A DNA stretch of 52,284 bases from Clostridia bacterium (lineage in GTDB: Bacteria; Bacillota; Clostridia; Christensenellales; Borkfalkiaceae): the NCBI GenBank assembly GCA_017886895.1, contig JAGHJD010000042.1:1-52284 (forward strand), in the 5' to 3' direction. The notes beneath the pieces were generated by a model. That model ran no database searches and was not told where the DNA came from. It worked only from the letters and a program-made list of their open reading frames with translations. The position numbers and the translations under genes were made by a program. Of the stretch, positions 1 to 52,284 are shown piece after piece. How positions within the stretch are numbered: position 1 is the stretch's first letter; each line of letters starts with the position of its first letter.

Positions 1-142
1 ATTCTATAATGGTGTGCCCCGAAAAATGCCGCAAAGAGGGAGAAACCGCTGCCGAGCGGCTTTTGCCGCGAACGGCGGTGTCGCCCTCAAATCGTAAAAA
101 TCGCAGGCAGCAGCCTGCCGAGATTTTTACGAGACCCCTTTC
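1..142 (-). repeat. Family B repeat copy 1: two-hairpin element after the ferredoxin gene
   Basis: No gene is seen here. Two stem-loops lie side by side: an outer one at about 38-86 (GGGAGAAACCG pairing with CGGTGTCGCCC, imperfectly) and an inner one at 93-131 (CGTAAAAATC with GATTTTTACG). Bases 1-10 hold a truncated copy of a CTATAAT-containing module. The same layout recurs at 17629-17735, 31240-31339 and 39299-39389. In each case it sits directly after the stop codon of a minus-strand gene, so transcription of that gene would place it in the 3' UTR. Its role is unknown. Confidence 0.7.
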
Positions 143-388
143 TCATTTCACCCTCGGCAGCACTTCCGTCAGAAACAGCTCTTCGCAGTTGTCCTTGTTC
201 GCGTTGTGCACAAGCACCTCGTCCGCCTTCAGGGAGACGCCGTTCTGGCAGTTGCCCATGCAGAAACTTGCCTGCAGGTCGATCTTCCCCTCCATGCCGT
301 GCGCAGCGATGAGCCGTTTCATCTCCTCTATCACGTCGTACGAGCCGCGCAGATGGCAGGAACTGCCCACACAAACTTTCAACACCAT
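143..388 (-). CDS. (2Fe-2S) thioredoxin-like ferredoxin domain protein
   Basis: An 81-residue protein made of a single thioredoxin-like [2Fe-2S] ferredoxin domain, the fold of NuoE/HydA-associated subunits. The four cluster cysteines are visible as CVGSSC near the start and CMGNC in the middle. Such proteins carry electrons for hydrogenases or NADH-linked oxidoreductases, but no partner gene lies nearby, so the role here is open. The ATG at 388 was chosen because AGGTGG sits 7 bases upstream; the in-frame codon 15 bases earlier has no ribosome binding site. It has its own consensus promoter and a palindrome in the leader, so it is probably a single-gene, regulated transcript. Confidence 0.85.
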   Translation of the reverse strand: MVLKVCVGSSCHLRGSYDVIEEMKRLIAAHGMEGKIDLQASFCMGNCQNGVSLKADEVLVHNANKDNCEELFLTEVLPRVK

Positions 389-412
389 AATGACCCACCT
401 CACACCGGTTAT

Positions 413-432
413 ATCGATAAAAAATTATCGAT
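413..432. promoter_or_regulatory. Perfect palindrome in the ferredoxin leader, candidate operator
   Basis: ATCGATAA and TTATCGAT form a perfect 8-bp inverted repeat separated by AAAA. It lies between the -10 box (437-442) and the start codon (388), where a bound repressor would block transcription. The regulator is not in the window as far as I can tell. Confidence 0.5.
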
Positions 433-436
433 AGAT

Positions 437-465
437 ATTATACTATAAACGCCCGCGCGCGTCAA
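437..465 (-). promoter_or_regulatory. Promoter of the ferredoxin gene
   Basis: On the minus strand TTGACG (460-465) and TATAAT (437-442) are separated by 17 bases, a near-consensus sigma-70 promoter about 50 bases upstream of the ATG. Confidence 0.8.
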
Positions 466-607
466 TGATTTCGCGCGCATTCTTTCAGACAAAGTATACC
501 AAACTTCGCGCGCCATTTCAAGCGCCGCGCGAAAAAAACGCCGCATTTTTTCTCCGCCCGCATAGCCGCGGCGCACACTGCCGATACTATGCGCGGGAGT
601 GTATGGT

Positions 608-2164
608 ATGAAAAAACGGGCGACGCTGTATTGGACCATCCTGGGCGTATGGCTTTTATGCCTCGCCATCCTTGCCGCAGGGACGGTGCAGATCTGCATG
701 CGGGTGCGGGGCATGGGCGCGGCGAAGGACGCCGTAGCGATCATCTTGCTGACGGCAAACGCGGTGATTCTGGGAGTGCTGTGGCTGGGGAGCCTGAAAG
801 ACCTCGTCTTTTCCGTCGCGTTCGCCTCCATGCAGCGGCGGATGCGGCGGCGGTACAGGGAAAAGATCAGACCGCGCGCCCTGCCTGCGGACGCGCCGCA
901 CTTCGTGCTCCTCTACTGCACCTGCAACGACTTCAACGCCAAGGCGCTCTCGATCTGCCTCAAACAGCGGTACCCGAACTTCAAAGCCGTGATCCTCGAC
1001 GACAGCACGAAGGAGGAATACCGCAGGGAGATCGACGCCTTCGCCGAAAGGCGGGGGCTGGAAGTCGTGCGGCGGGCAGACAGGAAGGGGTTCAAGGCGG
1101 GCAACCTGAACCATTACCTCATGGGCAGGACGGATTACGACTATTTCGTCGTTCTGGACAGCGACGAGGTGATCCCGCCCTCCTTCCTGCGCAGGGCATA
1201 CGCTTATTTTGCCGCAGACAGGAAGTTCGGCGCGGTGCAGGCGCGGCACGTGGCGACGGCGGGGAAAAACGTGTTCCAGCGCCTTTTGGGCATGAGCGTG
1301 CGCTCGAACGGGCAGACGGCGCAGGTCATCAAGAATTTTTACGGCGCGAACGCGCTGCTCGGGCACGGCATGGCGGTCAGCCGCGCCTGCTACGAGGCGA
1401 CGCACGGCTTTCCGCTCGTCGTAGCGGAGGACATCTCGTTTGCCGTGGACATCAAAAACGCGGGGTATGAGATCGTCTACGCGCCCGACATCCGCTGCGT
1501 CGAAGAATTCCCCGTGGACTATGTGGCGCTCAAAAAGCGGCAGTGCAAGTGGGTGCAGGGCAACCTCGAATACATGCGCAAATACGGCGGCGACATCAAC
1601 GCCTCGCGCATGCGCTGGTTCGAGAAGATGGATATCAAGCTCTCGCACTACTCCCTGCCCGTCGTGCCCGTGCTCGGGCTGCTGCTCGTCGTGTTCACCG
1701 TCGCGCTCGGGTTTTTGGGGTATCCCATCGTGCGCTATTCGCTGTTCGTCTATGCGATGATGTTCCTGTTCCTCTGCTCGCCGCTCATCCCCGACCTGTT
1801 CGTGTACAGCGCGAGCCGCAGCGCCCTGCTGCTCCTGCCCGCGTTCGTCGTGAACATTGCGACGTACGCCTCGCTCGCGCCCATGATGCTGCGCACCGTG
1901 GCGCTGGGCGCGTTCGGGAAGAAGGCGACCTTCTCCGTCACGCCCAAGACGAGCACGAAATTCACCTTCGGGCAGATCGTGCGCTACTCGTGGGGCTCCG
2001 TCCTCTTTGCGCTCGCCGTCGGGTTCTTCGCCTGGTGGGCGTGCGGGAACGTGCTGCCCGTCGTGCTCATCTGCGGCGGCTGCCTCGCGACGCCCGTCAT
2101 CCTCCTTCTTTCCAACTTTGAACTGCGCCCGCGGAAAAAGAGGGCGGCGAAAGCCGCCGCATAG
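608..2164 (+). CDS. Membrane glycosyltransferase family 2, cellulose-synthase-like
   Basis: A 518-residue integral membrane glycosyltransferase. Two N-terminal membrane helices (about 8-30 and 42-62) precede a cytoplasmic GT2 domain. That domain shows DDST at 131-134, the metal-binding DSDE at 184-187 and the ED pair (EDISF) near 274; several further membrane helices follow. Processive GT2 enzymes usually carry QxxRW; here the site reads RQCKW (311-315), a variant. It probably polymerises or transfers a sugar across the membrane, but donor and product cannot be read from sequence. ATG 608 was chosen because GGGAG lies about 10 bases upstream; GTG 599 is an alternative. It stands alone, convergent with the ATPase gene. 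Confidence 0.85.
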   Translation: MKKRATLYWTILGVWLLCLAILAAGTVQICMRVRGMGAAKDAVAIILLTANAVILGVLWLGSLKDLVFSVAFASMQRRMRRRYREKIRPRALPADAPHFVLLYCTCNDFNAKALSICLKQRYPNFKAVILDDSTKEEYRREIDAFAERRGLEVVRRADRKGFKAGNLNHYLMGRTDYDYFVVLDSDEVIPPSFLRRAYAYFAADRKFGAVQARHVATAGKNVFQRLLGMSVRSNGQTAQVIKNFYGANALLGHGMAVSRACYEATHGFPLVVAEDISFAVDIKNAGYEIVYAPDIRCVEEFPVDYVALKKRQCKWVQGNLEYMRKYGGDINASRMRWFEKMDIKLSHYSLPVVPVLGLLLVVFTVALGFLGYPIVRYSLFVYAMMFLFLCSPLIPDLFVYSASRSALLLLPAFVVNIATYASLAPMMLRTVALGAFGKKATFSVTPKTSTKFTFGQIVRYSWGSVLFALAVGFFAWWACGNVLPVVLICGGCLATPVILLLSNFELRPRKKRAAKAAA

Positions 2165-2203
2165 CCCCCGCGCCGCACGAAAATACGGCACCCCTATACA
2201 GAA

Positions 2204-2236
2204 CTGCGCCCCGCGGGAGTTTCCCGCGGGGCGCAG
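2204..2236. terminator. Strong hairpin between convergent genes
   Basis: A perfect 15-bp stem (CTGCGCCCCGCGGGA with its complement) and a 3-base loop lie between the glycosyltransferase and ATPase stop codons. There is no good T-run on either side, so it is a probable bidirectional terminator or 3'-end stabiliser. Confidence 0.6.
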
Positions 2237-2257
2237 AAATATAGTTTACAGTACCGT

Positions 2258-4936
<2,679 letters not shown>

Positions 4937-4996
4937 ATCAACCTACCGAAAAATGGATTTTTTCCTGTGTTCTCCGCGGGCAGTGCGAAGAAGAAT

Positions 4997-5030
4997 GCAA
5001 AACCGCCCCGCGCAAACCTGCGCGGGGCGG
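4997..5030 (-). terminator. Intrinsic terminator in the ATPase leader (riboswitch expression platform)
   Basis: On the minus strand a 12-bp GC stem (5003-5030, loop of 4) is followed by TTTTGCATTCTT. It lies between the riboswitch aptamer and the ATPase start codon. This is where a metal-controlled terminator would sit. Confidence 0.7.
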
Positions 5031-5086
5031 GAAAACGATCTTTCTAAAAAGTGGAGACCCGACGCCGCGCGCAAAAAAGCGCCCGT

Positions 5087-5183
5087 GCCCGAATCTCATC
5101 ATTTCAGGCAAGCCTATCCCGAAAGCGGGACGTGATTGTAGACTTGCCGCGCGGAGCTTCCGCGCCGACTACTCCTTCAAAGC
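5087..5183 (-). ncRNA. Candidate yybP-ykoY (Mn2+) riboswitch aptamer
   Basis: Read on the minus strand, GCUUUGAA (5' side) pairs with UUCGGGC (3' side) to close P1, with one bulged U. Immediately inside are AGGAGUAG on the 5' side and AUGAUGAGA on the 3' side, corresponding to the conserved loop elements GGGGAGUAG and GAGACC-like sequence of the yybP-ykoY family. Internal stems are GGCAAG/CUUGCC and CCCG/CGGG. Position, promoter, downstream terminator and a P-type ATPase as target all fit that family. The assignment is by eye; a covariance-model search would settle it. Confidence 0.65.
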
Positions 5184-5207
5184 CGAACTGTTCCGTTGTC
5201 TGTTCCC

Positions 5208-5236
5208 ATTATAAAAAACGGAGCGCGCCTTGTCAA
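5208..5236 (-). promoter_or_regulatory. Consensus promoter of the riboswitch-ATPase transcript
   Basis: A perfect TTGACA (5231-5236) and a perfect TATAAT (5208-5213) are separated by 17 bases on the minus strand, just upstream of the aptamer. Confidence 0.9.
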
Positions 5237-5255
5237 CCGTTTCGGCGCGGTTTTT

Positions 5256-5762
5256 TCAATCCGGCTCGACAAAAAAGCCGGCTTCGCGCAGCCCGCGCTC
5301 GATCGCGGCGAGCGTCTCCTCGCTGTCCGCGGTGACGGTGTGGTAATGGTAGCCGTCCGTCACGTTTTTGAGCGGGCGCGAGACGCCCGCGGCAAGCTCG
5401 TGCAGAAACTCCTCCGCCTGCGCGCGCGAGCGCACGCCCATGGGCGCGGCGATCCTGCCGTACGCCTTGTGCCAGACGAATACGTCCTCCACGCAGCCGC
5501 CCGCGTCCACGATGAGGTACAGCTCCTCGCGGATCTGCTCGTCGGTGTGCCGCACCTTGAACACGCGCGAGATGCGCGCGCCCCCTTCCGCGACGTACCC
5601 GCGGTTGGTGGAGAGGATATGCACGCCCTCCGCGCGCAGAAGCGCGATGTCCTGCACGATGACCTGCCTGCTCACGCCGAGCTCGTTTGCGAGCGCCGTC
5701 GCGGAGAGCGGCTCCGCGCCGATACGCGTGCGCAGTTTTTTGCGCCGTTCTTCCCCGTTCAT
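5256..5762 (-). CDS. niaR: NAD biosynthesis transcriptional repressor NiaR
   Basis: A 168-residue repressor with an N-terminal helix-turn-helix of the HTH_11 type (about residues 3-55) and a C-terminal 3H domain. The histidines that give the domain its name are visible as VRHTD (H72), VWHKA (H98) and GYHYH (H149, H151). In Firmicutes NiaR (YrxA) binds nicotinic acid and represses NAD synthesis and niacin uptake genes. It is the last gene of nadA-nadB-nadC-niaR, starting 4 bases after nadC with its ribosome binding site inside nadC. It therefore probably controls its own operon; palindromes at the operon promoter are candidate sites. Confidence 0.92.
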   Translation of the reverse strand: MNGEERRKKLRTRIGAEPLSATALANELGVSRQVIVQDIALLRAEGVHILSTNRGYVAEGGARISRVFKVRHTDEQIREELYLIVDAGGCVEDVFVWHKAYGRIAAPMGVRSRAQAEEFLHELAAGVSRPLKNVTDGYHYHTVTADSEETLAAIERGLREAGFFVEPD

Positions 5763-5766
5763 GTCC

Positions 5767-6630
5767 TCATTCCTCTTCCGCGGGGCGCAGGTGTTTGAGC
5801 GAGAGGTCGAGGATGCCAGCCGAATGGGTGATCGCGCCGCTGGAGACGACGTCCGCGCCGATGCCGGCGAGCCGCGCGACGTTCTCCGCCGTCACGTTGC
5901 CCGAGATCTCGACAAGCGCCCTGCCCGCAATGAGCGCGACCGCCTTCTTCATGTCCGCGTCGCTCATGTTGTCGAGCATGATGATGTCCGCGCCCGCCTC
6001 CACCGCCTCGGCGACCTGGGCGAGCGTCTCCGTCTCTACCTCGATCTTCATCGTGAAGGGCGCGTGCGCGCGCGCCGCCTCCACCGCCTGCCGCACGCCG
6101 CCCGCCGCGCCGATGTGGTTGTCCTTCAGAAGGACGGCGTCCGAGAGGTTGTAGCGGTGGTTCCCGCCGCCGCCCGTGCGCACGGCGTACTTTTCAAAGA
6201 TGCGCATGTTGGGCGTCGTCTTGCGGGTATCGACGAGGCGCAGCCCGCTGCCCGCGAGCAGCGCGCACATCTTCGCCGTCGCCGTCGCAATGCCGCTCAT
6301 GCGCTGCAAAAAGTTGAGCGCGGTGCGCTCCGCCGTGAGGATGACGCGCATGTCGCCCGTCACCGTCGCCAGAAGCTGCCCGTTCTCCACGCGGTCGCCG
6401 TCCGAGACGAAACACTTCACCTCGGTGCCCCCGTCCAAAAGCTGAAAGGCGCGCGCAAAGACGGGCAGCCCCGCAATGACGCCCGCCTGCTTTGCGATCA
6501 GGTCGGCGGTGCCGCGCGCGTACGCGGGCAGTACGGACGCCGTGGAGACGTCCTCGCCCGTCACGTCCTCTTCGAGCGCCGCGCGGATGAGCGCGTCGGC
6601 GCGCAGTTTCAGCATCGTTTCGTCAGTCAC
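5767..6630 (-). CDS. nadC: Nicotinate-nucleotide pyrophosphorylase (carboxylating)
   Basis: A 287-residue quinolinate phosphoribosyltransferase, which converts quinolinate and PRPP to nicotinate mononucleotide, the third step of de novo NAD synthesis. Typical NadC stretches are visible: LNFLQRMSGIAT, DTRKTTPNMR, GGGGNHRYNLSD, IEVETE and IMLDNM, together with the C-terminal EISGN and SSGAITHS phosphate-binding region. The GTG at 6630 was chosen because GGAGG lies 6 bases upstream and because it gives a normal family length; it overlaps the nadB stop by 8 bases. ATG 6615 is an alternative. Overlap with nadB suggests translational coupling. Confidence 0.93.
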   Translation of the reverse strand: MTDETMLKLRADALIRAALEEDVTGEDVSTASVLPAYARGTADLIAKQAGVIAGLPVFARAFQLLDGGTEVKCFVSDGDRVENGQLLATVTGDMRVILTAERTALNFLQRMSGIATATAKMCALLAGSGLRLVDTRKTTPNMRIFEKYAVRTGGGGNHRYNLSDAVLLKDNHIGAAGGVRQAVEAARAHAPFTMKIEVETETLAQVAEAVEAGADIIMLDNMSDADMKKAVALIAGRALVEISGNVTAENVARLAGIGADVVSSGAITHSAGILDLSLKHLRPAEEE

Positions 6631-7915
6631 ACCATTCCTCCCGCTCCGCCTCTTCGCGGATGCTCTCTGCATAACGTTTTTTCAGCGCGGCGTAGTCCGC
6701 GTACACGCTCTTGTCCGAGACGGGGAACCGCTCGATGCGCAGCCCGCGGAGCTGCGCCATGGACTTTGCCGCCCGCTCCGCCCAGATGAGGCTTTCCAAA
6801 AGGGAATTGCTCGCCAGGCGGTTCCTGCCGTGCACGCCGTTGCACGCCGTCTCCCCCGCGGCGTACAGCCGGCGCATGCTCGTCTTTCCGTCGAGATCGA
6901 CCTTGACCCCGCCCATGAAGTAGTGCTGCGCGGGCACGACGGGGATCGGCTCTTTCAGGACGTCGAACCCCTTCTCGCGGCAGTGCGCGCAGATGGTGGG
7001 GAAATGCTCTTCGAGCGTCTCCTTCCCCACGGGGCGCATATCCAGCCAGACGAATTTCGTGCCGTCCTTCTCCATCTGCTGCCTGATCTCGCCCGTCACG
7101 ACGTCGCGCGGCATCAGCTCGTTGCAGAAACGGCTGCCGTTCTTACCGAGCAGCACCGCCCCTTCGCCGCGCACCGATTCGGAGATGAGGAACCGCCGCC
7201 CCTGCTCCTCCGAATAGAAGGTGGTCGGGTGGATCTGCACATAGTTGAGGTGCTCGACCTGCACGCCGTGCGCGAGCGCGATCGCGAGCGCGTCGCCCGT
7301 CAGGTGGCGGAAGTTTGTGGAGTTCTCGTACAATCCCCCCACGCCGCCCGTGGCGAGCAGTGTGAAGTCGGCATGCACGTCCTCCGTTTCGCCCGTCGCG
7401 CAGTCGCGCACGACGCCGCCGAAACACTCGTTCCCCTCCGCGAGAATATCCACAAGCTCCGCGTTTTCGCGGATGGTCACGTTGGGCAGCAGCCGCACGG
7501 CGGCGAGCAGCGTCTTGGTGATCTCCCTGCCCGTCTCGTCGCCGTGGAAGAGGATGCGCGGGCGCCTGTGCCCGCCTTCGCGCGTGAAACGGAAGTTGCC
7601 GTTCTCGTCCCGCGCAAACTGTACGCCGTAGCCGACCAACTCCTCTATCATCGCGGGCGAGCTCTCGATCATCAGCCGCACGGCGGCGGGTTCGTTCTCA
7701 TAGTGCCCCGCGCGGACGGTGTCTTCAAAGTAGCCGAAGTAATCCTCTTTGCCGCGCAGCATGCAGATGCCGCCCTGCGCGAGGAAGGAGTCGCTCTCGT
7801 CCGCCCGCGCCTTCGTGAGCAGGAGCACCCGCATCTCCGCAGGCAGGTTGAGCGCACAGCACAGCCCCGCCGCGCCCGTGCCCGCGATCAGTACGTTGTA
7901 TTCCGCAGTCTTCAT
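6623..7915 (-). CDS. nadB: L-aspartate oxidase
   Basis: A 430-residue FAD enzyme that oxidises aspartate to iminoaspartate for NadA. The N-terminal dinucleotide-binding motif GTGAAG, the active-site region with HPTTF and RGEGA, and the later HYFMGG and YAAGE are all present. It is about 100 residues shorter than the E. coli enzyme and appears to lack the C-terminal helical domain, a length I believe is common in Clostridia. It follows nadA by 14 bases with a weak site (GGGTGA) and overlaps nadC. Confidence 0.92.
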   Translation of the reverse strand: MKTAEYNVLIAGTGAAGLCCALNLPAEMRVLLLTKARADESDSFLAQGGICMLRGKEDYFGYFEDTVRAGHYENEPAAVRLMIESSPAMIEELVGYGVQFARDENGNFRFTREGGHRRPRILFHGDETGREITKTLLAAVRLLPNVTIRENAELVDILAEGNECFGGVVRDCATGETEDVHADFTLLATGGVGGLYENSTNFRHLTGDALAIALAHGVQVEHLNYVQIHPTTFYSEEQGRRFLISESVRGEGAVLLGKNGSRFCNELMPRDVVTGEIRQQMEKDGTKFVWLDMRPVGKETLEEHFPTICAHCREKGFDVLKEPIPVVPAQHYFMGGVKVDLDGKTSMRRLYAAGETACNGVHGRNRLASNSLLESLIWAERAAKSMAQLRGLRIERFPVSDKSVYADYAALKKRYAESIREEAEREEWCD

Positions 7916-7929
7916 CGCATATCACCCGT

Positions 7930-8826
7930 TCAGCCGCCGATCTCGAGCATGCGCGCAAGCGGCCTGCGGGCGCGCTCGGCAAGCCCCGCCGGCAGCGTCA
8001 CCTCGCCGCACCCCTCTTTCAGGCAGGCGAGCACGCGTTCGGGCGTGATCTTCTTCATGTCTTCGCAGACGGGCGCGGCGGCGTAGAACCGCTTGCCCGC
8101 ACAGGTCTGCCGCATCTGATACAGCACGCCCGGCTCGGTACAGACGATATATTCGCCGAAGGAGTTGTCGCGCGCGACGTCGATGAGCTGCGCCGTACTG
8201 CCCACGAAGTCGGCGAGAGCGCGCACCTCCTCCTCGCATTCGGGGTGCGCGAGCACCGCCGCCGCGGGGTGCGCCCTCTTCAGCGCCCCCACCTCTTCCG
8301 CGGCGACGCGCACGTGGACGGGGCAGTACCCGCCCGAAAAGTAGAAGTTCTTCCCCGGCACCTGCGCGCGCACGAACGCGCCGAGGTTTTTGTCGGGAAT
8401 GAACAGAATGTTCCTGTTCGGCAGCGCGGAAACGATCTTCACCGCGTTGGAGGAGGTGACGCACACGTCGCTCAGCGCTTTGAGAGAAGCGTCCGAATTG
8501 ACGTAGCACACGACCGCAAGGTCGCGCACGTTCGCGCGCAGCTCCGCGATCTGCGCGGCGGACGCCATGTGCGCCATGGGGCAGTCCGCCTCCGCCGCGG
8601 GCAGCAGCACGCGGCTTTCGGGGTTTAAGATCTTCGCGCTCTCGCCCATGAACCGCACGCCGCAGAAGACGACGGTGCGCTTTTTCGCCTTTGCCGCCAC
8701 TTTGGCAAGGTAATACGAATCGCCCACGAAGTCCGCAAGCGCCTGCACCTCGTCTGGCACATAGTAGTGCGCCAGGATGAGCGCGTCCTCCCGCCGTTTG
8801 TACTCTTGTATCTCTTCCGTGACCAT
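7930..8826 (-). CDS. nadA: Quinolinate synthase
   Basis: A 298-residue [4Fe-4S] enzyme that condenses iminoaspartate with dihydroxyacetone phosphate to quinolinate. The three cluster cysteines are in VCYVNSD (C107), AHPECEEE and VCEDMKKIT, in family order. HYYVPDEVQ near the start and GDSYYLA are typical. ATG 8826 is preferred over the in-frame start 45 bases upstream because GGGAGAGG precedes it. It is the first gene of the nadABC-niaR operon. Confidence 0.94.
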   Translation of the reverse strand: MVTEEIQEYKRREDALILAHYYVPDEVQALADFVGDSYYLAKVAAKAKKRTVVFCGVRFMGESAKILNPESRVLLPAAEADCPMAHMASAAQIAELRANVRDLAVVCYVNSDASLKALSDVCVTSSNAVKIVSALPNRNILFIPDKNLGAFVRAQVPGKNFYFSGGYCPVHVRVAAEEVGALKRAHPAAAVLAHPECEEEVRALADFVGSTAQLIDVARDNSFGEYIVCTEPGVLYQMRQTCAGKRFYAAAPVCEDMKKITPERVLACLKEGCGEVTLPAGLAERARRPLARMLEIGG

Positions 8827-8894
8827 ACCGATCCTCTCCCTGCCCGAACAACACGGGCGCGCGGAACGCACGCTCCCCGCAGATGAGCCTTTTC

Positions 8895-8939
8895 TGTGTA
8901 AAGTATACTAACTATACACAAAAAATTGACAGGTGTCAA
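8895..8939 (-). promoter_or_regulatory. nad operon promoter with two overlapping palindromes (candidate NiaR sites)
   Basis: On the minus strand TTGACA (8934-8939) and TATAGT (8911-8916) are 17 bases apart. TTGACAGGTGTCAA (8926-8939) is a perfect palindrome covering the -35 box. TGTGTA (8895-8900) and TACACA (8915-8920) form an inverted repeat covering the -10 box, with GTATA/TATAC (8903-8917) nested inside. Either could be the NiaR operator; the choice is an inference. Confidence 0.7.
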
Positions 8940-9140
8940 GACAATGCACGCCCCGAAGAAATGTTTTTAAAAGTGCGCGGCGCTTGCAGAAAATGTTTTC
9001 AGCAAGCGCCGCACGGGAGCGTATCGTTTTTCGGCGCGCCGGACGGGGCGGTACGACAAGGCGGCGCGCCAAGATACAGGCGCGCCGCCGGAGATCCTTT
9101 CATGCCGCCCGGGGAAGAGCACACCGCCTCCCCGCAGGGT
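8940..9140. terminator. Two strong hairpins after the uL15-like gene
   Basis: No gene is seen. One stem (GGCGGCGCGCC 9060-9070 with 9079-9089, loop of 8) has no T-run. The other, at about 8980-9013, pairs GCGGCGCTTGC with GCAAGCGCCGC and is followed on the minus strand by CACTTTTAAAAAC, so it is the likely terminator of the gene ending at 9141. Confidence 0.6.
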
Positions 9141-10664
9141 TTACTTTCGCTTTACCCTGCCGCCGACGAGCAGGATCATCTTTACCGCGTCCAGCGAAAA
9201 ATCCTGCGCTTCGACGAACAGCGGTTTATCCAGCACGCCGCGCGCCAGCACCTTTACGCGCGCGACGCGGGCGGGAACGAGTTTTTTTGCCTTCATCGCG
9301 TCCAGCGTAACGTGCGCGTACGGCTCGAAGTGCGCCGCAAGCGTATCGATGTTGATGTGCCCGCGCGCACCGCCGCGGCCGCCCTCTTTCCCCGCGGCGG
9401 GTCTCCCCTCTGCGGGCGCCTTCCCTTCGGCGGGCGGCACTGCTCTTTCGGCGGGAGCTTTTTCGGCGGGGATTTTTTCGGCGGGCGGCGGGAGCGCCGC
9501 CGCGGGCTGCCTGCCCGTAAGCTGCGGCATCGTTCCCGCAGTTTCGGGCTTCGCCTCCTCCGCCGCAGTCTCTTCCGCCGCCGTGCCCTCTTCCGCCGCG
9601 GAAGGTTCGGTGCTCTCTTCCAGGATGCGCTTTGCCGTTTCGTCCGAAATGAGCGTGCGCGCCTCGCCGAGCGAGACCTTATCGCGGATCATGGCGCCGA
9701 TGGACGCCTTTTCGTATACGTCGTTTTCCCCGCCCCTGCCGTTGGCGACCATGCGGATCAGCCCCGCATCAAGCAGCTCTTCGGTCGTGCGATAGGGTAG
9801 GTCAAGCCTCTCGTCGGGCGCTTCCTGCCGTACGAGCCCCGCCCGCTCCGCCGCGACGCGCAGCAGTTCGCAGGCATATTTCGCTTTGCGGGCAGACGTG
9901 ATGCGCAGCATCATCGGCGTCTTTTCGTATCGCTTGATCTCGCCCATGTCCAGCCCGTGGTACTTCGTCTCTTCCCATTCCTCCGGGTCGAGCGCCAGCG
10001 CGATGCAAAGCCTTTTGCCGCGGAACACGAGCAGCGCAAGTTTGTTCCTGCCGAAATAGATGCGCTCCTGCCGCCAGCTTACGGCGCGCCTGACCTTCGG
10101 AAAAGCACGCGCTTCCTGCACGATCGCGCCGTAAAATTCCTTTTGTTCGGGGGAAGATTGGTACAGTTTTGCGCTGTAACTGTATTCCATGCGGTACAGA
10201 ATGGTGCGTCCTCTCTTTTCCGCACCGCCCGCCTCCTTCTGTTTTTCGGCGGGCTCCTCTGCCGCGGGCTCCTCTGCGGCGGGCTCCTCTGCCGCGGGTT
10301 CCTCTGCCGCGGGTTCCTCTGCCGCGGGCTCCTCTGCGGCGGGCTCCTCTGCGGCGGATTCTTCTGCCGCGGGTTCCTCTGCAACGGGCTCTTCTGCAAC
10401 GGGCTCTTCTGCAACGGGCTCCTCTGCCGCGGATTCCTCTGCCGCGGGCTCCTCTGCAACGGGTTCCTCTGCCGCGGGCTCTTCTGCCGCGGGTTCTTCT
10501 GCAACGGGCTCCTCTGCGGCGGGCTCCTCTGCGGCAAGTCTCTGTTCCCGCAAAGTCTCCTCGTGCCTGCGGCTTTTTCTTGCCGCCGCCACGGACATCC
10601 CGATCACGAGCGCAACGACGGCGGCACATGCCAAGACGATCAGCACGATCCATTCGATACCCAT
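9141..10664 (-). CDS. Membrane-anchored repeat protein with conserved unknown domain and uL15-like C-terminus
   Basis: A 507-residue protein. Residues 5-28 form one membrane helix, followed by a basic patch, then 19 five-residue units of [10 protein letters not shown] or AAEES (44-138). Next comes a domain of about 115 residues (from [11 protein letters not shown] to about 280) that I recall from uncharacterised Clostridia proteins, then a helical linker and a second low-complexity stretch. The last ~70 residues ([10 protein letters not shown]... to VGGRVKRK) align by eye with the C-terminal half of ribosomal protein uL15: [21 protein letters not shown], and a final GG. The function is unknown. 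The start is supported by AAGGAGG 8 bases upstream. It is a single-gene unit with its own promoter. Confidence 0.75.
10251..10535 (-). repeat. 15-bp coding tandem repeat, 19 copies
   Basis: Nineteen 15-bp units encode AAEEP-type pentapeptides. Units differ mainly at third positions and by an Ala/Val or Pro/Ser swap, so the array is not freshly expanded throughout. Because the unit is a multiple of three, gain or loss keeps the reading frame. Confidence 0.9.
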
Positions 10665-10763
10665 ATCACGTTCCTCCTTATGCGCTCTCTGCGCGGGAAA
10701 GCGCCCCTCAAAGCACCTCTGCCGGGTGCGCGCATCATCAGAGCAATTTTGCGTTCTGTTTTT

Positions 10764-10792
10764 ATTTTAACACAGCGTATCGCGATTTTCAA
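10764..10792 (-). promoter_or_regulatory. Promoter of the uL15-like membrane protein gene
   Basis: TTGAAA (10787-10792) and TAAAAT (10764-10769) are 17 bases apart on the minus strand, about 100 bases upstream of the ATG. Confidence 0.7.
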
Positions 10793-10865
10793 GCCTTACG
10801 GCAAAATAAGGGAACGTTATTTTATACCGAAATCTGCCGCACCGTGCCGAATCTTCACAGCGGAA

Positions 10866-10899
10866 AGAAAACCGCGCCGCCCGTTCACGGGCGGCGCGG
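10866..10899 (-). terminator. Terminator after the response regulator operon
   Basis: A 12-bp GC stem (10872-10899, loop TTCA) is followed on the minus strand by TTTTCTTTCC. It closes the radC-gltX-kinase-regulator unit. The rest of the gap 10665-10976 holds only this and the neighbouring gene's promoter. Confidence 0.8.
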
Positions 10900-10976
10900 A
10901 ACCATATATGCGGCTTTCCTCCCTACGGTTCTGCGGCGGCAAGCGCGCACCGTTTTTCCTCCCGCATATAAAGTCG

Positions 10977-11624
10977 TCAGCGGTTGAGCGCCTCCTTCAT
11001 CGTGGCGATCGCATCGCCGCGGTTGTCGCAGCCGAGCTTTAAATAGATCGCGGAGATATAGTTGCGCGCCGTGCCGTCCGAAAGCCCCAGCGCGGAGGCG
11101 ATCTGCCGGTTGTTGAACCCGTCGTAGAGCATGACGGCGATCTCCGTTTCGCGGTCGGACAGCCCGAATTCTCTGCGCAGGCGGATCTCGCGGTCAGAGG
11201 TGACCATCTTCGCCGCGTCCGTGATCTTGCGGGCGATGCGCGCGGGCAGGATGGTATCCCCCGCGTAGGCGTTCTTGACCGCGTCCAGCAGGGCGGGCGC
11301 ACTGATGTCCTTCAGCAGGTACCCGCACGCGCCGTTGCCGAGCGCGCTCAGGATATAGTCGCTGTCGTCAAAGGTCGTAAGGATCAGCACCTTGACGTTC
11401 GGGTAGCGCTTTTTGATCTCGCCCGTGGTGACGACGCCGTTCATGACGGGCATGCGGATGTCGAGGAGCACCACGTCTGGCACCTCTTTTTCCATGAGCG
11501 CGAGCGCCTCCTGCCCGTTCTCCGCCGTGGCGATGACGTCCAGCTCGTCGGACGAGGCGAGCACACTGCGGATCCCCTCGGAGAGGATCGCCTGATCGTC
11601 CACGATCATGACTTTGATCTTCAT
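10977..11624 (-). CDS. Response regulator, NarL/LuxR family
   Basis: A 215-residue two-component regulator. The receiver domain has the acidic pair VDD at 8-10 and the phosphoacceptor Asp55 in VVLLDIRMP. The C-terminal LuxR-type helix-turn-helix includes LSDRETEIAVML and NRQIASALGLSDGTARNYIS. Its ATG overlaps the stop codon of the upstream kinase gene by 4 bases, so the two are translationally coupled and surely form a pair. Targets are unknown. A terminator follows. Confidence 0.93.
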   Translation of the reverse strand: MKIKVMIVDDQAILSEGIRSVLASSDELDVIATAENGQEALALMEKEVPDVVLLDIRMPVMNGVVTTGEIKKRYPNVKVLILTTFDDSDYILSALGNGACGYLLKDISAPALLDAVKNAYAGDTILPARIARKITDAAKMVTSDREIRLRREFGLSDRETEIAVMLYDGFNNRQIASALGLSDGTARNYISAIYLKLGCDNRGDAIATMKEALNR

Positions 11625-12907
11625 ACCGTTTCGCTCCTGTCGATTTCACGTTTGACGCTGCGCGGCAGGCTGAGCCGTATCTCGAACCCCTCCCCCTCCT
11701 CGGAAGAAAAGTTGACCATGCCGCCGAGAGACTCCGCTTTGGCGCGCATGCCCGTCAGCCCGAAGCCCTCTTTGAAATTCTTCATATCCACGCCCTTCCC
11801 GTTGTCGGAGAAGAGAAATTCGATATAATTGCCCGCGTCCCGCAGCTCGAACAGAAACGCCGTGCCCCCGCCGTGGCGGATGCCGTTTGCGAGACATTCG
11901 TGCAGCGTGCTGGCGATGAACCGCTCCGCCTCGTCGGTCAGCTCTATGTCGTCGATAAAACTGCGGATGCGAAGATCGGTGCCGTTTGCGGACTCTTCGA
12001 GAATGGTTTCGAGGTACTCCTTGAACGTCACGTTCTCGCGCTTGCCGGAGAGCAGGTGCACGCTCGCGCGGAGCTGTTCGAGGCAGTTCTTCGCCTGCAG
12101 GTTTGCGGCGATGATGCAGTGTTTCGCCTTCTGCGGGTCCTTGTCGAGCGCGAGGCGCGCCGCCTCCGTCTGCATGATGACGGTCGTCAGCGAATGCCCC
12201 GCCGTGTCATGGATGTCCTTGGCGATGCGGTTGCGCTCTTCGAGCACCGTCGCCTCCTCGAGCTTGTCATAGGCGTGCAGCAGCTCGTTGCGGCTCTCCT
12301 CCAGCTCGCGCAGGTTCTGTTCGATCTGCCTGTTCTTGCGCCAGACGATCATCGCGAAATTGAAGATGATGAAGTGCAGCACGAACACGACCAGCGCAAC
12401 GAAGTACTCCGAGGAGACCAGGAAGGCGTTCGGCAGCGTGCGCAGGATCGCGGCGACGGCGACGTATGCCGCCGTGTACAGCCCGACGTTGACGCCCGCC
12501 ATGATCGCGTCGTCGCGCAGGGAAGGCGCGGAGAGGTAGAACTCGGAGAGCACGATCGCGTACGAGAGGTAGGCGTACGCCTCCGAAAAGACGGTGAGCG
12601 CGAGCAAAAGGACGGTGTCCGCGACGTACCAGCCGATCCTGCCCGAAAAGCTCTTCGCGACAAAGACCTTCATCGCCATCGAAAAGAGCAGCAGCGCCGA
12701 TACGCCGACCGCGGCAAAGGGAAAGAACGGGATATTCCAACGCGACCCCGCAAAGGCGGCGATCGAGACGACCACGCCCGACGCGGCGAGCAGGACGAGC
12801 AGCACGATGCGGATCAGCCGCATCATGTTCGTTTCGCTGAACGTGCCCCCTCCCGCCGCAGTCTCGGCGGGAACGCCCGCGCGCGGGGACTTTTCCTCTT
12901 CGCTCAT
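11621..12907 (-). CDS. Membrane sensor histidine kinase, NarL-partner (HisKA_3) type
   Basis: A 428-residue kinase. Five or six membrane helices (about residues 29-188) are followed by a coiled-coil segment and a HisKA_3 dimerisation domain with phosphoacceptor His223 in KDIHDTAGHS. The HATPase domain shows HECLANGIRHGG and DNGKG. With almost no extracytoplasmic loops, it probably senses something in or at the membrane, as LiaS-like kinases do. ATG 12907 was chosen over in-frame starts further upstream because it overlaps the gltX stop as ATGA, and the upstream extension looks like gltX antisense frame noise. Confidence 0.92.
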   Translation of the reverse strand: MSEEEKSPRAGVPAETAAGGGTFSETNMMRLIRIVLLVLLAASGVVVSIAAFAGSRWNIPFFPFAAVGVSALLLFSMAMKVFVAKSFSGRIGWYVADTVLLLALTVFSEAYAYLSYAIVLSEFYLSAPSLRDDAIMAGVNVGLYTAAYVAVAAILRTLPNAFLVSSEYFVALVVFVLHFIIFNFAMIVWRKNRQIEQNLRELEESRNELLHAYDKLEEATVLEERNRIAKDIHDTAGHSLTTVIMQTEAARLALDKDPQKAKHCIIAANLQAKNCLEQLRASVHLLSGKRENVTFKEYLETILEESANGTDLRIRSFIDDIELTDEAERFIASTLHECLANGIRHGGGTAFLFELRDAGNYIEFLFSDNGKGVDMKNFKEGFGLTGMRAKAESLGGMVNFSSEEGEGFEIRLSLPRSVKREIDRSETV

Positions 12908-14349
12908 GCTCCCTCCCGCAGCCGCTGCCGTGCCGCGGCGAGGCGGGCAAGGCACTCCTCCCTGCCCAGAAGTTCCGCCATCTCGCTCGCGCCGCCGGGC
13001 GTACTCTCCTTTGCGGTGAGCGCGATGCGCACGCACCACAGGACCTGCCCGTTCTTCCAGCCGCGCTCCTGCGCGAGGGCGACGAGCGCGGCGTAGATCT
13101 CCGCATTGGCAAAGACGGGCAGCGCGCGCAGCACCTCCTCCGCCGCGGGCAGCACCTGCCGCGCGACGGTCTCGTCCGTCTTCATCTTCTTGTTGCCGTA
13201 CAGCGCCGCGTCGAACGCGCCGTATTCGGCGAGGAAATCCAGCTTTTCGGGGATCTCGCCGAAGATCTCGACGCGCGGCTGCACCAGCCGCAGCAGCGCC
13301 ACCGTGTCGAACTTGCCGTACGCCTTGCTCTTTTCAAGGAAAGGCAGGGCGGCGGCGGCGAACTCCTCCGCGCTCATCGCGCGGATATACTCGCCCGAGA
13401 GCCAGCGCAGTTTCGGCTCGTCGAAGATGGAGGGCGACTTGTGCAGCCCCTCGAGCGAAAAGGCGGCAATCATCTCGGAAAGGCTCATCTTCTCGCGGTT
13501 GTCGCCGGGGTTCCAGCCGAGGAGCGCGATATAGTTGACGATCGCCTCCTTCACATAGCCCTTTGCGACGAGATCCTGAAAGCTCGCGTCGCCGTTGCGC
13601 TTGGAGAGCTTTTCGCGCGCGTTCTTCATGATGGGCGGCAGATGGATGTACGCGGGGCGCTCCCAGCCGAACGCGTCGTAGATGAGGTTGTACTTGGGGG
13701 TGGACGAGAGGTATTCGCTGCCGCGGATGACGTGCGTGATACCCATGAGGTGATCGTCCACCACGTTCGCAAAGTTATAGGTGGGCATGCCGTCGCTCTT
13801 TAAAAGCACGCCGTCCTCGATCTCCTTGAAATCGACGGTGACTTCGCCGTAGACGAGGTCCTCGTAGCTGCCGCTCCCCTCCGCAGGGATGTTCTGGCGG
13901 ATGACGTACGGTTCGCCTGCGGCGAGCTTTGCCGCGACCCCCTCCTTCGTGAGGCGCAGGCAGTGCTTGTCGTACCGCCCCACGCCGTTCGCGTCGCGGA
14001 GAGAATCCAGCCGCGCCTTGTCGCAGAAACAGTAGTATGCGCCGCCGCGCTCCACGAGCTTTTCGGCGTACTCCTTATAGATCGCGGCGCGCTCGCTCTG
14101 GATATAGGGACCGCAGTCCCCGCCCATGCCGGGGCCTTCGTCGCAGGAAATGCCCGCCTCGGCGAGCGTCTCGTAGATGACGCGCACAGCGTCCTCCACG
14201 TAGCGGCTGCTGTCCGTATCCTCGATGCGCAGGATAAATTTCCCGCCGTTCTTCTTTGCAAAAAGGTAGCCGTACAGCGCGGTGCGCAGGTTCCCGATGT
14301 GCATGTACCCCGTGGGGCTGGGCGCAAAGCGCGTCCTCACTTCCTTCAT
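12904..14349 (-). CDS. gltX: Glutamyl-tRNA synthetase
   Basis: A 481-residue class I synthetase that charges tRNA-Glu. The HIGH motif reads HIGN (17-20) after RFAPSPTG, and the KMSKS loop reads EKLSKRNGD. Length and order match bacterial GluRS, with an all-helical anticodon-binding C-terminus. It overlaps radC by 4 bases upstream and the sensor kinase by 4 bases downstream, an unusual setting for a tRNA synthetase. Confidence 0.96.
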   Translation of the reverse strand: MKEVRTRFAPSPTGYMHIGNLRTALYGYLFAKKNGGKFILRIEDTDSSRYVEDAVRVIYETLAEAGISCDEGPGMGGDCGPYIQSERAAIYKEYAEKLVERGGAYYCFCDKARLDSLRDANGVGRYDKHCLRLTKEGVAAKLAAGEPYVIRQNIPAEGSGSYEDLVYGEVTVDFKEIEDGVLLKSDGMPTYNFANVVDDHLMGITHVIRGSEYLSSTPKYNLIYDAFGWERPAYIHLPPIMKNAREKLSKRNGDASFQDLVAKGYVKEAIVNYIALLGWNPGDNREKMSLSEMIAAFSLEGLHKSPSIFDEPKLRWLSGEYIRAMSAEEFAAAALPFLEKSKAYGKFDTVALLRLVQPRVEIFGEIPEKLDFLAEYGAFDAALYGNKKMKTDETVARQVLPAAEEVLRALPVFANAEIYAALVALAQERGWKNGQVLWCVRIALTAKESTPGGASEMAELLGREECLARLAAARQRLREGA

Positions 14350-15053
14350 ACCGTTCCTCCGTTTTCTTCTGCAGTCCCCGCGAGGGCGCTCTCTAAGCGG
14401 CCGTCGCAGAAATAACTGTAAATGCCCTTTCTCGTATAGATGACGCTGTCGTTGAACTTCGCGCCGTGCAGCGCGCAGAGTTTCCCGATCTCATACACGG
14501 CGGCATCGTCCGCGGCGGACGGGCGCATGTCGCCGCTGGGGTGATTGTGCGCGATGATCACGCCGCACGGCTTGATCTGCGCGAGCACGTAGCTGATGAA
14601 CCGCGCGTCGATGCCGACGCGGCTGTGGTGCGCGTTCTTGACGGAGCGCAGGTACAGCAGCGTGCCGTCCTCGCCCACGCAGTACAGCTCGAGCATCTCG
14701 TCGGGGAACCCGCGGAACCGCTCGCCGATAAAGTTTTTCATGTCCGAAAAATTGACGAACCGCGGACGCCTGCCCGCATCGGAAAGGCGGATGCGCGAGA
14801 CCAGCGCGCCGACGAGCGTGAGAAATTCGGACGTGCCCGCGCCCACGCCTTCTACGGTGGAGAGCAGTGCGGGCGGCGCGCTGAACACCCCCTGCAGGTC
14901 GCAGAACGCGTCCAGCAGATCGTGCGCGACGGGGTTGGTATTCTTCCTGCTGATGCAGTAATACAGCAGGATCTCCAGCAATTCGTGGTCGCTGATCTGA
15001 TCCGGGTCGGTGAACAGTCTGTCGCGCATGCGCTCTCTGTGTCCTTCGTGCAT
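14346..15053 (-). CDS. radC: RadC family JAB/MPN domain protein
   Basis: A 235-residue RadC-family protein. An N-terminal helix-hairpin-helix-like region is followed by the JAB metalloprotease-like domain with the zinc motif HNHPSGD (169-175) and SAADD (179-183). The biochemical role of RadC is unsettled despite the old DNA-repair label. It is the first gene of radC-gltX-kinase-regulator, with GGGAGAAGGG before its ATG and a good promoter about 60 bases upstream. Confidence 0.9.
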   Translation of the reverse strand: MHEGHRERMRDRLFTDPDQISDHELLEILLYYCISRKNTNPVAHDLLDAFCDLQGVFSAPPALLSTVEGVGAGTSEFLTLVGALVSRIRLSDAGRRPRFVNFSDMKNFIGERFRGFPDEMLELYCVGEDGTLLYLRSVKNAHHSRVGIDARFISYVLAQIKPCGVIIAHNHPSGDMRPSAADDAAVYEIGKLCALHGAKFNDSVIYTRKGIYSYFCDGRLESALAGTAEENGGTV

Positions 15054-15106
15054 TCCCTTCTCCCAACGTTAAAAAATGATTGCAGAGCCCGCCAAACAGT
15101 ACGCCT

Positions 15107-15135
15107 ATTTTATCATATCCGCCGCGCTTTGTAAA
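15107..15135 (-). promoter_or_regulatory. Promoter of the radC-gltX-two-component operon
   Basis: TTTACA (15130-15135) and TAAAAT (15107-15112) are 17 bases apart on the minus strand. Confidence 0.75.
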
Positions 15136-15177
15136 CTTTTTCAAGCGCCCGTGCGCCATTTACGGCGAAAGCGGGAG

Positions 15178-15260
15178 AGCGCCCCGCCGCGGCGGGGCGC
15201 AGATGCGCAGAAAACTCCCGTAAAAACACGGGAAGAGGGCGCCCGCAGGGGCGCCCTCTT
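15178..15260 (-). terminator. Terminator hairpins after the M23 peptidase gene
   Basis: A perfect 12-bp stem at 15233-15260 (AAGAGGGCGCCC, loop GCAG) lies just after the peptidase stop codon. A second GC palindrome follows at about 15180-15201. No long T-run follows, so termination efficiency is uncertain. Confidence 0.55.
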
Positions 15261-15281
15261 CCCGCCGCCGAAGGGCGGCTC

Positions 15282-15965
15282 TCATTTCTCATCGTAATCG
15301 AGATAGGCGGCAGGATCGATCTGCTCTCCGTCCTCCAGCACTTCGAAGTGCAGGTGCGCCCCCTCGTTGTACTCGTTGCCCATCGCGTCCGCCGCGGCGG
15401 ATACGGTGCCGATCGTCTCGCCCTGCCCGACGGTATCTCCCACGCGCAGCCCCGATGCCGCATCGATGGAAGCATAGACGGTATACAGCCCGTCGCCGTG
15501 GGAAAGCACGACCTTCCCGCCCTCGAGGATGTTCTCCGTAATGCTCTCGACGGTGCCCGCATACGCCGCCGTCACTTCCGTGCCCGCCTCGGCGGCAAAA
15601 TCCAGCCCCGTATGCAGACAGTAGCGGTTCAGCGTGGAATTGTACCAGAAAGAGTAGGTCTGCGCCACGGTCGCGTTCGCGACGGGGAGAGAGAACACGA
15701 CTTCGGTATCCACGTCCTCGTCGGGCTCCTCCTCTTCGCCGTCGTCCGGCGTTTCGGGCTCTTCCGTCTCATCCGGCTCCTCCAGCGTCTCGCTTGTGGC
15801 GGCGGGAGAGAGAAAGACCGCCATGAGCACGATCGCCGCGATCAGCACGAGCGCGCACGCCGCGACCGTGATATAGTACAGCCTGCCGTGTCTGCGCTTT
15901 GCCTTTTCGCCTTCCTGCCCGCCCTGCGCGAGGTCGGGCTCCCGTTCCTGTTCTTTCTTTTTCAT
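15282..15965 (-). CDS. M23 family peptidase, membrane-anchored, SpoIIQ-like
   Basis: A 227-residue protein with one membrane helix (about 29-52), an acidic linker rich in Glu, Asp and Pro (60-87), and a LytM/M23 endopeptidase domain. The zinc ligands are intact: HTGLD (H118, D122) and HLHF (H204, H206). It probably cuts or binds peptidoglycan cross-links outside the membrane. Size, topology and the YwmB-like gene just upstream resemble the spoIIQ region of sporulating Firmicutes, but nothing proves a sporulation role. ATG 15965 has GGAGG 8 bases upstream; the 23 extra in-frame codons before it have no such site. Confidence 0.85.
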   Translation of the reverse strand: MKKKEQEREPDLAQGGQEGEKAKRRHGRLYYITVAACALVLIAAIVLMAVFLSPAATSETLEEPDETEEPETPDDGEEEEPDEDVDTEVVFSLPVANATVAQTYSFWYNSTLNRYCLHTGLDFAAEAGTEVTAAYAGTVESITENILEGGKVVLSHGDGLYTVYASIDAASGLRVGDTVGQGETIGTVSAAADAMGNEYNEGAHLHFEVLEDGEQIDPAAYLDYDEK

Positions 15966-16042
15966 GATAGACCCTCCGAAAAGTTTGTGCTCCGATTGTT
16001 GACGCTTTCCGAGCGGTTTATACCTGCGCCGCAAAAATTTTT

Positions 16043-16495
16043 TCAGTACCCGCCGAAAATGAGGGGAGAACCCACGCTCGCCGCGCTCCCGCGCACCGCG
16101 ATATGCAGGTTGACGGGCACGCCCGCGACCGTCACGCCGCCCGAAAGATACGCGGAATAATAGTAATAGTCGGTCACGTCCGCGCTCTCCTGTACGAGCA
16201 CGAGCGCCGCCCCGTATTTTTCCGCCTGCGCGAAGGCGTCCTCCGCATTTTCATAATAGGCGCTCTCGCCCGTATAGCCTTTGAGCGTCAGCCGCACGCG
16301 CGCGGCGTCCTCGGGCGCGGCGAGCGTGATCTCCGCCTGCGAACTCGCGCTCGCCGAATAAAAGGTGTAGCGCTGCGCCCCCGCAAACAGCAGCGGCTTG
16401 TCCAGTTGCTGCGGCAGGGCGAGCAGGAACAGACAGGCGAGCAAAAACAGAAAAACGAGCGCGCACTCCGCCGCGCGCCTTGCCTTCATGCACAT
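16043..16495 (-). CDS. Secreted or membrane-anchored YwmB-like protein
   Basis: A 150-residue protein with an N-terminal hydrophobic helix (about 11-28, signal or anchor) and an extracytoplasmic domain ending in VNLHIAVRG and VGSPLIFGGY. That ending is reminiscent of the YwmB family, encoded near spoIID and spoIIQ in Bacillus and Clostridia. ATG 16495 has GGAGG 9 bases upstream. It is followed 77 bases later by the M23 peptidase, so the two are probably co-transcribed. The family assignment is tentative. Confidence 0.55.
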   Translation of the reverse strand: MCMKARRAAECALVFLFLLACLFLLALPQQLDKPLLFAGAQRYTFYSASASSQAEITLAAPEDAARVRLTLKGYTGESAYYENAEDAFAQAEKYGAALVLVQESADVTDYYYYSAYLSGGVTVAGVPVNLHIAVRGSAASVGSPLIFGGY

Positions 16496-16571
16496 AAAAA
16501 ACCGCCTCCGAAACAATTCGGACGCGGTTATTGCCTGCTTTTTCGCCGTTTATACCTTCCTTCGGGCAGAG

Positions 16572-16597
16572 AAAAAGGCCCTTCCGCGCGGGAAGGG
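16572..16597 (-). terminator. Terminator after the lipoprotein gene
   Basis: CCCTTCC and GGAAGGG form a stem (16579-16597) followed on the minus strand by CCTTTTTCTC. Confidence 0.8.
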
Positions 16598-16644
16598 TCC
16601 CTTCATTCCCCGCAGAGCGGGGCTTTGCCGTTCGGGTTTTACGG

Positions 16645-17049
16645 CTATGCCTTGAATACGATATTGATCGTCGTCGAGCCGACTATCTCCGTCATCGTGA
16701 GCGTCGTGTCGTCGAACGTGACGTACATTTCCACGTCTTCGCCGAAAACAGTCGCCAACTCATCTGTATAGGTGATGAGATACCTCCCGTCCTCTTCGGT
16801 ATAATCCATCACGTTTTTCTGGCTGCCGGAGCCTGTCTCCAGAACGAACTGCCCGTTTTCAAAGTATGCGGTTGCCCCCGTGAGCATGGCATCGAAAATC
16901 CCGCCGTCGTCGACGTCCACCGAATCGTATGTGTATTTTGTGGACGTGGGCACGTCTCCCTCGTCGCACGCCGTCAGCGCGAAACACACGCCGACCGCCA
17001 GCACCGCCGCCATGCAGACGACGAGCAGCTTTGACCAGACCTTCTTCAT
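16645..17049 (-). CDS. Small putative lipoprotein under a G-tract promoter
   Basis: A 134-residue protein with a signal peptide (basic MKKVWSK, then a hydrophobic core) and a lipobox LTAC with the lipidated Cys28. The mature part is about 105 residues, acidic and rich in Asp, Thr, Tyr and Val, ending in TTINIVFKA; it looks like a small beta-rich domain. I recognise no family. ATG 17049 has AAAGGAGG 7 bases upstream. Its promoter has a run of nine G between the -35 and -10 boxes, suggesting on/off switching. It is a single-gene unit. Confidence 0.8.
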   Translation of the reverse strand: MKKVWSKLLVVCMAAVLAVGVCFALTACDEGDVPTSTKYTYDSVDVDDGGIFDAMLTGATAYFENGQFVLETGSGSQKNVMDYTEEDGRYLITYTDELATVFGEDVEMYVTFDDTTLTMTEIVGSTTINIVFKA

Positions 17050-17086
17050 TCCCGTTCCTCCTTTGAATAGGATTTTATCGTATTCC

Positions 17087-17113
17087 ATTATACCCCCCCC
17101 CGAAAAATGTCAA
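17087..17113 (-). promoter_or_regulatory. Lipoprotein promoter with a G9 spacer, candidate phase-variable promoter
   Basis: On the minus strand a perfect TTGACA (17108-17113) and a perfect TATAAT (17087-17092) are separated by only 15 bases, nine of which are an unbroken G run (17093-17101). The other consensus promoters in the window have 17-base spacers. Slippage in the G run would change the spacing and so the promoter strength. Confidence 0.75.
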
Positions 17114-17389
17114 GCAATTTGCACATTTTTACCAAAAAAAACCAACATTCCCGCCGCCGCGAGCCCTCGCCCCCTGCGCGGCGTTCCTTCCTCCCTGCCG
17201 TGTTCCCTCTCCGTGCCGCGGTCCCTCTCCATGACGCGGTTCCTCTCCATGACGCGCCGCTCCGAACGGCGAGCCGCATGGCACACCCTGCCCGTTCCCT
17301 CCCCGAACGGCAGCCGACGCGACTGTTCAGAAGATAGACCAACGCCCTGCGGCACTGCCGCAGGGCGTTGCATTTTCCGAAAAGGGTAA
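17114..17389. repeat. Gene-free stretch with an 18-bp tandem repeat and a hairpin
   Basis: No supported gene. Three 18-bp units (17204-17257, each containing CTCTCC and GCG) follow one another with few mismatches. At 17340-17370 CAACGCCCTGCGG pairs perfectly with its complement around a 5-base loop; CATTTTCC follows on the plus strand, so it could terminate plus-strand transcription, although no plus-strand gene ends here. Confidence 0.6.
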
Positions 17390-17735
17390 ATTTCGGTCGC
17401 TTCTATAATCTTGCTGCGCGTGGCAAAATAACACTTTTGCCTAAGCGCCCTCAATTTGCCGCATACCTGCGGCTTTTAAGAAAAGGGGTGAATGTGCGCG
17501 ATTTCTATAATTTCTTGCAAAAGGCAAAACCACGCTTTTGCCTTTTGCCCCATACGCCGCGCGGGCGGCGTGACGGAAGAGGGTGAATTTGCCGCACTCC
17601 TATAATGGCGTGCCCCATAAGGTGCGGCGCAGAGGAAAACCTCCCTTGTCCCGAGCATAGCGAGGGCAATGGGGTTGTCCTCAAAATCACGGAAAAATTT
17701 TTTGTCAGCTCAAAAAATTTTTCGTGAACTCTTTT
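17390..17735 (-). repeat. Family B repeat copy 2: module array plus two-hairpin element after tsaD
   Basis: No gene. Three direct copies of a module that pairs a GGGTRAAT-type box with CTATAAT about 9-15 bases later occur at about 17386-17409, 17486-17511 and 17581-17606, separated by short hairpins such as GGCAAAA/TTTTGCC. Then come the outer hairpin (17632-17682) and the inner hairpin (about 17687-17727), ending 8 bases from the tsaD stop codon. The layout matches the copies at 31100-31339 and 38840-39389. Confidence 0.7.
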
Positions 17736-18803
17736 TCACTGTTTCCCCTTCCTCCCCAGCGGGATATGCGCGCAGGCGTTGAGGGTGAGCGGCGCAAAAT
17801 TGCCCGCGCGGTACTGCACCAGCCCCTCGGCGGCGATCATCGCCGCGTTGTCGGTGCAGAACTTCTTTTCGGGCAGGACAAGCCGCAGCCCCGCCTCGCC
17901 GCAGCGCTTGGCAAGCAGGTCGCGCAGGTAGCCGTTCGCGATGACCCCGCCGCCCGCGGCGACCGTATCGCAGCCCTTCTCCCTCGCCGCAGCGACGGCA
18001 CGCGAGACGAGCACGCCGCAGGCGGCGCTCTGAAAGGACGCAGCCACGTCCGCGCGGCTGTAACTCTCCCCGCGCTGCTCCCTGTTGTGGCAGTAGTTCA
18101 GAACCGCCGTCTTCAACCCGCTGTACGAAAAATCGTAGCCGCCGCCCGCGAACATTTTGGGGAGCGGGATCACCGCCCGCCCCTCGCGCGCAAGCCTCTC
18201 CACGGACGGACCGCCGGGATACGGCAGACCGAGAATGCGCGCGACCTTGTCGAACGCCTCGCCCGCGGCGTCGTCGCGGGTGGAGCCTAAAATTTCAAAC
18301 TCGGTATAGCTCTTCGTGTACAGGACGGCTGTGTGCCCGCCGCTCGCGAGCAGGGTGACGAAGGGCGGCTCGAGCGATGTATCCGCAAGGTACGCCGCCG
18401 CCATGTGCCCGCGGATATGGTCGACCGCGATGAGCGGCAGCCCGAGCGCGAAGGCGTACGCCTTGGCAAAGGACAGCCCGACGAGCAGCGCGCCCAACAG
18501 CCCCGCGCCGTAGGTGACGGCGACGGCGGAGAGCTGTTCCCCTCGCACGCCCGCCTGCGCGAGCGCCCCGGAGACGACCGCGCTCACCGCGTCGGTATGC
18601 GCGCGGGAGGCGAGCTCGGGCACGACCCCGCCGTATTTCGCCTGTTCCGCCGCGGAGGAGATGACCGCGTTGGAGAGCAGCTCCCGCCCGCGGATGACGG
18701 CGGCGCAGGTCTCGTCGCACGAACTTTCGATGCCGAGGATGAGCGGCTCGCGGTCAGCCCCGCGCCGTGCGGCGCGGTCGGCATAAAGCTGAAAATCTCC
18801 CAT
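17736..18803 (-). CDS. tsaD: tRNA threonylcarbamoyladenosine biosynthesis protein TsaD
   Basis: A 355-residue ASKHA-fold protein that, with TsaB and TsaE, transfers threonylcarbamoyl to A37 of ANN-decoding tRNAs. Typical features are LGIESSCDET, the metal histidines HIRGH (H129, H133), LLASGGHT and the late AAGGGVIAN and CTDNAAMIA. The protein carries about 20 extra N-terminal residues before the usual start. ATG 18803 has GGGAG upstream. The open frame continues far upstream, but that part is antisense noise over the neighbouring membrane protein gene. It is the last gene of secA-prfB-membrane protein-tsaD. Confidence 0.95.
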   Translation of the reverse strand: MGDFQLYADRAARRGADREPLILGIESSCDETCAAVIRGRELLSNAVISSAAEQAKYGGVVPELASRAHTDAVSAVVSGALAQAGVRGEQLSAVAVTYGAGLLGALLVGLSFAKAYAFALGLPLIAVDHIRGHMAAAYLADTSLEPPFVTLLASGGHTAVLYTKSYTEFEILGSTRDDAAGEAFDKVARILGLPYPGGPSVERLAREGRAVIPLPKMFAGGGYDFSYSGLKTAVLNYCHNREQRGESYSRADVAASFQSAACGVLVSRAVAAAREKGCDTVAAGGGVIANGYLRDLLAKRCGEAGLRLVLPEKKFCTDNAAMIAAEGLVQYRAGNFAPLTLNACAHIPLGRKGKQ

Positions 18804-18816
18804 AAAAAACTCCCGT

Positions 18817-18844
18817 GCGGCGGGGCGCATATGCGCCCCGCCGC
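18817..18844. terminator. Palindromic hairpin just upstream of tsaD
   Basis: A perfect 28-base palindrome (GCGGCGGGGCGCAT and its complement) is followed on the minus strand by ACGGGAGTTTTTT. The T-run lies next to the tsaD ribosome binding site. It could attenuate read-through from the upstream gene into tsaD. Confidence 0.55.
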
Positions 18845-18931
18845 AACCGTCCCGTTTTTCAGAGCGCACGGCGGCGTTTTCCGCCCGCCTGCGTTCCCAT
18901 ACATATGTGCCCCGCCGCAGGCGGGGAGAAA

Positions 18932-19570
18932 TCACTGCTGCATCGCCCGTTTGAACGCCGCGGGAACGCGGTCGAACACTTCCAGCCGCTCCCCGACAAG
19001 CTCGTCCAGCACCCGCCTGTACATGCCGTACACGCGCTCGGAGACATAGAACTTCCCCGCAAAGGAGGACTTGACGAGATCGTCCAGAAAATCGAGGTCG
19101 AGCTGCGCATCGAAGAGCACCAGCCCCTTGTGCACGAGCCGCGCCTGCGTGCGCGTCTCGCAGAGGTCGAGCTCTTCCGCCTTCACTTCGCGCAGGAGAA
19201 GGATCGCGGGCAGCGGCACGGCGCCCTCGGAATAGTTCCTGTCCGACAGGGCGGGCACATAGCCGCGCATGCCCCTGTACTCGTCGTGCACGCAGATGAG
19301 CGCGGCAGCCGCCTCCGAAACGGGCGTCTTGTGCGGGAGCCCCTTCTTCGTATAGTACAGGGTGTCCCCTTTTACGCCGTAGCGGGCCCGGATGACGAAC
19401 TGCGGCAGCGCCGCGAGCAGCACGCCGCAGGGCACGAGCACGCCGCACCAGATCGCGCCGCCCGTGAGATAGAAATACGCCAGGACGCCCAGCGCAGCAA
19501 TCACCGAGCCGATCGCTATGAACCGCGCCGATTCCGTGCGGCGGCGGGTAAAGCGGTAGTACTTCTTCAT
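18932..19570 (-). CDS. Uncharacterised membrane protein with two N-terminal helices
   Basis: A 212-residue protein. Two hydrophobic helices (about 16-36 and 40-58) are followed by a soluble domain of about 150 residues with alternating beta-like and helical stretches. The tight helical hairpin plus soluble domain resembles bacterial PH-domain-like membrane proteins, but this is only a shape argument. I do not recognise the family. It starts 2 bases after the prfB stop with no clear ribosome binding site, so it is probably translated by coupling to prfB. Confidence 0.75.
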   Translation of the reverse strand: MKKYYRFTRRRTESARFIAIGSVIAALGVLAYFYLTGGAIWCGVLVPCGVLLAALPQFVIRARYGVKGDTLYYTKKGLPHKTPVSEAAAALICVHDEYRGMRGYVPALSDRNYSEGAVPLPAILLLREVKAEELDLCETRTQARLVHKGLVLFDAQLDLDFLDDLVKSSFAGKFYVSERVYGMYRRVLDELVGERLEVFDRVPAAFKRAMQQ

Positions 19571-19572
19571 GC

Positions 19573-20670
19573 TCAGCTCTTTTTGAGGTAATCGATGATG
19601 AAGGGCTGCAGGTCGCCGTCCATGACCGCCTGGATATTGCCCGTTTCACAGCCCGTGCGGTGGTCCTTGACCAGCGTGTACGGGCAGAAGACATAGCTGC
19701 GGATCTGGCTGCCCCACTCGATCTTCTTGATCTCGCCCTTTAAGTTCTGTTCGTTTGCGAGCCGCTCGCTCTCGCGCAGTTCGATGAGTTTGGAGCGCAG
19801 CATCTTCATCGCCATTTCGCGGTTCTGCATCTGCGAACGCTCGTTCTGGCAGGAGACGATGATGCCCGTCGGGATATGCTGGATGCGGATGGCGGACTCC
19901 GTCTTGTTGATGTGCTGCCCGCCCGCGCCCGAGGAGCGGTAGGTCGTGACCTTCAGATCCTCCGCGCGGATCTCGACGTCTCCCTCGTCCTCGATCTCGG
20001 GCATGACCTCGAGGGAGGCAAAGGAGGTGTGGCGGCGCTTGTTCGCGTCAAAGGGGGAGATGCGCACCAGCCTGTGCACGCCCTTCTCCGCTTTGAGGTA
20101 GCCGTAGGCGTTCTCGCCCTCGATCTTGAAGTCGACGCTCTTGATGCCCGCCTCGTCGCCGTCCAGACGGTCGAGCTCGGTGACGCGGAAGTTGTTGCGC
20201 TCGGCGTAGCGGGTGTACATGCGGTAGAGCATGGAGACCCAGTCGCAGCTCTCGGTGCCGCCCGCGCCCGAATGCAGGGTCAGAAGCGCGTTGTTCGCGT
20301 CGTACTTGCCGCGCAGGAGGGAGCGGATGCGCATATCCTCGAGGTCCGCCTCGGCGGTCGCAAACATTCCGTCCAGCTCGGGGATGAGGTCCTCCTCGCC
20401 CGTCTCTTCGATGAGGTCGATGACCTCGTTCACCTCTTCGAGCGCCTTTTTGCCCTTCTCATAGGCGCCTATCTTGCCCTCGACGACGGAGACCTCGCGC
20501 CCGAGCTTTGCCGAACGCTCGATGTCCTGCCACACTTCGGGCTGTTCCTGTTCGGCTTTCAGCTCCGCGAGCTTTTCGCGCAGCACGTCTATATCCAGCG
20601 CCTGTTTGGTCTCTTCGAGCGTGCTCTCGAGCGCCTTCGCTTTCAGCCTGTAATCGTCTGCCCTGAACAT
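19573..20670 (-). CDS. prfB: Peptide chain release factor 2, no programmed frameshift
   Basis: A 365-residue class I release factor recognising UGA and UAA. The anticodon-like SPF motif is in VRISPFDANKR and the catalytic GGQ in SGAGGQHINKTE. Unlike many bacterial prfB genes, the whole protein is read in one frame from ATG 20670; no internal CTTTGA shift site is present near codon 25. GGGAGG precedes the start. It lies 15 bases after secA, a common pairing in Firmicutes. Confidence 0.96.
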   Translation of the reverse strand: MFRADDYRLKAKALESTLEETKQALDIDVLREKLAELKAEQEQPEVWQDIERSAKLGREVSVVEGKIGAYEKGKKALEEVNEVIDLIEETGEEDLIPELDGMFATAEADLEDMRIRSLLRGKYDANNALLTLHSGAGGTESCDWVSMLYRMYTRYAERNNFRVTELDRLDGDEAGIKSVDFKIEGENAYGYLKAEKGVHRLVRISPFDANKRRHTSFASLEVMPEIEDEGDVEIRAEDLKVTTYRSSGAGGQHINKTESAIRIQHIPTGIIVSCQNERSQMQNREMAMKMLRSKLIELRESERLANEQNLKGEIKKIEWGSQIRSYVFCPYTLVKDHRTGCETGNIQAVMDGDLQPFIIDYLKKS

Positions 20671-20685
20671 AGTCCTCCCTCTGCG

Positions 20686-23565
<2,880 letters not shown>

Positions 23566-23664
23566 ACGGGCACCTCCTTCTGCGCGGCGGAAAAAACACA
23601 TCCGCCGCCGCGGTGCGGACGGCGCGGGAAAGCGCACTCCGCCATGATGATCGTAAACGTTTTT

Positions 23665-23693
23665 ATTTTACTATATTTGCAAAAAAATGTAAA
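23665..23693 (-). promoter_or_regulatory. secA operon promoter
   Basis: TTTACA (23688-23693) and TAAAAT (23665-23670) are 17 bases apart on the minus strand, about 100 bases before the secA start. Confidence 0.75.
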
Positions 23694-23703
23694 AGAAAAA
23701 GCT

Positions 23704-23756
23704 CCCCTTTCGCAAAAAAAGTTGCCCCGCCGCCCCCTTTTCGGCAAAAAAACAGC
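23704..23756 (-). terminator. Probable terminator after comF
   Basis: On the minus strand TTGCC and GGGCAA flank a GC-rich loop and are followed by CTTTTTTTG (T-run at about 23714-23720). Confidence 0.5.
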
Positions 23757-23763
23757 GCTTTTT

Positions 23764-24498
23764 TCAGCCCCTTTGCCCCTGCTCCTTCCCGCCCCGCACC
23801 GCCTGCGGCACGGACGCCGCCGTCAGCAGGCACACGCTGCGCGCGCCCGCACGCAGGAGAGCGGCAGCCAGCGCGTTCGCCGTCGCGCCCGTCGTCATCA
23901 CGTCGTCGACAAGCAGGATCTTCTTCCCGCGGCATTTCGCGCGCTCGTGCACGCGGAAACTGCCGCCGAGGTTCTCCGCCCGCTCCCGCCGCGGGAGCGT
24001 CTTCTGCGCCTCCGTCTCGCGCGTCTTGACGAGCAGTTCCGCCTCGAAGGGCACGCCTGTACGCGCGGAGAGCTCTGCGGCGAGCAGGGCGCTCTGGTTG
24101 TAGCCCCGCTTTTTCAACGCCTTCTCCGTCATGGGCACGCAGGCAAGAAAATCCGTATCCGCAAATTCGCGGGAAAAGAAGGGCAGCATTGCCTCGGCAA
24201 ACGCGCCCGCAAGGTGCCGCCCGCCCGTCTTGAACCGTTTGACCAGCCGCACGATCTCGCCCTCGTAGCGGAAGGCGCTGCGCGCAGCACGGAATGCGGG
24301 CATATCCGCCTTGCATTCGAGGCAGGCGGGGACCGCCTCCGCAGCCGCCCTGCCGCACTTGGCGCAGATATTCCCGCCGTTGAAGGGCAGCGTCTGCAAA
24401 CAGTGCGGGCAGAACCGCGATCCCCCGTACAGCTCCGCGCCGCAGGCGGCGCAGGTGAGCGTCTCGTCGAACAGCAGCTTTTTCAGGCGGGACAGCAA
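23764..24498 (-). CDS. comF: ComF family phosphoribosyltransferase-fold protein
   Basis: About 244 residues. Two zinc-ribbon-like cysteine pairs (CAAC with CPHC, then CAKC with CLEC) lead into a phosphoribosyltransferase fold whose PRPP loop reads ILLVDDVMTTGAT. ComF proteins are needed for natural DNA uptake in Bacillus and Haemophilus; the enzyme activity is unknown. The start is uncertain: the TTG at 24498 falls right after the GrpB stop codon with AGG just upstream, and no ATG or GTG in frame fits better. Translation is probably coupled to the GrpB gene. Confidence 0.85.
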   Translation of the reverse strand: MLSRLKKLLFDETLTCAACGAELYGGSRFCPHCLQTLPFNGGNICAKCGRAAAEAVPACLECKADMPAFRAARSAFRYEGEIVRLVKRFKTGGRHLAGAFAEAMLPFFSREFADTDFLACVPMTEKALKKRGYNQSALLAAELSARTGVPFEAELLVKTRETEAQKTLPRRERAENLGGSFRVHERAKCRGKKILLVDDVMTTGATANALAAALLRAGARSVCLLTAASVPQAVRGGKEQGQRG

Positions 24499-24499
24499 T

Positions 24500-25027
24500 T
24501 CACCTGCCCGCCGCACGCTCCGCCTCCCATGCGAGGGCGCGCCGCTCCAGTCCGCGGACGAACGCATCTTTCCCGTCGCAATACCCCTCGATGTCCTCGG
24601 GAAAGCGCGCCGCCAGCTCCCGTTTGAGCGCGCCGTACGCCGCCGCCTCGGCGGGATGCGCGCGCAGATAGTCGCGCACGGCGAGATGCCGCCCGATGTT
24701 CCGCACGTCCCCCTCCGCAAAGATATGGATCTGATGCGTGCGCTCGTCGCCGCCCTTGCGGTAATACCTGCGCCCCGCGATGCCGAATTCGCCCATGCAC
24801 TCGTACCCGAGCGCCTCAAACGCGGCGCTTTGCGCGTCCGCCGCCGCAAGGCTGTGCACGACGGGCATCATATCGATGACGGGCTTTGCGGCAAGCCCCG
24901 GCACCGCCGTGCTGCCGATATGGTGGACGGCGACGCAGTTCTCCCCGAGGACGGCGCGGATCGCCGCCGCCTCCCGCGCAAAAAGATCCGCCCAGCGCGG
25001 ATCATAGTCCGTTACGCGCACGTGCAT
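24500..25027 (-). CDS. GrpB family protein (nucleotidyltransferase fold)
   Basis: A 175-residue GrpB/UPF0157 protein. The family signature VHHIGSTAVPGLAAKPVIDMM is present in two overlapping parts (HHIGSTAVPG and KPVIDMM), followed by HQIHIF and FRDYLRAHP-like sequence (VRDYLRAHP). The fold is that of nucleotidyltransferases, but the substrate is not known; the family occurs alone or fused to CoaE. ATG 25027 has GGAGG 10 bases upstream. It sits between metK and comF. Confidence 0.88.
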   Translation of the reverse strand: MHVRVTDYDPRWADLFAREAAAIRAVLGENCVAVHHIGSTAVPGLAAKPVIDMMPVVHSLAAADAQSAAFEALGYECMGEFGIAGRRYYRKGGDERTHQIHIFAEGDVRNIGRHLAVRDYLRAHPAEAAAYGALKRELAARFPEDIEGYCDGKDAFVRGLERRALAWEAERAAGR

Positions 25028-25085
25028 TGCACATTTTCCTCCAAATACAGAGCGGGGCGACATGCCCCGCTCCTTTCTGCCTGTA

Positions 25086-26249
25086 TCACAGATACTTTTT
25101 CAGCCGCTCCGCCGCGTCCGTGCGCTCCCAGGGGAACTCCTCCCTGCCGAAGTGCCCGTATGCCGCCGTCTGCCTGAAGATCGGCCTGCGCAGCCCGAGC
25201 TTTTCGATGATCGCCTGCGGACGAAGGTCGAAGTTCTCGCGCACGATCTGCACGAGCTTTTCCTCGGGCACCCGCCCCGTGCCGAAGGTGTTGACGTAGA
25301 CGGAGACGGGGTTCGCCACGCCGATCGCGTAGGCGAGCTCGATCTCGCACTCGTCCGCAAGGCGCGCCGCCACAATGTTCTTGCAGATATAGCGCGCCAT
25401 GTACGCCGCGCTGCGGTCGACTTTGGTCGCGTCCTTCCCCGAGAACGACCCGCCGCCGTGCGCGCACCGCCCGCCGTAGGTATCCACGATGATCTTGCGC
25501 CCCGTCAGACCGCTGTCCCCCGCGGGGCCGCCGATCTCGAACCTGCCCGTCGGGTTGATATAGTACTTCGTGTCCGCGTCCAGCCACTTCCCGCCGACGA
25601 CGGGCTCGATGACGTACTTCTTTATGTCCGCGCGGAGCTGTTCCTGCGAGACCTTTTCGTCATGCTGCGCGGAGACGACGACGGTATCCACGCGGACGGG
25701 CTTGCCGTCCTCGTATTCGACGGTGACCTGCGTCTTCCCGTCGGGGCGCAGGTAGGGCAGCGTGCCGTCCTTGCGCACCGCGGCGAGCCGCTTTGCGAGC
25801 TTCTGCGCGAGCATGTACGGCAGCGGCATGAGTTCGGGCGTCTCGTTCACGGCGTAGCCGAACATCATGCCCTGGTCCCCCGCGCCGATCTGGTCGTACG
25901 AACCGCCCCCTTCCTTGCGCTCGAGCGAGGCGTCCACGCCGAGCGCGATGTCCGCGCTCTGCGCATGGATCGCCGTGATGACGGCGAGGGAATTATAGGA
26001 GAACCCCTGCCCTTCGGTGTAGCCGATCTCCTTCACGGTGTCCTTGACGATGCGCGAGATGTCGACGTAGCAGCTCGTGGAGAGCTCGCCCATGACGAGC
26101 ACCATGCCCGTCGTGGCGCAGCACTCGATCGCCGCGCGGGCGCTCCCGTCCTGCGCGAGCACCGCGTCCAGCACCGCGTCCGCGATCTGGTCGCACACCT
26201 TGTCGGGGTGCCCCTCCGTCACGCTCTCGCTCGTAAAAAATTTCTTCAT
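25086..26249 (-). CDS. metK: S-adenosylmethionine synthase
   Basis: A 387-residue enzyme making SAM from methionine and ATP. Family motifs are visible: [42 protein letters not shown]-like ([17 protein letters not shown]) and the C-terminal [15 protein letters not shown] 26249 has AGGAG upstream, and the in-frame extension before it lies over the promoter. There is no room for a SAM riboswitch: the promoter is only about 30 bases upstream of the start. It heads metK-grpB-comF. Confidence 0.97.
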
Positions 26250-26282
26250 ATGCGTCTTTGCTCCTGTGCTATATGCCGCTTT

Positions 26283-26311
26283 ATTATATCGCATCGCGGA
26301 AAGGTTGTCAA
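26283..26311 (-). promoter_or_regulatory. metK promoter
   Basis: TTGACA (26306-26311) and TATAAT (26283-26288), both perfect, are 17 bases apart on the minus strand. The -35 box overlaps that of the divergent plus-strand promoter. Confidence 0.9.
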
Positions 26312-26333
26312 TGTTTTTAAAATGTGCTACAAT
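26305..26333 (+). promoter_or_regulatory. Promoter of the PflX-like gene, apparently leaderless
   Basis: TTGTCA (26305-26310) and TACAAT (26328-26333) are 17 bases apart. The start codon is at 26341, exactly where transcription should begin, and there is no ribosome binding site between. Confidence 0.65.
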
Positions 26334-26340
26334 GCCGTGT

Positions 26341-27213
26341 ATGGGCAAGTGCGGGCTTTGCCCCGTGCGGTGCGGGGCGGACAGGACAAGACAGGCGGGC
26401 GCCTGCGGCGCGGGGGCGGATATTCTGCTCGTGAAATACGGGCTGCACCCCTATGAGGAGCCGTGCATCTCGTATAAGAACGGGTCGGGCACCGTCTTTT
26501 TCGGCGGGTGCGCGCTGCGGTGCGCGTTCTGCCAGAACTACGAGCTCTCCCGCGCGCGGTGCGGGAGGGAGGTGAGCGCGAAGGAGCTTGCGGCGGTGTT
26601 CTGCGAGCTGGAAGAGCGCGGCGCGGAGAATATCAACCTCGTGACGGCGTCGCACTTCGTGCCGCAGCTTCTGGAAACCTTCCGCATCCGCCGCCCGAAG
26701 ATCCCCGTCGTGTACAACACGCACGCCTACGAGACCCTCCCCGCGCTCCGCGCGCTGGACCCGTATATCGATGTGTGGCTGCCCGACCTCAAATTCTTTG
26801 CGCCCGCGCTCTCCGCGCGCTATACGGGGCGGGCGGACTACTTTGCCGTCGCCTCCCGCGCCGTCGCGTTCATGGCGGAGCGCAAGCCCGACCTGCGGGA
26901 GGGCAAGATGTATGCGGGCTGCATCGTGCGCCACCTCATCCTGCCGCTCGGAACAGGCGACAGCCTGCGCATCATCGACTGGTTCGCGCAGCTGCACTCC
27001 CCCGCAACCTTTTCGCTGATGGCGCAGTACACGCCCTGCGGCGACGCGGAGCGTTTCCCCGAACTGCGCCGCCCGATCACGGCGCGCGAATACGAACGGG
27101 TGCGGGCACACCTCGAACAGAGCGGCATCGAACGCGCCTTCGTGCAGGAGCGCGCCGCCGCGGACGGGAAGTTCATCCCCGATTTTTCGGAGAAGAACGA
27201 CGCCCTGTTCTGA
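26341..27213 (+). CDS. PflX-like radical SAM protein (pyruvate formate-lyase activase related)
   Basis: A 290-residue radical SAM protein of the COG1313 (PflX) group. The SAM cluster motif is CALRCAFC (C57, C61, C64). Four N-terminal cysteines (C4, C7, C11, C22) may hold a second iron-sulfur cluster. [10 protein letters not shown] and HPYEEPCIS before the motif are typical. These proteins resemble glycyl radical enzyme activases, but no glycyl radical enzyme is nearby and the substrate is unknown. The start at 26341 is the only one that places the cysteine motif normally; it has no Shine-Dalgarno sequence and lies at the predicted transcription start. It is divergent from metK. Confidence 0.88.
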
Positions 27214-27306
27214 CCTCGCGCATAGGCTGCCCCCTGCCGCACGTGCAAAACACCCTTTGCAGACGGCGGGCGCCATGTATCCTTGACGTTCCCTATGCCC
27301 GGCGCC

Positions 27307-27462
27307 CTATCTTTTCGGCGTGCCCTCCTTCGGTTCGGGCAGGTGCAGAAACTTCCGCTTGAGCTTTACCAGCCTGCGCACGAGCGGCGCGCACGCGGAG
27401 GGCGGGGCGGCGGCGAGCCTGCGCTCGAGCAGGAAAATTTTTTGCTTTAAATCGCGTTTCAC
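27307..27462 (-). CDS. Possible small basic protein (51 residues)
   Basis: An open frame with a GTG start and no clear ribosome binding site. The product would be helical and very basic (about a third Lys or Arg), with two leucine-rich stretches (KIFLLERRL and LVRRLVKLKRKFL). Codon choice resembles real genes of the window, which is the main argument for it; the lack of a promoter or Shine-Dalgarno sequence is the main argument against. It fills most of the 280-base gap between the PflX-like and ABC-F genes. Function unknown. Confidence 0.25.
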   Translation of the reverse strand: MKRDLKQKIFLLERRLAAAPPSACAPLVRRLVKLKRKFLHLPEPKEGTPKR

Positions 27463-27492
27463 AACGCTTAGTTTGCGGAATTTTTTGAAAGT

Positions 27493-29382
27493 ATGCTCAT
27501 TCAACTCGAAAACGTGACCTTCGGGTACGACAACAAACCCATCATAGAGAATGCGGAACTCACCCTCTCCGAGGGCGAGCGCGCGGGCTTTATCGGGCCG
27601 AACGGCGAGGGCAAGACGACGCTTCTGCACCTCATGACGGGCGCGCTCGCGCCCGACGCGGGGCGGGTGCTGAAAAAGAGCGGGCTGCGCATGGGCATTT
27701 TCGAGCAGAACGGCGGGCTGGAGAGCGAACGCACCGTCTTTGCGGAGATGCAGAGCGTGTTCGCGGACGTGTACGCGGCGCTTGAAAAGCTGCGCGAGAC
27801 GGAGGAGGCGCTCGCCAAGGTCTCCGACCCCGCGCAGGTGCGCGCCCTCTCGGAGCGGCACGAAAAGCTCGAAAAGCGCATCGCCGCGGCGGACGGATAC
27901 AACGTTGAAGTGCGCATCCGCACCGTCCTCAACGGGATGGGGTTCGGCGGCAGGTACGAGCAGGTCGTCTCCACCATGAGCGGCGGGGAAAAGACGCGGC
28001 TCAAGCTGTGCCGCCTGCTCCTCGAAGAGCCGGAGCTCCTGCTCCTGGACGAGCCGACCAACCACCTCGACACGGACACGCTGTTCTGGCTCGAGGACTA
28101 CCTGAAAAGCTACCGCGGGGCGGTGTTCGCCGTCTCGCACGACCGCTGGTTCCTCGATTCGCTCATGGGCAAGATCTACGAGCTGGAGAACAGGCGGGTG
28201 CACATGTACCGCGGGAACTACTCCAAATACAAACTCTTAAAGGCGGAGCGCGTCCTCGCCCAGGAGCGCGCGTACGAAAAACAGCAGAAGGAGATCGCCG
28301 CGCTCAAAGACTACGTCGCCCGCAATATCGTGCGCGCGACGACGGCGAGCAGCGCGCAGTCGCGCGTGAAAAAGCTGGAGAACATGGAGGTGCTCGAAAA
28401 GCCCCTCCCGCCGCCCGCGCCGCCCTCCTTCCGTTTTGAGACGGACGCGGAGAGCGAAGAGCGCACCCTCGAAGTGCGCGGGCTGCGCCTCGCCGCGGGA
28501 GAGAAAGAGCTGTTTAAAAGCGCGGACTTTGCCGTGCGGCGGGGCGAAAAGATCGCCCTGCTCGGCGCGAACGGGGCGGGGAAGTCCACCCTCGCCCGCG
28601 CGCTCGCGGCGGGGAGAGACCCCGCGATCGCCTGGGGCAGGTACGTGAAGATCGGCTACTACGACCAGGAGAACGCCGCGCTCGACCCCGACGACACCGT
28701 GCTCGGCGCGCTGTGGAACAGGCACCGCGGCATGAGCCAGACGGAGGCGCGCGCGCTGCTCGCGCGCGCAAAGCTGGGCGAGGAGGACATCGGCAAGAAG
28801 GTGCGGCAGCTCTCGGGCGGGGAGCGCGCAAAGCTCGCGCTCGTACTGCTCGAGGCGGAGCGCGCGAACGTGCTCATTCTGGACGAGCCGACCAACCACC
28901 TCGACCTGCAGGCGCGCGAGGCGCTGGAGAGCGCGCTGCGGGCTTTTAACGGAACGCTGCTGTTCGTCTCGCACGACCGCTGGTTCATCGCCGCGCTCGC
29001 GCAGAAGATCTTAGAGGCGGAGGACGGGCGCCTCACTCTATACCCCTGCGGGTACGCCGAATACGCGGAACAGAAAAAGCGCGCCGCGCAGAGCGCGGCG
29101 GCGCAGAAAAACGCACAGAAGGCGGAGGAGCGCGCAAGGGCGGGCGCGGCGGCGCACCGCTCGAAGGCGGAGCGCGCCGAGGAAGCAAAGCGCAAACAGC
29201 GCGTCAAAGAGACGGAGGCGAAGATCGCCGCCCTCGAATCGGAGGAGGCGGCGCTCAATGCCGCGATCGCCGACCCTGCCGTCGCCGCGGATTACAGGCT
29301 TTTAGCCGAAAAATGTGCGCGGCTGGAGACCCTCCGCGCCGAGCTGGACGCGCTGTACGAAGAGTACGAAACGCTGCTGTAA
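27493..29382 (+). CDS. ABC-F family ATPase with C-terminal coiled coil
   Basis: A 629-residue soluble protein with two ABC ATPase domains and no membrane segments. Walker A motifs are GPNGEGKT (35-42) and GANGAGKS; signature motifs are MSGGEKTR and LSGGERAK; both Walker B sites read LLLDEPTNHLD or LILDEPTNHLD. The inter-domain linker (AYEKQQKEIAALKDYV) is moderately long. The last ~100 residues are a charged coiled coil (Ala, Glu, Lys), as in Uup/YheS-like members. ABC-F proteins act on ribosomes, in antibiotic protection or translation rescue; which applies is not clear. Only a weak GAAAG precedes the ATG, and no clear promoter is seen. Confidence 0.92.
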   Translation: MLIQLENVTFGYDNKPIIENAELTLSEGERAGFIGPNGEGKTTLLHLMTGALAPDAGRVLKKSGLRMGIFEQNGGLESERTVFAEMQSVFADVYAALEKLRETEEALAKVSDPAQVRALSERHEKLEKRIAAADGYNVEVRIRTVLNGMGFGGRYEQVVSTMSGGEKTRLKLCRLLLEEPELLLLDEPTNHLDTDTLFWLEDYLKSYRGAVFAVSHDRWFLDSLMGKIYELENRRVHMYRGNYSKYKLLKAERVLAQERAYEKQQKEIAALKDYVARNIVRATTASSAQSRVKKLENMEVLEKPLPPPAPPSFRFETDAESEERTLEVRGLRLAAGEKELFKSADFAVRRGEKIALLGANGAGKSTLARALAAGRDPAIAWGRYVKIGYYDQENAALDPDDTVLGALWNRHRGMSQTEARALLARAKLGEEDIGKKVRQLSGGERAKLALVLLEAERANVLILDEPTNHLDLQAREALESALRAFNGTLLFVSHDRWFIAALAQKILEAEDGRLTLYPCGYAEYAEQKKRAAQSAAAQKNAQKAEERARAGAAAHRSKAERAEEAKRKQRVKETEAKIAALESEEAALNAAIADPAVAADYRLLAEKCARLETLRAELDALYEEYETLL

Positions 29383-29462
29383 GCCGAAAACCGAGCGGCA
29401 CAAAAGCGCATAAGCGCAAAGACGGGCGGCACAAAGACGTGTTTCACGAAGATGTGCAGTAT

Positions 29463-29492
29463 AAAACGGGCGGGCGCTCACCGCCCGTTTTT
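29463..29492. terminator. Bidirectional terminator between the ABC-F and XRE genes
   Basis: AAAACGGGCGG (29463-29473) pairs with CCGCCCGTTTT (29481-29491), with T-runs in both directions. The stop codon of the minus-strand XRE gene lies in the loop. Confidence 0.8.
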
Positions 29493-29837
29493 CCTGTCCG
29501 CATTGTACACCGCCGCCAGAAGACCGACCAGCTTTTCCCGCACGGGCAGGTCCATGCCGCGGTACAGGCGCAGCATCTCCATTTCGTCCGACGAAAAATA
29601 GATGCCGCTCTTATAATAGTCGACGACGGCACCCGCACAGGTGACGCACCGCTCGGTGCGCAGCCCCAGCGCGCCCGCGAGCGCCATGCCGAGCGCCTCT
29701 TCCCGCGCGCCCTCCCCCTCAAAGAAGGCGGCGATTGCGGAGGGCGGCTGCCCCGTCCTCTGCGCGAGCTCCGCATAGCTGAGCCCGTTCCCCCGCCGTA
29801 TCTCGTCCAAGACCTGCACAACGTCTCTCCCGACCAT
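29478..29837 (-). CDS. XRE-type helix-turn-helix regulator (119 residues)
   Basis: An N-terminal helix-turn-helix (about 5-45, LSYAELAQRTGQPPSAIAAF) is followed by a short region ending YFSSDEMEMLRLYRGM and LVGLLAAVY. That tail is found in many small phage-type repressors and their chromosomal relatives. ATG 29837 has GAAGGAG about 9 bases upstream. It is divergent from a second small XRE gene across about 100 bases that hold two promoters and two inverted repeats, the usual layout of a repressor pair. The local DNA is visibly more AT-rich than its surroundings. Confidence 0.8.
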   Translation of the reverse strand: MVGRDVVQVLDEIRRGNGLSYAELAQRTGQPPSAIAAFFEGEGAREEALGMALAGALGLRTERCVTCAGAVVDYYKSGIYFSSDEMEMLRLYRGMDLPVREKLVGLLAAVYNADRKNGR

Positions 29838-29858
29838 ATCCCTACGCTCCTTCCCCTC

Positions 29859-29887
29859 ATTATATACAACCGTTGATTGTCGGTCAA
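29859..29887 (-). promoter_or_regulatory. Promoter of the minus-strand XRE gene
   Basis: TTGACC (29882-29887) and TATAAT (29859-29864) are 17 bases apart. The spacer contains CAACCGTTG, a short inverted repeat that could bind a repressor. Confidence 0.8.
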
Positions 29888-29892
29888 GAATT

Positions 29893-29936
29893 TTTACACC
29901 CACTGGACGTATAATCTGTAAGCGTGGGGGTGTAAA
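29893..29936 (+). promoter_or_regulatory. Inverted repeat around the promoter and ribosome binding site of the 70-residue XRE gene
   Basis: TTTACACCCAC (29893-29903) pairs with GTGGGGGTGTAAA (29924-29936), apart from two bulged G. A perfect TATAAT (29910-29915) lies between the arms, but no good -35 box precedes it. The right arm contains the ribosome binding site. It may be an operator. Confidence 0.55.
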
Positions 29937-29937
29937 G

Positions 29938-30150
29938 ATGATCGTTCAGAGCAAAATACAGCAGCGCCTTGCGGAGACGATCCGCCAGAGCGGCATGACG
30001 CAGAGGGAGATCGCGCAAAAACTGCGGGTGAGCCAGCAGATGATCTCGCAGTATCTTCTGGGCAAAAAGATGCCCGCCCTCGATACGTTCGCAAACCTGT
30101 GCGAGGTCCTCGACGCCGACCCCGCTTATATTTTGTGCTTAAAAGCCTGA
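29938..30150 (+). CDS. Small XRE regulator, paralogue A (70 residues)
   Basis: A single helix-turn-helix domain (GMTQREIAQKLRVSQQMISQY) with a short tail PALDTFANLC and LDADPAYILC. It is a close paralogue of the next gene: both are 70 residues long, and the last third is nearly identical. Only DNA binding is visible, with no oligomerisation or ligand domain. GGGGGTG lies just upstream of the ATG. It is divergent from the 119-residue regulator. Confidence 0.8.
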   Translation: MIVQSKIQQRLAETIRQSGMTQREIAQKLRVSQQMISQYLLGKKMPALDTFANLCEVLDADPAYILCLKA

Positions 30151-30173
30151 ACACGCCCTTTTTACAGTATATC

Positions 30174-30223
30174 ATAGTCATTGCCTATATGTCAAGATTA
30201 TTATAGTCATTGCCTGTTATAAT
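30174..30223 (+). promoter_or_regulatory. Direct repeats and -10 box upstream of XRE paralogue B
   Basis: ATAGTCATTGCCT occurs at 30174-30186 and again at 30203-30215, 29 bases apart (nearly three helical turns). A perfect TATAAT follows at 30218-30223. No good -35 box is present, so the repeats may be activator or repressor sites. Confidence 0.6.
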
Positions 30224-30252
30224 TTGCCCAAACTGATGAAAGAGGTTTGGCA

Positions 30253-30465
30253 ATGATAACATTGGAAATGATACGGGAACGACTGATCGAAAGCATCAGC
30301 ACGAGCGGACTGACGCAGACGGAGATCGCAAAGAGGCTGGGCATCAAACAGCCGACGGTCGGGCAATACCTTTCGGGCAGGAGCATGCCCGCGCTCGACA
30401 CGTTTGCAAATCTGTGCAAAATTCTGGACGCCGACCCCGCGTATATTCTCTGCATCAACCAATAG
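30253..30465 (+). CDS. Small XRE regulator, paralogue B (70 residues)
   Basis: A helix-turn-helix protein (GLTQTEIAKRLGIKQPTVGQ) ending PALDTFANLC and LDADPAYILC, matching paralogue A in length and tail. Recognition helices differ (SQQMISQY against KQPTVGQY), so the two probably bind different sites. ATG 30253 was preferred over the TTG 6 bases upstream because AGAGG then sits at normal spacing. It is followed 12 bases later by another XRE gene. Confidence 0.8.
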   Translation: MITLEMIRERLIESISTSGLTQTEIAKRLGIKQPTVGQYLSGRSMPALDTFANLCKILDADPAYILCINQ

Positions 30466-30477
30466 GACGGCTGCGAC

Positions 30478-30723
30478 ATGAAACCGCGTTCAAAAGAGTA
30501 CGGCACCGCCAATCTCATCGGCAAAAATGCGGAGCGATTGCGAAAAGAGCGCAATTTGTCGCAAAAGGATTTTATTGCACGATTGCAGGTGTTCGGCGTA
30601 GACATCAACCCGACCAGCTATTCCAAATTGGAGGGACAACTGCGGTCCGCCTCCGACCGAGAGGTGTTCGCCATTGCACAGATCTTGCAGGTCCCCATGG
30701 AAGAGCTGTACCGCTCTCATTAA
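30478..30723 (+). CDS. XRE-type regulator (81 residues)
   Basis: A helix-turn-helix protein (NAERLRKERNLSQKDFIARL, then NPTSYSKLEGQ) of the Cro/CI type, unrelated in detail to the two 70-residue paralogues. The tail FAIAQILQVPMEELY is typical of short XRE proteins. It lies 12 bases after paralogue B and probably shares its transcript. No strong ribosome binding site is visible, which suggests coupling. A terminator follows. Confidence 0.78.
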   Translation: MKPRSKEYGTANLIGKNAERLRKERNLSQKDFIARLQVFGVDINPTSYSKLEGQLRSASDREVFAIAQILQVPMEELYRSH

Positions 30724-30728
30724 GGAAC

Positions 30729-30767
30729 CGCCGCCGCTCTTACAAGAGCGACGGCGCCGTCTTTTTT
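30729..30767 (+). terminator. Terminator after the XRE cluster
   Basis: CGCCGCTCTT and AAGAGCGACGGCG form an imperfect stem, followed by CCGTC and T6 (30762-30767). Confidence 0.8.
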
Positions 30768-30769
30768 GT

Positions 30770-31092
30770 GTCATTTCGCCCGCGCGCGGCAAGCGGAGAA
30801 ATCTGAGCAATTTGCCATGCAAGTTTTATGCAGCCAATCGTAGCCGAAAACTCGCTCCCCCCCTATCATCCCGAGCCTGTCGAGGGATGACAGGAAAAGC
30901 AACAATCATTTTCAACGTGTCATTTCGACCGAGCGTAAGCGAGCGGAGAAATCTTTGGCAAAATCCCGCGAGAGTTTTATACAGTTTGTTTAGCAATACA
31001 GACTGTATCCAACCCTCGCGCTGCGGAGCAAAGACCCGTTCGACTTCGCAGGGCGTCCCTTCCCGCCCTGCTCCGCTCAGGGTGACACAAAT
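30770..31092. repeat. Family A interspersed repeats (about two units)
   Basis: No gene. The stretch holds units that begin near GTGTCATTTCG and end near CAGGGTGACAC (about 30770-30890 and 30918-31086), related to the repeats at 38500-38829 and 45640-45960. The second unit shares the internal CAGACTG core and the GACCCGTTCGACT segment. Short internal hairpins are frequent. Confidence 0.6.
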
Positions 31093-31099
31093 AAGCACA

Positions 31100-31339
31100 G
31101 CTACATTTTTTATAATTTCTTGCGCGTGGCAAAATGACACTTTTGCCTAAGCGCCCCCAATTTGCCGCAACCCTGCGGCTTACGGGAAGAGGGTGAATTT
31201 TCGCCCGTTCTATAATACGTAGCCCTAAAAAGGGCGAAAAGAGTGGAGAAACCATTGCCGAGCGGCAACGCCGCGAACAATGGTGTCTCCCTAAAATCAC
31301 GGCAAATCGCAGCGCCTTTGCGCGAGATTTGCGTGAACC
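31100..31339 (-). repeat. Family B repeat copy 3: module array plus two-hairpin element after rseP
   Basis: No gene. CTATAAT-type modules occur at about 31111 and 31208-31216. The outer hairpin pairs GGAGAAACCATTG (31245-31257) with CAATGGTGTCTCC (31278-31290), and an inner hairpin spans about 31297-31335. It ends 4 bases from the rseP stop codon. The perfect outer stem makes this the cleanest copy. Confidence 0.75.
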
Positions 31340-32476
31340 CTAAAACAACTGCAACACATCCACCAGCACCGCAAAGCCGAGCAGCAGGATAAACCCGACG
31401 GTATGGATGACCGCCTCGACCCTGCGGTTGACGGGCTTGCCGCGGATCCACTCGATGAGAGTAAAGACGACTTTCGACCCGTCCAGCGCGGGAATGGGCA
31501 GGAGATTGAAGACGGCGAGGTTCACGCCGATATAAGCGGCGATCTCCAGAAAGGACTGCGCCCCGCGCGAGGCGATCTCGGACGTGACGCGGATGGTCGT
31601 GATCGGCCCGCCGAACGCGGAAAGCCCCAGATCGCCCGTCAGAAGCTGCCCCAGCACCTTGAAGATGCTCCCGCCGATGCGGAAGGAATAGGAGACGGAG
31701 CGCCCGACCGTCTCGAAAAAGCCGAAACGGTAGGACGCGGACGCGACATAGTACCCCGTTCCGCCGCCCTCCTGTTCAAACGCCTCGATGCCCAGCGCGC
31801 GCCACAGCGCGGCGGTATCGGTGAGGTTGGAAAACGCCGCGTCCGCACGCAGCATGACGCGCACCTCGATCACCTCCCGCCCCGCCACCGTGCGGCGGGA
31901 GACGGTGAACTCCGCGAGGTCGCCCTCCTTCCTGCCCTCGAGCGCGCTCATCAGGTCGGAGGTGAGGTACATGTCCTTCCCCTCGCAGGAGAGGATGATG
32001 TCCCCGTCCTCGAACACATACCCCGCGAGCGGGATGCCGCTCTGCGTCGTATCGGCGCCGTCCACGCGGTACGCCATGACCAGAAGCTGCCCGAAACTGA
32101 AAAAGGAGAGGAGCAGCAGCACGAGCGCGAGAAGATAGTTCATCGCCGCGCCCGCGAGCAGCACGATGATGCGCTGCCACGGTTTTTTGTTGTTGAAGGC
32201 GTCGGGGTGGATGGTCTCCCCCTCCTCGCCCTCGAAGGCGCAGTACCCGCCCAGCGGGACCGCGCGGACGGAGAACAGCTCTCCGTTCTTTCTGCGTCTT
32301 TTGAAGAGCGCGGGTCCGAACCCGATCGCAAATTCGTTGATCTTAAAGCGGAAGATCTTCCCGGCGAGATAGTGCCCGAACTCGTGCACGGTGATCATCG
32401 CAAGCAGGATGAGGAGCGCCAGCAGCACCGCGCCGACCGTGCCCATCACATCCGAAAATGCGAGAAGATTTCCCAT
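31340..32476 (-). CDS. rseP: RIP metalloprotease RseP (site-2 protease)
   Basis: A 378-residue intramembrane zinc protease. The active site is HEFGH (31-35) in the first membrane helix, the second metal site is in LLPIPALDGSK near the C-terminus, and a PDZ-like region lies between. In Firmicutes relatives (RasP) it cleaves anti-sigma factors and signal peptide remnants. ATG 32476 has GGGAGGG upstream; the earlier in-frame codons lie over the end of dxr. It is the last gene of the rpsB-to-rseP block. Confidence 0.93.
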   Translation of the reverse strand: MGNLLAFSDVMGTVGAVLLALLILLAMITVHEFGHYLAGKIFRFKINEFAIGFGPALFKRRRKNGELFSVRAVPLGGYCAFEGEEGETIHPDAFNNKKPWQRIIVLLAGAAMNYLLALVLLLLSFFSFGQLLVMAYRVDGADTTQSGIPLAGYVFEDGDIILSCEGKDMYLTSDLMSALEGRKEGDLAEFTVSRRTVAGREVIEVRVMLRADAAFSNLTDTAALWRALGIEAFEQEGGGTGYYVASASYRFGFFETVGRSVSYSFRIGGSIFKVLGQLLTGDLGLSAFGGPITTIRVTSEIASRGAQSFLEIAAYIGVNLAVFNLLPIPALDGSKVVFTLIEWIRGKPVNRRVEAVIHTVGFILLLGFAVLVDVLQLF

Positions 32477-32487
32477 AGCCCTCCCTG

Positions 32488-33621
32488 TTACGGCAGCGCC
32501 TCCGCCGCCGCGGCGCGCGCGGCGCGGTCGGCCTCGCAGAGCTGCGCGTAGCTTACGACCTCCTCCCGCGACGCGCGGGAGAGCGCGCACTCTATACTAT
32601 CCGCAATTTGCGTATATTTTATTTGCCCCTTCAGAAAGGCGGAGACGGCGACCTCGCCCGCCGCGTTGAGCACGCAGGGCAGCGTGCCGCCCGCCTCCGC
32701 CGCCGCGAGCGCGAGCGAAAAACAGGGGTAGCGCGCCCCGGACGGCGCCTCAAAGTGCAGCGCGCCGAGCTTTAAAAAGTCGACGGACGGCAGGGCGCAG
32801 CTCAGCCGCTCGGGATAGGTGAGCGCGAGCTGGATGGGCAGCTCCATGGAGGGTACGCCCATCTGCGCGAGCACCGCGCCGTCCGCAAATTCGACCATGG
32901 AATGCACGATGCTCTCACGGTGGACGAGCACCTGTATCTGCGAAAGGTCCGCGCCGAACAGGTGCATCGCCTCGATGACCTCGAACCCCTTGTTGAGCAT
33001 GGTGGCACAATCGATGGTGATCTTGTCGCCCATGCGCCAGTTCGGGTGCGCGAGCGCCTCCTTCGCGGTCACGTCCGCGAGCTCTTCGAGCGGCACGTCG
33101 CGCAGTGCGCCGCCGCTTGCGGTGAGCAGAATGCGGCGGAAGGGCGCGTTCCTGTCAAAGCCAAGGCACTGCCAGATCGCGGAGTGCTCGCTGTCCACGG
33201 GCAGAATGCGCGCGCCCTTCTTTTTTGCGAGCGCCGTCACGAGCGCGCCGCCCGTGACGAGGCTCTCCTTGTTCGCGAGCGCGACGTCCTTGCCCGCCTC
33301 CAACGCGAGCAGCGTCGCCTTCAGCCCCGCAAAGCCCGTGACGGCGACGAGCACGACGTCCGCCTCCGCAAAGGCGCACGCCTCCTCAAACGCCGCCTCG
33401 CCCGCGGCAAAGCGGCAGCCCGCAGGCACTTCCGCAAGCGTCCCCTCCCGCCGCAGCACGGCAAGGCGGGGCGAGAGCCGCGCCGCCTGCGCGGAGAGAA
33501 GGGCGGCGTCCGTATTCGCGGCGAGCGCGACGACGCGGAACCGGTCGGGATAGCGGCAGACGACTTCGACCGCCTGCCTGCCGATGGAGCCCGTACTGCC
33601 GATGAGCGCTATGTTTTTCAT
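32488..33621 (-). CDS. dxr: 1-deoxy-D-xylulose 5-phosphate reductoisomerase
   Basis: A 377-residue NADPH enzyme that converts DXP to MEP, the first committed step of the non-mevalonate isoprenoid pathway. GSTGSIG (8-14) binds NADPH; NKESLVTGG, DSEHSAIWQCL and the metal-binding TASGGALR region are intact. Product flow links it to uppS two genes upstream. AGGAGTAGGACAGG precedes ATG 33621. It follows cdsA after 146 bases that contain a terminator and another hairpin. Confidence 0.96.
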   Translation of the reverse strand: MKNIALIGSTGSIGRQAVEVVCRYPDRFRVVALAANTDAALLSAQAARLSPRLAVLRREGTLAEVPAGCRFAAGEAAFEEACAFAEADVVLVAVTGFAGLKATLLALEAGKDVALANKESLVTGGALVTALAKKKGARILPVDSEHSAIWQCLGFDRNAPFRRILLTASGGALRDVPLEELADVTAKEALAHPNWRMGDKITIDCATMLNKGFEVIEAMHLFGADLSQIQVLVHRESIVHSMVEFADGAVLAQMGVPSMELPIQLALTYPERLSCALPSVDFLKLGALHFEAPSGARYPCFSLALAAAEAGGTLPCVLNAAGEVAVSAFLKGQIKYTQIADSIECALSRASREEVVSYAQLCEADRAARAAAAEALP

Positions 33622-33650
33622 CCTGTCCTACTCCTCTACTGTATGCGTCC

Positions 33651-33760
33651 GCGCGCCCGCTTATGCGGGCGCGCAAGGGAGCAAAGCGCGGTTTTTCCGA
33701 ACGAACCACGCCGCACCCTTTTTCCGTAAAAAACAAAAAGATACCCGCGCGGGGTATCTT
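33651..33760 (-). terminator. Terminator after cdsA and a second hairpin before dxr
   Basis: AAGATACCC and its complement (33738-33760) are followed on the minus strand by TTTGTTTTTTA, a clear intrinsic terminator. Nearer dxr, GCGCGCCCGC pairs perfectly with 33665-33674 around TTAT. Expression of dxr and rseP therefore needs read-through or an unseen promoter. Confidence 0.75.
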
Positions 33761-33767
33761 CGCTGCG

Positions 33768-34676
33768 CTAAACGAGGGGCGGCACGATGAGCAGCGCGAA
33801 CAGGATATACACGATCATGCTCGCAAACAGCGTGCCGTCGATGCGGTCGAGAACGCCGCCGTGCCCGGGCAGAAGATTGCCCATGTCCTTGACGCCCAGC
33901 CTGCGCTTGATGACGCTCTCCACGAGGTCGCCGAACTCGGTCAGAAGAGAGGTGACCAGCCCGAGCGCCGCAAAGAGCACCCACGGCGTGCCCGCCCAGC
34001 CGGCACCCACACCCGCGTACACATAGCCCGTGCAGACCGTGTACAACCAATACAGGAGCACGCTCGCGCCCGTGCCGAACACGACCCCGCCGACCGCGCC
34101 CGCGACCGTCTTGTGCGGGCTGATCGTCGGGCAGAGCTTTCTGCCGCCGATCAGGCTGCCCGTGAGGAACGCAAAAGTATCCGCGACGGGCGAGATGACG
34201 AAGATGAGCAAAAGCGCCAGCGTGGACGCCTGCCACAGTCCGTTCGCGAGCAGCATCGTTGCGAGGATCGCCGTCGGGTACACGCCGACGAGCAGCGACG
34301 CGCCCGTGCCGCCGAGCGTCGTGTTCTTATGGTCGATGACCAGCAGGCAGAACAGCACGACCGCGAACGCAAAGGAAAGGATCAGCAGCCCGCGGTAGCC
34401 CGAGCCCTTTTCCAGCCATTCGCAGAAATAGAACAGCGGCGTGAACAGCCCCGCATACACCCACACGGCGATCTTCTGCGAGAGGGCGGGCGCGGAGACG
34501 TTCCCCTCCGTTCCCTCGCCCTTCGCGTGCGAGAACGCGTGCAGCATCTCATAGGTGCCGAAGAGCGAAAACGCATAGATGAGGATGCCGAACAGCCTGT
34601 GATCGACCAGCCGCAAAAAGAAAAAACCGACGAGCACGGCGACATAGACGGTGCCCGTGATGAGACGTTTGACCAT
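33768..34676 (-). CDS. cdsA: Phosphatidate cytidylyltransferase
   Basis: A 302-residue integral membrane enzyme making CDP-diacylglycerol from phosphatidate and CTP. The C-terminal signature is complete: GDLVESVIKR, then KDMGNLLPGHGG and DRIDG. About eight membrane helices are visible. AAGGAG lies 5 bases before ATG 34676; a GTG 6 bases upstream overlaps the uppS stop. It follows uppS directly. Confidence 0.93.
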   Translation of the reverse strand: MVKRLITGTVYVAVLVGFFFLRLVDHRLFGILIYAFSLFGTYEMLHAFSHAKGEGTEGNVSAPALSQKIAVWVYAGLFTPLFYFCEWLEKGSGYRGLLILSFAFAVVLFCLLVIDHKNTTLGGTGASLLVGVYPTAILATMLLANGLWQASTLALLLIFVISPVADTFAFLTGSLIGGRKLCPTISPHKTVAGAVGGVVFGTGASVLLYWLYTVCTGYVYAGVGAGWAGTPWVLFAALGLVTSLLTEFGDLVESVIKRRLGVKDMGNLLPGHGGVLDRIDGTLFASMIVYILFALLIVPPLV

Positions 34677-34678
34677 GC

Positions 34679-35377
34679 TCACTCCTTCCCCCGCACGTTG
34701 CCGAACCTGCGGCTGCGCGAGCCGAAGTCGACGAGCGCCTTTTCAAGGTCGCGGCGGGAAAACTCGGGCCACATTTTGGAGGAGAAGTACAGCTCCGCGT
34801 ATGCCGCCTGATAGAGCAGGAAGTTGCTCAGCCGCCGCTCGTTGCCCGTGCGGATGATGAAATCGGGGTCGGGAACGCCCGCCGTGAGCAGGAGCGAATG
34901 AAAGCTCTCGTCGTCGACGAACCTGCCCAGCGACACCGCCCTGTTCACCGCCTGCAGAACATCCTGCCGCGCGCCGTAGTTGACGCAGATGTTCAGGAGC
35001 GAATCGGTAAAGCCCGCCGTCTCCTCTTCGAGCGAACGCATGCTCGCCTGCACGTCGGCAGGGAGCACGGAGAGATCGCCGATCACGTTGATCTTGGCGT
35101 TCAGCTCTAAAAGTTTCTCCTTTTTCTTATCGAAAAAGGTGCGGAAGAGCCCGAACAGCTCGTCCAGCTCCTCCTGCGGGCGGGAGAGGTTCTCCGCCGA
35201 GAGCGCAAACACCGTGACGATGCGCACCCCGAGATGAAAGGCGTGCCCGCAGATGCGGAACATGTTCTGCACGCCCATTTTGTGACCGTACGCGCGCGGG
35301 CGCAGGCGGCGGGTCGCCCACCTGCCGTTCCCGTCCATGATGAACGCGACGTGTACGGGTAGTGTAACCGTCCTCAT
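34679..35377 (-). CDS. uppS: Isoprenyl transferase (undecaprenyl diphosphate synthase)
   Basis: A 232-residue cis-prenyltransferase supplying the lipid carrier for cell wall synthesis. The catalytic segment MDGNGRWA near the start, the FALSAENLSRP loop and the C-terminal RTGNERRLSNFLL and ELYFSSKMWPEF segments are all typical. AAGG lies just upstream of ATG 35377, and the gene follows frr by 7 bases. Confidence 0.95.
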   Translation of the reverse strand: MRTVTLPVHVAFIMDGNGRWATRRLRPRAYGHKMGVQNMFRICGHAFHLGVRIVTVFALSAENLSRPQEELDELFGLFRTFFDKKKEKLLELNAKINVIGDLSVLPADVQASMRSLEEETAGFTDSLLNICVNYGARQDVLQAVNRAVSLGRFVDDESFHSLLLTAGVPDPDFIIRTGNERRLSNFLLYQAAYAELYFSSKMWPEFSRRDLEKALVDFGSRSRRFGNVRGKE

Positions 35378-35384
35378 GGCAGCC

Positions 35385-35957
35385 TTATACGGACATCAGT
35401 TCTTTTTCTTTGTCGGCGGCGTGCTTTTCAATGGATTCGATGCTCTTGGCGAGCGCCTTCTCCACCTGCTTTTCGTACCCCGCGCACTCGTCTTCGGAGA
35501 GCTCTTTCGCGGTCTTCATCTTTTTGAGCGCGTCCATCGTCTCGCGGCGCACGTTGCGCGCGGCGACCTTCGCCTCCTCCGAGAGCTGCTTGACCTGTTT
35601 GACGAGGTCGCGGCGGCGCTCCTCGGTGAGGTCGGGGAACACGAGGCGGATGACCTTGCCGTCGTTGACGGGGTTCAGCCCGATATTCGAGGCAAGGATC
35701 GCCTTTTCGATGTTTTTGAGCATGCTCGCCTCCCAGGGGCTGATCGTGAGGCACTTTGCGTCCGTCACGGCGATGTTGCCGACCTGGTTGACAGGCGTGG
35801 GCGCGCCGTAATAGTCCACGAGCACCTTGTCGAGCACGTGCGGGTTCGCCCGCCCCGCGCGGATATTCGCGAACGACTCGCGCAGCACGCTCGCCGTCTT
35901 TTCCAATTTATCTTCGAGAACGAGCAACAGCTCCTCCGCCCTTTCAGCTCCTTCCAT
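35385..35957 (-). CDS. frr: Ribosome recycling factor
   Basis: A 190-residue RRF that with EF-G splits post-termination ribosomes. Length is near the usual 185. Typical segments are IRAGRANPHVLDKV, YYGAPTPVNQVGNI and the helical C-terminus with ARNVRRETMDALK. AGGTG precedes ATG 35957. The position between pyrH and uppS is the common bacterial order. Confidence 0.96.
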   Translation of the reverse strand: MEGAERAEELLLVLEDKLEKTASVLRESFANIRAGRANPHVLDKVLVDYYGAPTPVNQVGNIAVTDAKCLTISPWEASMLKNIEKAILASNIGLNPVNDGKVIRLVFPDLTEERRRDLVKQVKQLSEEAKVAARNVRRETMDALKKMKTAKELSEDECAGYEKQVEKALAKSIESIEKHAADKEKELMSV

Positions 35958-36013
35958 TTCAAGTCACCTCGTTTCTTTTCGTATTTTCCGCTCCGCGCGG
36001 GGGTGCCGCGCGC

Positions 36014-36724
36014 CTATTTCGCCGTGATGAGCGTCCCGATCGTCTCGCCGCAGATCGCGCGGACGATCGCGTCCTCCTCCGAAAGCCCGAACACGAGCAC
36101 GGGGATGTCGTTGTCCATGCACATCGTGATCGCCGTCGTGTCCATCGCTTTCAGCCCGCGGCCGATCACTTCCATGTGCGTGATGCGGTCGATCTTCTTC
36201 GCCTGCGGGTTCTTCTTCGGGTCGTCGTCGTACACGCCGTCGATATTCTTTGCGAGCAGCAGAATGTCCGCGTTCGTCTCCGCCGTGCGCAGCGCCGCGC
36301 CCGTATCCGTCGAGCAATAGGGATTGCCCGTTCCGCAGGCGAAGATGACCACGCGCCCCAGCTCGAAGTGCCTGAGCGCCTTGCGCAGGATGAACGGCTC
36401 CGCGACGGAGACCATGTTCAGCGCCGTCTGCACGCGCACGGGCACGCCGCGCTGCTCGATCGCGTCCTGCATGGCGAGGGAGTTGATGACCGTCGCCAGC
36501 ATGCCCATGTGATCGGCGGTGGTGCGGTCCATGCTCGTGCCCTGCCTGCCCCGCCAGAAGTTGCCGCCGCCCAGCACGATGCCGATCTCCACGCCCATTT
36601 CATGCACGCGGATGAGCTGGTCGACGACGCGGGCGATGATCTTTTCGTCCAGCCCGAACCCCTTTTCGCCGGCGAGCGCCTCGCCCGAGAGTTTGAGAAT
36701 GATCCTCTTGTATTTCGGCTGCAT
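36014..36724 (-). CDS. pyrH: Uridylate kinase
   Basis: A 236-residue UMP kinase of the amino acid kinase fold. KLSGEALAG near the start, [24 protein letters not shown] and [15 protein letters not shown] are diagnostic. It phosphorylates UMP to UDP. AGGGGA lies 7 bases upstream of ATG 36724. An intrinsic terminator separates it from tsf. Confidence 0.96.
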
Positions 36725-36763
36725 GTCCGTCCCCTTTTCGGTCTTGCGCGCGCCGCGCGCCTT

Positions 36764-36800
36764 AAAAAAAGGCGCACAAATGCTTATCGATCCGTGCGCC
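36764..36800 (-). terminator. Intrinsic terminator between tsf and pyrH
   Basis: GGCGCAC (36771-36777) and GTGCGCC (36794-36800) are followed on the minus strand by seven T. It would end or attenuate rpsB-tsf transcripts before pyrH. Confidence 0.8.
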
Positions 36801-36808
36801 TGCTTGGT

Positions 36809-37468
36809 TTACTCTTTCATCTTCGCGACCTGCTTGTCGACTTCCGCCTGCAGGTCCTCTTTCTTCTTTTCGATGCCTTCGCCCATCTCGTAACGGGTAA
36901 AACGGCGGACGGTGATCTTCTCGCCGATGGACGCGATCGCCTCGGTGATGAGCTGCCCGACCGTCTTGGAAGGGTCCTTCACGAACGGCTGTTCGAGCAG
37001 GCAGAAGTCCTCATAGTACTTCTTGATCCTGCCCTGCACCATCTTCTCGGCGATCGCCTCGGGCTTGCCCTCGTTCATCGCCTGGATCTTGAGGATCTCC
37101 TTCTCCTTGTCGAGAACGTCCTGCGGGACCTCCTCTTTGGTCACGTACAGGGGCTTGGACGCCGCGATCTGCAGCGCCACGTCGTGCACGAGCGCCTTGA
37201 ACTGATCGCCGCGCGCGACGAAGTCCGTCTCGCAGTTGACCTCGACCAGCACGCCGACCTTGCCGCCCATGTGGATGTAGCTGTCGACGACGCCCTCGGC
37301 GGCGATGCGGCCCGCCTTTTTGGCTGCCGTCGCCATGCCCTTTTCGCGCAGGATCTCGACCGCCTTGTCCATGTCGCCGTTCGCCTCAGTCAGCGCCTTT
37401 TTGCAATCCATCATGCCCACGCCCGTCCTCTGGCGCAGCGCGTTTACGTCACTTGCAGTAATAGCCAT
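36809..37468 (-). CDS. tsf: Elongation factor Ts
   Basis: A 219-residue nucleotide exchange factor for EF-Tu. The N-terminal UBA-like region ([19 protein letters not shown]) and the core segment [12 protein letters not shown] are diagnostic. It is shorter than the E. coli protein by about 60 residues, with a reduced core, as in several Firmicutes. AGGAGG lies 9 bases upstream of ATG 37468. Confidence 0.96.
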
Positions 37469-37504
37469 GTTTCTGCCCTCCTCTCGTATTCGGTTTTTTC
37501 TGCC

Positions 37505-38296
37505 TTACTCGGCAGCCTCTTCCGCCTGCGGCGCCTCTTCGGAGGGAACTTCCTCCGCCGTCTCCTCTGCGGGAACGGGCTCCTCTTCGGCGGGAGCCTC
37601 CGCGTTGAACGCCTCGCCCTGGTTCGCCTCGAGCACCGCGTTCGCGATGACCGAAGAGAGCAGCTTGACCGCGCGGATCGCGTCGTCGTTGCCGGGGATC
37701 ACATAGTCGATGAGATCGGGATCGCAGTTCGTGTCCGTGATCGCGACGATGGGGATGTGCAGCTTGCGCGCCTCCTGCACGGCGATCTCCTCGTTGTGCG
37801 GGTCGACGATGAACAGCGCGCCGGGGAGCGTGCGCATCTCCTTGATGCCGCCGAGGTTCGCGTTGAGCTTGCTCATCTCCTTTTTGAGCCCGAGCACTTC
37901 CTTCTTGGGGAGCAGGTCGAACTCGCCCGCTTCCTCCATCTTCTCGAGGCGGTTGAGCCTGTCGATGCGGGAGCGGATGGTCTTGAAGTTGGTGAGCGTG
38001 CCGCCCAGCCAGCGGGAGTTGATGTAGAACTGCCCGCAGCGCTCCGCCTCCTCGCGGATCGCCTCCTGCGCCTGCTTTTTGGTGCCGACGAACAGGATGC
38101 TCTTGCCCTCTTTGACCGTATCGGCTACAAACTGATACGCCTTCTCGACCAGCCCGACCGTGAGCTGCAGGTCGATGATGTGGATGTCGTTCCTCGCGGC
38201 GAAGATGTACTTCTTCATTTTAGGGTTCCATTTGCGCGTCTGGTGACCGAAATGGACGCCCGCCTCGAGGAGCTGCTTCATCGTGATGACTGCCAT
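37505..38296 (-). CDS. rpsB: Ribosomal protein uS2
   Basis: A 263-residue S2. [19 protein letters not shown] and the later [19 protein letters not shown] are diagnostic. The last ~35 residues are a low-complexity tail of Ala, Glu and Pro ([19 protein letters not shown]), an extension seen in other GC-rich bacteria and echoed by the repeat protein at 9141-10664. GGAGG lies 8 bases upstream of ATG 38296; a TTG 6 bases earlier is in frame. Confidence 0.97.
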
Positions 38297-38417
38297 ATTC
38301 AATTCCTCCGTTTTTTCCTCCCCCGTGCGCTTTCTGCCCGCCCAGCCCGCCGTTTGATGAGATTTCGGCGGGAACGGAATGCGGAACGCATGGAGTGTGA
38401 ATTTTTACAGCTTTCCT

Positions 38418-38446
38418 ATTTTAGCATACGAAAGCGCATTTGGCAA
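38418..38446 (-). promoter_or_regulatory. rpsB operon promoter
   Basis: TTGCCA (38441-38446) and TAAAAT (38418-38423) are 17 bases apart, with an extended TG before the -10 box. The resulting leader is about 115 bases long, room for autoregulation by S2, but I see no clear structure. Confidence 0.75.
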
Positions 38447-38499
38447 CCGATTTTGCCTCGCTTTATCCGCTTTTTCGCCGCAATGCGGGGAAAATGCGC

Positions 38500-38829
38500 C
38501 CCTTTCATCCCGAGCCTTATGAGGGAACTCTGTGGAAATATCGTCAAGATTTCAATAGAGATCCTTCGATTTCGCCGCCCTGCGGGCGGCTCCACTCAGG
38601 ATGACAAAGGACATCCTCATGTGTCATCCCGAGCCTTATGAGGGATCTCTATGGGAATATCGTCTCTGCGTCATCCCGAGCGCAGCCGAGGGATCTGAGC
38701 CGAATGCGTTGAAAGCCGTACGCAGTCAGCCAAGTAACACAGACTGCATATGACTAACACGCAAACGCGCTCAGACCCGTTCGACTCGCCGCCGTTCCTT
38801 CCCGGCGGCTCGCTCAGGGTGACACAATA
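38500..38829. repeat. Family A interspersed repeats, including one ~159-bp element
   Basis: No gene. Units begin with TCATCCCGAGC and run to GAGGGATCT (38506, 38619 and 38671). The longest, 38671-38829, runs from TCATCCCGAGC to CAGGGTGACACAAT. It is nearly the reverse complement of 45752-45910 along most of its length. Internal landmarks are GAATGCGTTGAAAGC, ACACAGACTGCATATGACTA and CGACTCGCCGCCGTTCC. No open frame of note lies within. Confidence 0.75.
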
Positions 38830-38839
38830 GAGGGTAAGC

Positions 38840-39389
38840 CACTTTTCAATAATCAAATTGCGCGCGCAAAAATCGCACTTTTTGCAAGCGCCCCCTCGTC
38901 GTCGCTGTCGGCAGCGCTCTCGCATTGCCCTAAAAAGGCAATGCTCGCATGCGCGCTCCGCTCCTCCTCTTCCCAAAAATCTCACTTCGTTGCGATTTTC
39001 GGGAGCCCTATTTAGCGCACCCAATTTGCCGAAACCTTTCGGCTCACAAAGGGGTGAATGTGCGCGATTTCTAATAAACACTTGCAAAAGCAAAAACCAC
39101 GCTTTTTGCTTTTGCACGCTGCATCGCGCGAGCGGTGTGACGGAAGAGGGTGAATTTCGGGCACTTCTATAATCCTGCTGCGCGTCCGAAAACCACGCTT
39201 TTCGGAAAGCGCCCCCAATTTGCCGCATACTTGCGGCTCACCCGAAAGGGGTGAATGCGCATGACTTTTTAACAGGAGAAGCCATCAAAGGTCATGCGCA
39301 GAGGGGAAAACGGCTGTCCCGCAAGGGCAGCGGTTGTCCCCTCAAAATCGCGCAAATCGCAGCATCTCTTTTGCGAGATTTGCGCGAAA
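38840..39389 (-). repeat. Family B repeat copy 4: long module array plus two-hairpin element after ruvX
   Basis: No gene. GGGGTGAATGTGCGCG boxes and CTATAAT-type boxes alternate with hairpins built on AAAAGC/GCTTTT stems (for example 39085-39115 and 39188-39207). The terminal outer hairpin pairs AGGGGAAAACGGCTG (39302-39316) with CAGCGGTTGTCCCCT (39328-39342), and the inner hairpin pairs TCGCGCAAATC with GATTTGCGCGA (39348-39387). It ends 2 bases from the stop codon of the RuvX-DUF1292 gene. Confidence 0.75.
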
Positions 39390-40208
39390 TTACTTTTTGT
39401 GGTCGTGGTTCTTGCACCCGCAGCCGCAGCCTTCCTCGTAATCGGTGTCGAGCGACGCCGCCTCGTCCGCGTCGTCGTCCTCCTCCATGACGCGGCAGAA
39501 CTCGTCGAACACCTCGTCTAAAAGCTTTTCGTCCTCGACGGGTACGAGCTCTTCATTGCCCTCGTCGCCCACGATCTGCAGGATGGTCACCTCGTCGGTG
39601 TCCTCCTCGCCCTCTTCGGCGGACTGGAAAAAGGCATACCAGCCGTCCTTGTACTCGATGGTGCCGATGTGGTAGCACTTGTGCACTTTCCCCTCTTCGT
39701 CGATGAGTTCGACGAGGTTAGCCTCCTCTTCGCAACCGCAGTCGCAGTCTGCCTCATGCAGCTTTTCTTCTTCGCTCATGGTCCTCTCCTTTTTGATTTT
39801 ATTCAAATACCCTTCCAGAATGTAGGAAGCGGCAATGCTGTCAATGCTCTCCTTCCGCTTTTCGCGGCGGACGCCGCCCGCGATGAGCACGCCCTCCGCC
39901 TCCGCCGTCGAACAGCGCTCGTCCTCGAACACGACGGGCAGCGGCGTATTTCCCGCGAGCAGCGCGGCGAAACGGCGCGTCTTTTCGGTCTGCGCCGATT
40001 CTGTGCCGTCCGCGTTCAGCGGCAGCCCGCAGACGATCAGCCCCGCGCCCTTCTCCTCCGCGATGCGCGCGAGCGCCCGCGCGTCCGCTGCGGCGTCCTT
40101 CGTGCGCCAATAGGTCTGCCCGGGCAGCGCGAACGTGTTGAGCGGGTCGCTCGCGGCGACGCCTATCCTTTTATCGCCTATATCGAACGCGATTATTCGC
40201 TTTTCCAT
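39390..40208 (-). CDS. ruvX: RuvX (YqgF) Holliday junction resolvase fused in frame to a DUF1292 protein
   Basis: A 272-residue reading frame joining two proteins that are usually separate neighbours (yrrK and yrzB in Bacillus). Residues 1-143 are a RuvX/YqgF nuclease (FDIGDKRIGVA with Asp9, FEDER, SIDSIAASYIL). Residues 144-272 are a DUF1292 domain with cysteine clusters at both ends (CDCGC, CGCGC). No stop codon lies between them, yet AAGGAGAGG and an ATG (39779) sit at the junction exactly where a separate gene would start. Both a fusion and a free DUF1292 protein could be made. RuvX acts in 16S rRNA processing or recombination. An extended -10 box (TGGTATACT) lies about 45 bases upstream. 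Confidence 0.88.
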   Translation of the reverse strand: MEKRIIAFDIGDKRIGVAASDPLNTFALPGQTYWRTKDAAADARALARIAEEKGAGLIVCGLPLNADGTESAQTEKTRRFAALLAGNTPLPVVFEDERCSTAEAEGVLIAGGVRREKRKESIDSIAASYILEGYLNKIKKERTMSEEEKLHEADCDCGCEEEANLVELIDEEGKVHKCYHIGTIEYKDGWYAFFQSAEEGEEDTDEVTILQIVGDEGNEELVPVEDEKLLDEVFDEFCRVMEEDDDADEAASLDTDYEEGCGCGCKNHDHKK

Positions 40209-40336
40209 GCCCTGCCCCGCAAAATCGAAACGTTATTCTCTATCAGTATACCACAGCCGCGCCCCGCCGTCCACCGTTTTTGAAAAATTTCCGCTCTCCG
40301 CACCGAATATTCGCCGCGCGCTCTCCTGCCGCACAC

Positions 40337-40366
40337 AAAAAAAGAGCGGCGGGATCTCCCCGCCGC
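40337..40366 (-). terminator. Terminator after the MFS gene
   Basis: GCGGCGGGGA and TCCCGCCGC form a stem (40346-40366) followed on the minus strand by TCTTTTTTTG. Confidence 0.8.
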
Positions 40367-40412
40367 CTGCAACGCTGCCCTGCAAAGATCTGCCCCGCAG
40401 AGCGCGGAACCG

Positions 40413-41876
40413 CTACTTTCCGTCCTCCCGCTCCCGTACGTCTGCGCCGTCCGCATCGGGCGCCGTGGCGCCGCTTTCCGCGGCGGATACCGCAAGTTCT
40501 GCGGCAGCGCTCTCCGCCGCGACGGATCCCGCGGCGGGCTCCGTCTGCGATACCTGTTCCGCCGTTTCCGCATCGGCGGCAGGCTCCGTCTGCGGCGCCT
40601 TCTGCCGCACCGCGAGCAGGAAGAACACCATGCCGAGGACGAACATGAGCGCGAGCACGCCCACGCCGACATTCTGCGCGCGGATGACCGTGAACCCGAG
40701 GTCGATCGTCTCGCCGATGCTGCCCGCGACGAGCTGCGTGATCGCGGAGACGAGCGTCGTGCCGAGGAACGCCGCGCCCTTGCCGAAAATATCGTACACG
40801 CCGAAATATTCCCCCGCCTTTTTCTGCGGGATGATCTTGCCGTAGTAGGAGCGCGACATCGCCTGAATGGTGCCCTGGAAGATGCCGACGCACACCGCGA
40901 GGATCCAGAACTGGTACTCAACGGAGAGGAAGATCGCATACACGGTGATGCAGAAATACGCCGCGATGCAGATGACGATGAGCCATTCGGGCTTTATTTT
41001 GCGCGTCGCCATGCCGAAGAGGATGGCGGCGGGGAAAGCGACGACCTGCGTGACGAGCAGCGCGAGGACGAGGCTGACCTCGTTCAGCCCGAGCGAATCG
41101 CCGTAGGCGACCGCCATGTCGATGATCGTGTACACGCCGTCGATGAAAAAGAAGAAGGCGATGAGGAAAAAGAGCACTTTTTTGTTGCGCCCGATCTCTT
41201 TGAACACCCTGCCGAGGTTCTTCGCGCCCGTGCGCACGGGGTGCCCGCCCGGCTCGACGAAGTGGCTCTGCCTGTAATTTTTCCACAGCGGCAGCGAACA
41301 GCCCACCCACCAGACCGCCGTCAGCGCGAACACGAGGATCATCGAAACTTCCATGGAGAGGAACCCGAACATGGCGTACATCGCATAGACGGCGACGCAG
41401 AGCACGAAGGGCAGACAGCTCCCGATATAGCCCCAGGCATAGCCGCGGGAGGAGACCTCGTCCATGCGCTCGCGGGTAGTGACGTCGATGAGCATGGAGT
41501 CGTACACGACGAGGCTGAGCTGATAGGCGGACTTTGCGAGCACGAACAGCAGCAAAAACCACAGCCAGTGCCAGCAGAACCCGAGCACGACGCACCCGAC
41601 CGCGCCGACAAGCAGCGAGACGGAGAAGATCTTCCTGCGCATGCCGCGGATGTCGGAAAGGGTGCCGAGCGTGGGGCCGAGGACGGCGACGAGCACGGTG
41701 GACGCGCTCGTCGCGTACCCCCAATAGGCGAGGTAGTTCGTCTCGGAAACGCCCGCCTGTTCGGCGAGCGTATTGAAATAGATGGACATGAGCGCGGTGA
41801 CAAGCAGCGTAAACGCCGAGTTGCCCACGTCATAGAGCACCCATTTCTTTTCCATGGAGTTCATTTTAAGGCTCAT
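40413..41876 (-). CDS. MFS transporter, UMF1/Atg22-like
   Basis: A 487-residue transporter with about 12 membrane helices. The opening KKWVLYDVGNSAFTLLV, then GTLSDIRGMRRK and SYYGKIIPQKKAGEYFGVYD, match the UMF1 (MFS_Atg22-like) family, whose members move amino acids or related solutes; the substrate here is unknown. The C-terminal ~60 residues are a soluble tail rich in Ala, Glu, Thr and Ser. Its ATG overlaps the end of the phospholipase-like gene by 11 bases, with GAGG about 9 bases upstream, so the two are coupled. Confidence 0.88.
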   Translation of the reverse strand: MSLKMNSMEKKWVLYDVGNSAFTLLVTALMSIYFNTLAEQAGVSETNYLAYWGYATSASTVLVAVLGPTLGTLSDIRGMRRKIFSVSLLVGAVGCVVLGFCWHWLWFLLLFVLAKSAYQLSLVVYDSMLIDVTTRERMDEVSSRGYAWGYIGSCLPFVLCVAVYAMYAMFGFLSMEVSMILVFALTAVWWVGCSLPLWKNYRQSHFVEPGGHPVRTGAKNLGRVFKEIGRNKKVLFFLIAFFFFIDGVYTIIDMAVAYGDSLGLNEVSLVLALLVTQVVAFPAAILFGMATRKIKPEWLIVICIAAYFCITVYAIFLSVEYQFWILAVCVGIFQGTIQAMSRSYYGKIIPQKKAGEYFGVYDIFGKGAAFLGTTLVSAITQLVAGSIGETIDLGFTVIRAQNVGVGVLALMFVLGMVFFLLAVRQKAPQTEPAADAETAEQVSQTEPAAGSVAAESAAAELAVSAAESGATAPDADGADVREREDGK

Positions 41877-42717
41877 AGTTCTTTTCCTCTTCCGGAGAGA
41901 GTACGGGGATCTCCCGCCGGTCTGCGGGCGGGCCGAAGGTCGCGCCGAACGCGGGCGAGAGTTCGCCCTCCCCTTTCAGGTACGCAAAAAGGTCGCACAG
42001 CAGCGCGATGCAGTCCGTCTCCGCCCTCTTCATCAGCTTTGCAAGGCGCAGGTTGCTGTCCGCGCAGGCGGGGATGGGCTTTTTCGCGATCATCATGCCG
42101 TGCATCTCCTTGAAATTGCCCGAAAGGCGCAGAACGAGGCGCACCAGCCCGCGCTTGGGCTGATGCGGCGCGCGCAGCAGACGGTTGTAAAAGAGCATGG
42201 ACGAGAGCGCCTTTTTCGCCTGTTTTTGCGTGACGCCCAGAAAGGGCGCGATGACGCGCGCATTCTCTTCCGTCGCGAAAATGTGGTCGGTGAGGCACGC
42301 CGAGAGCGGCTCCTTCCCCTCCGCTTCCAATAAAAAGCGGTCGAACTCGCTCTCGATCTCGGTGTGCGTGACGTGCGACACGGCGATCTTGTTCTCGATA
42401 TAGCCGTGGCAGGCGGAGTCGAGCGCGAAGTGGCAGACAAAGCCGAACAGATAGGCGAGCGCGGCGTCCCTGTCCGCGGCGGCGGCAAGTTCCCCCTTCG
42501 CCCGTTCAAAAAATTCGCGGGCGGGGCGGGCGTGCATGGCGTAGCCCTTCGCGTTGACGGGGCAATTTTTGAGCACGCGGTAGTAAAAGAGCACGTCGGG
42601 GCCGTGCAAACCTATATCGTAGAGCTGCCTGTTCTTCCCGATGACGGCGGCAAACTCCTGCGGGCAGTGCCCGAGGACCCTCCTGCCGAAGACACGATGC
42701 GCATAAGTAGAGGGCAT
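41866..42717 (-). CDS. Zinc-dependent phospholipase C-like protein
   Basis: A 283-residue protein of the zinc-dependent phospholipase C fold family common in Clostridia. Metal-ligand candidates are in MPSTYAHRVFG, IGLHGPDVLFYY and GFVCHFALDSACHGY. There is no signal peptide, unlike secreted clostridial phospholipases, so it is probably cytoplasmic and may not act on host lipids. GAGGAG precedes ATG 42717, and TGCTAAACT (an extended -10) lies about 25-30 bases further up. It is co-transcribed with the MFS gene. Confidence 0.8.
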   Translation of the reverse strand: MPSTYAHRVFGRRVLGHCPQEFAAVIGKNRQLYDIGLHGPDVLFYYRVLKNCPVNAKGYAMHARPAREFFERAKGELAAAADRDAALAYLFGFVCHFALDSACHGYIENKIAVSHVTHTEIESEFDRFLLEAEGKEPLSACLTDHIFATEENARVIAPFLGVTQKQAKKALSSMLFYNRLLRAPHQPKRGLVRLVLRLSGNFKEMHGMMIAKKPIPACADSNLRLAKLMKRAETDCIALLCDLFAYLKGEGELSPAFGATFGPPADRREIPVLSPEEEKNYEP

Positions 42718-42813
42718 ATTTCTTCTGTTCTCCTCAAATCAGTTTAGCATAAAGTTGTAACATACGATTCACGGCGTCCGCCGCATCTGTAAAAAATTTG
42801 TAATAGAATTGCA

Positions 42814-42867
42814 AAAAAAGCGCCTTCGCGGAGGCTTTGCAAATGCCGGAACCGAAGGCGCTTTTTT
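42814..42867. terminator. Strong bidirectional terminator
   Basis: AAAAAAGCGCCTTCG (42814-42828) pairs perfectly with 42853-42867 and gives T-runs both ways. It ends the minus-strand membrane protein gene upstream. Confidence 0.85.
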
Positions 42868-42927
42868 ATTAAACCTGAACAAATCATAAACGGGCGCCCC
42901 GCGCGGGGAACATCGTCCCGCCGCCCC

Positions 42928-43341
42928 CTATTCGTCCTCCTCGTCCTCTTCCGCGTCGGGCGGAACGCCGTCGGGCGGGTGCGCGAAGGCGAGCGCGGAG
43001 GCAAGCCCCGAAACGGCGGCACAGATGATGGGGAACACTTCGCCGATGACGCGGAACTCCCCCGCATACACGCAGGAGAGAGGCACGAGCGCCGCGGCGC
43101 AGACGCACGCGAGGGCGAGCAGCACCCAGCCGCTGCGGTGCCAGCCGAAGGCGAGCATGCCGCCCATCAGCCCGAGCAGCGGGCCGACCATGCCGAGCAG
43201 GATAAACCCGAGGATATACCAGCCGCCCTGCGGGTGGTACACGTTGGAAAGCAGCGCCCAATAGACGCCCCCCGCAAGCCCGACGGGCGTGGCTATGATC
43301 GCCGCCGCAAGGGCGGTCCCGTTTTTTCGCCGACGCTTCAT
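42928..43341 (-). CDS. Small membrane protein of unknown function
   Basis: A 137-residue protein with four hydrophobic segments (about 8-30, 38-62, 70-92 and 98-118) rich in Gly and Ala, a basic N-terminus (MKRRRKNG) and an acidic C-terminus (PDAEEDEEDE). By the positive-inside rule the N-terminus is cytoplasmic. I recognise no family. AAGGAG precedes the ATG, and a strong terminator follows. Confidence 0.7.
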   Translation of the reverse strand: MKRRRKNGTALAAAIIATPVGLAGGVYWALLSNVYHPQGGWYILGFILLGMVGPLLGLMGGMLAFGWHRSGWVLLALACVCAAALVPLSCVYAGEFRVIGEVFPIICAAVSGLASALAFAHPPDGVPPDAEEDEEDE

Positions 43342-43467
43342 TCCCTGCTCCTTTCCCTCACTCTCCCGTTTATTGTACTGTTTTTGCGGCGGGCTGTCAA
43401 TCGGTTTTCCCGCCGCGGCGCGCCGTTTGCCTTAAAATCGCCGCGGGCCGCCGGCAAAAACAGAAAA

Positions 43468-43506
43468 AACGGCAAAAACCGCCCGCGAGGGGCGGTTTTT
43501 GCCGTT
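43468..43506. terminator. Long perfect hairpin after the small anchored protein gene
   Basis: A 17-bp stem (43468-43484 with 43490-43506) contains its own A and T runs, so it can end transcription in either direction. Confidence 0.8.
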
Positions 43507-43523
43507 CTCCGCGCGGCGCGCGG

Positions 43524-43745
43524 TCAGGACTGTCCGCTCTTTTTTTCGGCGGACGGCTCTTTGCCGCCCTTTTCGCCCTTGCCCGCGGCGCTCATGCCGC
43601 CGAGCTTTTCGTCGAGATAGGCGTCGATCTTCTGCATGCACTCCTCCTGCCCCTTTTTCACGAGCAGGCGGGTCTTGTTGCTGTTGGCGACGAGCAGCGC
43701 GCCCAATACCGCGCCGACCGCCAAGCCGCCGATGAATTTTTCCAT
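43524..43745 (-). CDS. Small membrane-anchored protein, YtxH-like
   Basis: A 73-residue protein. An N-terminal glycine-rich helix (FIGGLAVGAVLGALLVA) is followed by a charged amphipathic segment and a Lys/Glu/Gly/Ser tail. This is the layout of YtxH-domain proteins, although the match is weak at this length. GGAGG lies 9 bases upstream of ATG 43745. Function unknown. Confidence 0.65.
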   Translation of the reverse strand: MEKFIGGLAVGAVLGALLVANSNKTRLLVKKGQEECMQKIDAYLDEKLGGMSAAGKGEKGGKEPSAEKKSGQS

Positions 43746-43838
43746 ACCGTTTTTCCTCCGAAGAACGGGCTCTGCCGTTCCCGAACAGTATGGCTCCCGT
43801 GCAAAAATTTATACCCGCACAGCCCGCGCCCTTCCCGC

Positions 43839-44501
43839 CTATGCGTTTGCCGAGCGCGCGCCGCCCTTGCCCGCCGAGGCGAGCGCGCCCTTCACGCGCG
43901 AGGCGCGGCGCAACAGCTCGTTCTCCTCGGTGAGGCGCTTCACCGTCTCGCGCAGGCGCTCGTTCTCCTCGCGCAGCGTGAGCGCCAGCCTGTCGTACAG
44001 CGCGTTGATCTCGTTTTCCAGCCGCTTTTCGAGCACGGAACGGTTTTTGCGCACGACGATCTCGGGCGCGAGCCCCGCCCGCTCCGCCGCCGCGCGCACG
44101 AGCTCGGGCTGCTTGCGCAGGAGATTGCGGTACTTGTTCTGATAGCGCAGCATCTGCTTTGCGTCGCCGCCGCAGACGTTGAGGATGGCGCGGCGCACGG
44201 ACGCTCCTCCCTTCCGCTGGGCGAGGATGTCGCGGAGCATGCGCTCCGTCTCCTCCTCCGTGAACGGGCGCACGGCGCCCGCGCGCAGCTCCTTGCCCGC
44301 GAGCACCTCTTTCGCGGCGCGCTCTTCGCTCCTGAGCAGTTTATAGTAGTAGTTGCGCACGCTGCCGCCCGCCCTGCCGTGCGCCTTTCCGTAGCTTGCG
44401 AACAGTTCCGTGAGCGTCCTGCCCGCGCGCTTGCCCTCCGCGATATAGCGGACGAGCTCCTCCGCCTCTTCGCGCGTGTAACCGTTGATCTTTTGCTGCA
44501 T
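43839..44501 (-). CDS. Putative DNA-binding protein with two Myb/SANT-like segments and a coiled coil
   Basis: A 220-residue basic protein. Residues 5-55 (YTREEAEELVRYIAEGK to RNYYYKLL) look like the Myb/SANT-like domain of RsfA-type regulators of Firmicutes. A second similar segment (FTEEETERMLRDILAQRK to YRNLL) follows at about 85-150. The C-terminus is a coiled coil (LENEINALYDRLALTLREE) with a short basic tail. AGGAGG lies 8 bases upstream of ATG 44501; longer in-frame extensions are antisense to the divergent gene. The fold call is by eye. Confidence 0.6.
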   Translation of the reverse strand: MQQKINGYTREEAEELVRYIAEGKRAGRTLTELFASYGKAHGRAGGSVRNYYYKLLRSEERAAKEVLAGKELRAGAVRPFTEEETERMLRDILAQRKGGASVRRAILNVCGGDAKQMLRYQNKYRNLLRKQPELVRAAAERAGLAPEIVVRKNRSVLEKRLENEINALYDRLALTLREENERLRETVKRLTEENELLRRASRVKGALASAGKGGARSANA

Positions 44502-44600
44502 GGCTGTATCCTCCTGTCGCGCAGGGTATTGACATAACCGTGTGGTTTTATACATAGAATGAACAAAAAAGCGCGCCGCAGGGCGCGGGAGGAAGTGACC
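44502..44600. promoter_or_regulatory. Divergent intergenic region with a plus-strand promoter
   Basis: TTGACA (44530-44535) is followed after 16 bases by TACATA on the plus strand, in front of the gene starting at 44601. The minus-strand promoter of the SANT-like gene must lie in the same 99 bases but is not clear. The SANT-like protein could regulate both. Confidence 0.5.
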
Positions 44601-45557
44601 ATGCGCATCCATTTCGGCAGCGCCGCGCCCTGCGTGCTGCGGCTGGGCGGTGTTTCGGCGGGGTACTGCGGCGAGACGGAAAAATTTGCGGACGTGGCGC
44701 AGGAGCGGCTGCTCGCGGAATTTCTGCCCGCGGACGGAGACCTGCTCCCGCTCTCGTTCATACTCGAAGAAAAATTTTTTGAGCGCCCGCCCCGCTGCTG
44801 CGACGTGTACCGCTACGGCTGCGGCGCGGACGTGTACGCCGCGCGCTTTGCGCCGCGCGAAGGCGGGCTGCGCGTGCTCGCACAGGGACGCGCGGGAGAG
44901 CTGCTCGTGACCGTGCTCGCGGCGGGCGGGCAGGCGCAGGCGGCGATCGAAGGCGGGGGCAGGAGCACGCTTGCGCCCCTGCCTGCGGCGGAGCACTACG
45001 AGATCGCCTCCTGCGCCGTGAACGGGCAGGAATTTGCCGCCGTGCACTGCAAGCAAAAGCGGGGCATGCGCCTGCTCCTCTTCAACGCGCGCTGCGAATG
45101 CGCCTTCGACGCGCCCGTCACCGACTACGAGGCGGGCGGGGCGCTGACCGTGCGGCACGCCCTCGCGGACACGGCGGGGCACACGGTGACATACACCCTG
45201 CGCGCAGAGGACGGCGCACTTTCGGAGACGGGGCGGGAAGTGCGGGCGCGGGCGGGGTTCGACCCGAACGCACTGCCCGCGCGCGTGCTGCCCTTCGCGC
45301 TGTTCGAAGAGATCGCCGCGGGCGGCGACCCGACCCCCTACCTTTCGCCCGCGCTCGCGCCGCGCGCGCACCTTTTGAAAGAGTACCTCGGCAATTTTTG
45401 CGCCGTGCAGGTGCCGAAGGAGATCTTTTACCTGACGCACGGGCAGATCAATGCGGCGGGGCTCGTGTACCCCGAAGCGGAGAACCTGTTCGAGATCAGA
45501 TTTTTCGCTGCCGACGTTGCAGACGGCAGAGTGACGAACGTATCCCCCGTCGGATAG
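44601..45557 (+). CDS. Conserved-looking protein of unknown function (318 residues)
   Basis: A soluble protein without signal peptide or membrane helix, mostly beta-rich, with an N-terminal beta domain (about 1-230) and a helical segment with LKEYLGNFCAVQVPKE and THGQINAAGLVYPEAEN near the end. Cysteines are numerous but not in metal-like pairs. I do not recognise the family. GGGAGG lies 8 bases upstream of ATG 44601, while the earlier ATG at 44559 has none. It is divergent from the SANT-like gene. Confidence 0.75.
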   Translation: MRIHFGSAAPCVLRLGGVSAGYCGETEKFADVAQERLLAEFLPADGDLLPLSFILEEKFFERPPRCCDVYRYGCGADVYAARFAPREGGLRVLAQGRAGELLVTVLAAGGQAQAAIEGGGRSTLAPLPAAEHYEIASCAVNGQEFAAVHCKQKRGMRLLLFNARCECAFDAPVTDYEAGGALTVRHALADTAGHTVTYTLRAEDGALSETGREVRARAGFDPNALPARVLPFALFEEIAAGGDPTPYLSPALAPRAHLLKEYLGNFCAVQVPKEIFYLTHGQINAAGLVYPEAENLFEIRFFAADVADGRVTNVSPVG

Positions 45558-45639
45558 CGCGGCGCTCCTCCTTCCCCCATAGGGGGAGGCAAGGAAAAAA
45601 GCAACAACCCGGTCTTGTGTCATCTTGCGCGGATCTGCC

Positions 45640-45960
45640 TACCCTTCATGTCATTCTGAGCGGAACGAAGTGAAGCCGAAGAATCTCTATTCAGATATTG
45701 TCGATATTTTAATAGAGATCCCTCGACAGGCTCGGGATGACGGGAAGTGGCTATTGTGTCACCCTGAGCGAGCCGCCGAGAAGGAACGGCGGCGAGTCGA
45801 ATGGGTCTGAGCAATTCCACAAGTTAGTCATATGCAGTCTGTGTTGCATAACTTATTGCATATAGCTTTCAACGCATTCGGCTCAGATCCCTCGACAAGC
45901 TCGGGATGACAGAAGCGGCTCCCCCTTGACAGGCTCGGGATCACGAGGGCAAGCAATTTT
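45640..45960. repeat. Family A interspersed repeats, including the inverted copy of the ~159-bp element
   Basis: No gene between 45558 and 46111. Unit 45648-45741 runs from GTCATTCTGAGC to CTCGGGATGAC and contains an internal inverted repeat (AATCTCTATT with AATAGAGAT). Unit 45752-45910 is the near reverse complement of 38671-38829. A partial unit follows at about 45927. Confidence 0.75.
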
Positions 45961-46067
45961 GCTTGCGCGCAAGGGATTGTTTTGTTTGCGAATTTACTGT
46001 TTTTTGTCCATATTCGTTCGTGCGTCTTTGAGCCCGCATTCAAGTCAGCGGAATGTCTGTATAAAAC

Positions 46068-46097
46068 CTGCGCCCTGCGGCTTGCCGCAGGGCGCAG
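46068..46097 (-). terminator. Terminator after the cyclophilin-like lipoprotein gene
   Basis: CTGCGCCCTGCGGC and its complement (46068-46097, loop of 2) are followed on the minus strand by GTTTTATA. Confidence 0.8.
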
Positions 46098-46111
46098 AAC
46101 TGTTTATTTTT

Positions 46112-47014
46112 TTAATAGCTCGTCACTTCGACGGAGGTAATGACGATCGCCGTATGCACGGGCACGGTGAACTCCGCGTCATAGTACCCGAATTCCGCCA
46201 TCGGGTCATCGATGCGCATGTCGGTCGTATCGGTAAAGGTCTCGTCGTTCTCTTCGAGCGCCGTCTCGTACGCGTCGATCGCGGAGAGCAGCTCGTCGAA
46301 GCGCGTCCTGGAATCGTCGTCCGCCAGCACGCCGAACACGCAGTAATTCGAATCCGCGGAGGCGTCGCTGCCCGTGTACAGGTAGAACAGGCTCGTCACC
46401 GAATTGTACTGGTAGCGCACCGTGCGGTCACTGTTGTCTTTCGTCGCATGCGCATAGACCATCGGGTTCTCCGACGGAAGGTCGGAACGCGTGAGATAGG
46501 TATAGGTACCCAGTGCACCCCTCTCATTGGAGTAGCCGCCGTCGCCGTCTATGTCGAGCCCGTTCGCCGTCGTCTCGCCGTACAGCGTATTCAGCGCCTC
46601 GGAATACGACGAATCTGCCCACACAGAGGGCGTCAGATCGAGCGCGTCGTACTCCTCCGCGAGCGAAACGAGGTCGTTCAGGTAGTCCGCGTTCTCCGTA
46701 TCCTCATAGGTGTACCCGCCGCCGACCATGCGGTCGCTGCGGTAGTCGTGGATGACGGTGCCGTCGTAGAATCCCGCGTCGATGAGCTCGATATAGTGGT
46801 TCACCGTCTGCTTATACATCTTGCGGTTGAGCCTGTAATTCAGAACGTAGGTATCGTCCGTGTCAGCGTCGTCGTCCACAAACGTGAGCGTGATGCGGAT
46901 CTGCGGATAATCGCTTTCGCATCCGACAAAGGCGAACGCGACGCCCAGCAGCAACAACACCGCGAGCACCACGCTGCAAACCTTGCCGAACGGCTTGCCG
47001 AGAACTTTTGCCAT
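46112..47014 (-). CDS. Putative lipoprotein with a cyclophilin-like (peptidyl-prolyl isomerase) domain
   Basis: A 300-residue protein with a signal peptide and a candidate lipobox FVGC (Cys32). The segment VNHYIELIDAGFYDGTVIHD followed by RMVGGGY resembles the cyclophilin core (NF..L...YYDG..FHR...M.QGG), and YCVFGVLADD matches the later FGRV segment. The catalytic Arg and surrounding residues are not conserved exactly, so isomerase activity is doubtful. It probably acts outside the membrane in protein folding. GGGAG precedes ATG 47014. Confidence 0.72.
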   Translation of the reverse strand: MAKVLGKPFGKVCSVVLAVLLLLGVAFAFVGCESDYPQIRITLTFVDDDADTDDTYVLNYRLNRKMYKQTVNHYIELIDAGFYDGTVIHDYRSDRMVGGGYTYEDTENADYLNDLVSLAEEYDALDLTPSVWADSSYSEALNTLYGETTANGLDIDGDGGYSNERGALGTYTYLTRSDLPSENPMVYAHATKDNSDRTVRYQYNSVTSLFYLYTGSDASADSNYCVFGVLADDDSRTRFDELLSAIDAYETALEENDETFTDTTDMRIDDPMAEFGYYDAEFTVPVHTAIVITSVEVTSY

Positions 47015-47070
47015 AAGTCTCCCTTTTTTATACGATAGAACTCCCGCCCTTATGCGGGCGGTACTTCTTT

Positions 47071-47099
47071 ATTTTACCGTTTTGCGGGTCAATCGTCAA
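47071..47099 (-). promoter_or_regulatory. Promoter of the cyclophilin-like lipoprotein gene
   Basis: TTGACG (47094-47099) and TAAAAT (47071-47076) are 17 bases apart. The leader contains a CCGCCC/GGGCGG hairpin (47044-47061). Confidence 0.75.
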
Positions 47100-47164
47100 G
47101 CACTTTTGCGAGGAGACGCAAAAATACCGCGGAATTTCCGCGTTTGTTCACACAAACGCTCCGT

Positions 47165-47794
47165 TCAGGCGAATTTTGCGAGCAGCTCCCGCACGCAGGA
47201 GAACACAAGCTCGTAGATCGTGAGGGAGACGTAATCCGTCTTTGCGTTTTTCATCGCCTCGCGCTGTTTCTCCGTCACATACGTATAGGGATAGATGCCG
47301 AACATGAACGGGAAAAAGACGTAGACGAAGTCCTGCACTTCGCGCACCGTCATTGCGGGGAGGAACTTCTCCGCGCAGCGGGTGACGAGCCGCAGCGACC
47401 TGCCGTAGGAGCGTTTGAACTGCGTCAGGTTCTCGATGCGGCTACTGCTCTCCATGTCGTAATGGTTCATCGACATGAGCTTTAAAAGCTGCCCCCGCTT
47501 TTCGAGCGAACGGGCAAGTTTCTCCGCAAAGGCGTCCGCCGTCAGATGTTCGTTCTCCTCTAAAACGGCGCTGAGGTCTTCGTTCCAGAGGTCGTACTCC
47601 CGCTCCAGAAGGGCGAGGAAGATCTCCTCCTTCGTGCGGAAGTAGTTGTAGATGGACGTGCGCGTGAAGGAGGTCGCCTTCCCGATCTCCTTGAGCGTCA
47701 GATCCTTGAAACAGGTCGTCTCATACAATTTCGCACAGGCGTTGACGATCTCGTCCCGTCTCGCGTTCGCCTGTTCCTGCGTCACTTTCGGCAT
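47165..47794 (-). CDS. TetR/AcrR family transcriptional regulator
   Basis: A 209-residue repressor. The N-terminal helix-turn-helix (TLKEIGKATSFTRTSIYNYF, then KEEIF) is typical, and the all-helical ligand-binding domain follows. GCGAGG precedes ATG 47794. It has its own consensus promoter overlapped by a 24-base palindrome, so it probably represses itself. The flavodoxin and alcohol dehydrogenase genes just upstream on the same strand are likely targets. Confidence 0.9.
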   Translation of the reverse strand: MPKVTQEQANARRDEIVNACAKLYETTCFKDLTLKEIGKATSFTRTSIYNYFRTKEEIFLALLEREYDLWNEDLSAVLEENEHLTADAFAEKLARSLEKRGQLLKLMSMNHYDMESSSRIENLTQFKRSYGRSLRLVTRCAEKFLPAMTVREVQDFVYVFFPFMFGIYPYTYVTEKQREAMKNAKTDYVSLTIYELVFSCVRELLAKFA

Positions 47795-47824
47795 TTTTTC
47801 CTCGCTAAGGCATCCGTTTTAAAC

Positions 47825-47853
47825 AGTATATCCTATTTCGGGCGGCGTGTCAA
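47825..47853 (-). promoter_or_regulatory. tetR-type gene promoter
   Basis: TTGACA (47848-47853) and TATACT (47825-47830) are 17 bases apart on the minus strand. Confidence 0.85.
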
Positions 47854-47863
47854 CACGCCGCCC
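47840..47863. promoter_or_regulatory. Perfect palindrome over the -35 box, candidate TetR operator
   Basis: GGGCGGCGTGT and ACACGCCGCCC flank CA in a perfect 24-base palindrome that covers the -35 box. It also follows the flavodoxin stop codon by 16 bases and might instead act as its terminator, but there is no T-run. Confidence 0.6.
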
Positions 47864-47878
47864 GCCGATACCGCGCCC

Positions 47879-48343
47879 TTATTGCAGCGACTTCGCCCAA
47901 GCCGCGGCGCTCCCCGCCGTCAGCCGTTTGCCTTCCCGCCAGCGCGCCGCGGGGCAGAGCGAGCGCATCCTCTTCTCCGCGCGCTCGATGCCGCTGCCGC
48001 CCGAAGTCGCAAACGGAACGAGCGTCTTGCCCGCAAAATCGTGCCCTTCGAGGAAGGTGTCGACAATGCGCGGCTCCACATACCACCAGACCGGAAAGCC
48101 GATGAGAACGTTGTCGTATGCCGCGACGTCCGTATCCTCCGCAAGCTGCGGGCGGCAGTTCTCCTCCGCCATCTCCAGAGAGCTGCGGCTCTTTTTGTTC
48201 ATCCAGTTCAGATCCGCCGCCGTGTACGGCTTATCGGGCTTTATTTCAAACAGATCCGCGCCCAGCTCCGCGGCGACCGCCTTCGCGGCAGCCGCGGTCG
48301 TGCCCTCCGCGGAAAAGTAAGCTACAAGCGTCTTGCCGTTCAT
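47879..48343 (-). CDS. Flavodoxin
   Basis: A 154-residue FMN protein of the flavodoxin_4 type. VAYFSAEGTTAAAAK is the phosphate-binding loop region, and IGFPVWWYVEPRIVDTFLE and PFATSGGSG are the conserved isoalloxazine-side segments. Such proteins often accompany aldo-keto or iron alcohol dehydrogenases in gut Firmicutes. AAGGAGG precedes ATG 48343. It lies 33 bases after the dehydrogenase gene and is co-transcribed with it. Confidence 0.9.
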   Translation of the reverse strand: MNGKTLVAYFSAEGTTAAAAKAVAAELGADLFEIKPDKPYTAADLNWMNKKSRSSLEMAEENCRPQLAEDTDVAAYDNVLIGFPVWWYVEPRIVDTFLEGHDFAGKTLVPFATSGGSGIERAEKRMRSLCPAARWREGKRLTAGSAAAWAKSLQ

Positions 48344-48376
48344 ATCAACTCCTCCTTGTCGGAACCGCCCGCCTTT

Positions 48377-49546
48377 TTACAGGCTCTCCCTGAAAATTTC
48401 AACGATCTCTTCGCGGCCGAGCGCCTTGTACCCGCCGTTCATGACCAGCGTGACGTCGGCGAGCTCTTCGAGCATGCTCTCCTTCACGCCGAGTTCGGAG
48501 ATGTTCATGACCAGCCCGAGCTCCTTCATCCAACGCTCCATGGCTGCGAGCCCCTCGCGCGCGGTCTCCTCGTCCGTCCTGCCCGCGGGGTCGACGCCCC
48601 AGACGTTGACGGCAAAGCGCACGAACTTCTTCAGCCCGTAGGGCAGGATATGGCGGTAGTACGCGAGCGACACGGCGGCGAGCGTCATGCCGTGCGTGGC
48701 GTCGGTGACGCCGCCGACCGCCTGCCCGAGCATGTGCACCATCCAGTCCGTCGCCTTGCCGCAGGCGATGAGCGTGTTCAGCGCCCACGTTGCCGTCCAC
48801 ATGAGGTTGCTGCGCGCCTCGTAATCGCGCGGGTCTTTGTTCGCATCAATGCCCGAGCGGATGACCGAGCGCATCAGCCCCTCCGCGATATAGTCGCTCG
48901 TGTTGTCGTCCTCGCCCGAGAAGTACTGCTCGCAGATATGGTTGAAGATGTCGTAGATGCCCGCGACCATCTGGTAGTGCGGCAGCGTGAACGTATAGGT
49001 CGGGTCGAGCACCGAAAAGCGCGGCATGACCTCCTCGCTCGCAAAGACGTGCCCGATCTTCTGTTTCGTCTCTCTGTTGGTGATGACGGAGCCCGCGTTC
49101 ATCTCCGAGCCCGTGCCGACCATCGTCAGCACGCAGGCGACGGGCACGATCTTACAAGACGGCTCTTCAAAGCGGACGTAGTACTTCTGCCACGGATCCT
49201 CTTCGCAGTGGACGGAGACGGCGAGCGCCTTCGCGTAGTCGCACACCGAACCGCCGCCGACGGCGAGGATGAGGTCTGCCCCGTGCGCCCGCGCAATCTC
49301 CATCCCCTCGTACAGTTTGGCGAGGGTCGGGTTTGGCATGACGCCCGCGATCTCCGCGACGTCCTTGCCCCGCTCTTTCAGCACGGCGGTCACGGCGTCG
49401 TAGATGCCGTTCTTCTTGATCGAACCGCCGCCGTAAACGAGCACGACGTTTTTGCCGTATTTGGCGAGTTCCCCGCCGAGGTTTTTGATGGCTCCCTCCC
49501 CGAAATACAGTTTGGTCGGGTTGCAGTAAGTGAAGTTACCCAGCAT
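48377..49546 (-). CDS. Iron-containing alcohol dehydrogenase (YqhD/BdhA type)
   Basis: A 389-residue NAD(P)H-dependent dehydrogenase of the iron-containing family. The N-terminal FTYCNPTKLYFGEGA and GGGSVCDYAKA bind the nucleotide. Metal ligands are in IYDIFNHICEQYF (Asp and His), WMVHMLGQ and THGMTLA. It reduces aldehydes such as butanal or methylglyoxal-type compounds; the exact substrate is unknown. AAGGAG lies 7 bases before ATG 49546. Confidence 0.93.
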   Translation of the reverse strand: MLGNFTYCNPTKLYFGEGAIKNLGGELAKYGKNVVLVYGGGSIKKNGIYDAVTAVLKERGKDVAEIAGVMPNPTLAKLYEGMEIARAHGADLILAVGGGSVCDYAKALAVSVHCEEDPWQKYYVRFEEPSCKIVPVACVLTMVGTGSEMNAGSVITNRETKQKIGHVFASEEVMPRFSVLDPTYTFTLPHYQMVAGIYDIFNHICEQYFSGEDDNTSDYIAEGLMRSVIRSGIDANKDPRDYEARSNLMWTATWALNTLIACGKATDWMVHMLGQAVGGVTDATHGMTLAAVSLAYYRHILPYGLKKFVRFAVNVWGVDPAGRTDEETAREGLAAMERWMKELGLVMNISELGVKESMLEELADVTLVMNGGYKALGREEIVEIFRESL

Positions 49547-49630
49547 GTTTGTTTTCTCCTTTTCTTATTTTTTTGCCGCCCGGGAGCACGCCGCGCGGCG
49601 TTCCCGCAGGGCGAGGTGAGCGGTCCTGCT

Positions 49631-49658
49631 CTCTATTTCAGGCGCTCTATTTCAGGCG
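49631..49658 (-). repeat. 14-bp tandem duplication at the 3' end of the damaged reductase gene
   Basis: CTCTATTTCAGGCG occurs twice without a gap (49631-49644 and 49645-49658). The stop codon is in the upstream copy, so the protein end is unchanged. Confidence 0.85.
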
Positions 49659-50135
49659 CTGCCCCAGCTCGTACGCCTGCCGCATATAGCGCGAGGCGCG
49701 CGTCATGGAGGGCGTTCCGCAGCCGCCGCCGAGCACCATTCCCATATCGCGGAAATCAAGGTAGCGGACGAGCGTCTTATAGTGCGCCTCCAGCGCCCCG
49801 AACGTCCGGCCGTCGCTGTTCCAAGCGACGGCAAGCAGCGCCGAGCGCATGTGTTTGCGCGTCAGGCTCGCGTTGAACGCGCAGAAACGGTCGACGAGCG
49901 TCTTGAGCTGCGCGCTCATGCCGTAATAGTACAGCGGCGTGGCAAAGACCAGCATGTCGGCGTCCATGATCTTGCCGCGGATGCCTTCGACGCCGTCCTT
50001 CTGCACGCAGGGCCCCTCGTACCCGCAGTGCACGCAGCCGGTGCAGGGGCGGATGTCCGCATGCGCGACATCTATCAGCTCCACGGCATGCCCCGCGCTC
50101 TCCGCGCCCTGCCGGAATACGGAAACCCCCTCCGC
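49647..50135 (-). pseudogene. Flavodoxin-fold NAD(P)H-dependent FMN reductase, 5' end missing
   Basis: From GTG 50084 a 145-residue protein can be read (MELIDVAHADIRPCTGC, then VFATPLYYYGMSAQLKTLVDRF), clearly the body of an NADPH-dependent FMN reductase-like flavodoxin. The same frame continues upstream with family-like residues (VFRQGAESAGHAV) but has no start codon and lacks the usual N-terminal strand and NGSPR phosphate loop. In their place is the hairpin that follows rplQ. An NGSP appears in another frame at about 50154-50165, possibly by chance. I read this as a truncated or frameshifted gene; a sequencing error is possible. Confidence 0.65.
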
Positions 50136-50156
50136 AGACTTCTGTCTGCGAAGGGG
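50121..50156. terminator. Hairpin after rplQ
   Basis: CCCCTTCGCAGA and TCTGCGGAGGGG (minus strand) form a 12-bp stem with one G-U pair and a 6-base loop, followed by GTTTCC. It probably ends the ribosomal protein operon; on the plus strand a GTTTTT run follows. Confidence 0.6.
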
Positions 50157-50201
50157 ATCCGTTTTTCAAAAAATTTACAGGCGCAGAAAGCCTGTTCTGC
50201 C

Positions 50202-50717
50202 TTACACCAGCTCGATGATGACCTGCTCGGCAGCGTCGCCGCGGCGGTTGCCGAGGGACACGATGCGCGTATAGCCGCCCGCGCAGTTCTGCTCGTCGTT
50301 GCGCTGCGCGTACTTGGGCGCGATCTCGTTGAAGAGCTTTTCGATGAGCGGGTGTGCTACGTCTTTGGTGCGCTCCTTGTACGCCGTCTTGCTCTCGTTG
50401 AAGCCCTTGATCTCCTGCAGGTCATAGAGCTTGCTCATGATCCTGCGGCGTGCCGCGAGCTTCTTCGCGCCGTCTTTTACGACAGTGACGGTGACTTCGC
50501 GCTCCTTCTTGCCCGTCTTTTCGGTGACGACCTTTTCGCTCTCGATCGTGTCGTCATAGGTGTTGACGGCGGCGGTGATGATCTTTTCGACGTAAGAGCG
50601 CAGCTCTTTCGCGCGCGCCTTGGTCGTTTCGATCTTGCCGTACCACAAAAGCGCAGACGCCTGGTTGCGCAAAATAGCGATCCTCTGTTCGCTGGTCCTG
50701 CCTAATTTGCCCGGCAT
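50202..50717 (-). CDS. rplQ: Ribosomal protein bL17, extended form
   Basis: A 171-residue L17. The N-terminus KLGRTSEQRIAILRNQ and KIETTKARAKELRS and the C-terminus GGYTRIVSLGNRRGDAAEQVIIELV are diagnostic. It is about 50 residues longer than the Bacillus protein because of a Lys/Glu/Val-rich insertion (about 55-80) and a second one before AHPLIEKLF; longer bL17 forms occur in Clostridia. It lies 4 bases after rpoA, the usual order. Confidence 0.96.
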   Translation of the reverse strand: MPGKLGRTSEQRIAILRNQASALLWYGKIETTKARAKELRSYVEKIITAAVNTYDDTIESEKVVTEKTGKKEREVTVTVVKDGAKKLAARRRIMSKLYDLQEIKGFNESKTAYKERTKDVAHPLIEKLFNEIAPKYAQRNDEQNCAGGYTRIVSLGNRRGDAAEQVIIELV

Positions 50718-50721
50718 ACTG

Positions 50722-51675
50722 TTAATCCTCCTTTTTTTCTAACGAAAGCCCGTAGGATTCGAGTTTGAGTATGACCTCGTCCAGCGACTTTCTGCCGAGG
50801 TTGCGCACTTTGAGCATTTCGTCCTCGGTCTTTTTGGTGAGATCTTCGATCGTGTGGATGTTCGCGCGCTTGAGGCAGTTGTAGGAACGGACGGAGAGGT
50901 CCATGTCCTCGATCGCCATGGCGAGCACCTGCTGCTTGTCGTCCTCGTTCTTGACGAGAATATCCATTCCCTTGATGGAATCGGAGAGGTTGACGAACAG
51001 CCCGATGTGGTCCTGCATGATCTTCGCCGCAAGCGAGACGATCTCCTTTGCGGAGAAGGCGCCGTTCGTCCAGACTTCCATGACGAGCTTGTCGTAGTCG
51101 ATGCTCTGCCCGACGCGCGTGTTTTCAACGTTGTAGTTGACTTTCTTGACGGGCGTATAGATGGAGTCGATGGGAATGTACCCGATGGGCTGGTTCTTGT
51201 TGGAACCCGCGCCGCGGTACCCCCTGCCCCTGCCGATGGTCACGTCCATGTCCAGCTTGGCGCCCTCGTCGAGGGTGCAGATATACTGCGACTTGTTGAT
51301 GATCTCGATCTCGGCGTCCTGCTCGAAGTCGCCGCCGGTCACGACCGCGGGACCCTCTTTGACGATATGGACGGTCTTTTCGTAGTCCTTATCGGAGGAG
51401 GCGGTCTGAATGGCGAGCGTCTTTAAGTTGAGGATGATCTCGGGGACGTCCTCTTTCACGCCCGGGATGGCGGAGAACTCATGCTTGACGAGCCCGTCCG
51501 GATAAAAGCGGATGCCCTGCACCGCCGCTCCGGGGAGCGCGGACAGAAGGATCCTGCGCAGGCAGTTGCCGATCGTAAGGCCAAAGCCCTTTTCAAGCGG
51601 TTCTACGGTGATCTTGGCGTAACTCTTCGCCTCGTTCTCCTCCACGTCGATCTTGGGCATATCCATTTCGATCAT
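50722..51675 (-). CDS. rpoA: DNA-directed RNA polymerase subunit alpha
   Basis: A 317-residue alpha subunit. The N-terminal dimerisation domain shows FGLTIGNCLRRILLSALPG and the C-terminal domain shows LDLSVRSYNCLKRANI-like sequence (MDLSVRSYNCLKRA) and VRNLGRKSLDEVILKL. AAGGAGG precedes ATG 51675. It stands between rpsD and rplQ as in most bacteria. Confidence 0.97.
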   Translation of the reverse strand: MIEMDMPKIDVEENEAKSYAKITVEPLEKGFGLTIGNCLRRILLSALPGAAVQGIRFYPDGLVKHEFSAIPGVKEDVPEIILNLKTLAIQTASSDKDYEKTVHIVKEGPAVVTGGDFEQDAEIEIINKSQYICTLDEGAKLDMDVTIGRGRGYRGAGSNKNQPIGYIPIDSIYTPVKKVNYNVENTRVGQSIDYDKLVMEVWTNGAFSAKEIVSLAAKIMQDHIGLFVNLSDSIKGMDILVKNEDDKQQVLAMAIEDMDLSVRSYNCLKRANIHTIEDLTKKTEDEMLKVRNLGRKSLDEVILKLESYGLSLEKKED

Positions 51676-51705
51676 AGGTTTTACCTCCTTGTTGCGGGCC
51701 GAGGC

Positions 51706-52284
51706 TTACTTGGAGTACAGCTCGACGATCATGTGCTCGGAAATCTGGCTGTCGATGTCTTCCCTCTTCGGGAGCGCAAGGACTTTGCCTTCCAGCTTTT
51801 CGGGGTCGAACTCCAGCCACTGGGGCATGTTGCCGACCTTCATTGCCTTGATCTGCTCGAAATATTTATCCTTCTTCCTGTTTTCCTTGACGGCGATCAC
51901 GTCGCCCGCCTTGACGATGTAAGAGGGGATGTTGACCGTCCTGCCGTTGACGGTGAAGTGCGCATGGTTGACGAGCTGCCTCGCCTGCGCGCGGGAGCCG
52001 CCCACGCCCATGCGGTAGATCACGTTGTCCAGCCTGCGCTCGAGAAGGGAGAGCATGTTTTCGCCCGTGATGCCCTTCATGCGGTCAGCCATCTCATAGT
52101 ATTTGCGGAACTGCCCTTCCTGCACGCCGTAGATGCGCTTGGTCTTCTGCTTTTCGCGAAGCTGCAAGCCGTATTCGGAAACCTTTTTCCTGCCCGCGCC
52201 GTGCACGCCGGGGGGCGTGGGACGCTTTTCAAACGCGCATTTGGAAGAATAGCACCTGTCGCCCTTGAGGAACAGCTTTGCGCC
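51706..52284 (-). CDS. rpsD: Ribosomal protein uS4, 5' end beyond the window
   Basis: The frame is open to the right edge, giving 192 residues without the start codon. The first visible part ([19 protein letters not shown]) holds two cysteines of a zinc-binding S4. [21 protein letters not shown] and the S4 RNA-binding segment [12 protein letters not shown] are diagnostic. Only the first few residues are missing. Confidence 0.97.

Follow-up and report, generated by a model that had tools for sequence, protein, structure and literature searches.

Can a run of G residues between the two boxes of a promoter act as a switch for the gene behind it? The question is raised by a minus-strand promoter in contig JAGHJD010000042.1 (the window, i.e. 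the whole stretch of 52,284 nt analysed). From 17113 to 17087, the minus strand reads TTGACA TTTTTC GGGGGGGGG TATAAT. The -35 box (TTGACA, 17108..17113) and the -10 box (TATAAT, 17087..17092) are perfect hexamers lying 15 nt apart, and the spacer consists of TTTTTC followed by a G9 tract (17093..17101), just as a preliminary description of this DNA had stated. The tract falls within the range used to recognise transcriptional phase variation by simple sequence repeats, i.e. a homopolymer of ∼8 or more bases in the -35/-10 spacer. The arrangement TTGACA-N14-19-TATAAT was found three times in the window, against a mean of 0.01 in shuffled sequences, and the spacers of the remaining two sites are 17 nt long. 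The eleven minus-strand promoters with 17-nt spacers counted earlier are about right, the number varying with the threshold (13 with at least 10 of 12 matches, seven with at least 11 of 12).

The gene behind the promoter (16645..17049, minus strand) starts with an ATG at 17049, 37 nt from the -10 box, and a strong ribosome-binding site, AAAGGAGG (17057..17064, minus strand, read from the sequence), lies in between. An alternative in-frame ATG at 17088 would give a frame of 147 aa, its start codon overlapping the -10 box. A terminator-like hairpin (a consensus match only) is located 3′ of the gene (16579..16597, minus strand). The product, 134 aa long, was predicted by a simple rule to have a signal sequence and a lipobox (LTAC, with Cys28), which agrees with the small lipoprotein proposed at the outset. 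It matched no Pfam family above the cut-off. A beta barrel was predicted for its mature part (mean pLDDT 75.6, with residues 1-30 poorly modelled), and the best matches among solved structures were fatty-acid-binding proteins (best E-value 7.9e-4; TM scores of 0.39-0.53 among the 50 matches listed). Further, the product of a gene located behind another G-tract promoter (locus L062), with 28% identity to the window protein over the aligned part, passed the cut-off for Lipocalin_4. The modelled fold and this relative suggest that the window protein is likely a small calycin-like (lipocalin/FABP-like) lipoprotein.

The host genome is a draft of 1.63 Mb in 87 contigs, 81% complete, from a Candidatus Borkfalkia-like MAG; NCBI places this genus in the order Christensenellales (for the taxonomy, see PMC10408702 and PMC11536998). 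The TsaD protein encoded in the window matched twenty close loci with 75-90% identity. Four of these loci come from MAGs that bear the name Candidatus Borkfalkia, and three of the four genomes (those of L171, L172 and L185) fall in the genus of the window. For twelve of the twenty loci a matching genome was available, and their contigs and coordinates were the same as in genomes already in the set; there were therefore no second strains among them. A tblastn search detected the lipoprotein in none of the twenty tsaD loci, while its two downstream neighbours, a small gene and an M23 peptidase gene, were detected in 19. As judged from this comparison, the lipoprotein gene seems to have been inserted between tsaD and these neighbours. 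Fifteen of the 19 loci have 82-323 nt between tsaD and the aligned start of the neighbour, and the other four have 851-2998 nt. In these four (L174, L184, L186 and L187) some 0.85-3.0 kb follow tsaD, as in the window, and the site is a possible insertion hot spot. The nearest homolog of the lipoprotein, with 64% identity, was found in another genome, G033 (locus L047), at a different place, after what we take, by eye, to be the end of the ribosomal protein L7/L12 gene. It has no promoter, ribosome-binding site or start codon, and is either a promoterless relic or the product of an assembly fault at the tract.

Long G runs as such are not in excess in the window, where G7 gave four overlapping matches against 7.7 expected from a dinucleotide-shuffled null. 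Genome-wide there were 15, 12, 15 and 0 runs of 7, 8, 9 and at least 10 G, while extrapolation from the runs of 4, 5 and 6 G (1003, 159 and 20 in ∼184 kb of DNA selected without regard to G runs) gave about 22, 3 and 0.4 for runs of 7, 8 and 9 G. What stands out is thus the shape of this distribution and the placement of the tracts in spacers: seven of the 15 G9 runs lie in TTGAC...TA spacers, two of them as C9. When shorter tracts were counted as well, the genome showed nine spacer sites; eight had a gene in view, and six of these eight genes encode predicted lipoproteins. Two G9 runs outside spacers were also recorded. One (L001, 1501-1509; C14:5675 in the window genome) lies within the reading frame for a further predicted lipoprotein, and slippage there would cause a frameshift; homopolymers in coding genes are covered in PMC2831843. 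The other (L009, 1501-1509; C49:5764) lies shortly 3′ of a TATAAT, apparently in a gene leader.

The preliminary description regarded this promoter as a lone, unusual case, which it is not, as the same arrangement recurs across the order. The pattern TTGACN0-10 G7 N0-14 TANNNT was found in 22 of 40 genomes of the window's genus, with 73 matches (overlapping ones included) against one for the reversed pattern, i.e. above chance. The poly-C version gave 17 matches in 10 of the 40 genomes against seven reversed; this class is therefore weak and only individual poly-C cases convince. With a stricter G8 pattern, matches were obtained in 108 of 396 Christensenellales genomes, belonging to 42 of 142 genera, with one reversed match among those listed; the maximum, in G071, was 27 per genome (overlapping matches included). 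In g19, a genus from another family of the order, TTGACN0-10 G7 N0-10 TATANT was present in 19 of 25 genomes, with none reversed. Only 12 of 372 genomes of Clostridia from other orders had a match, mostly a single one, and there were two reversed matches. One of these genomes, G806, had six, of the form TTGAC...G9-11-TAGA[AC]T, possibly of independent origin. In a g19 locus (L293, in G415) the 27 bases that form the core of the window promoter reappear unchanged in front of a different membrane or secreted protein. Plasmid records gave no match. Viral contigs, considered as a source of population variants, were discarded: they gave four matches, and the sole one inspected, L252, did not resemble an intergenic promoter by eye. 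The promoter class is real and order-wide.

To see what these promoters precede, 203 sites were examined: 63 from the window's genus, 85 from g19, and a third set of 55 drawn from G131 and further genera of the family, which was a chosen part of the tract-rich genomes from the order-wide G8 search. The simple rule used for the window gene called lipoproteins at 100 of the 176 genes found (29, 33 and 38 in the three sets), against two of the 53 genes behind 68 ordinary TTGACA...TATAAT promoters (Fisher p = 4e-9, 6e-8 and 1e-15, respectively), the controls coming from the window genome only and the G-tract sets spanning several genera. An evident lipoprotein among the controls (L036) was called 'SP/TM' by this rule. 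Other signal or membrane starts amounted to 7, 14 and 5 in the three sets, other genes to 18, 26 and 6, and sites with no called gene to 9, 12 and 6; the ordinary promoters had six signal or membrane starts, 45 other genes and 15 sites with none. Pfam identified two of the 'other' genes: one encodes an ABC transporter ATPase, the second a zinc-ribbon protein.

The reading that we favour, with a probability of about 0.58, is that the G-tract promoters mediate slipped-strand phase variation of lipoproteins by changing promoter spacing. The G tract would be a slippage-prone spacer between the -35 and -10 boxes, in which DNA polymerase would add or drop single G residues, a change seen here only between homologous promoters and presumed to occur within a strain as well. 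The -35/-10 distance would shift by the same number of bases, as it does in six promoter clusters (see below), and sigma-70-type transcription of the lipoprotein would change with it, as expected from established spacing rules and the case of Neisseria fetA. With G9 and a spacer of 15 nt, the window copy would be in a low state, and two added G are predicted to restore a spacer of 17 nt. Its genome has at least nine promoters of this type, which would jointly endow every cell with an individual set of lipoproteins. We infer the switching itself from the features described below. Loss of mismatch repair was rejected as a cause, MutS domain I being present in 371 of the 396 genomes, that of the window included.

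Promoter spacing is scattered in the way that slippage would predict. In ordinary promoters (n = 68) the spacer was 16 nt in 11 cases, 17 in 44, 18 in 12 and 22 in one, so that 67 of the 68 had 16-18 nt. In G-tract sites with strict TTGACA and TATANT boxes (n = 120) it ranged from 14 to 21 nt, with 16-18 nt in 66 and 17 nt in only 10, even though the script's choice of -10 boxes favours a spacing near 17 and thus counters this scatter. Tract length did not correlate with the rest of the spacer in either genus tested (Spearman -0.16, p = 0.32, for 41 sites; -0.13, p = 0.28, for 76 sites), indicating that the remainder does not compensate. In the commonest g19 form (39 of 76 sites) nine non-tract bases are combined with G9 in 23 cases, G10 in 12, and G8 and G11 in two each, producing spacers of 17-20 nt. 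Runs of at least 7 G or C around 69 ordinary-type promoters (one upstream, one in the spacer, none downstream) were too sparse to be of use.

The same data also bear on a different explanation, which we consider rather unlikely: that the tract is a fixed element. C-G9-TA would then be bound by a regulator, or serve as a structural spacer in a weak, activator-dependent promoter, with a length near nine under selection and no switching. Tract length does peak at nine, in 120 of the 203 sites (38 of 63, 50 of 85 and 32 of 55 in the three sets). Moreover, T directly follows the tract in 76 of the 88 sites with a -10 box at a distance of 3 nt or more, mostly as TA or TG; slippage does not explain this, although the search pattern could favour TA to some degree. 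A C9 tract is also kept in front of the ABC transporter ATPase gene in five Borkfalkia genomes (L004, L108, L111, L113 and L119) where the rest of the spacer has changed (the PF00005 match is shown for the copy in the window genome). However, a fixed element fits poorly with tracts whose offset within the spacer varies, which occur on both strands (a few are poly-C) and which range from 7 to 14 bases, plus one of 23, and the six clusters mentioned above change length without compensation. The C before the tract is present at seven of the eight non-promoter G9 runs of the window genome and is therefore not promoter-specific. As for a possible reader, CsoR-type operators are known as G-tract sites. 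CsoR/RcnR (PF02583), the sole regulator family tested, was found in 187 of the 396 genomes of the order, including tract-rich ones such as G071. Neither the window genome (81% complete) nor G031 (96% complete), both of which have G-tract promoters, showed a match to this family; it was thus rejected as a necessary reader of the tract.

The relatives of the window promoter also speak for a fixed element. The window promoter and five related ones (L002, L065, L074, L137 and L140) all have G9 and a spacer of 15 nt, even where the tract has shifted within the spacer, and the 27-base core of L137 is identical to that of the window; the more distant L062 has a spacer of 14 nt. In G021, a clearly homologous promoter has an interrupted tract, G5AG3, and the spacer is still 15 nt long, while a second promoter of this genome, homologous to L003, has G6 instead of G9. 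These constant spacers and altered tracts may represent locked or decayed switches, or a fixed short spacing that has been kept.

Between homologous promoters the tract does vary. The 203 sites yielded 17 clusters of homologs with 59 pairs, of which 51 agreed in the length of the spacer outside the tract and 42 in that of the tract; taking one pair per cluster (17), the non-tract part was the same in 14.2 on average (3.7 for random pairs) and the tract in 11.0 (7.1 for random pairs), i.e. homologous promoters share tract length somewhat more than random pairs do (P = 0.044). In six clusters the tract differed by one base with the rest of the spacer unchanged in length, both between genomes (L292/L345, L294/L358 and L087/L100) and within one genome (L341/L343, L312/L313, and L370/L376 with G11 and G12). 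The L087 and L100 promoters are identical at 180 of 180 flanking bases (98% over 400 nt) and have G10 and G9, respectively. One promoter of a lipoprotein family whose other members have G8 (L383, at G432:C15:9569) has G23 directly after TTGACA and has lost the rest of the spacer. Tract length thus differs both between related species and between paralogs. Among the 17 pairs whose flanks are 90% identical or more (pairs below this were left out, as many were forced alignments with 10-25 gaps), the tract differed in three, one of them (L105/L112) apparently through a base change at the tract edge, while flank gaps would account for about one (2943 nt of flank contained 20 gap openings, nine of which fell in a single pair). 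In these 17 close pairs, tract changes exceed flank indels only about threefold. The observations agree with a tract that is more labile than the sequence around it, but are no proof of rates as high as in classical phase variation.

Equal tracts are frequent among duplicates in the same genome (five promoters with G8 in G432, five with G9 in G141), as would be expected from shared descent only, with duplicated lipoprotein promoters whose tract drifts without any effect on fitness. We regard this explanation as improbable: only 17 homologous clusters were found among the 203 sites, so most sites look unrelated, the two tract-rich genera belong to different families, and the tracts are strongly concentrated at lipoprotein genes. 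An assembly or sequencing artefact is very improbable, since, error-prone as homopolymers are and multi-contig drafts as these genomes are (many of them MAGs), the tracts recur in many separate genomes, the reversed G-pattern control is near zero, and an artefact would not pick the promoter spacers of lipoproteins.

Slipped-strand phase variation at a promoter of this kind, as first proposed for the window, is therefore better founded than could be known from the window alone, because the promoter class is order-wide: it recurs at many loci, mostly before predicted lipoproteins, with uncompensated tracts and scattered spacing. Against the proposal, most tracts have exactly nine bases, and the 15-nt spacer is held in the close relatives examined, including the one with an interrupted tract. 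Whether Christensenellales as a whole possess a phasome, with up to ∼27 poly-G switches per genome, mostly of lipoproteins, creating independent surface combinations in each cell by slippage, is in our estimate an even bet.

Stochastic switching of promoters in gut commensals is known from invertible promoters, which rely on DNA inversion, unlike the present case, where slippage alone would be needed; phase variation in gut Clostridia (C. difficile) is likewise known mainly as DNA inversion. The closest parallels lie elsewhere. In Neisseria fetA and porA, a homopolymer between the -35 and -10 boxes sets spacing and transcription (PMC5320596), the same arrangement as in the G-tract promoters, although in a distant phylum; tract lengths there differ between strains and in passaged cultures, whereas here differences are known between related species and paralogs. 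In Mycoplasma hyorhinis, each gene of the vlp surface lipoprotein family has a homopolymer in its promoter region (PMC10502178); these promoters also serve lipoproteins, but the tracts are poly-A and belong to one gene family, while those of Christensenellales are poly-G (some poly-C) and precede many unrelated lipoproteins. Searches of the open-licence PMC literature listed no report of slippage phase variation in Christensenellales. The mechanism itself has precedents in Neisseria and Mycoplasma; what appears to be new, within these searches, is the lineage, the scale and the range of unrelated lipoproteins involved. If the slippage reading holds, the make-up of the surface would vary from cell to cell in a widespread, mostly uncultured order.
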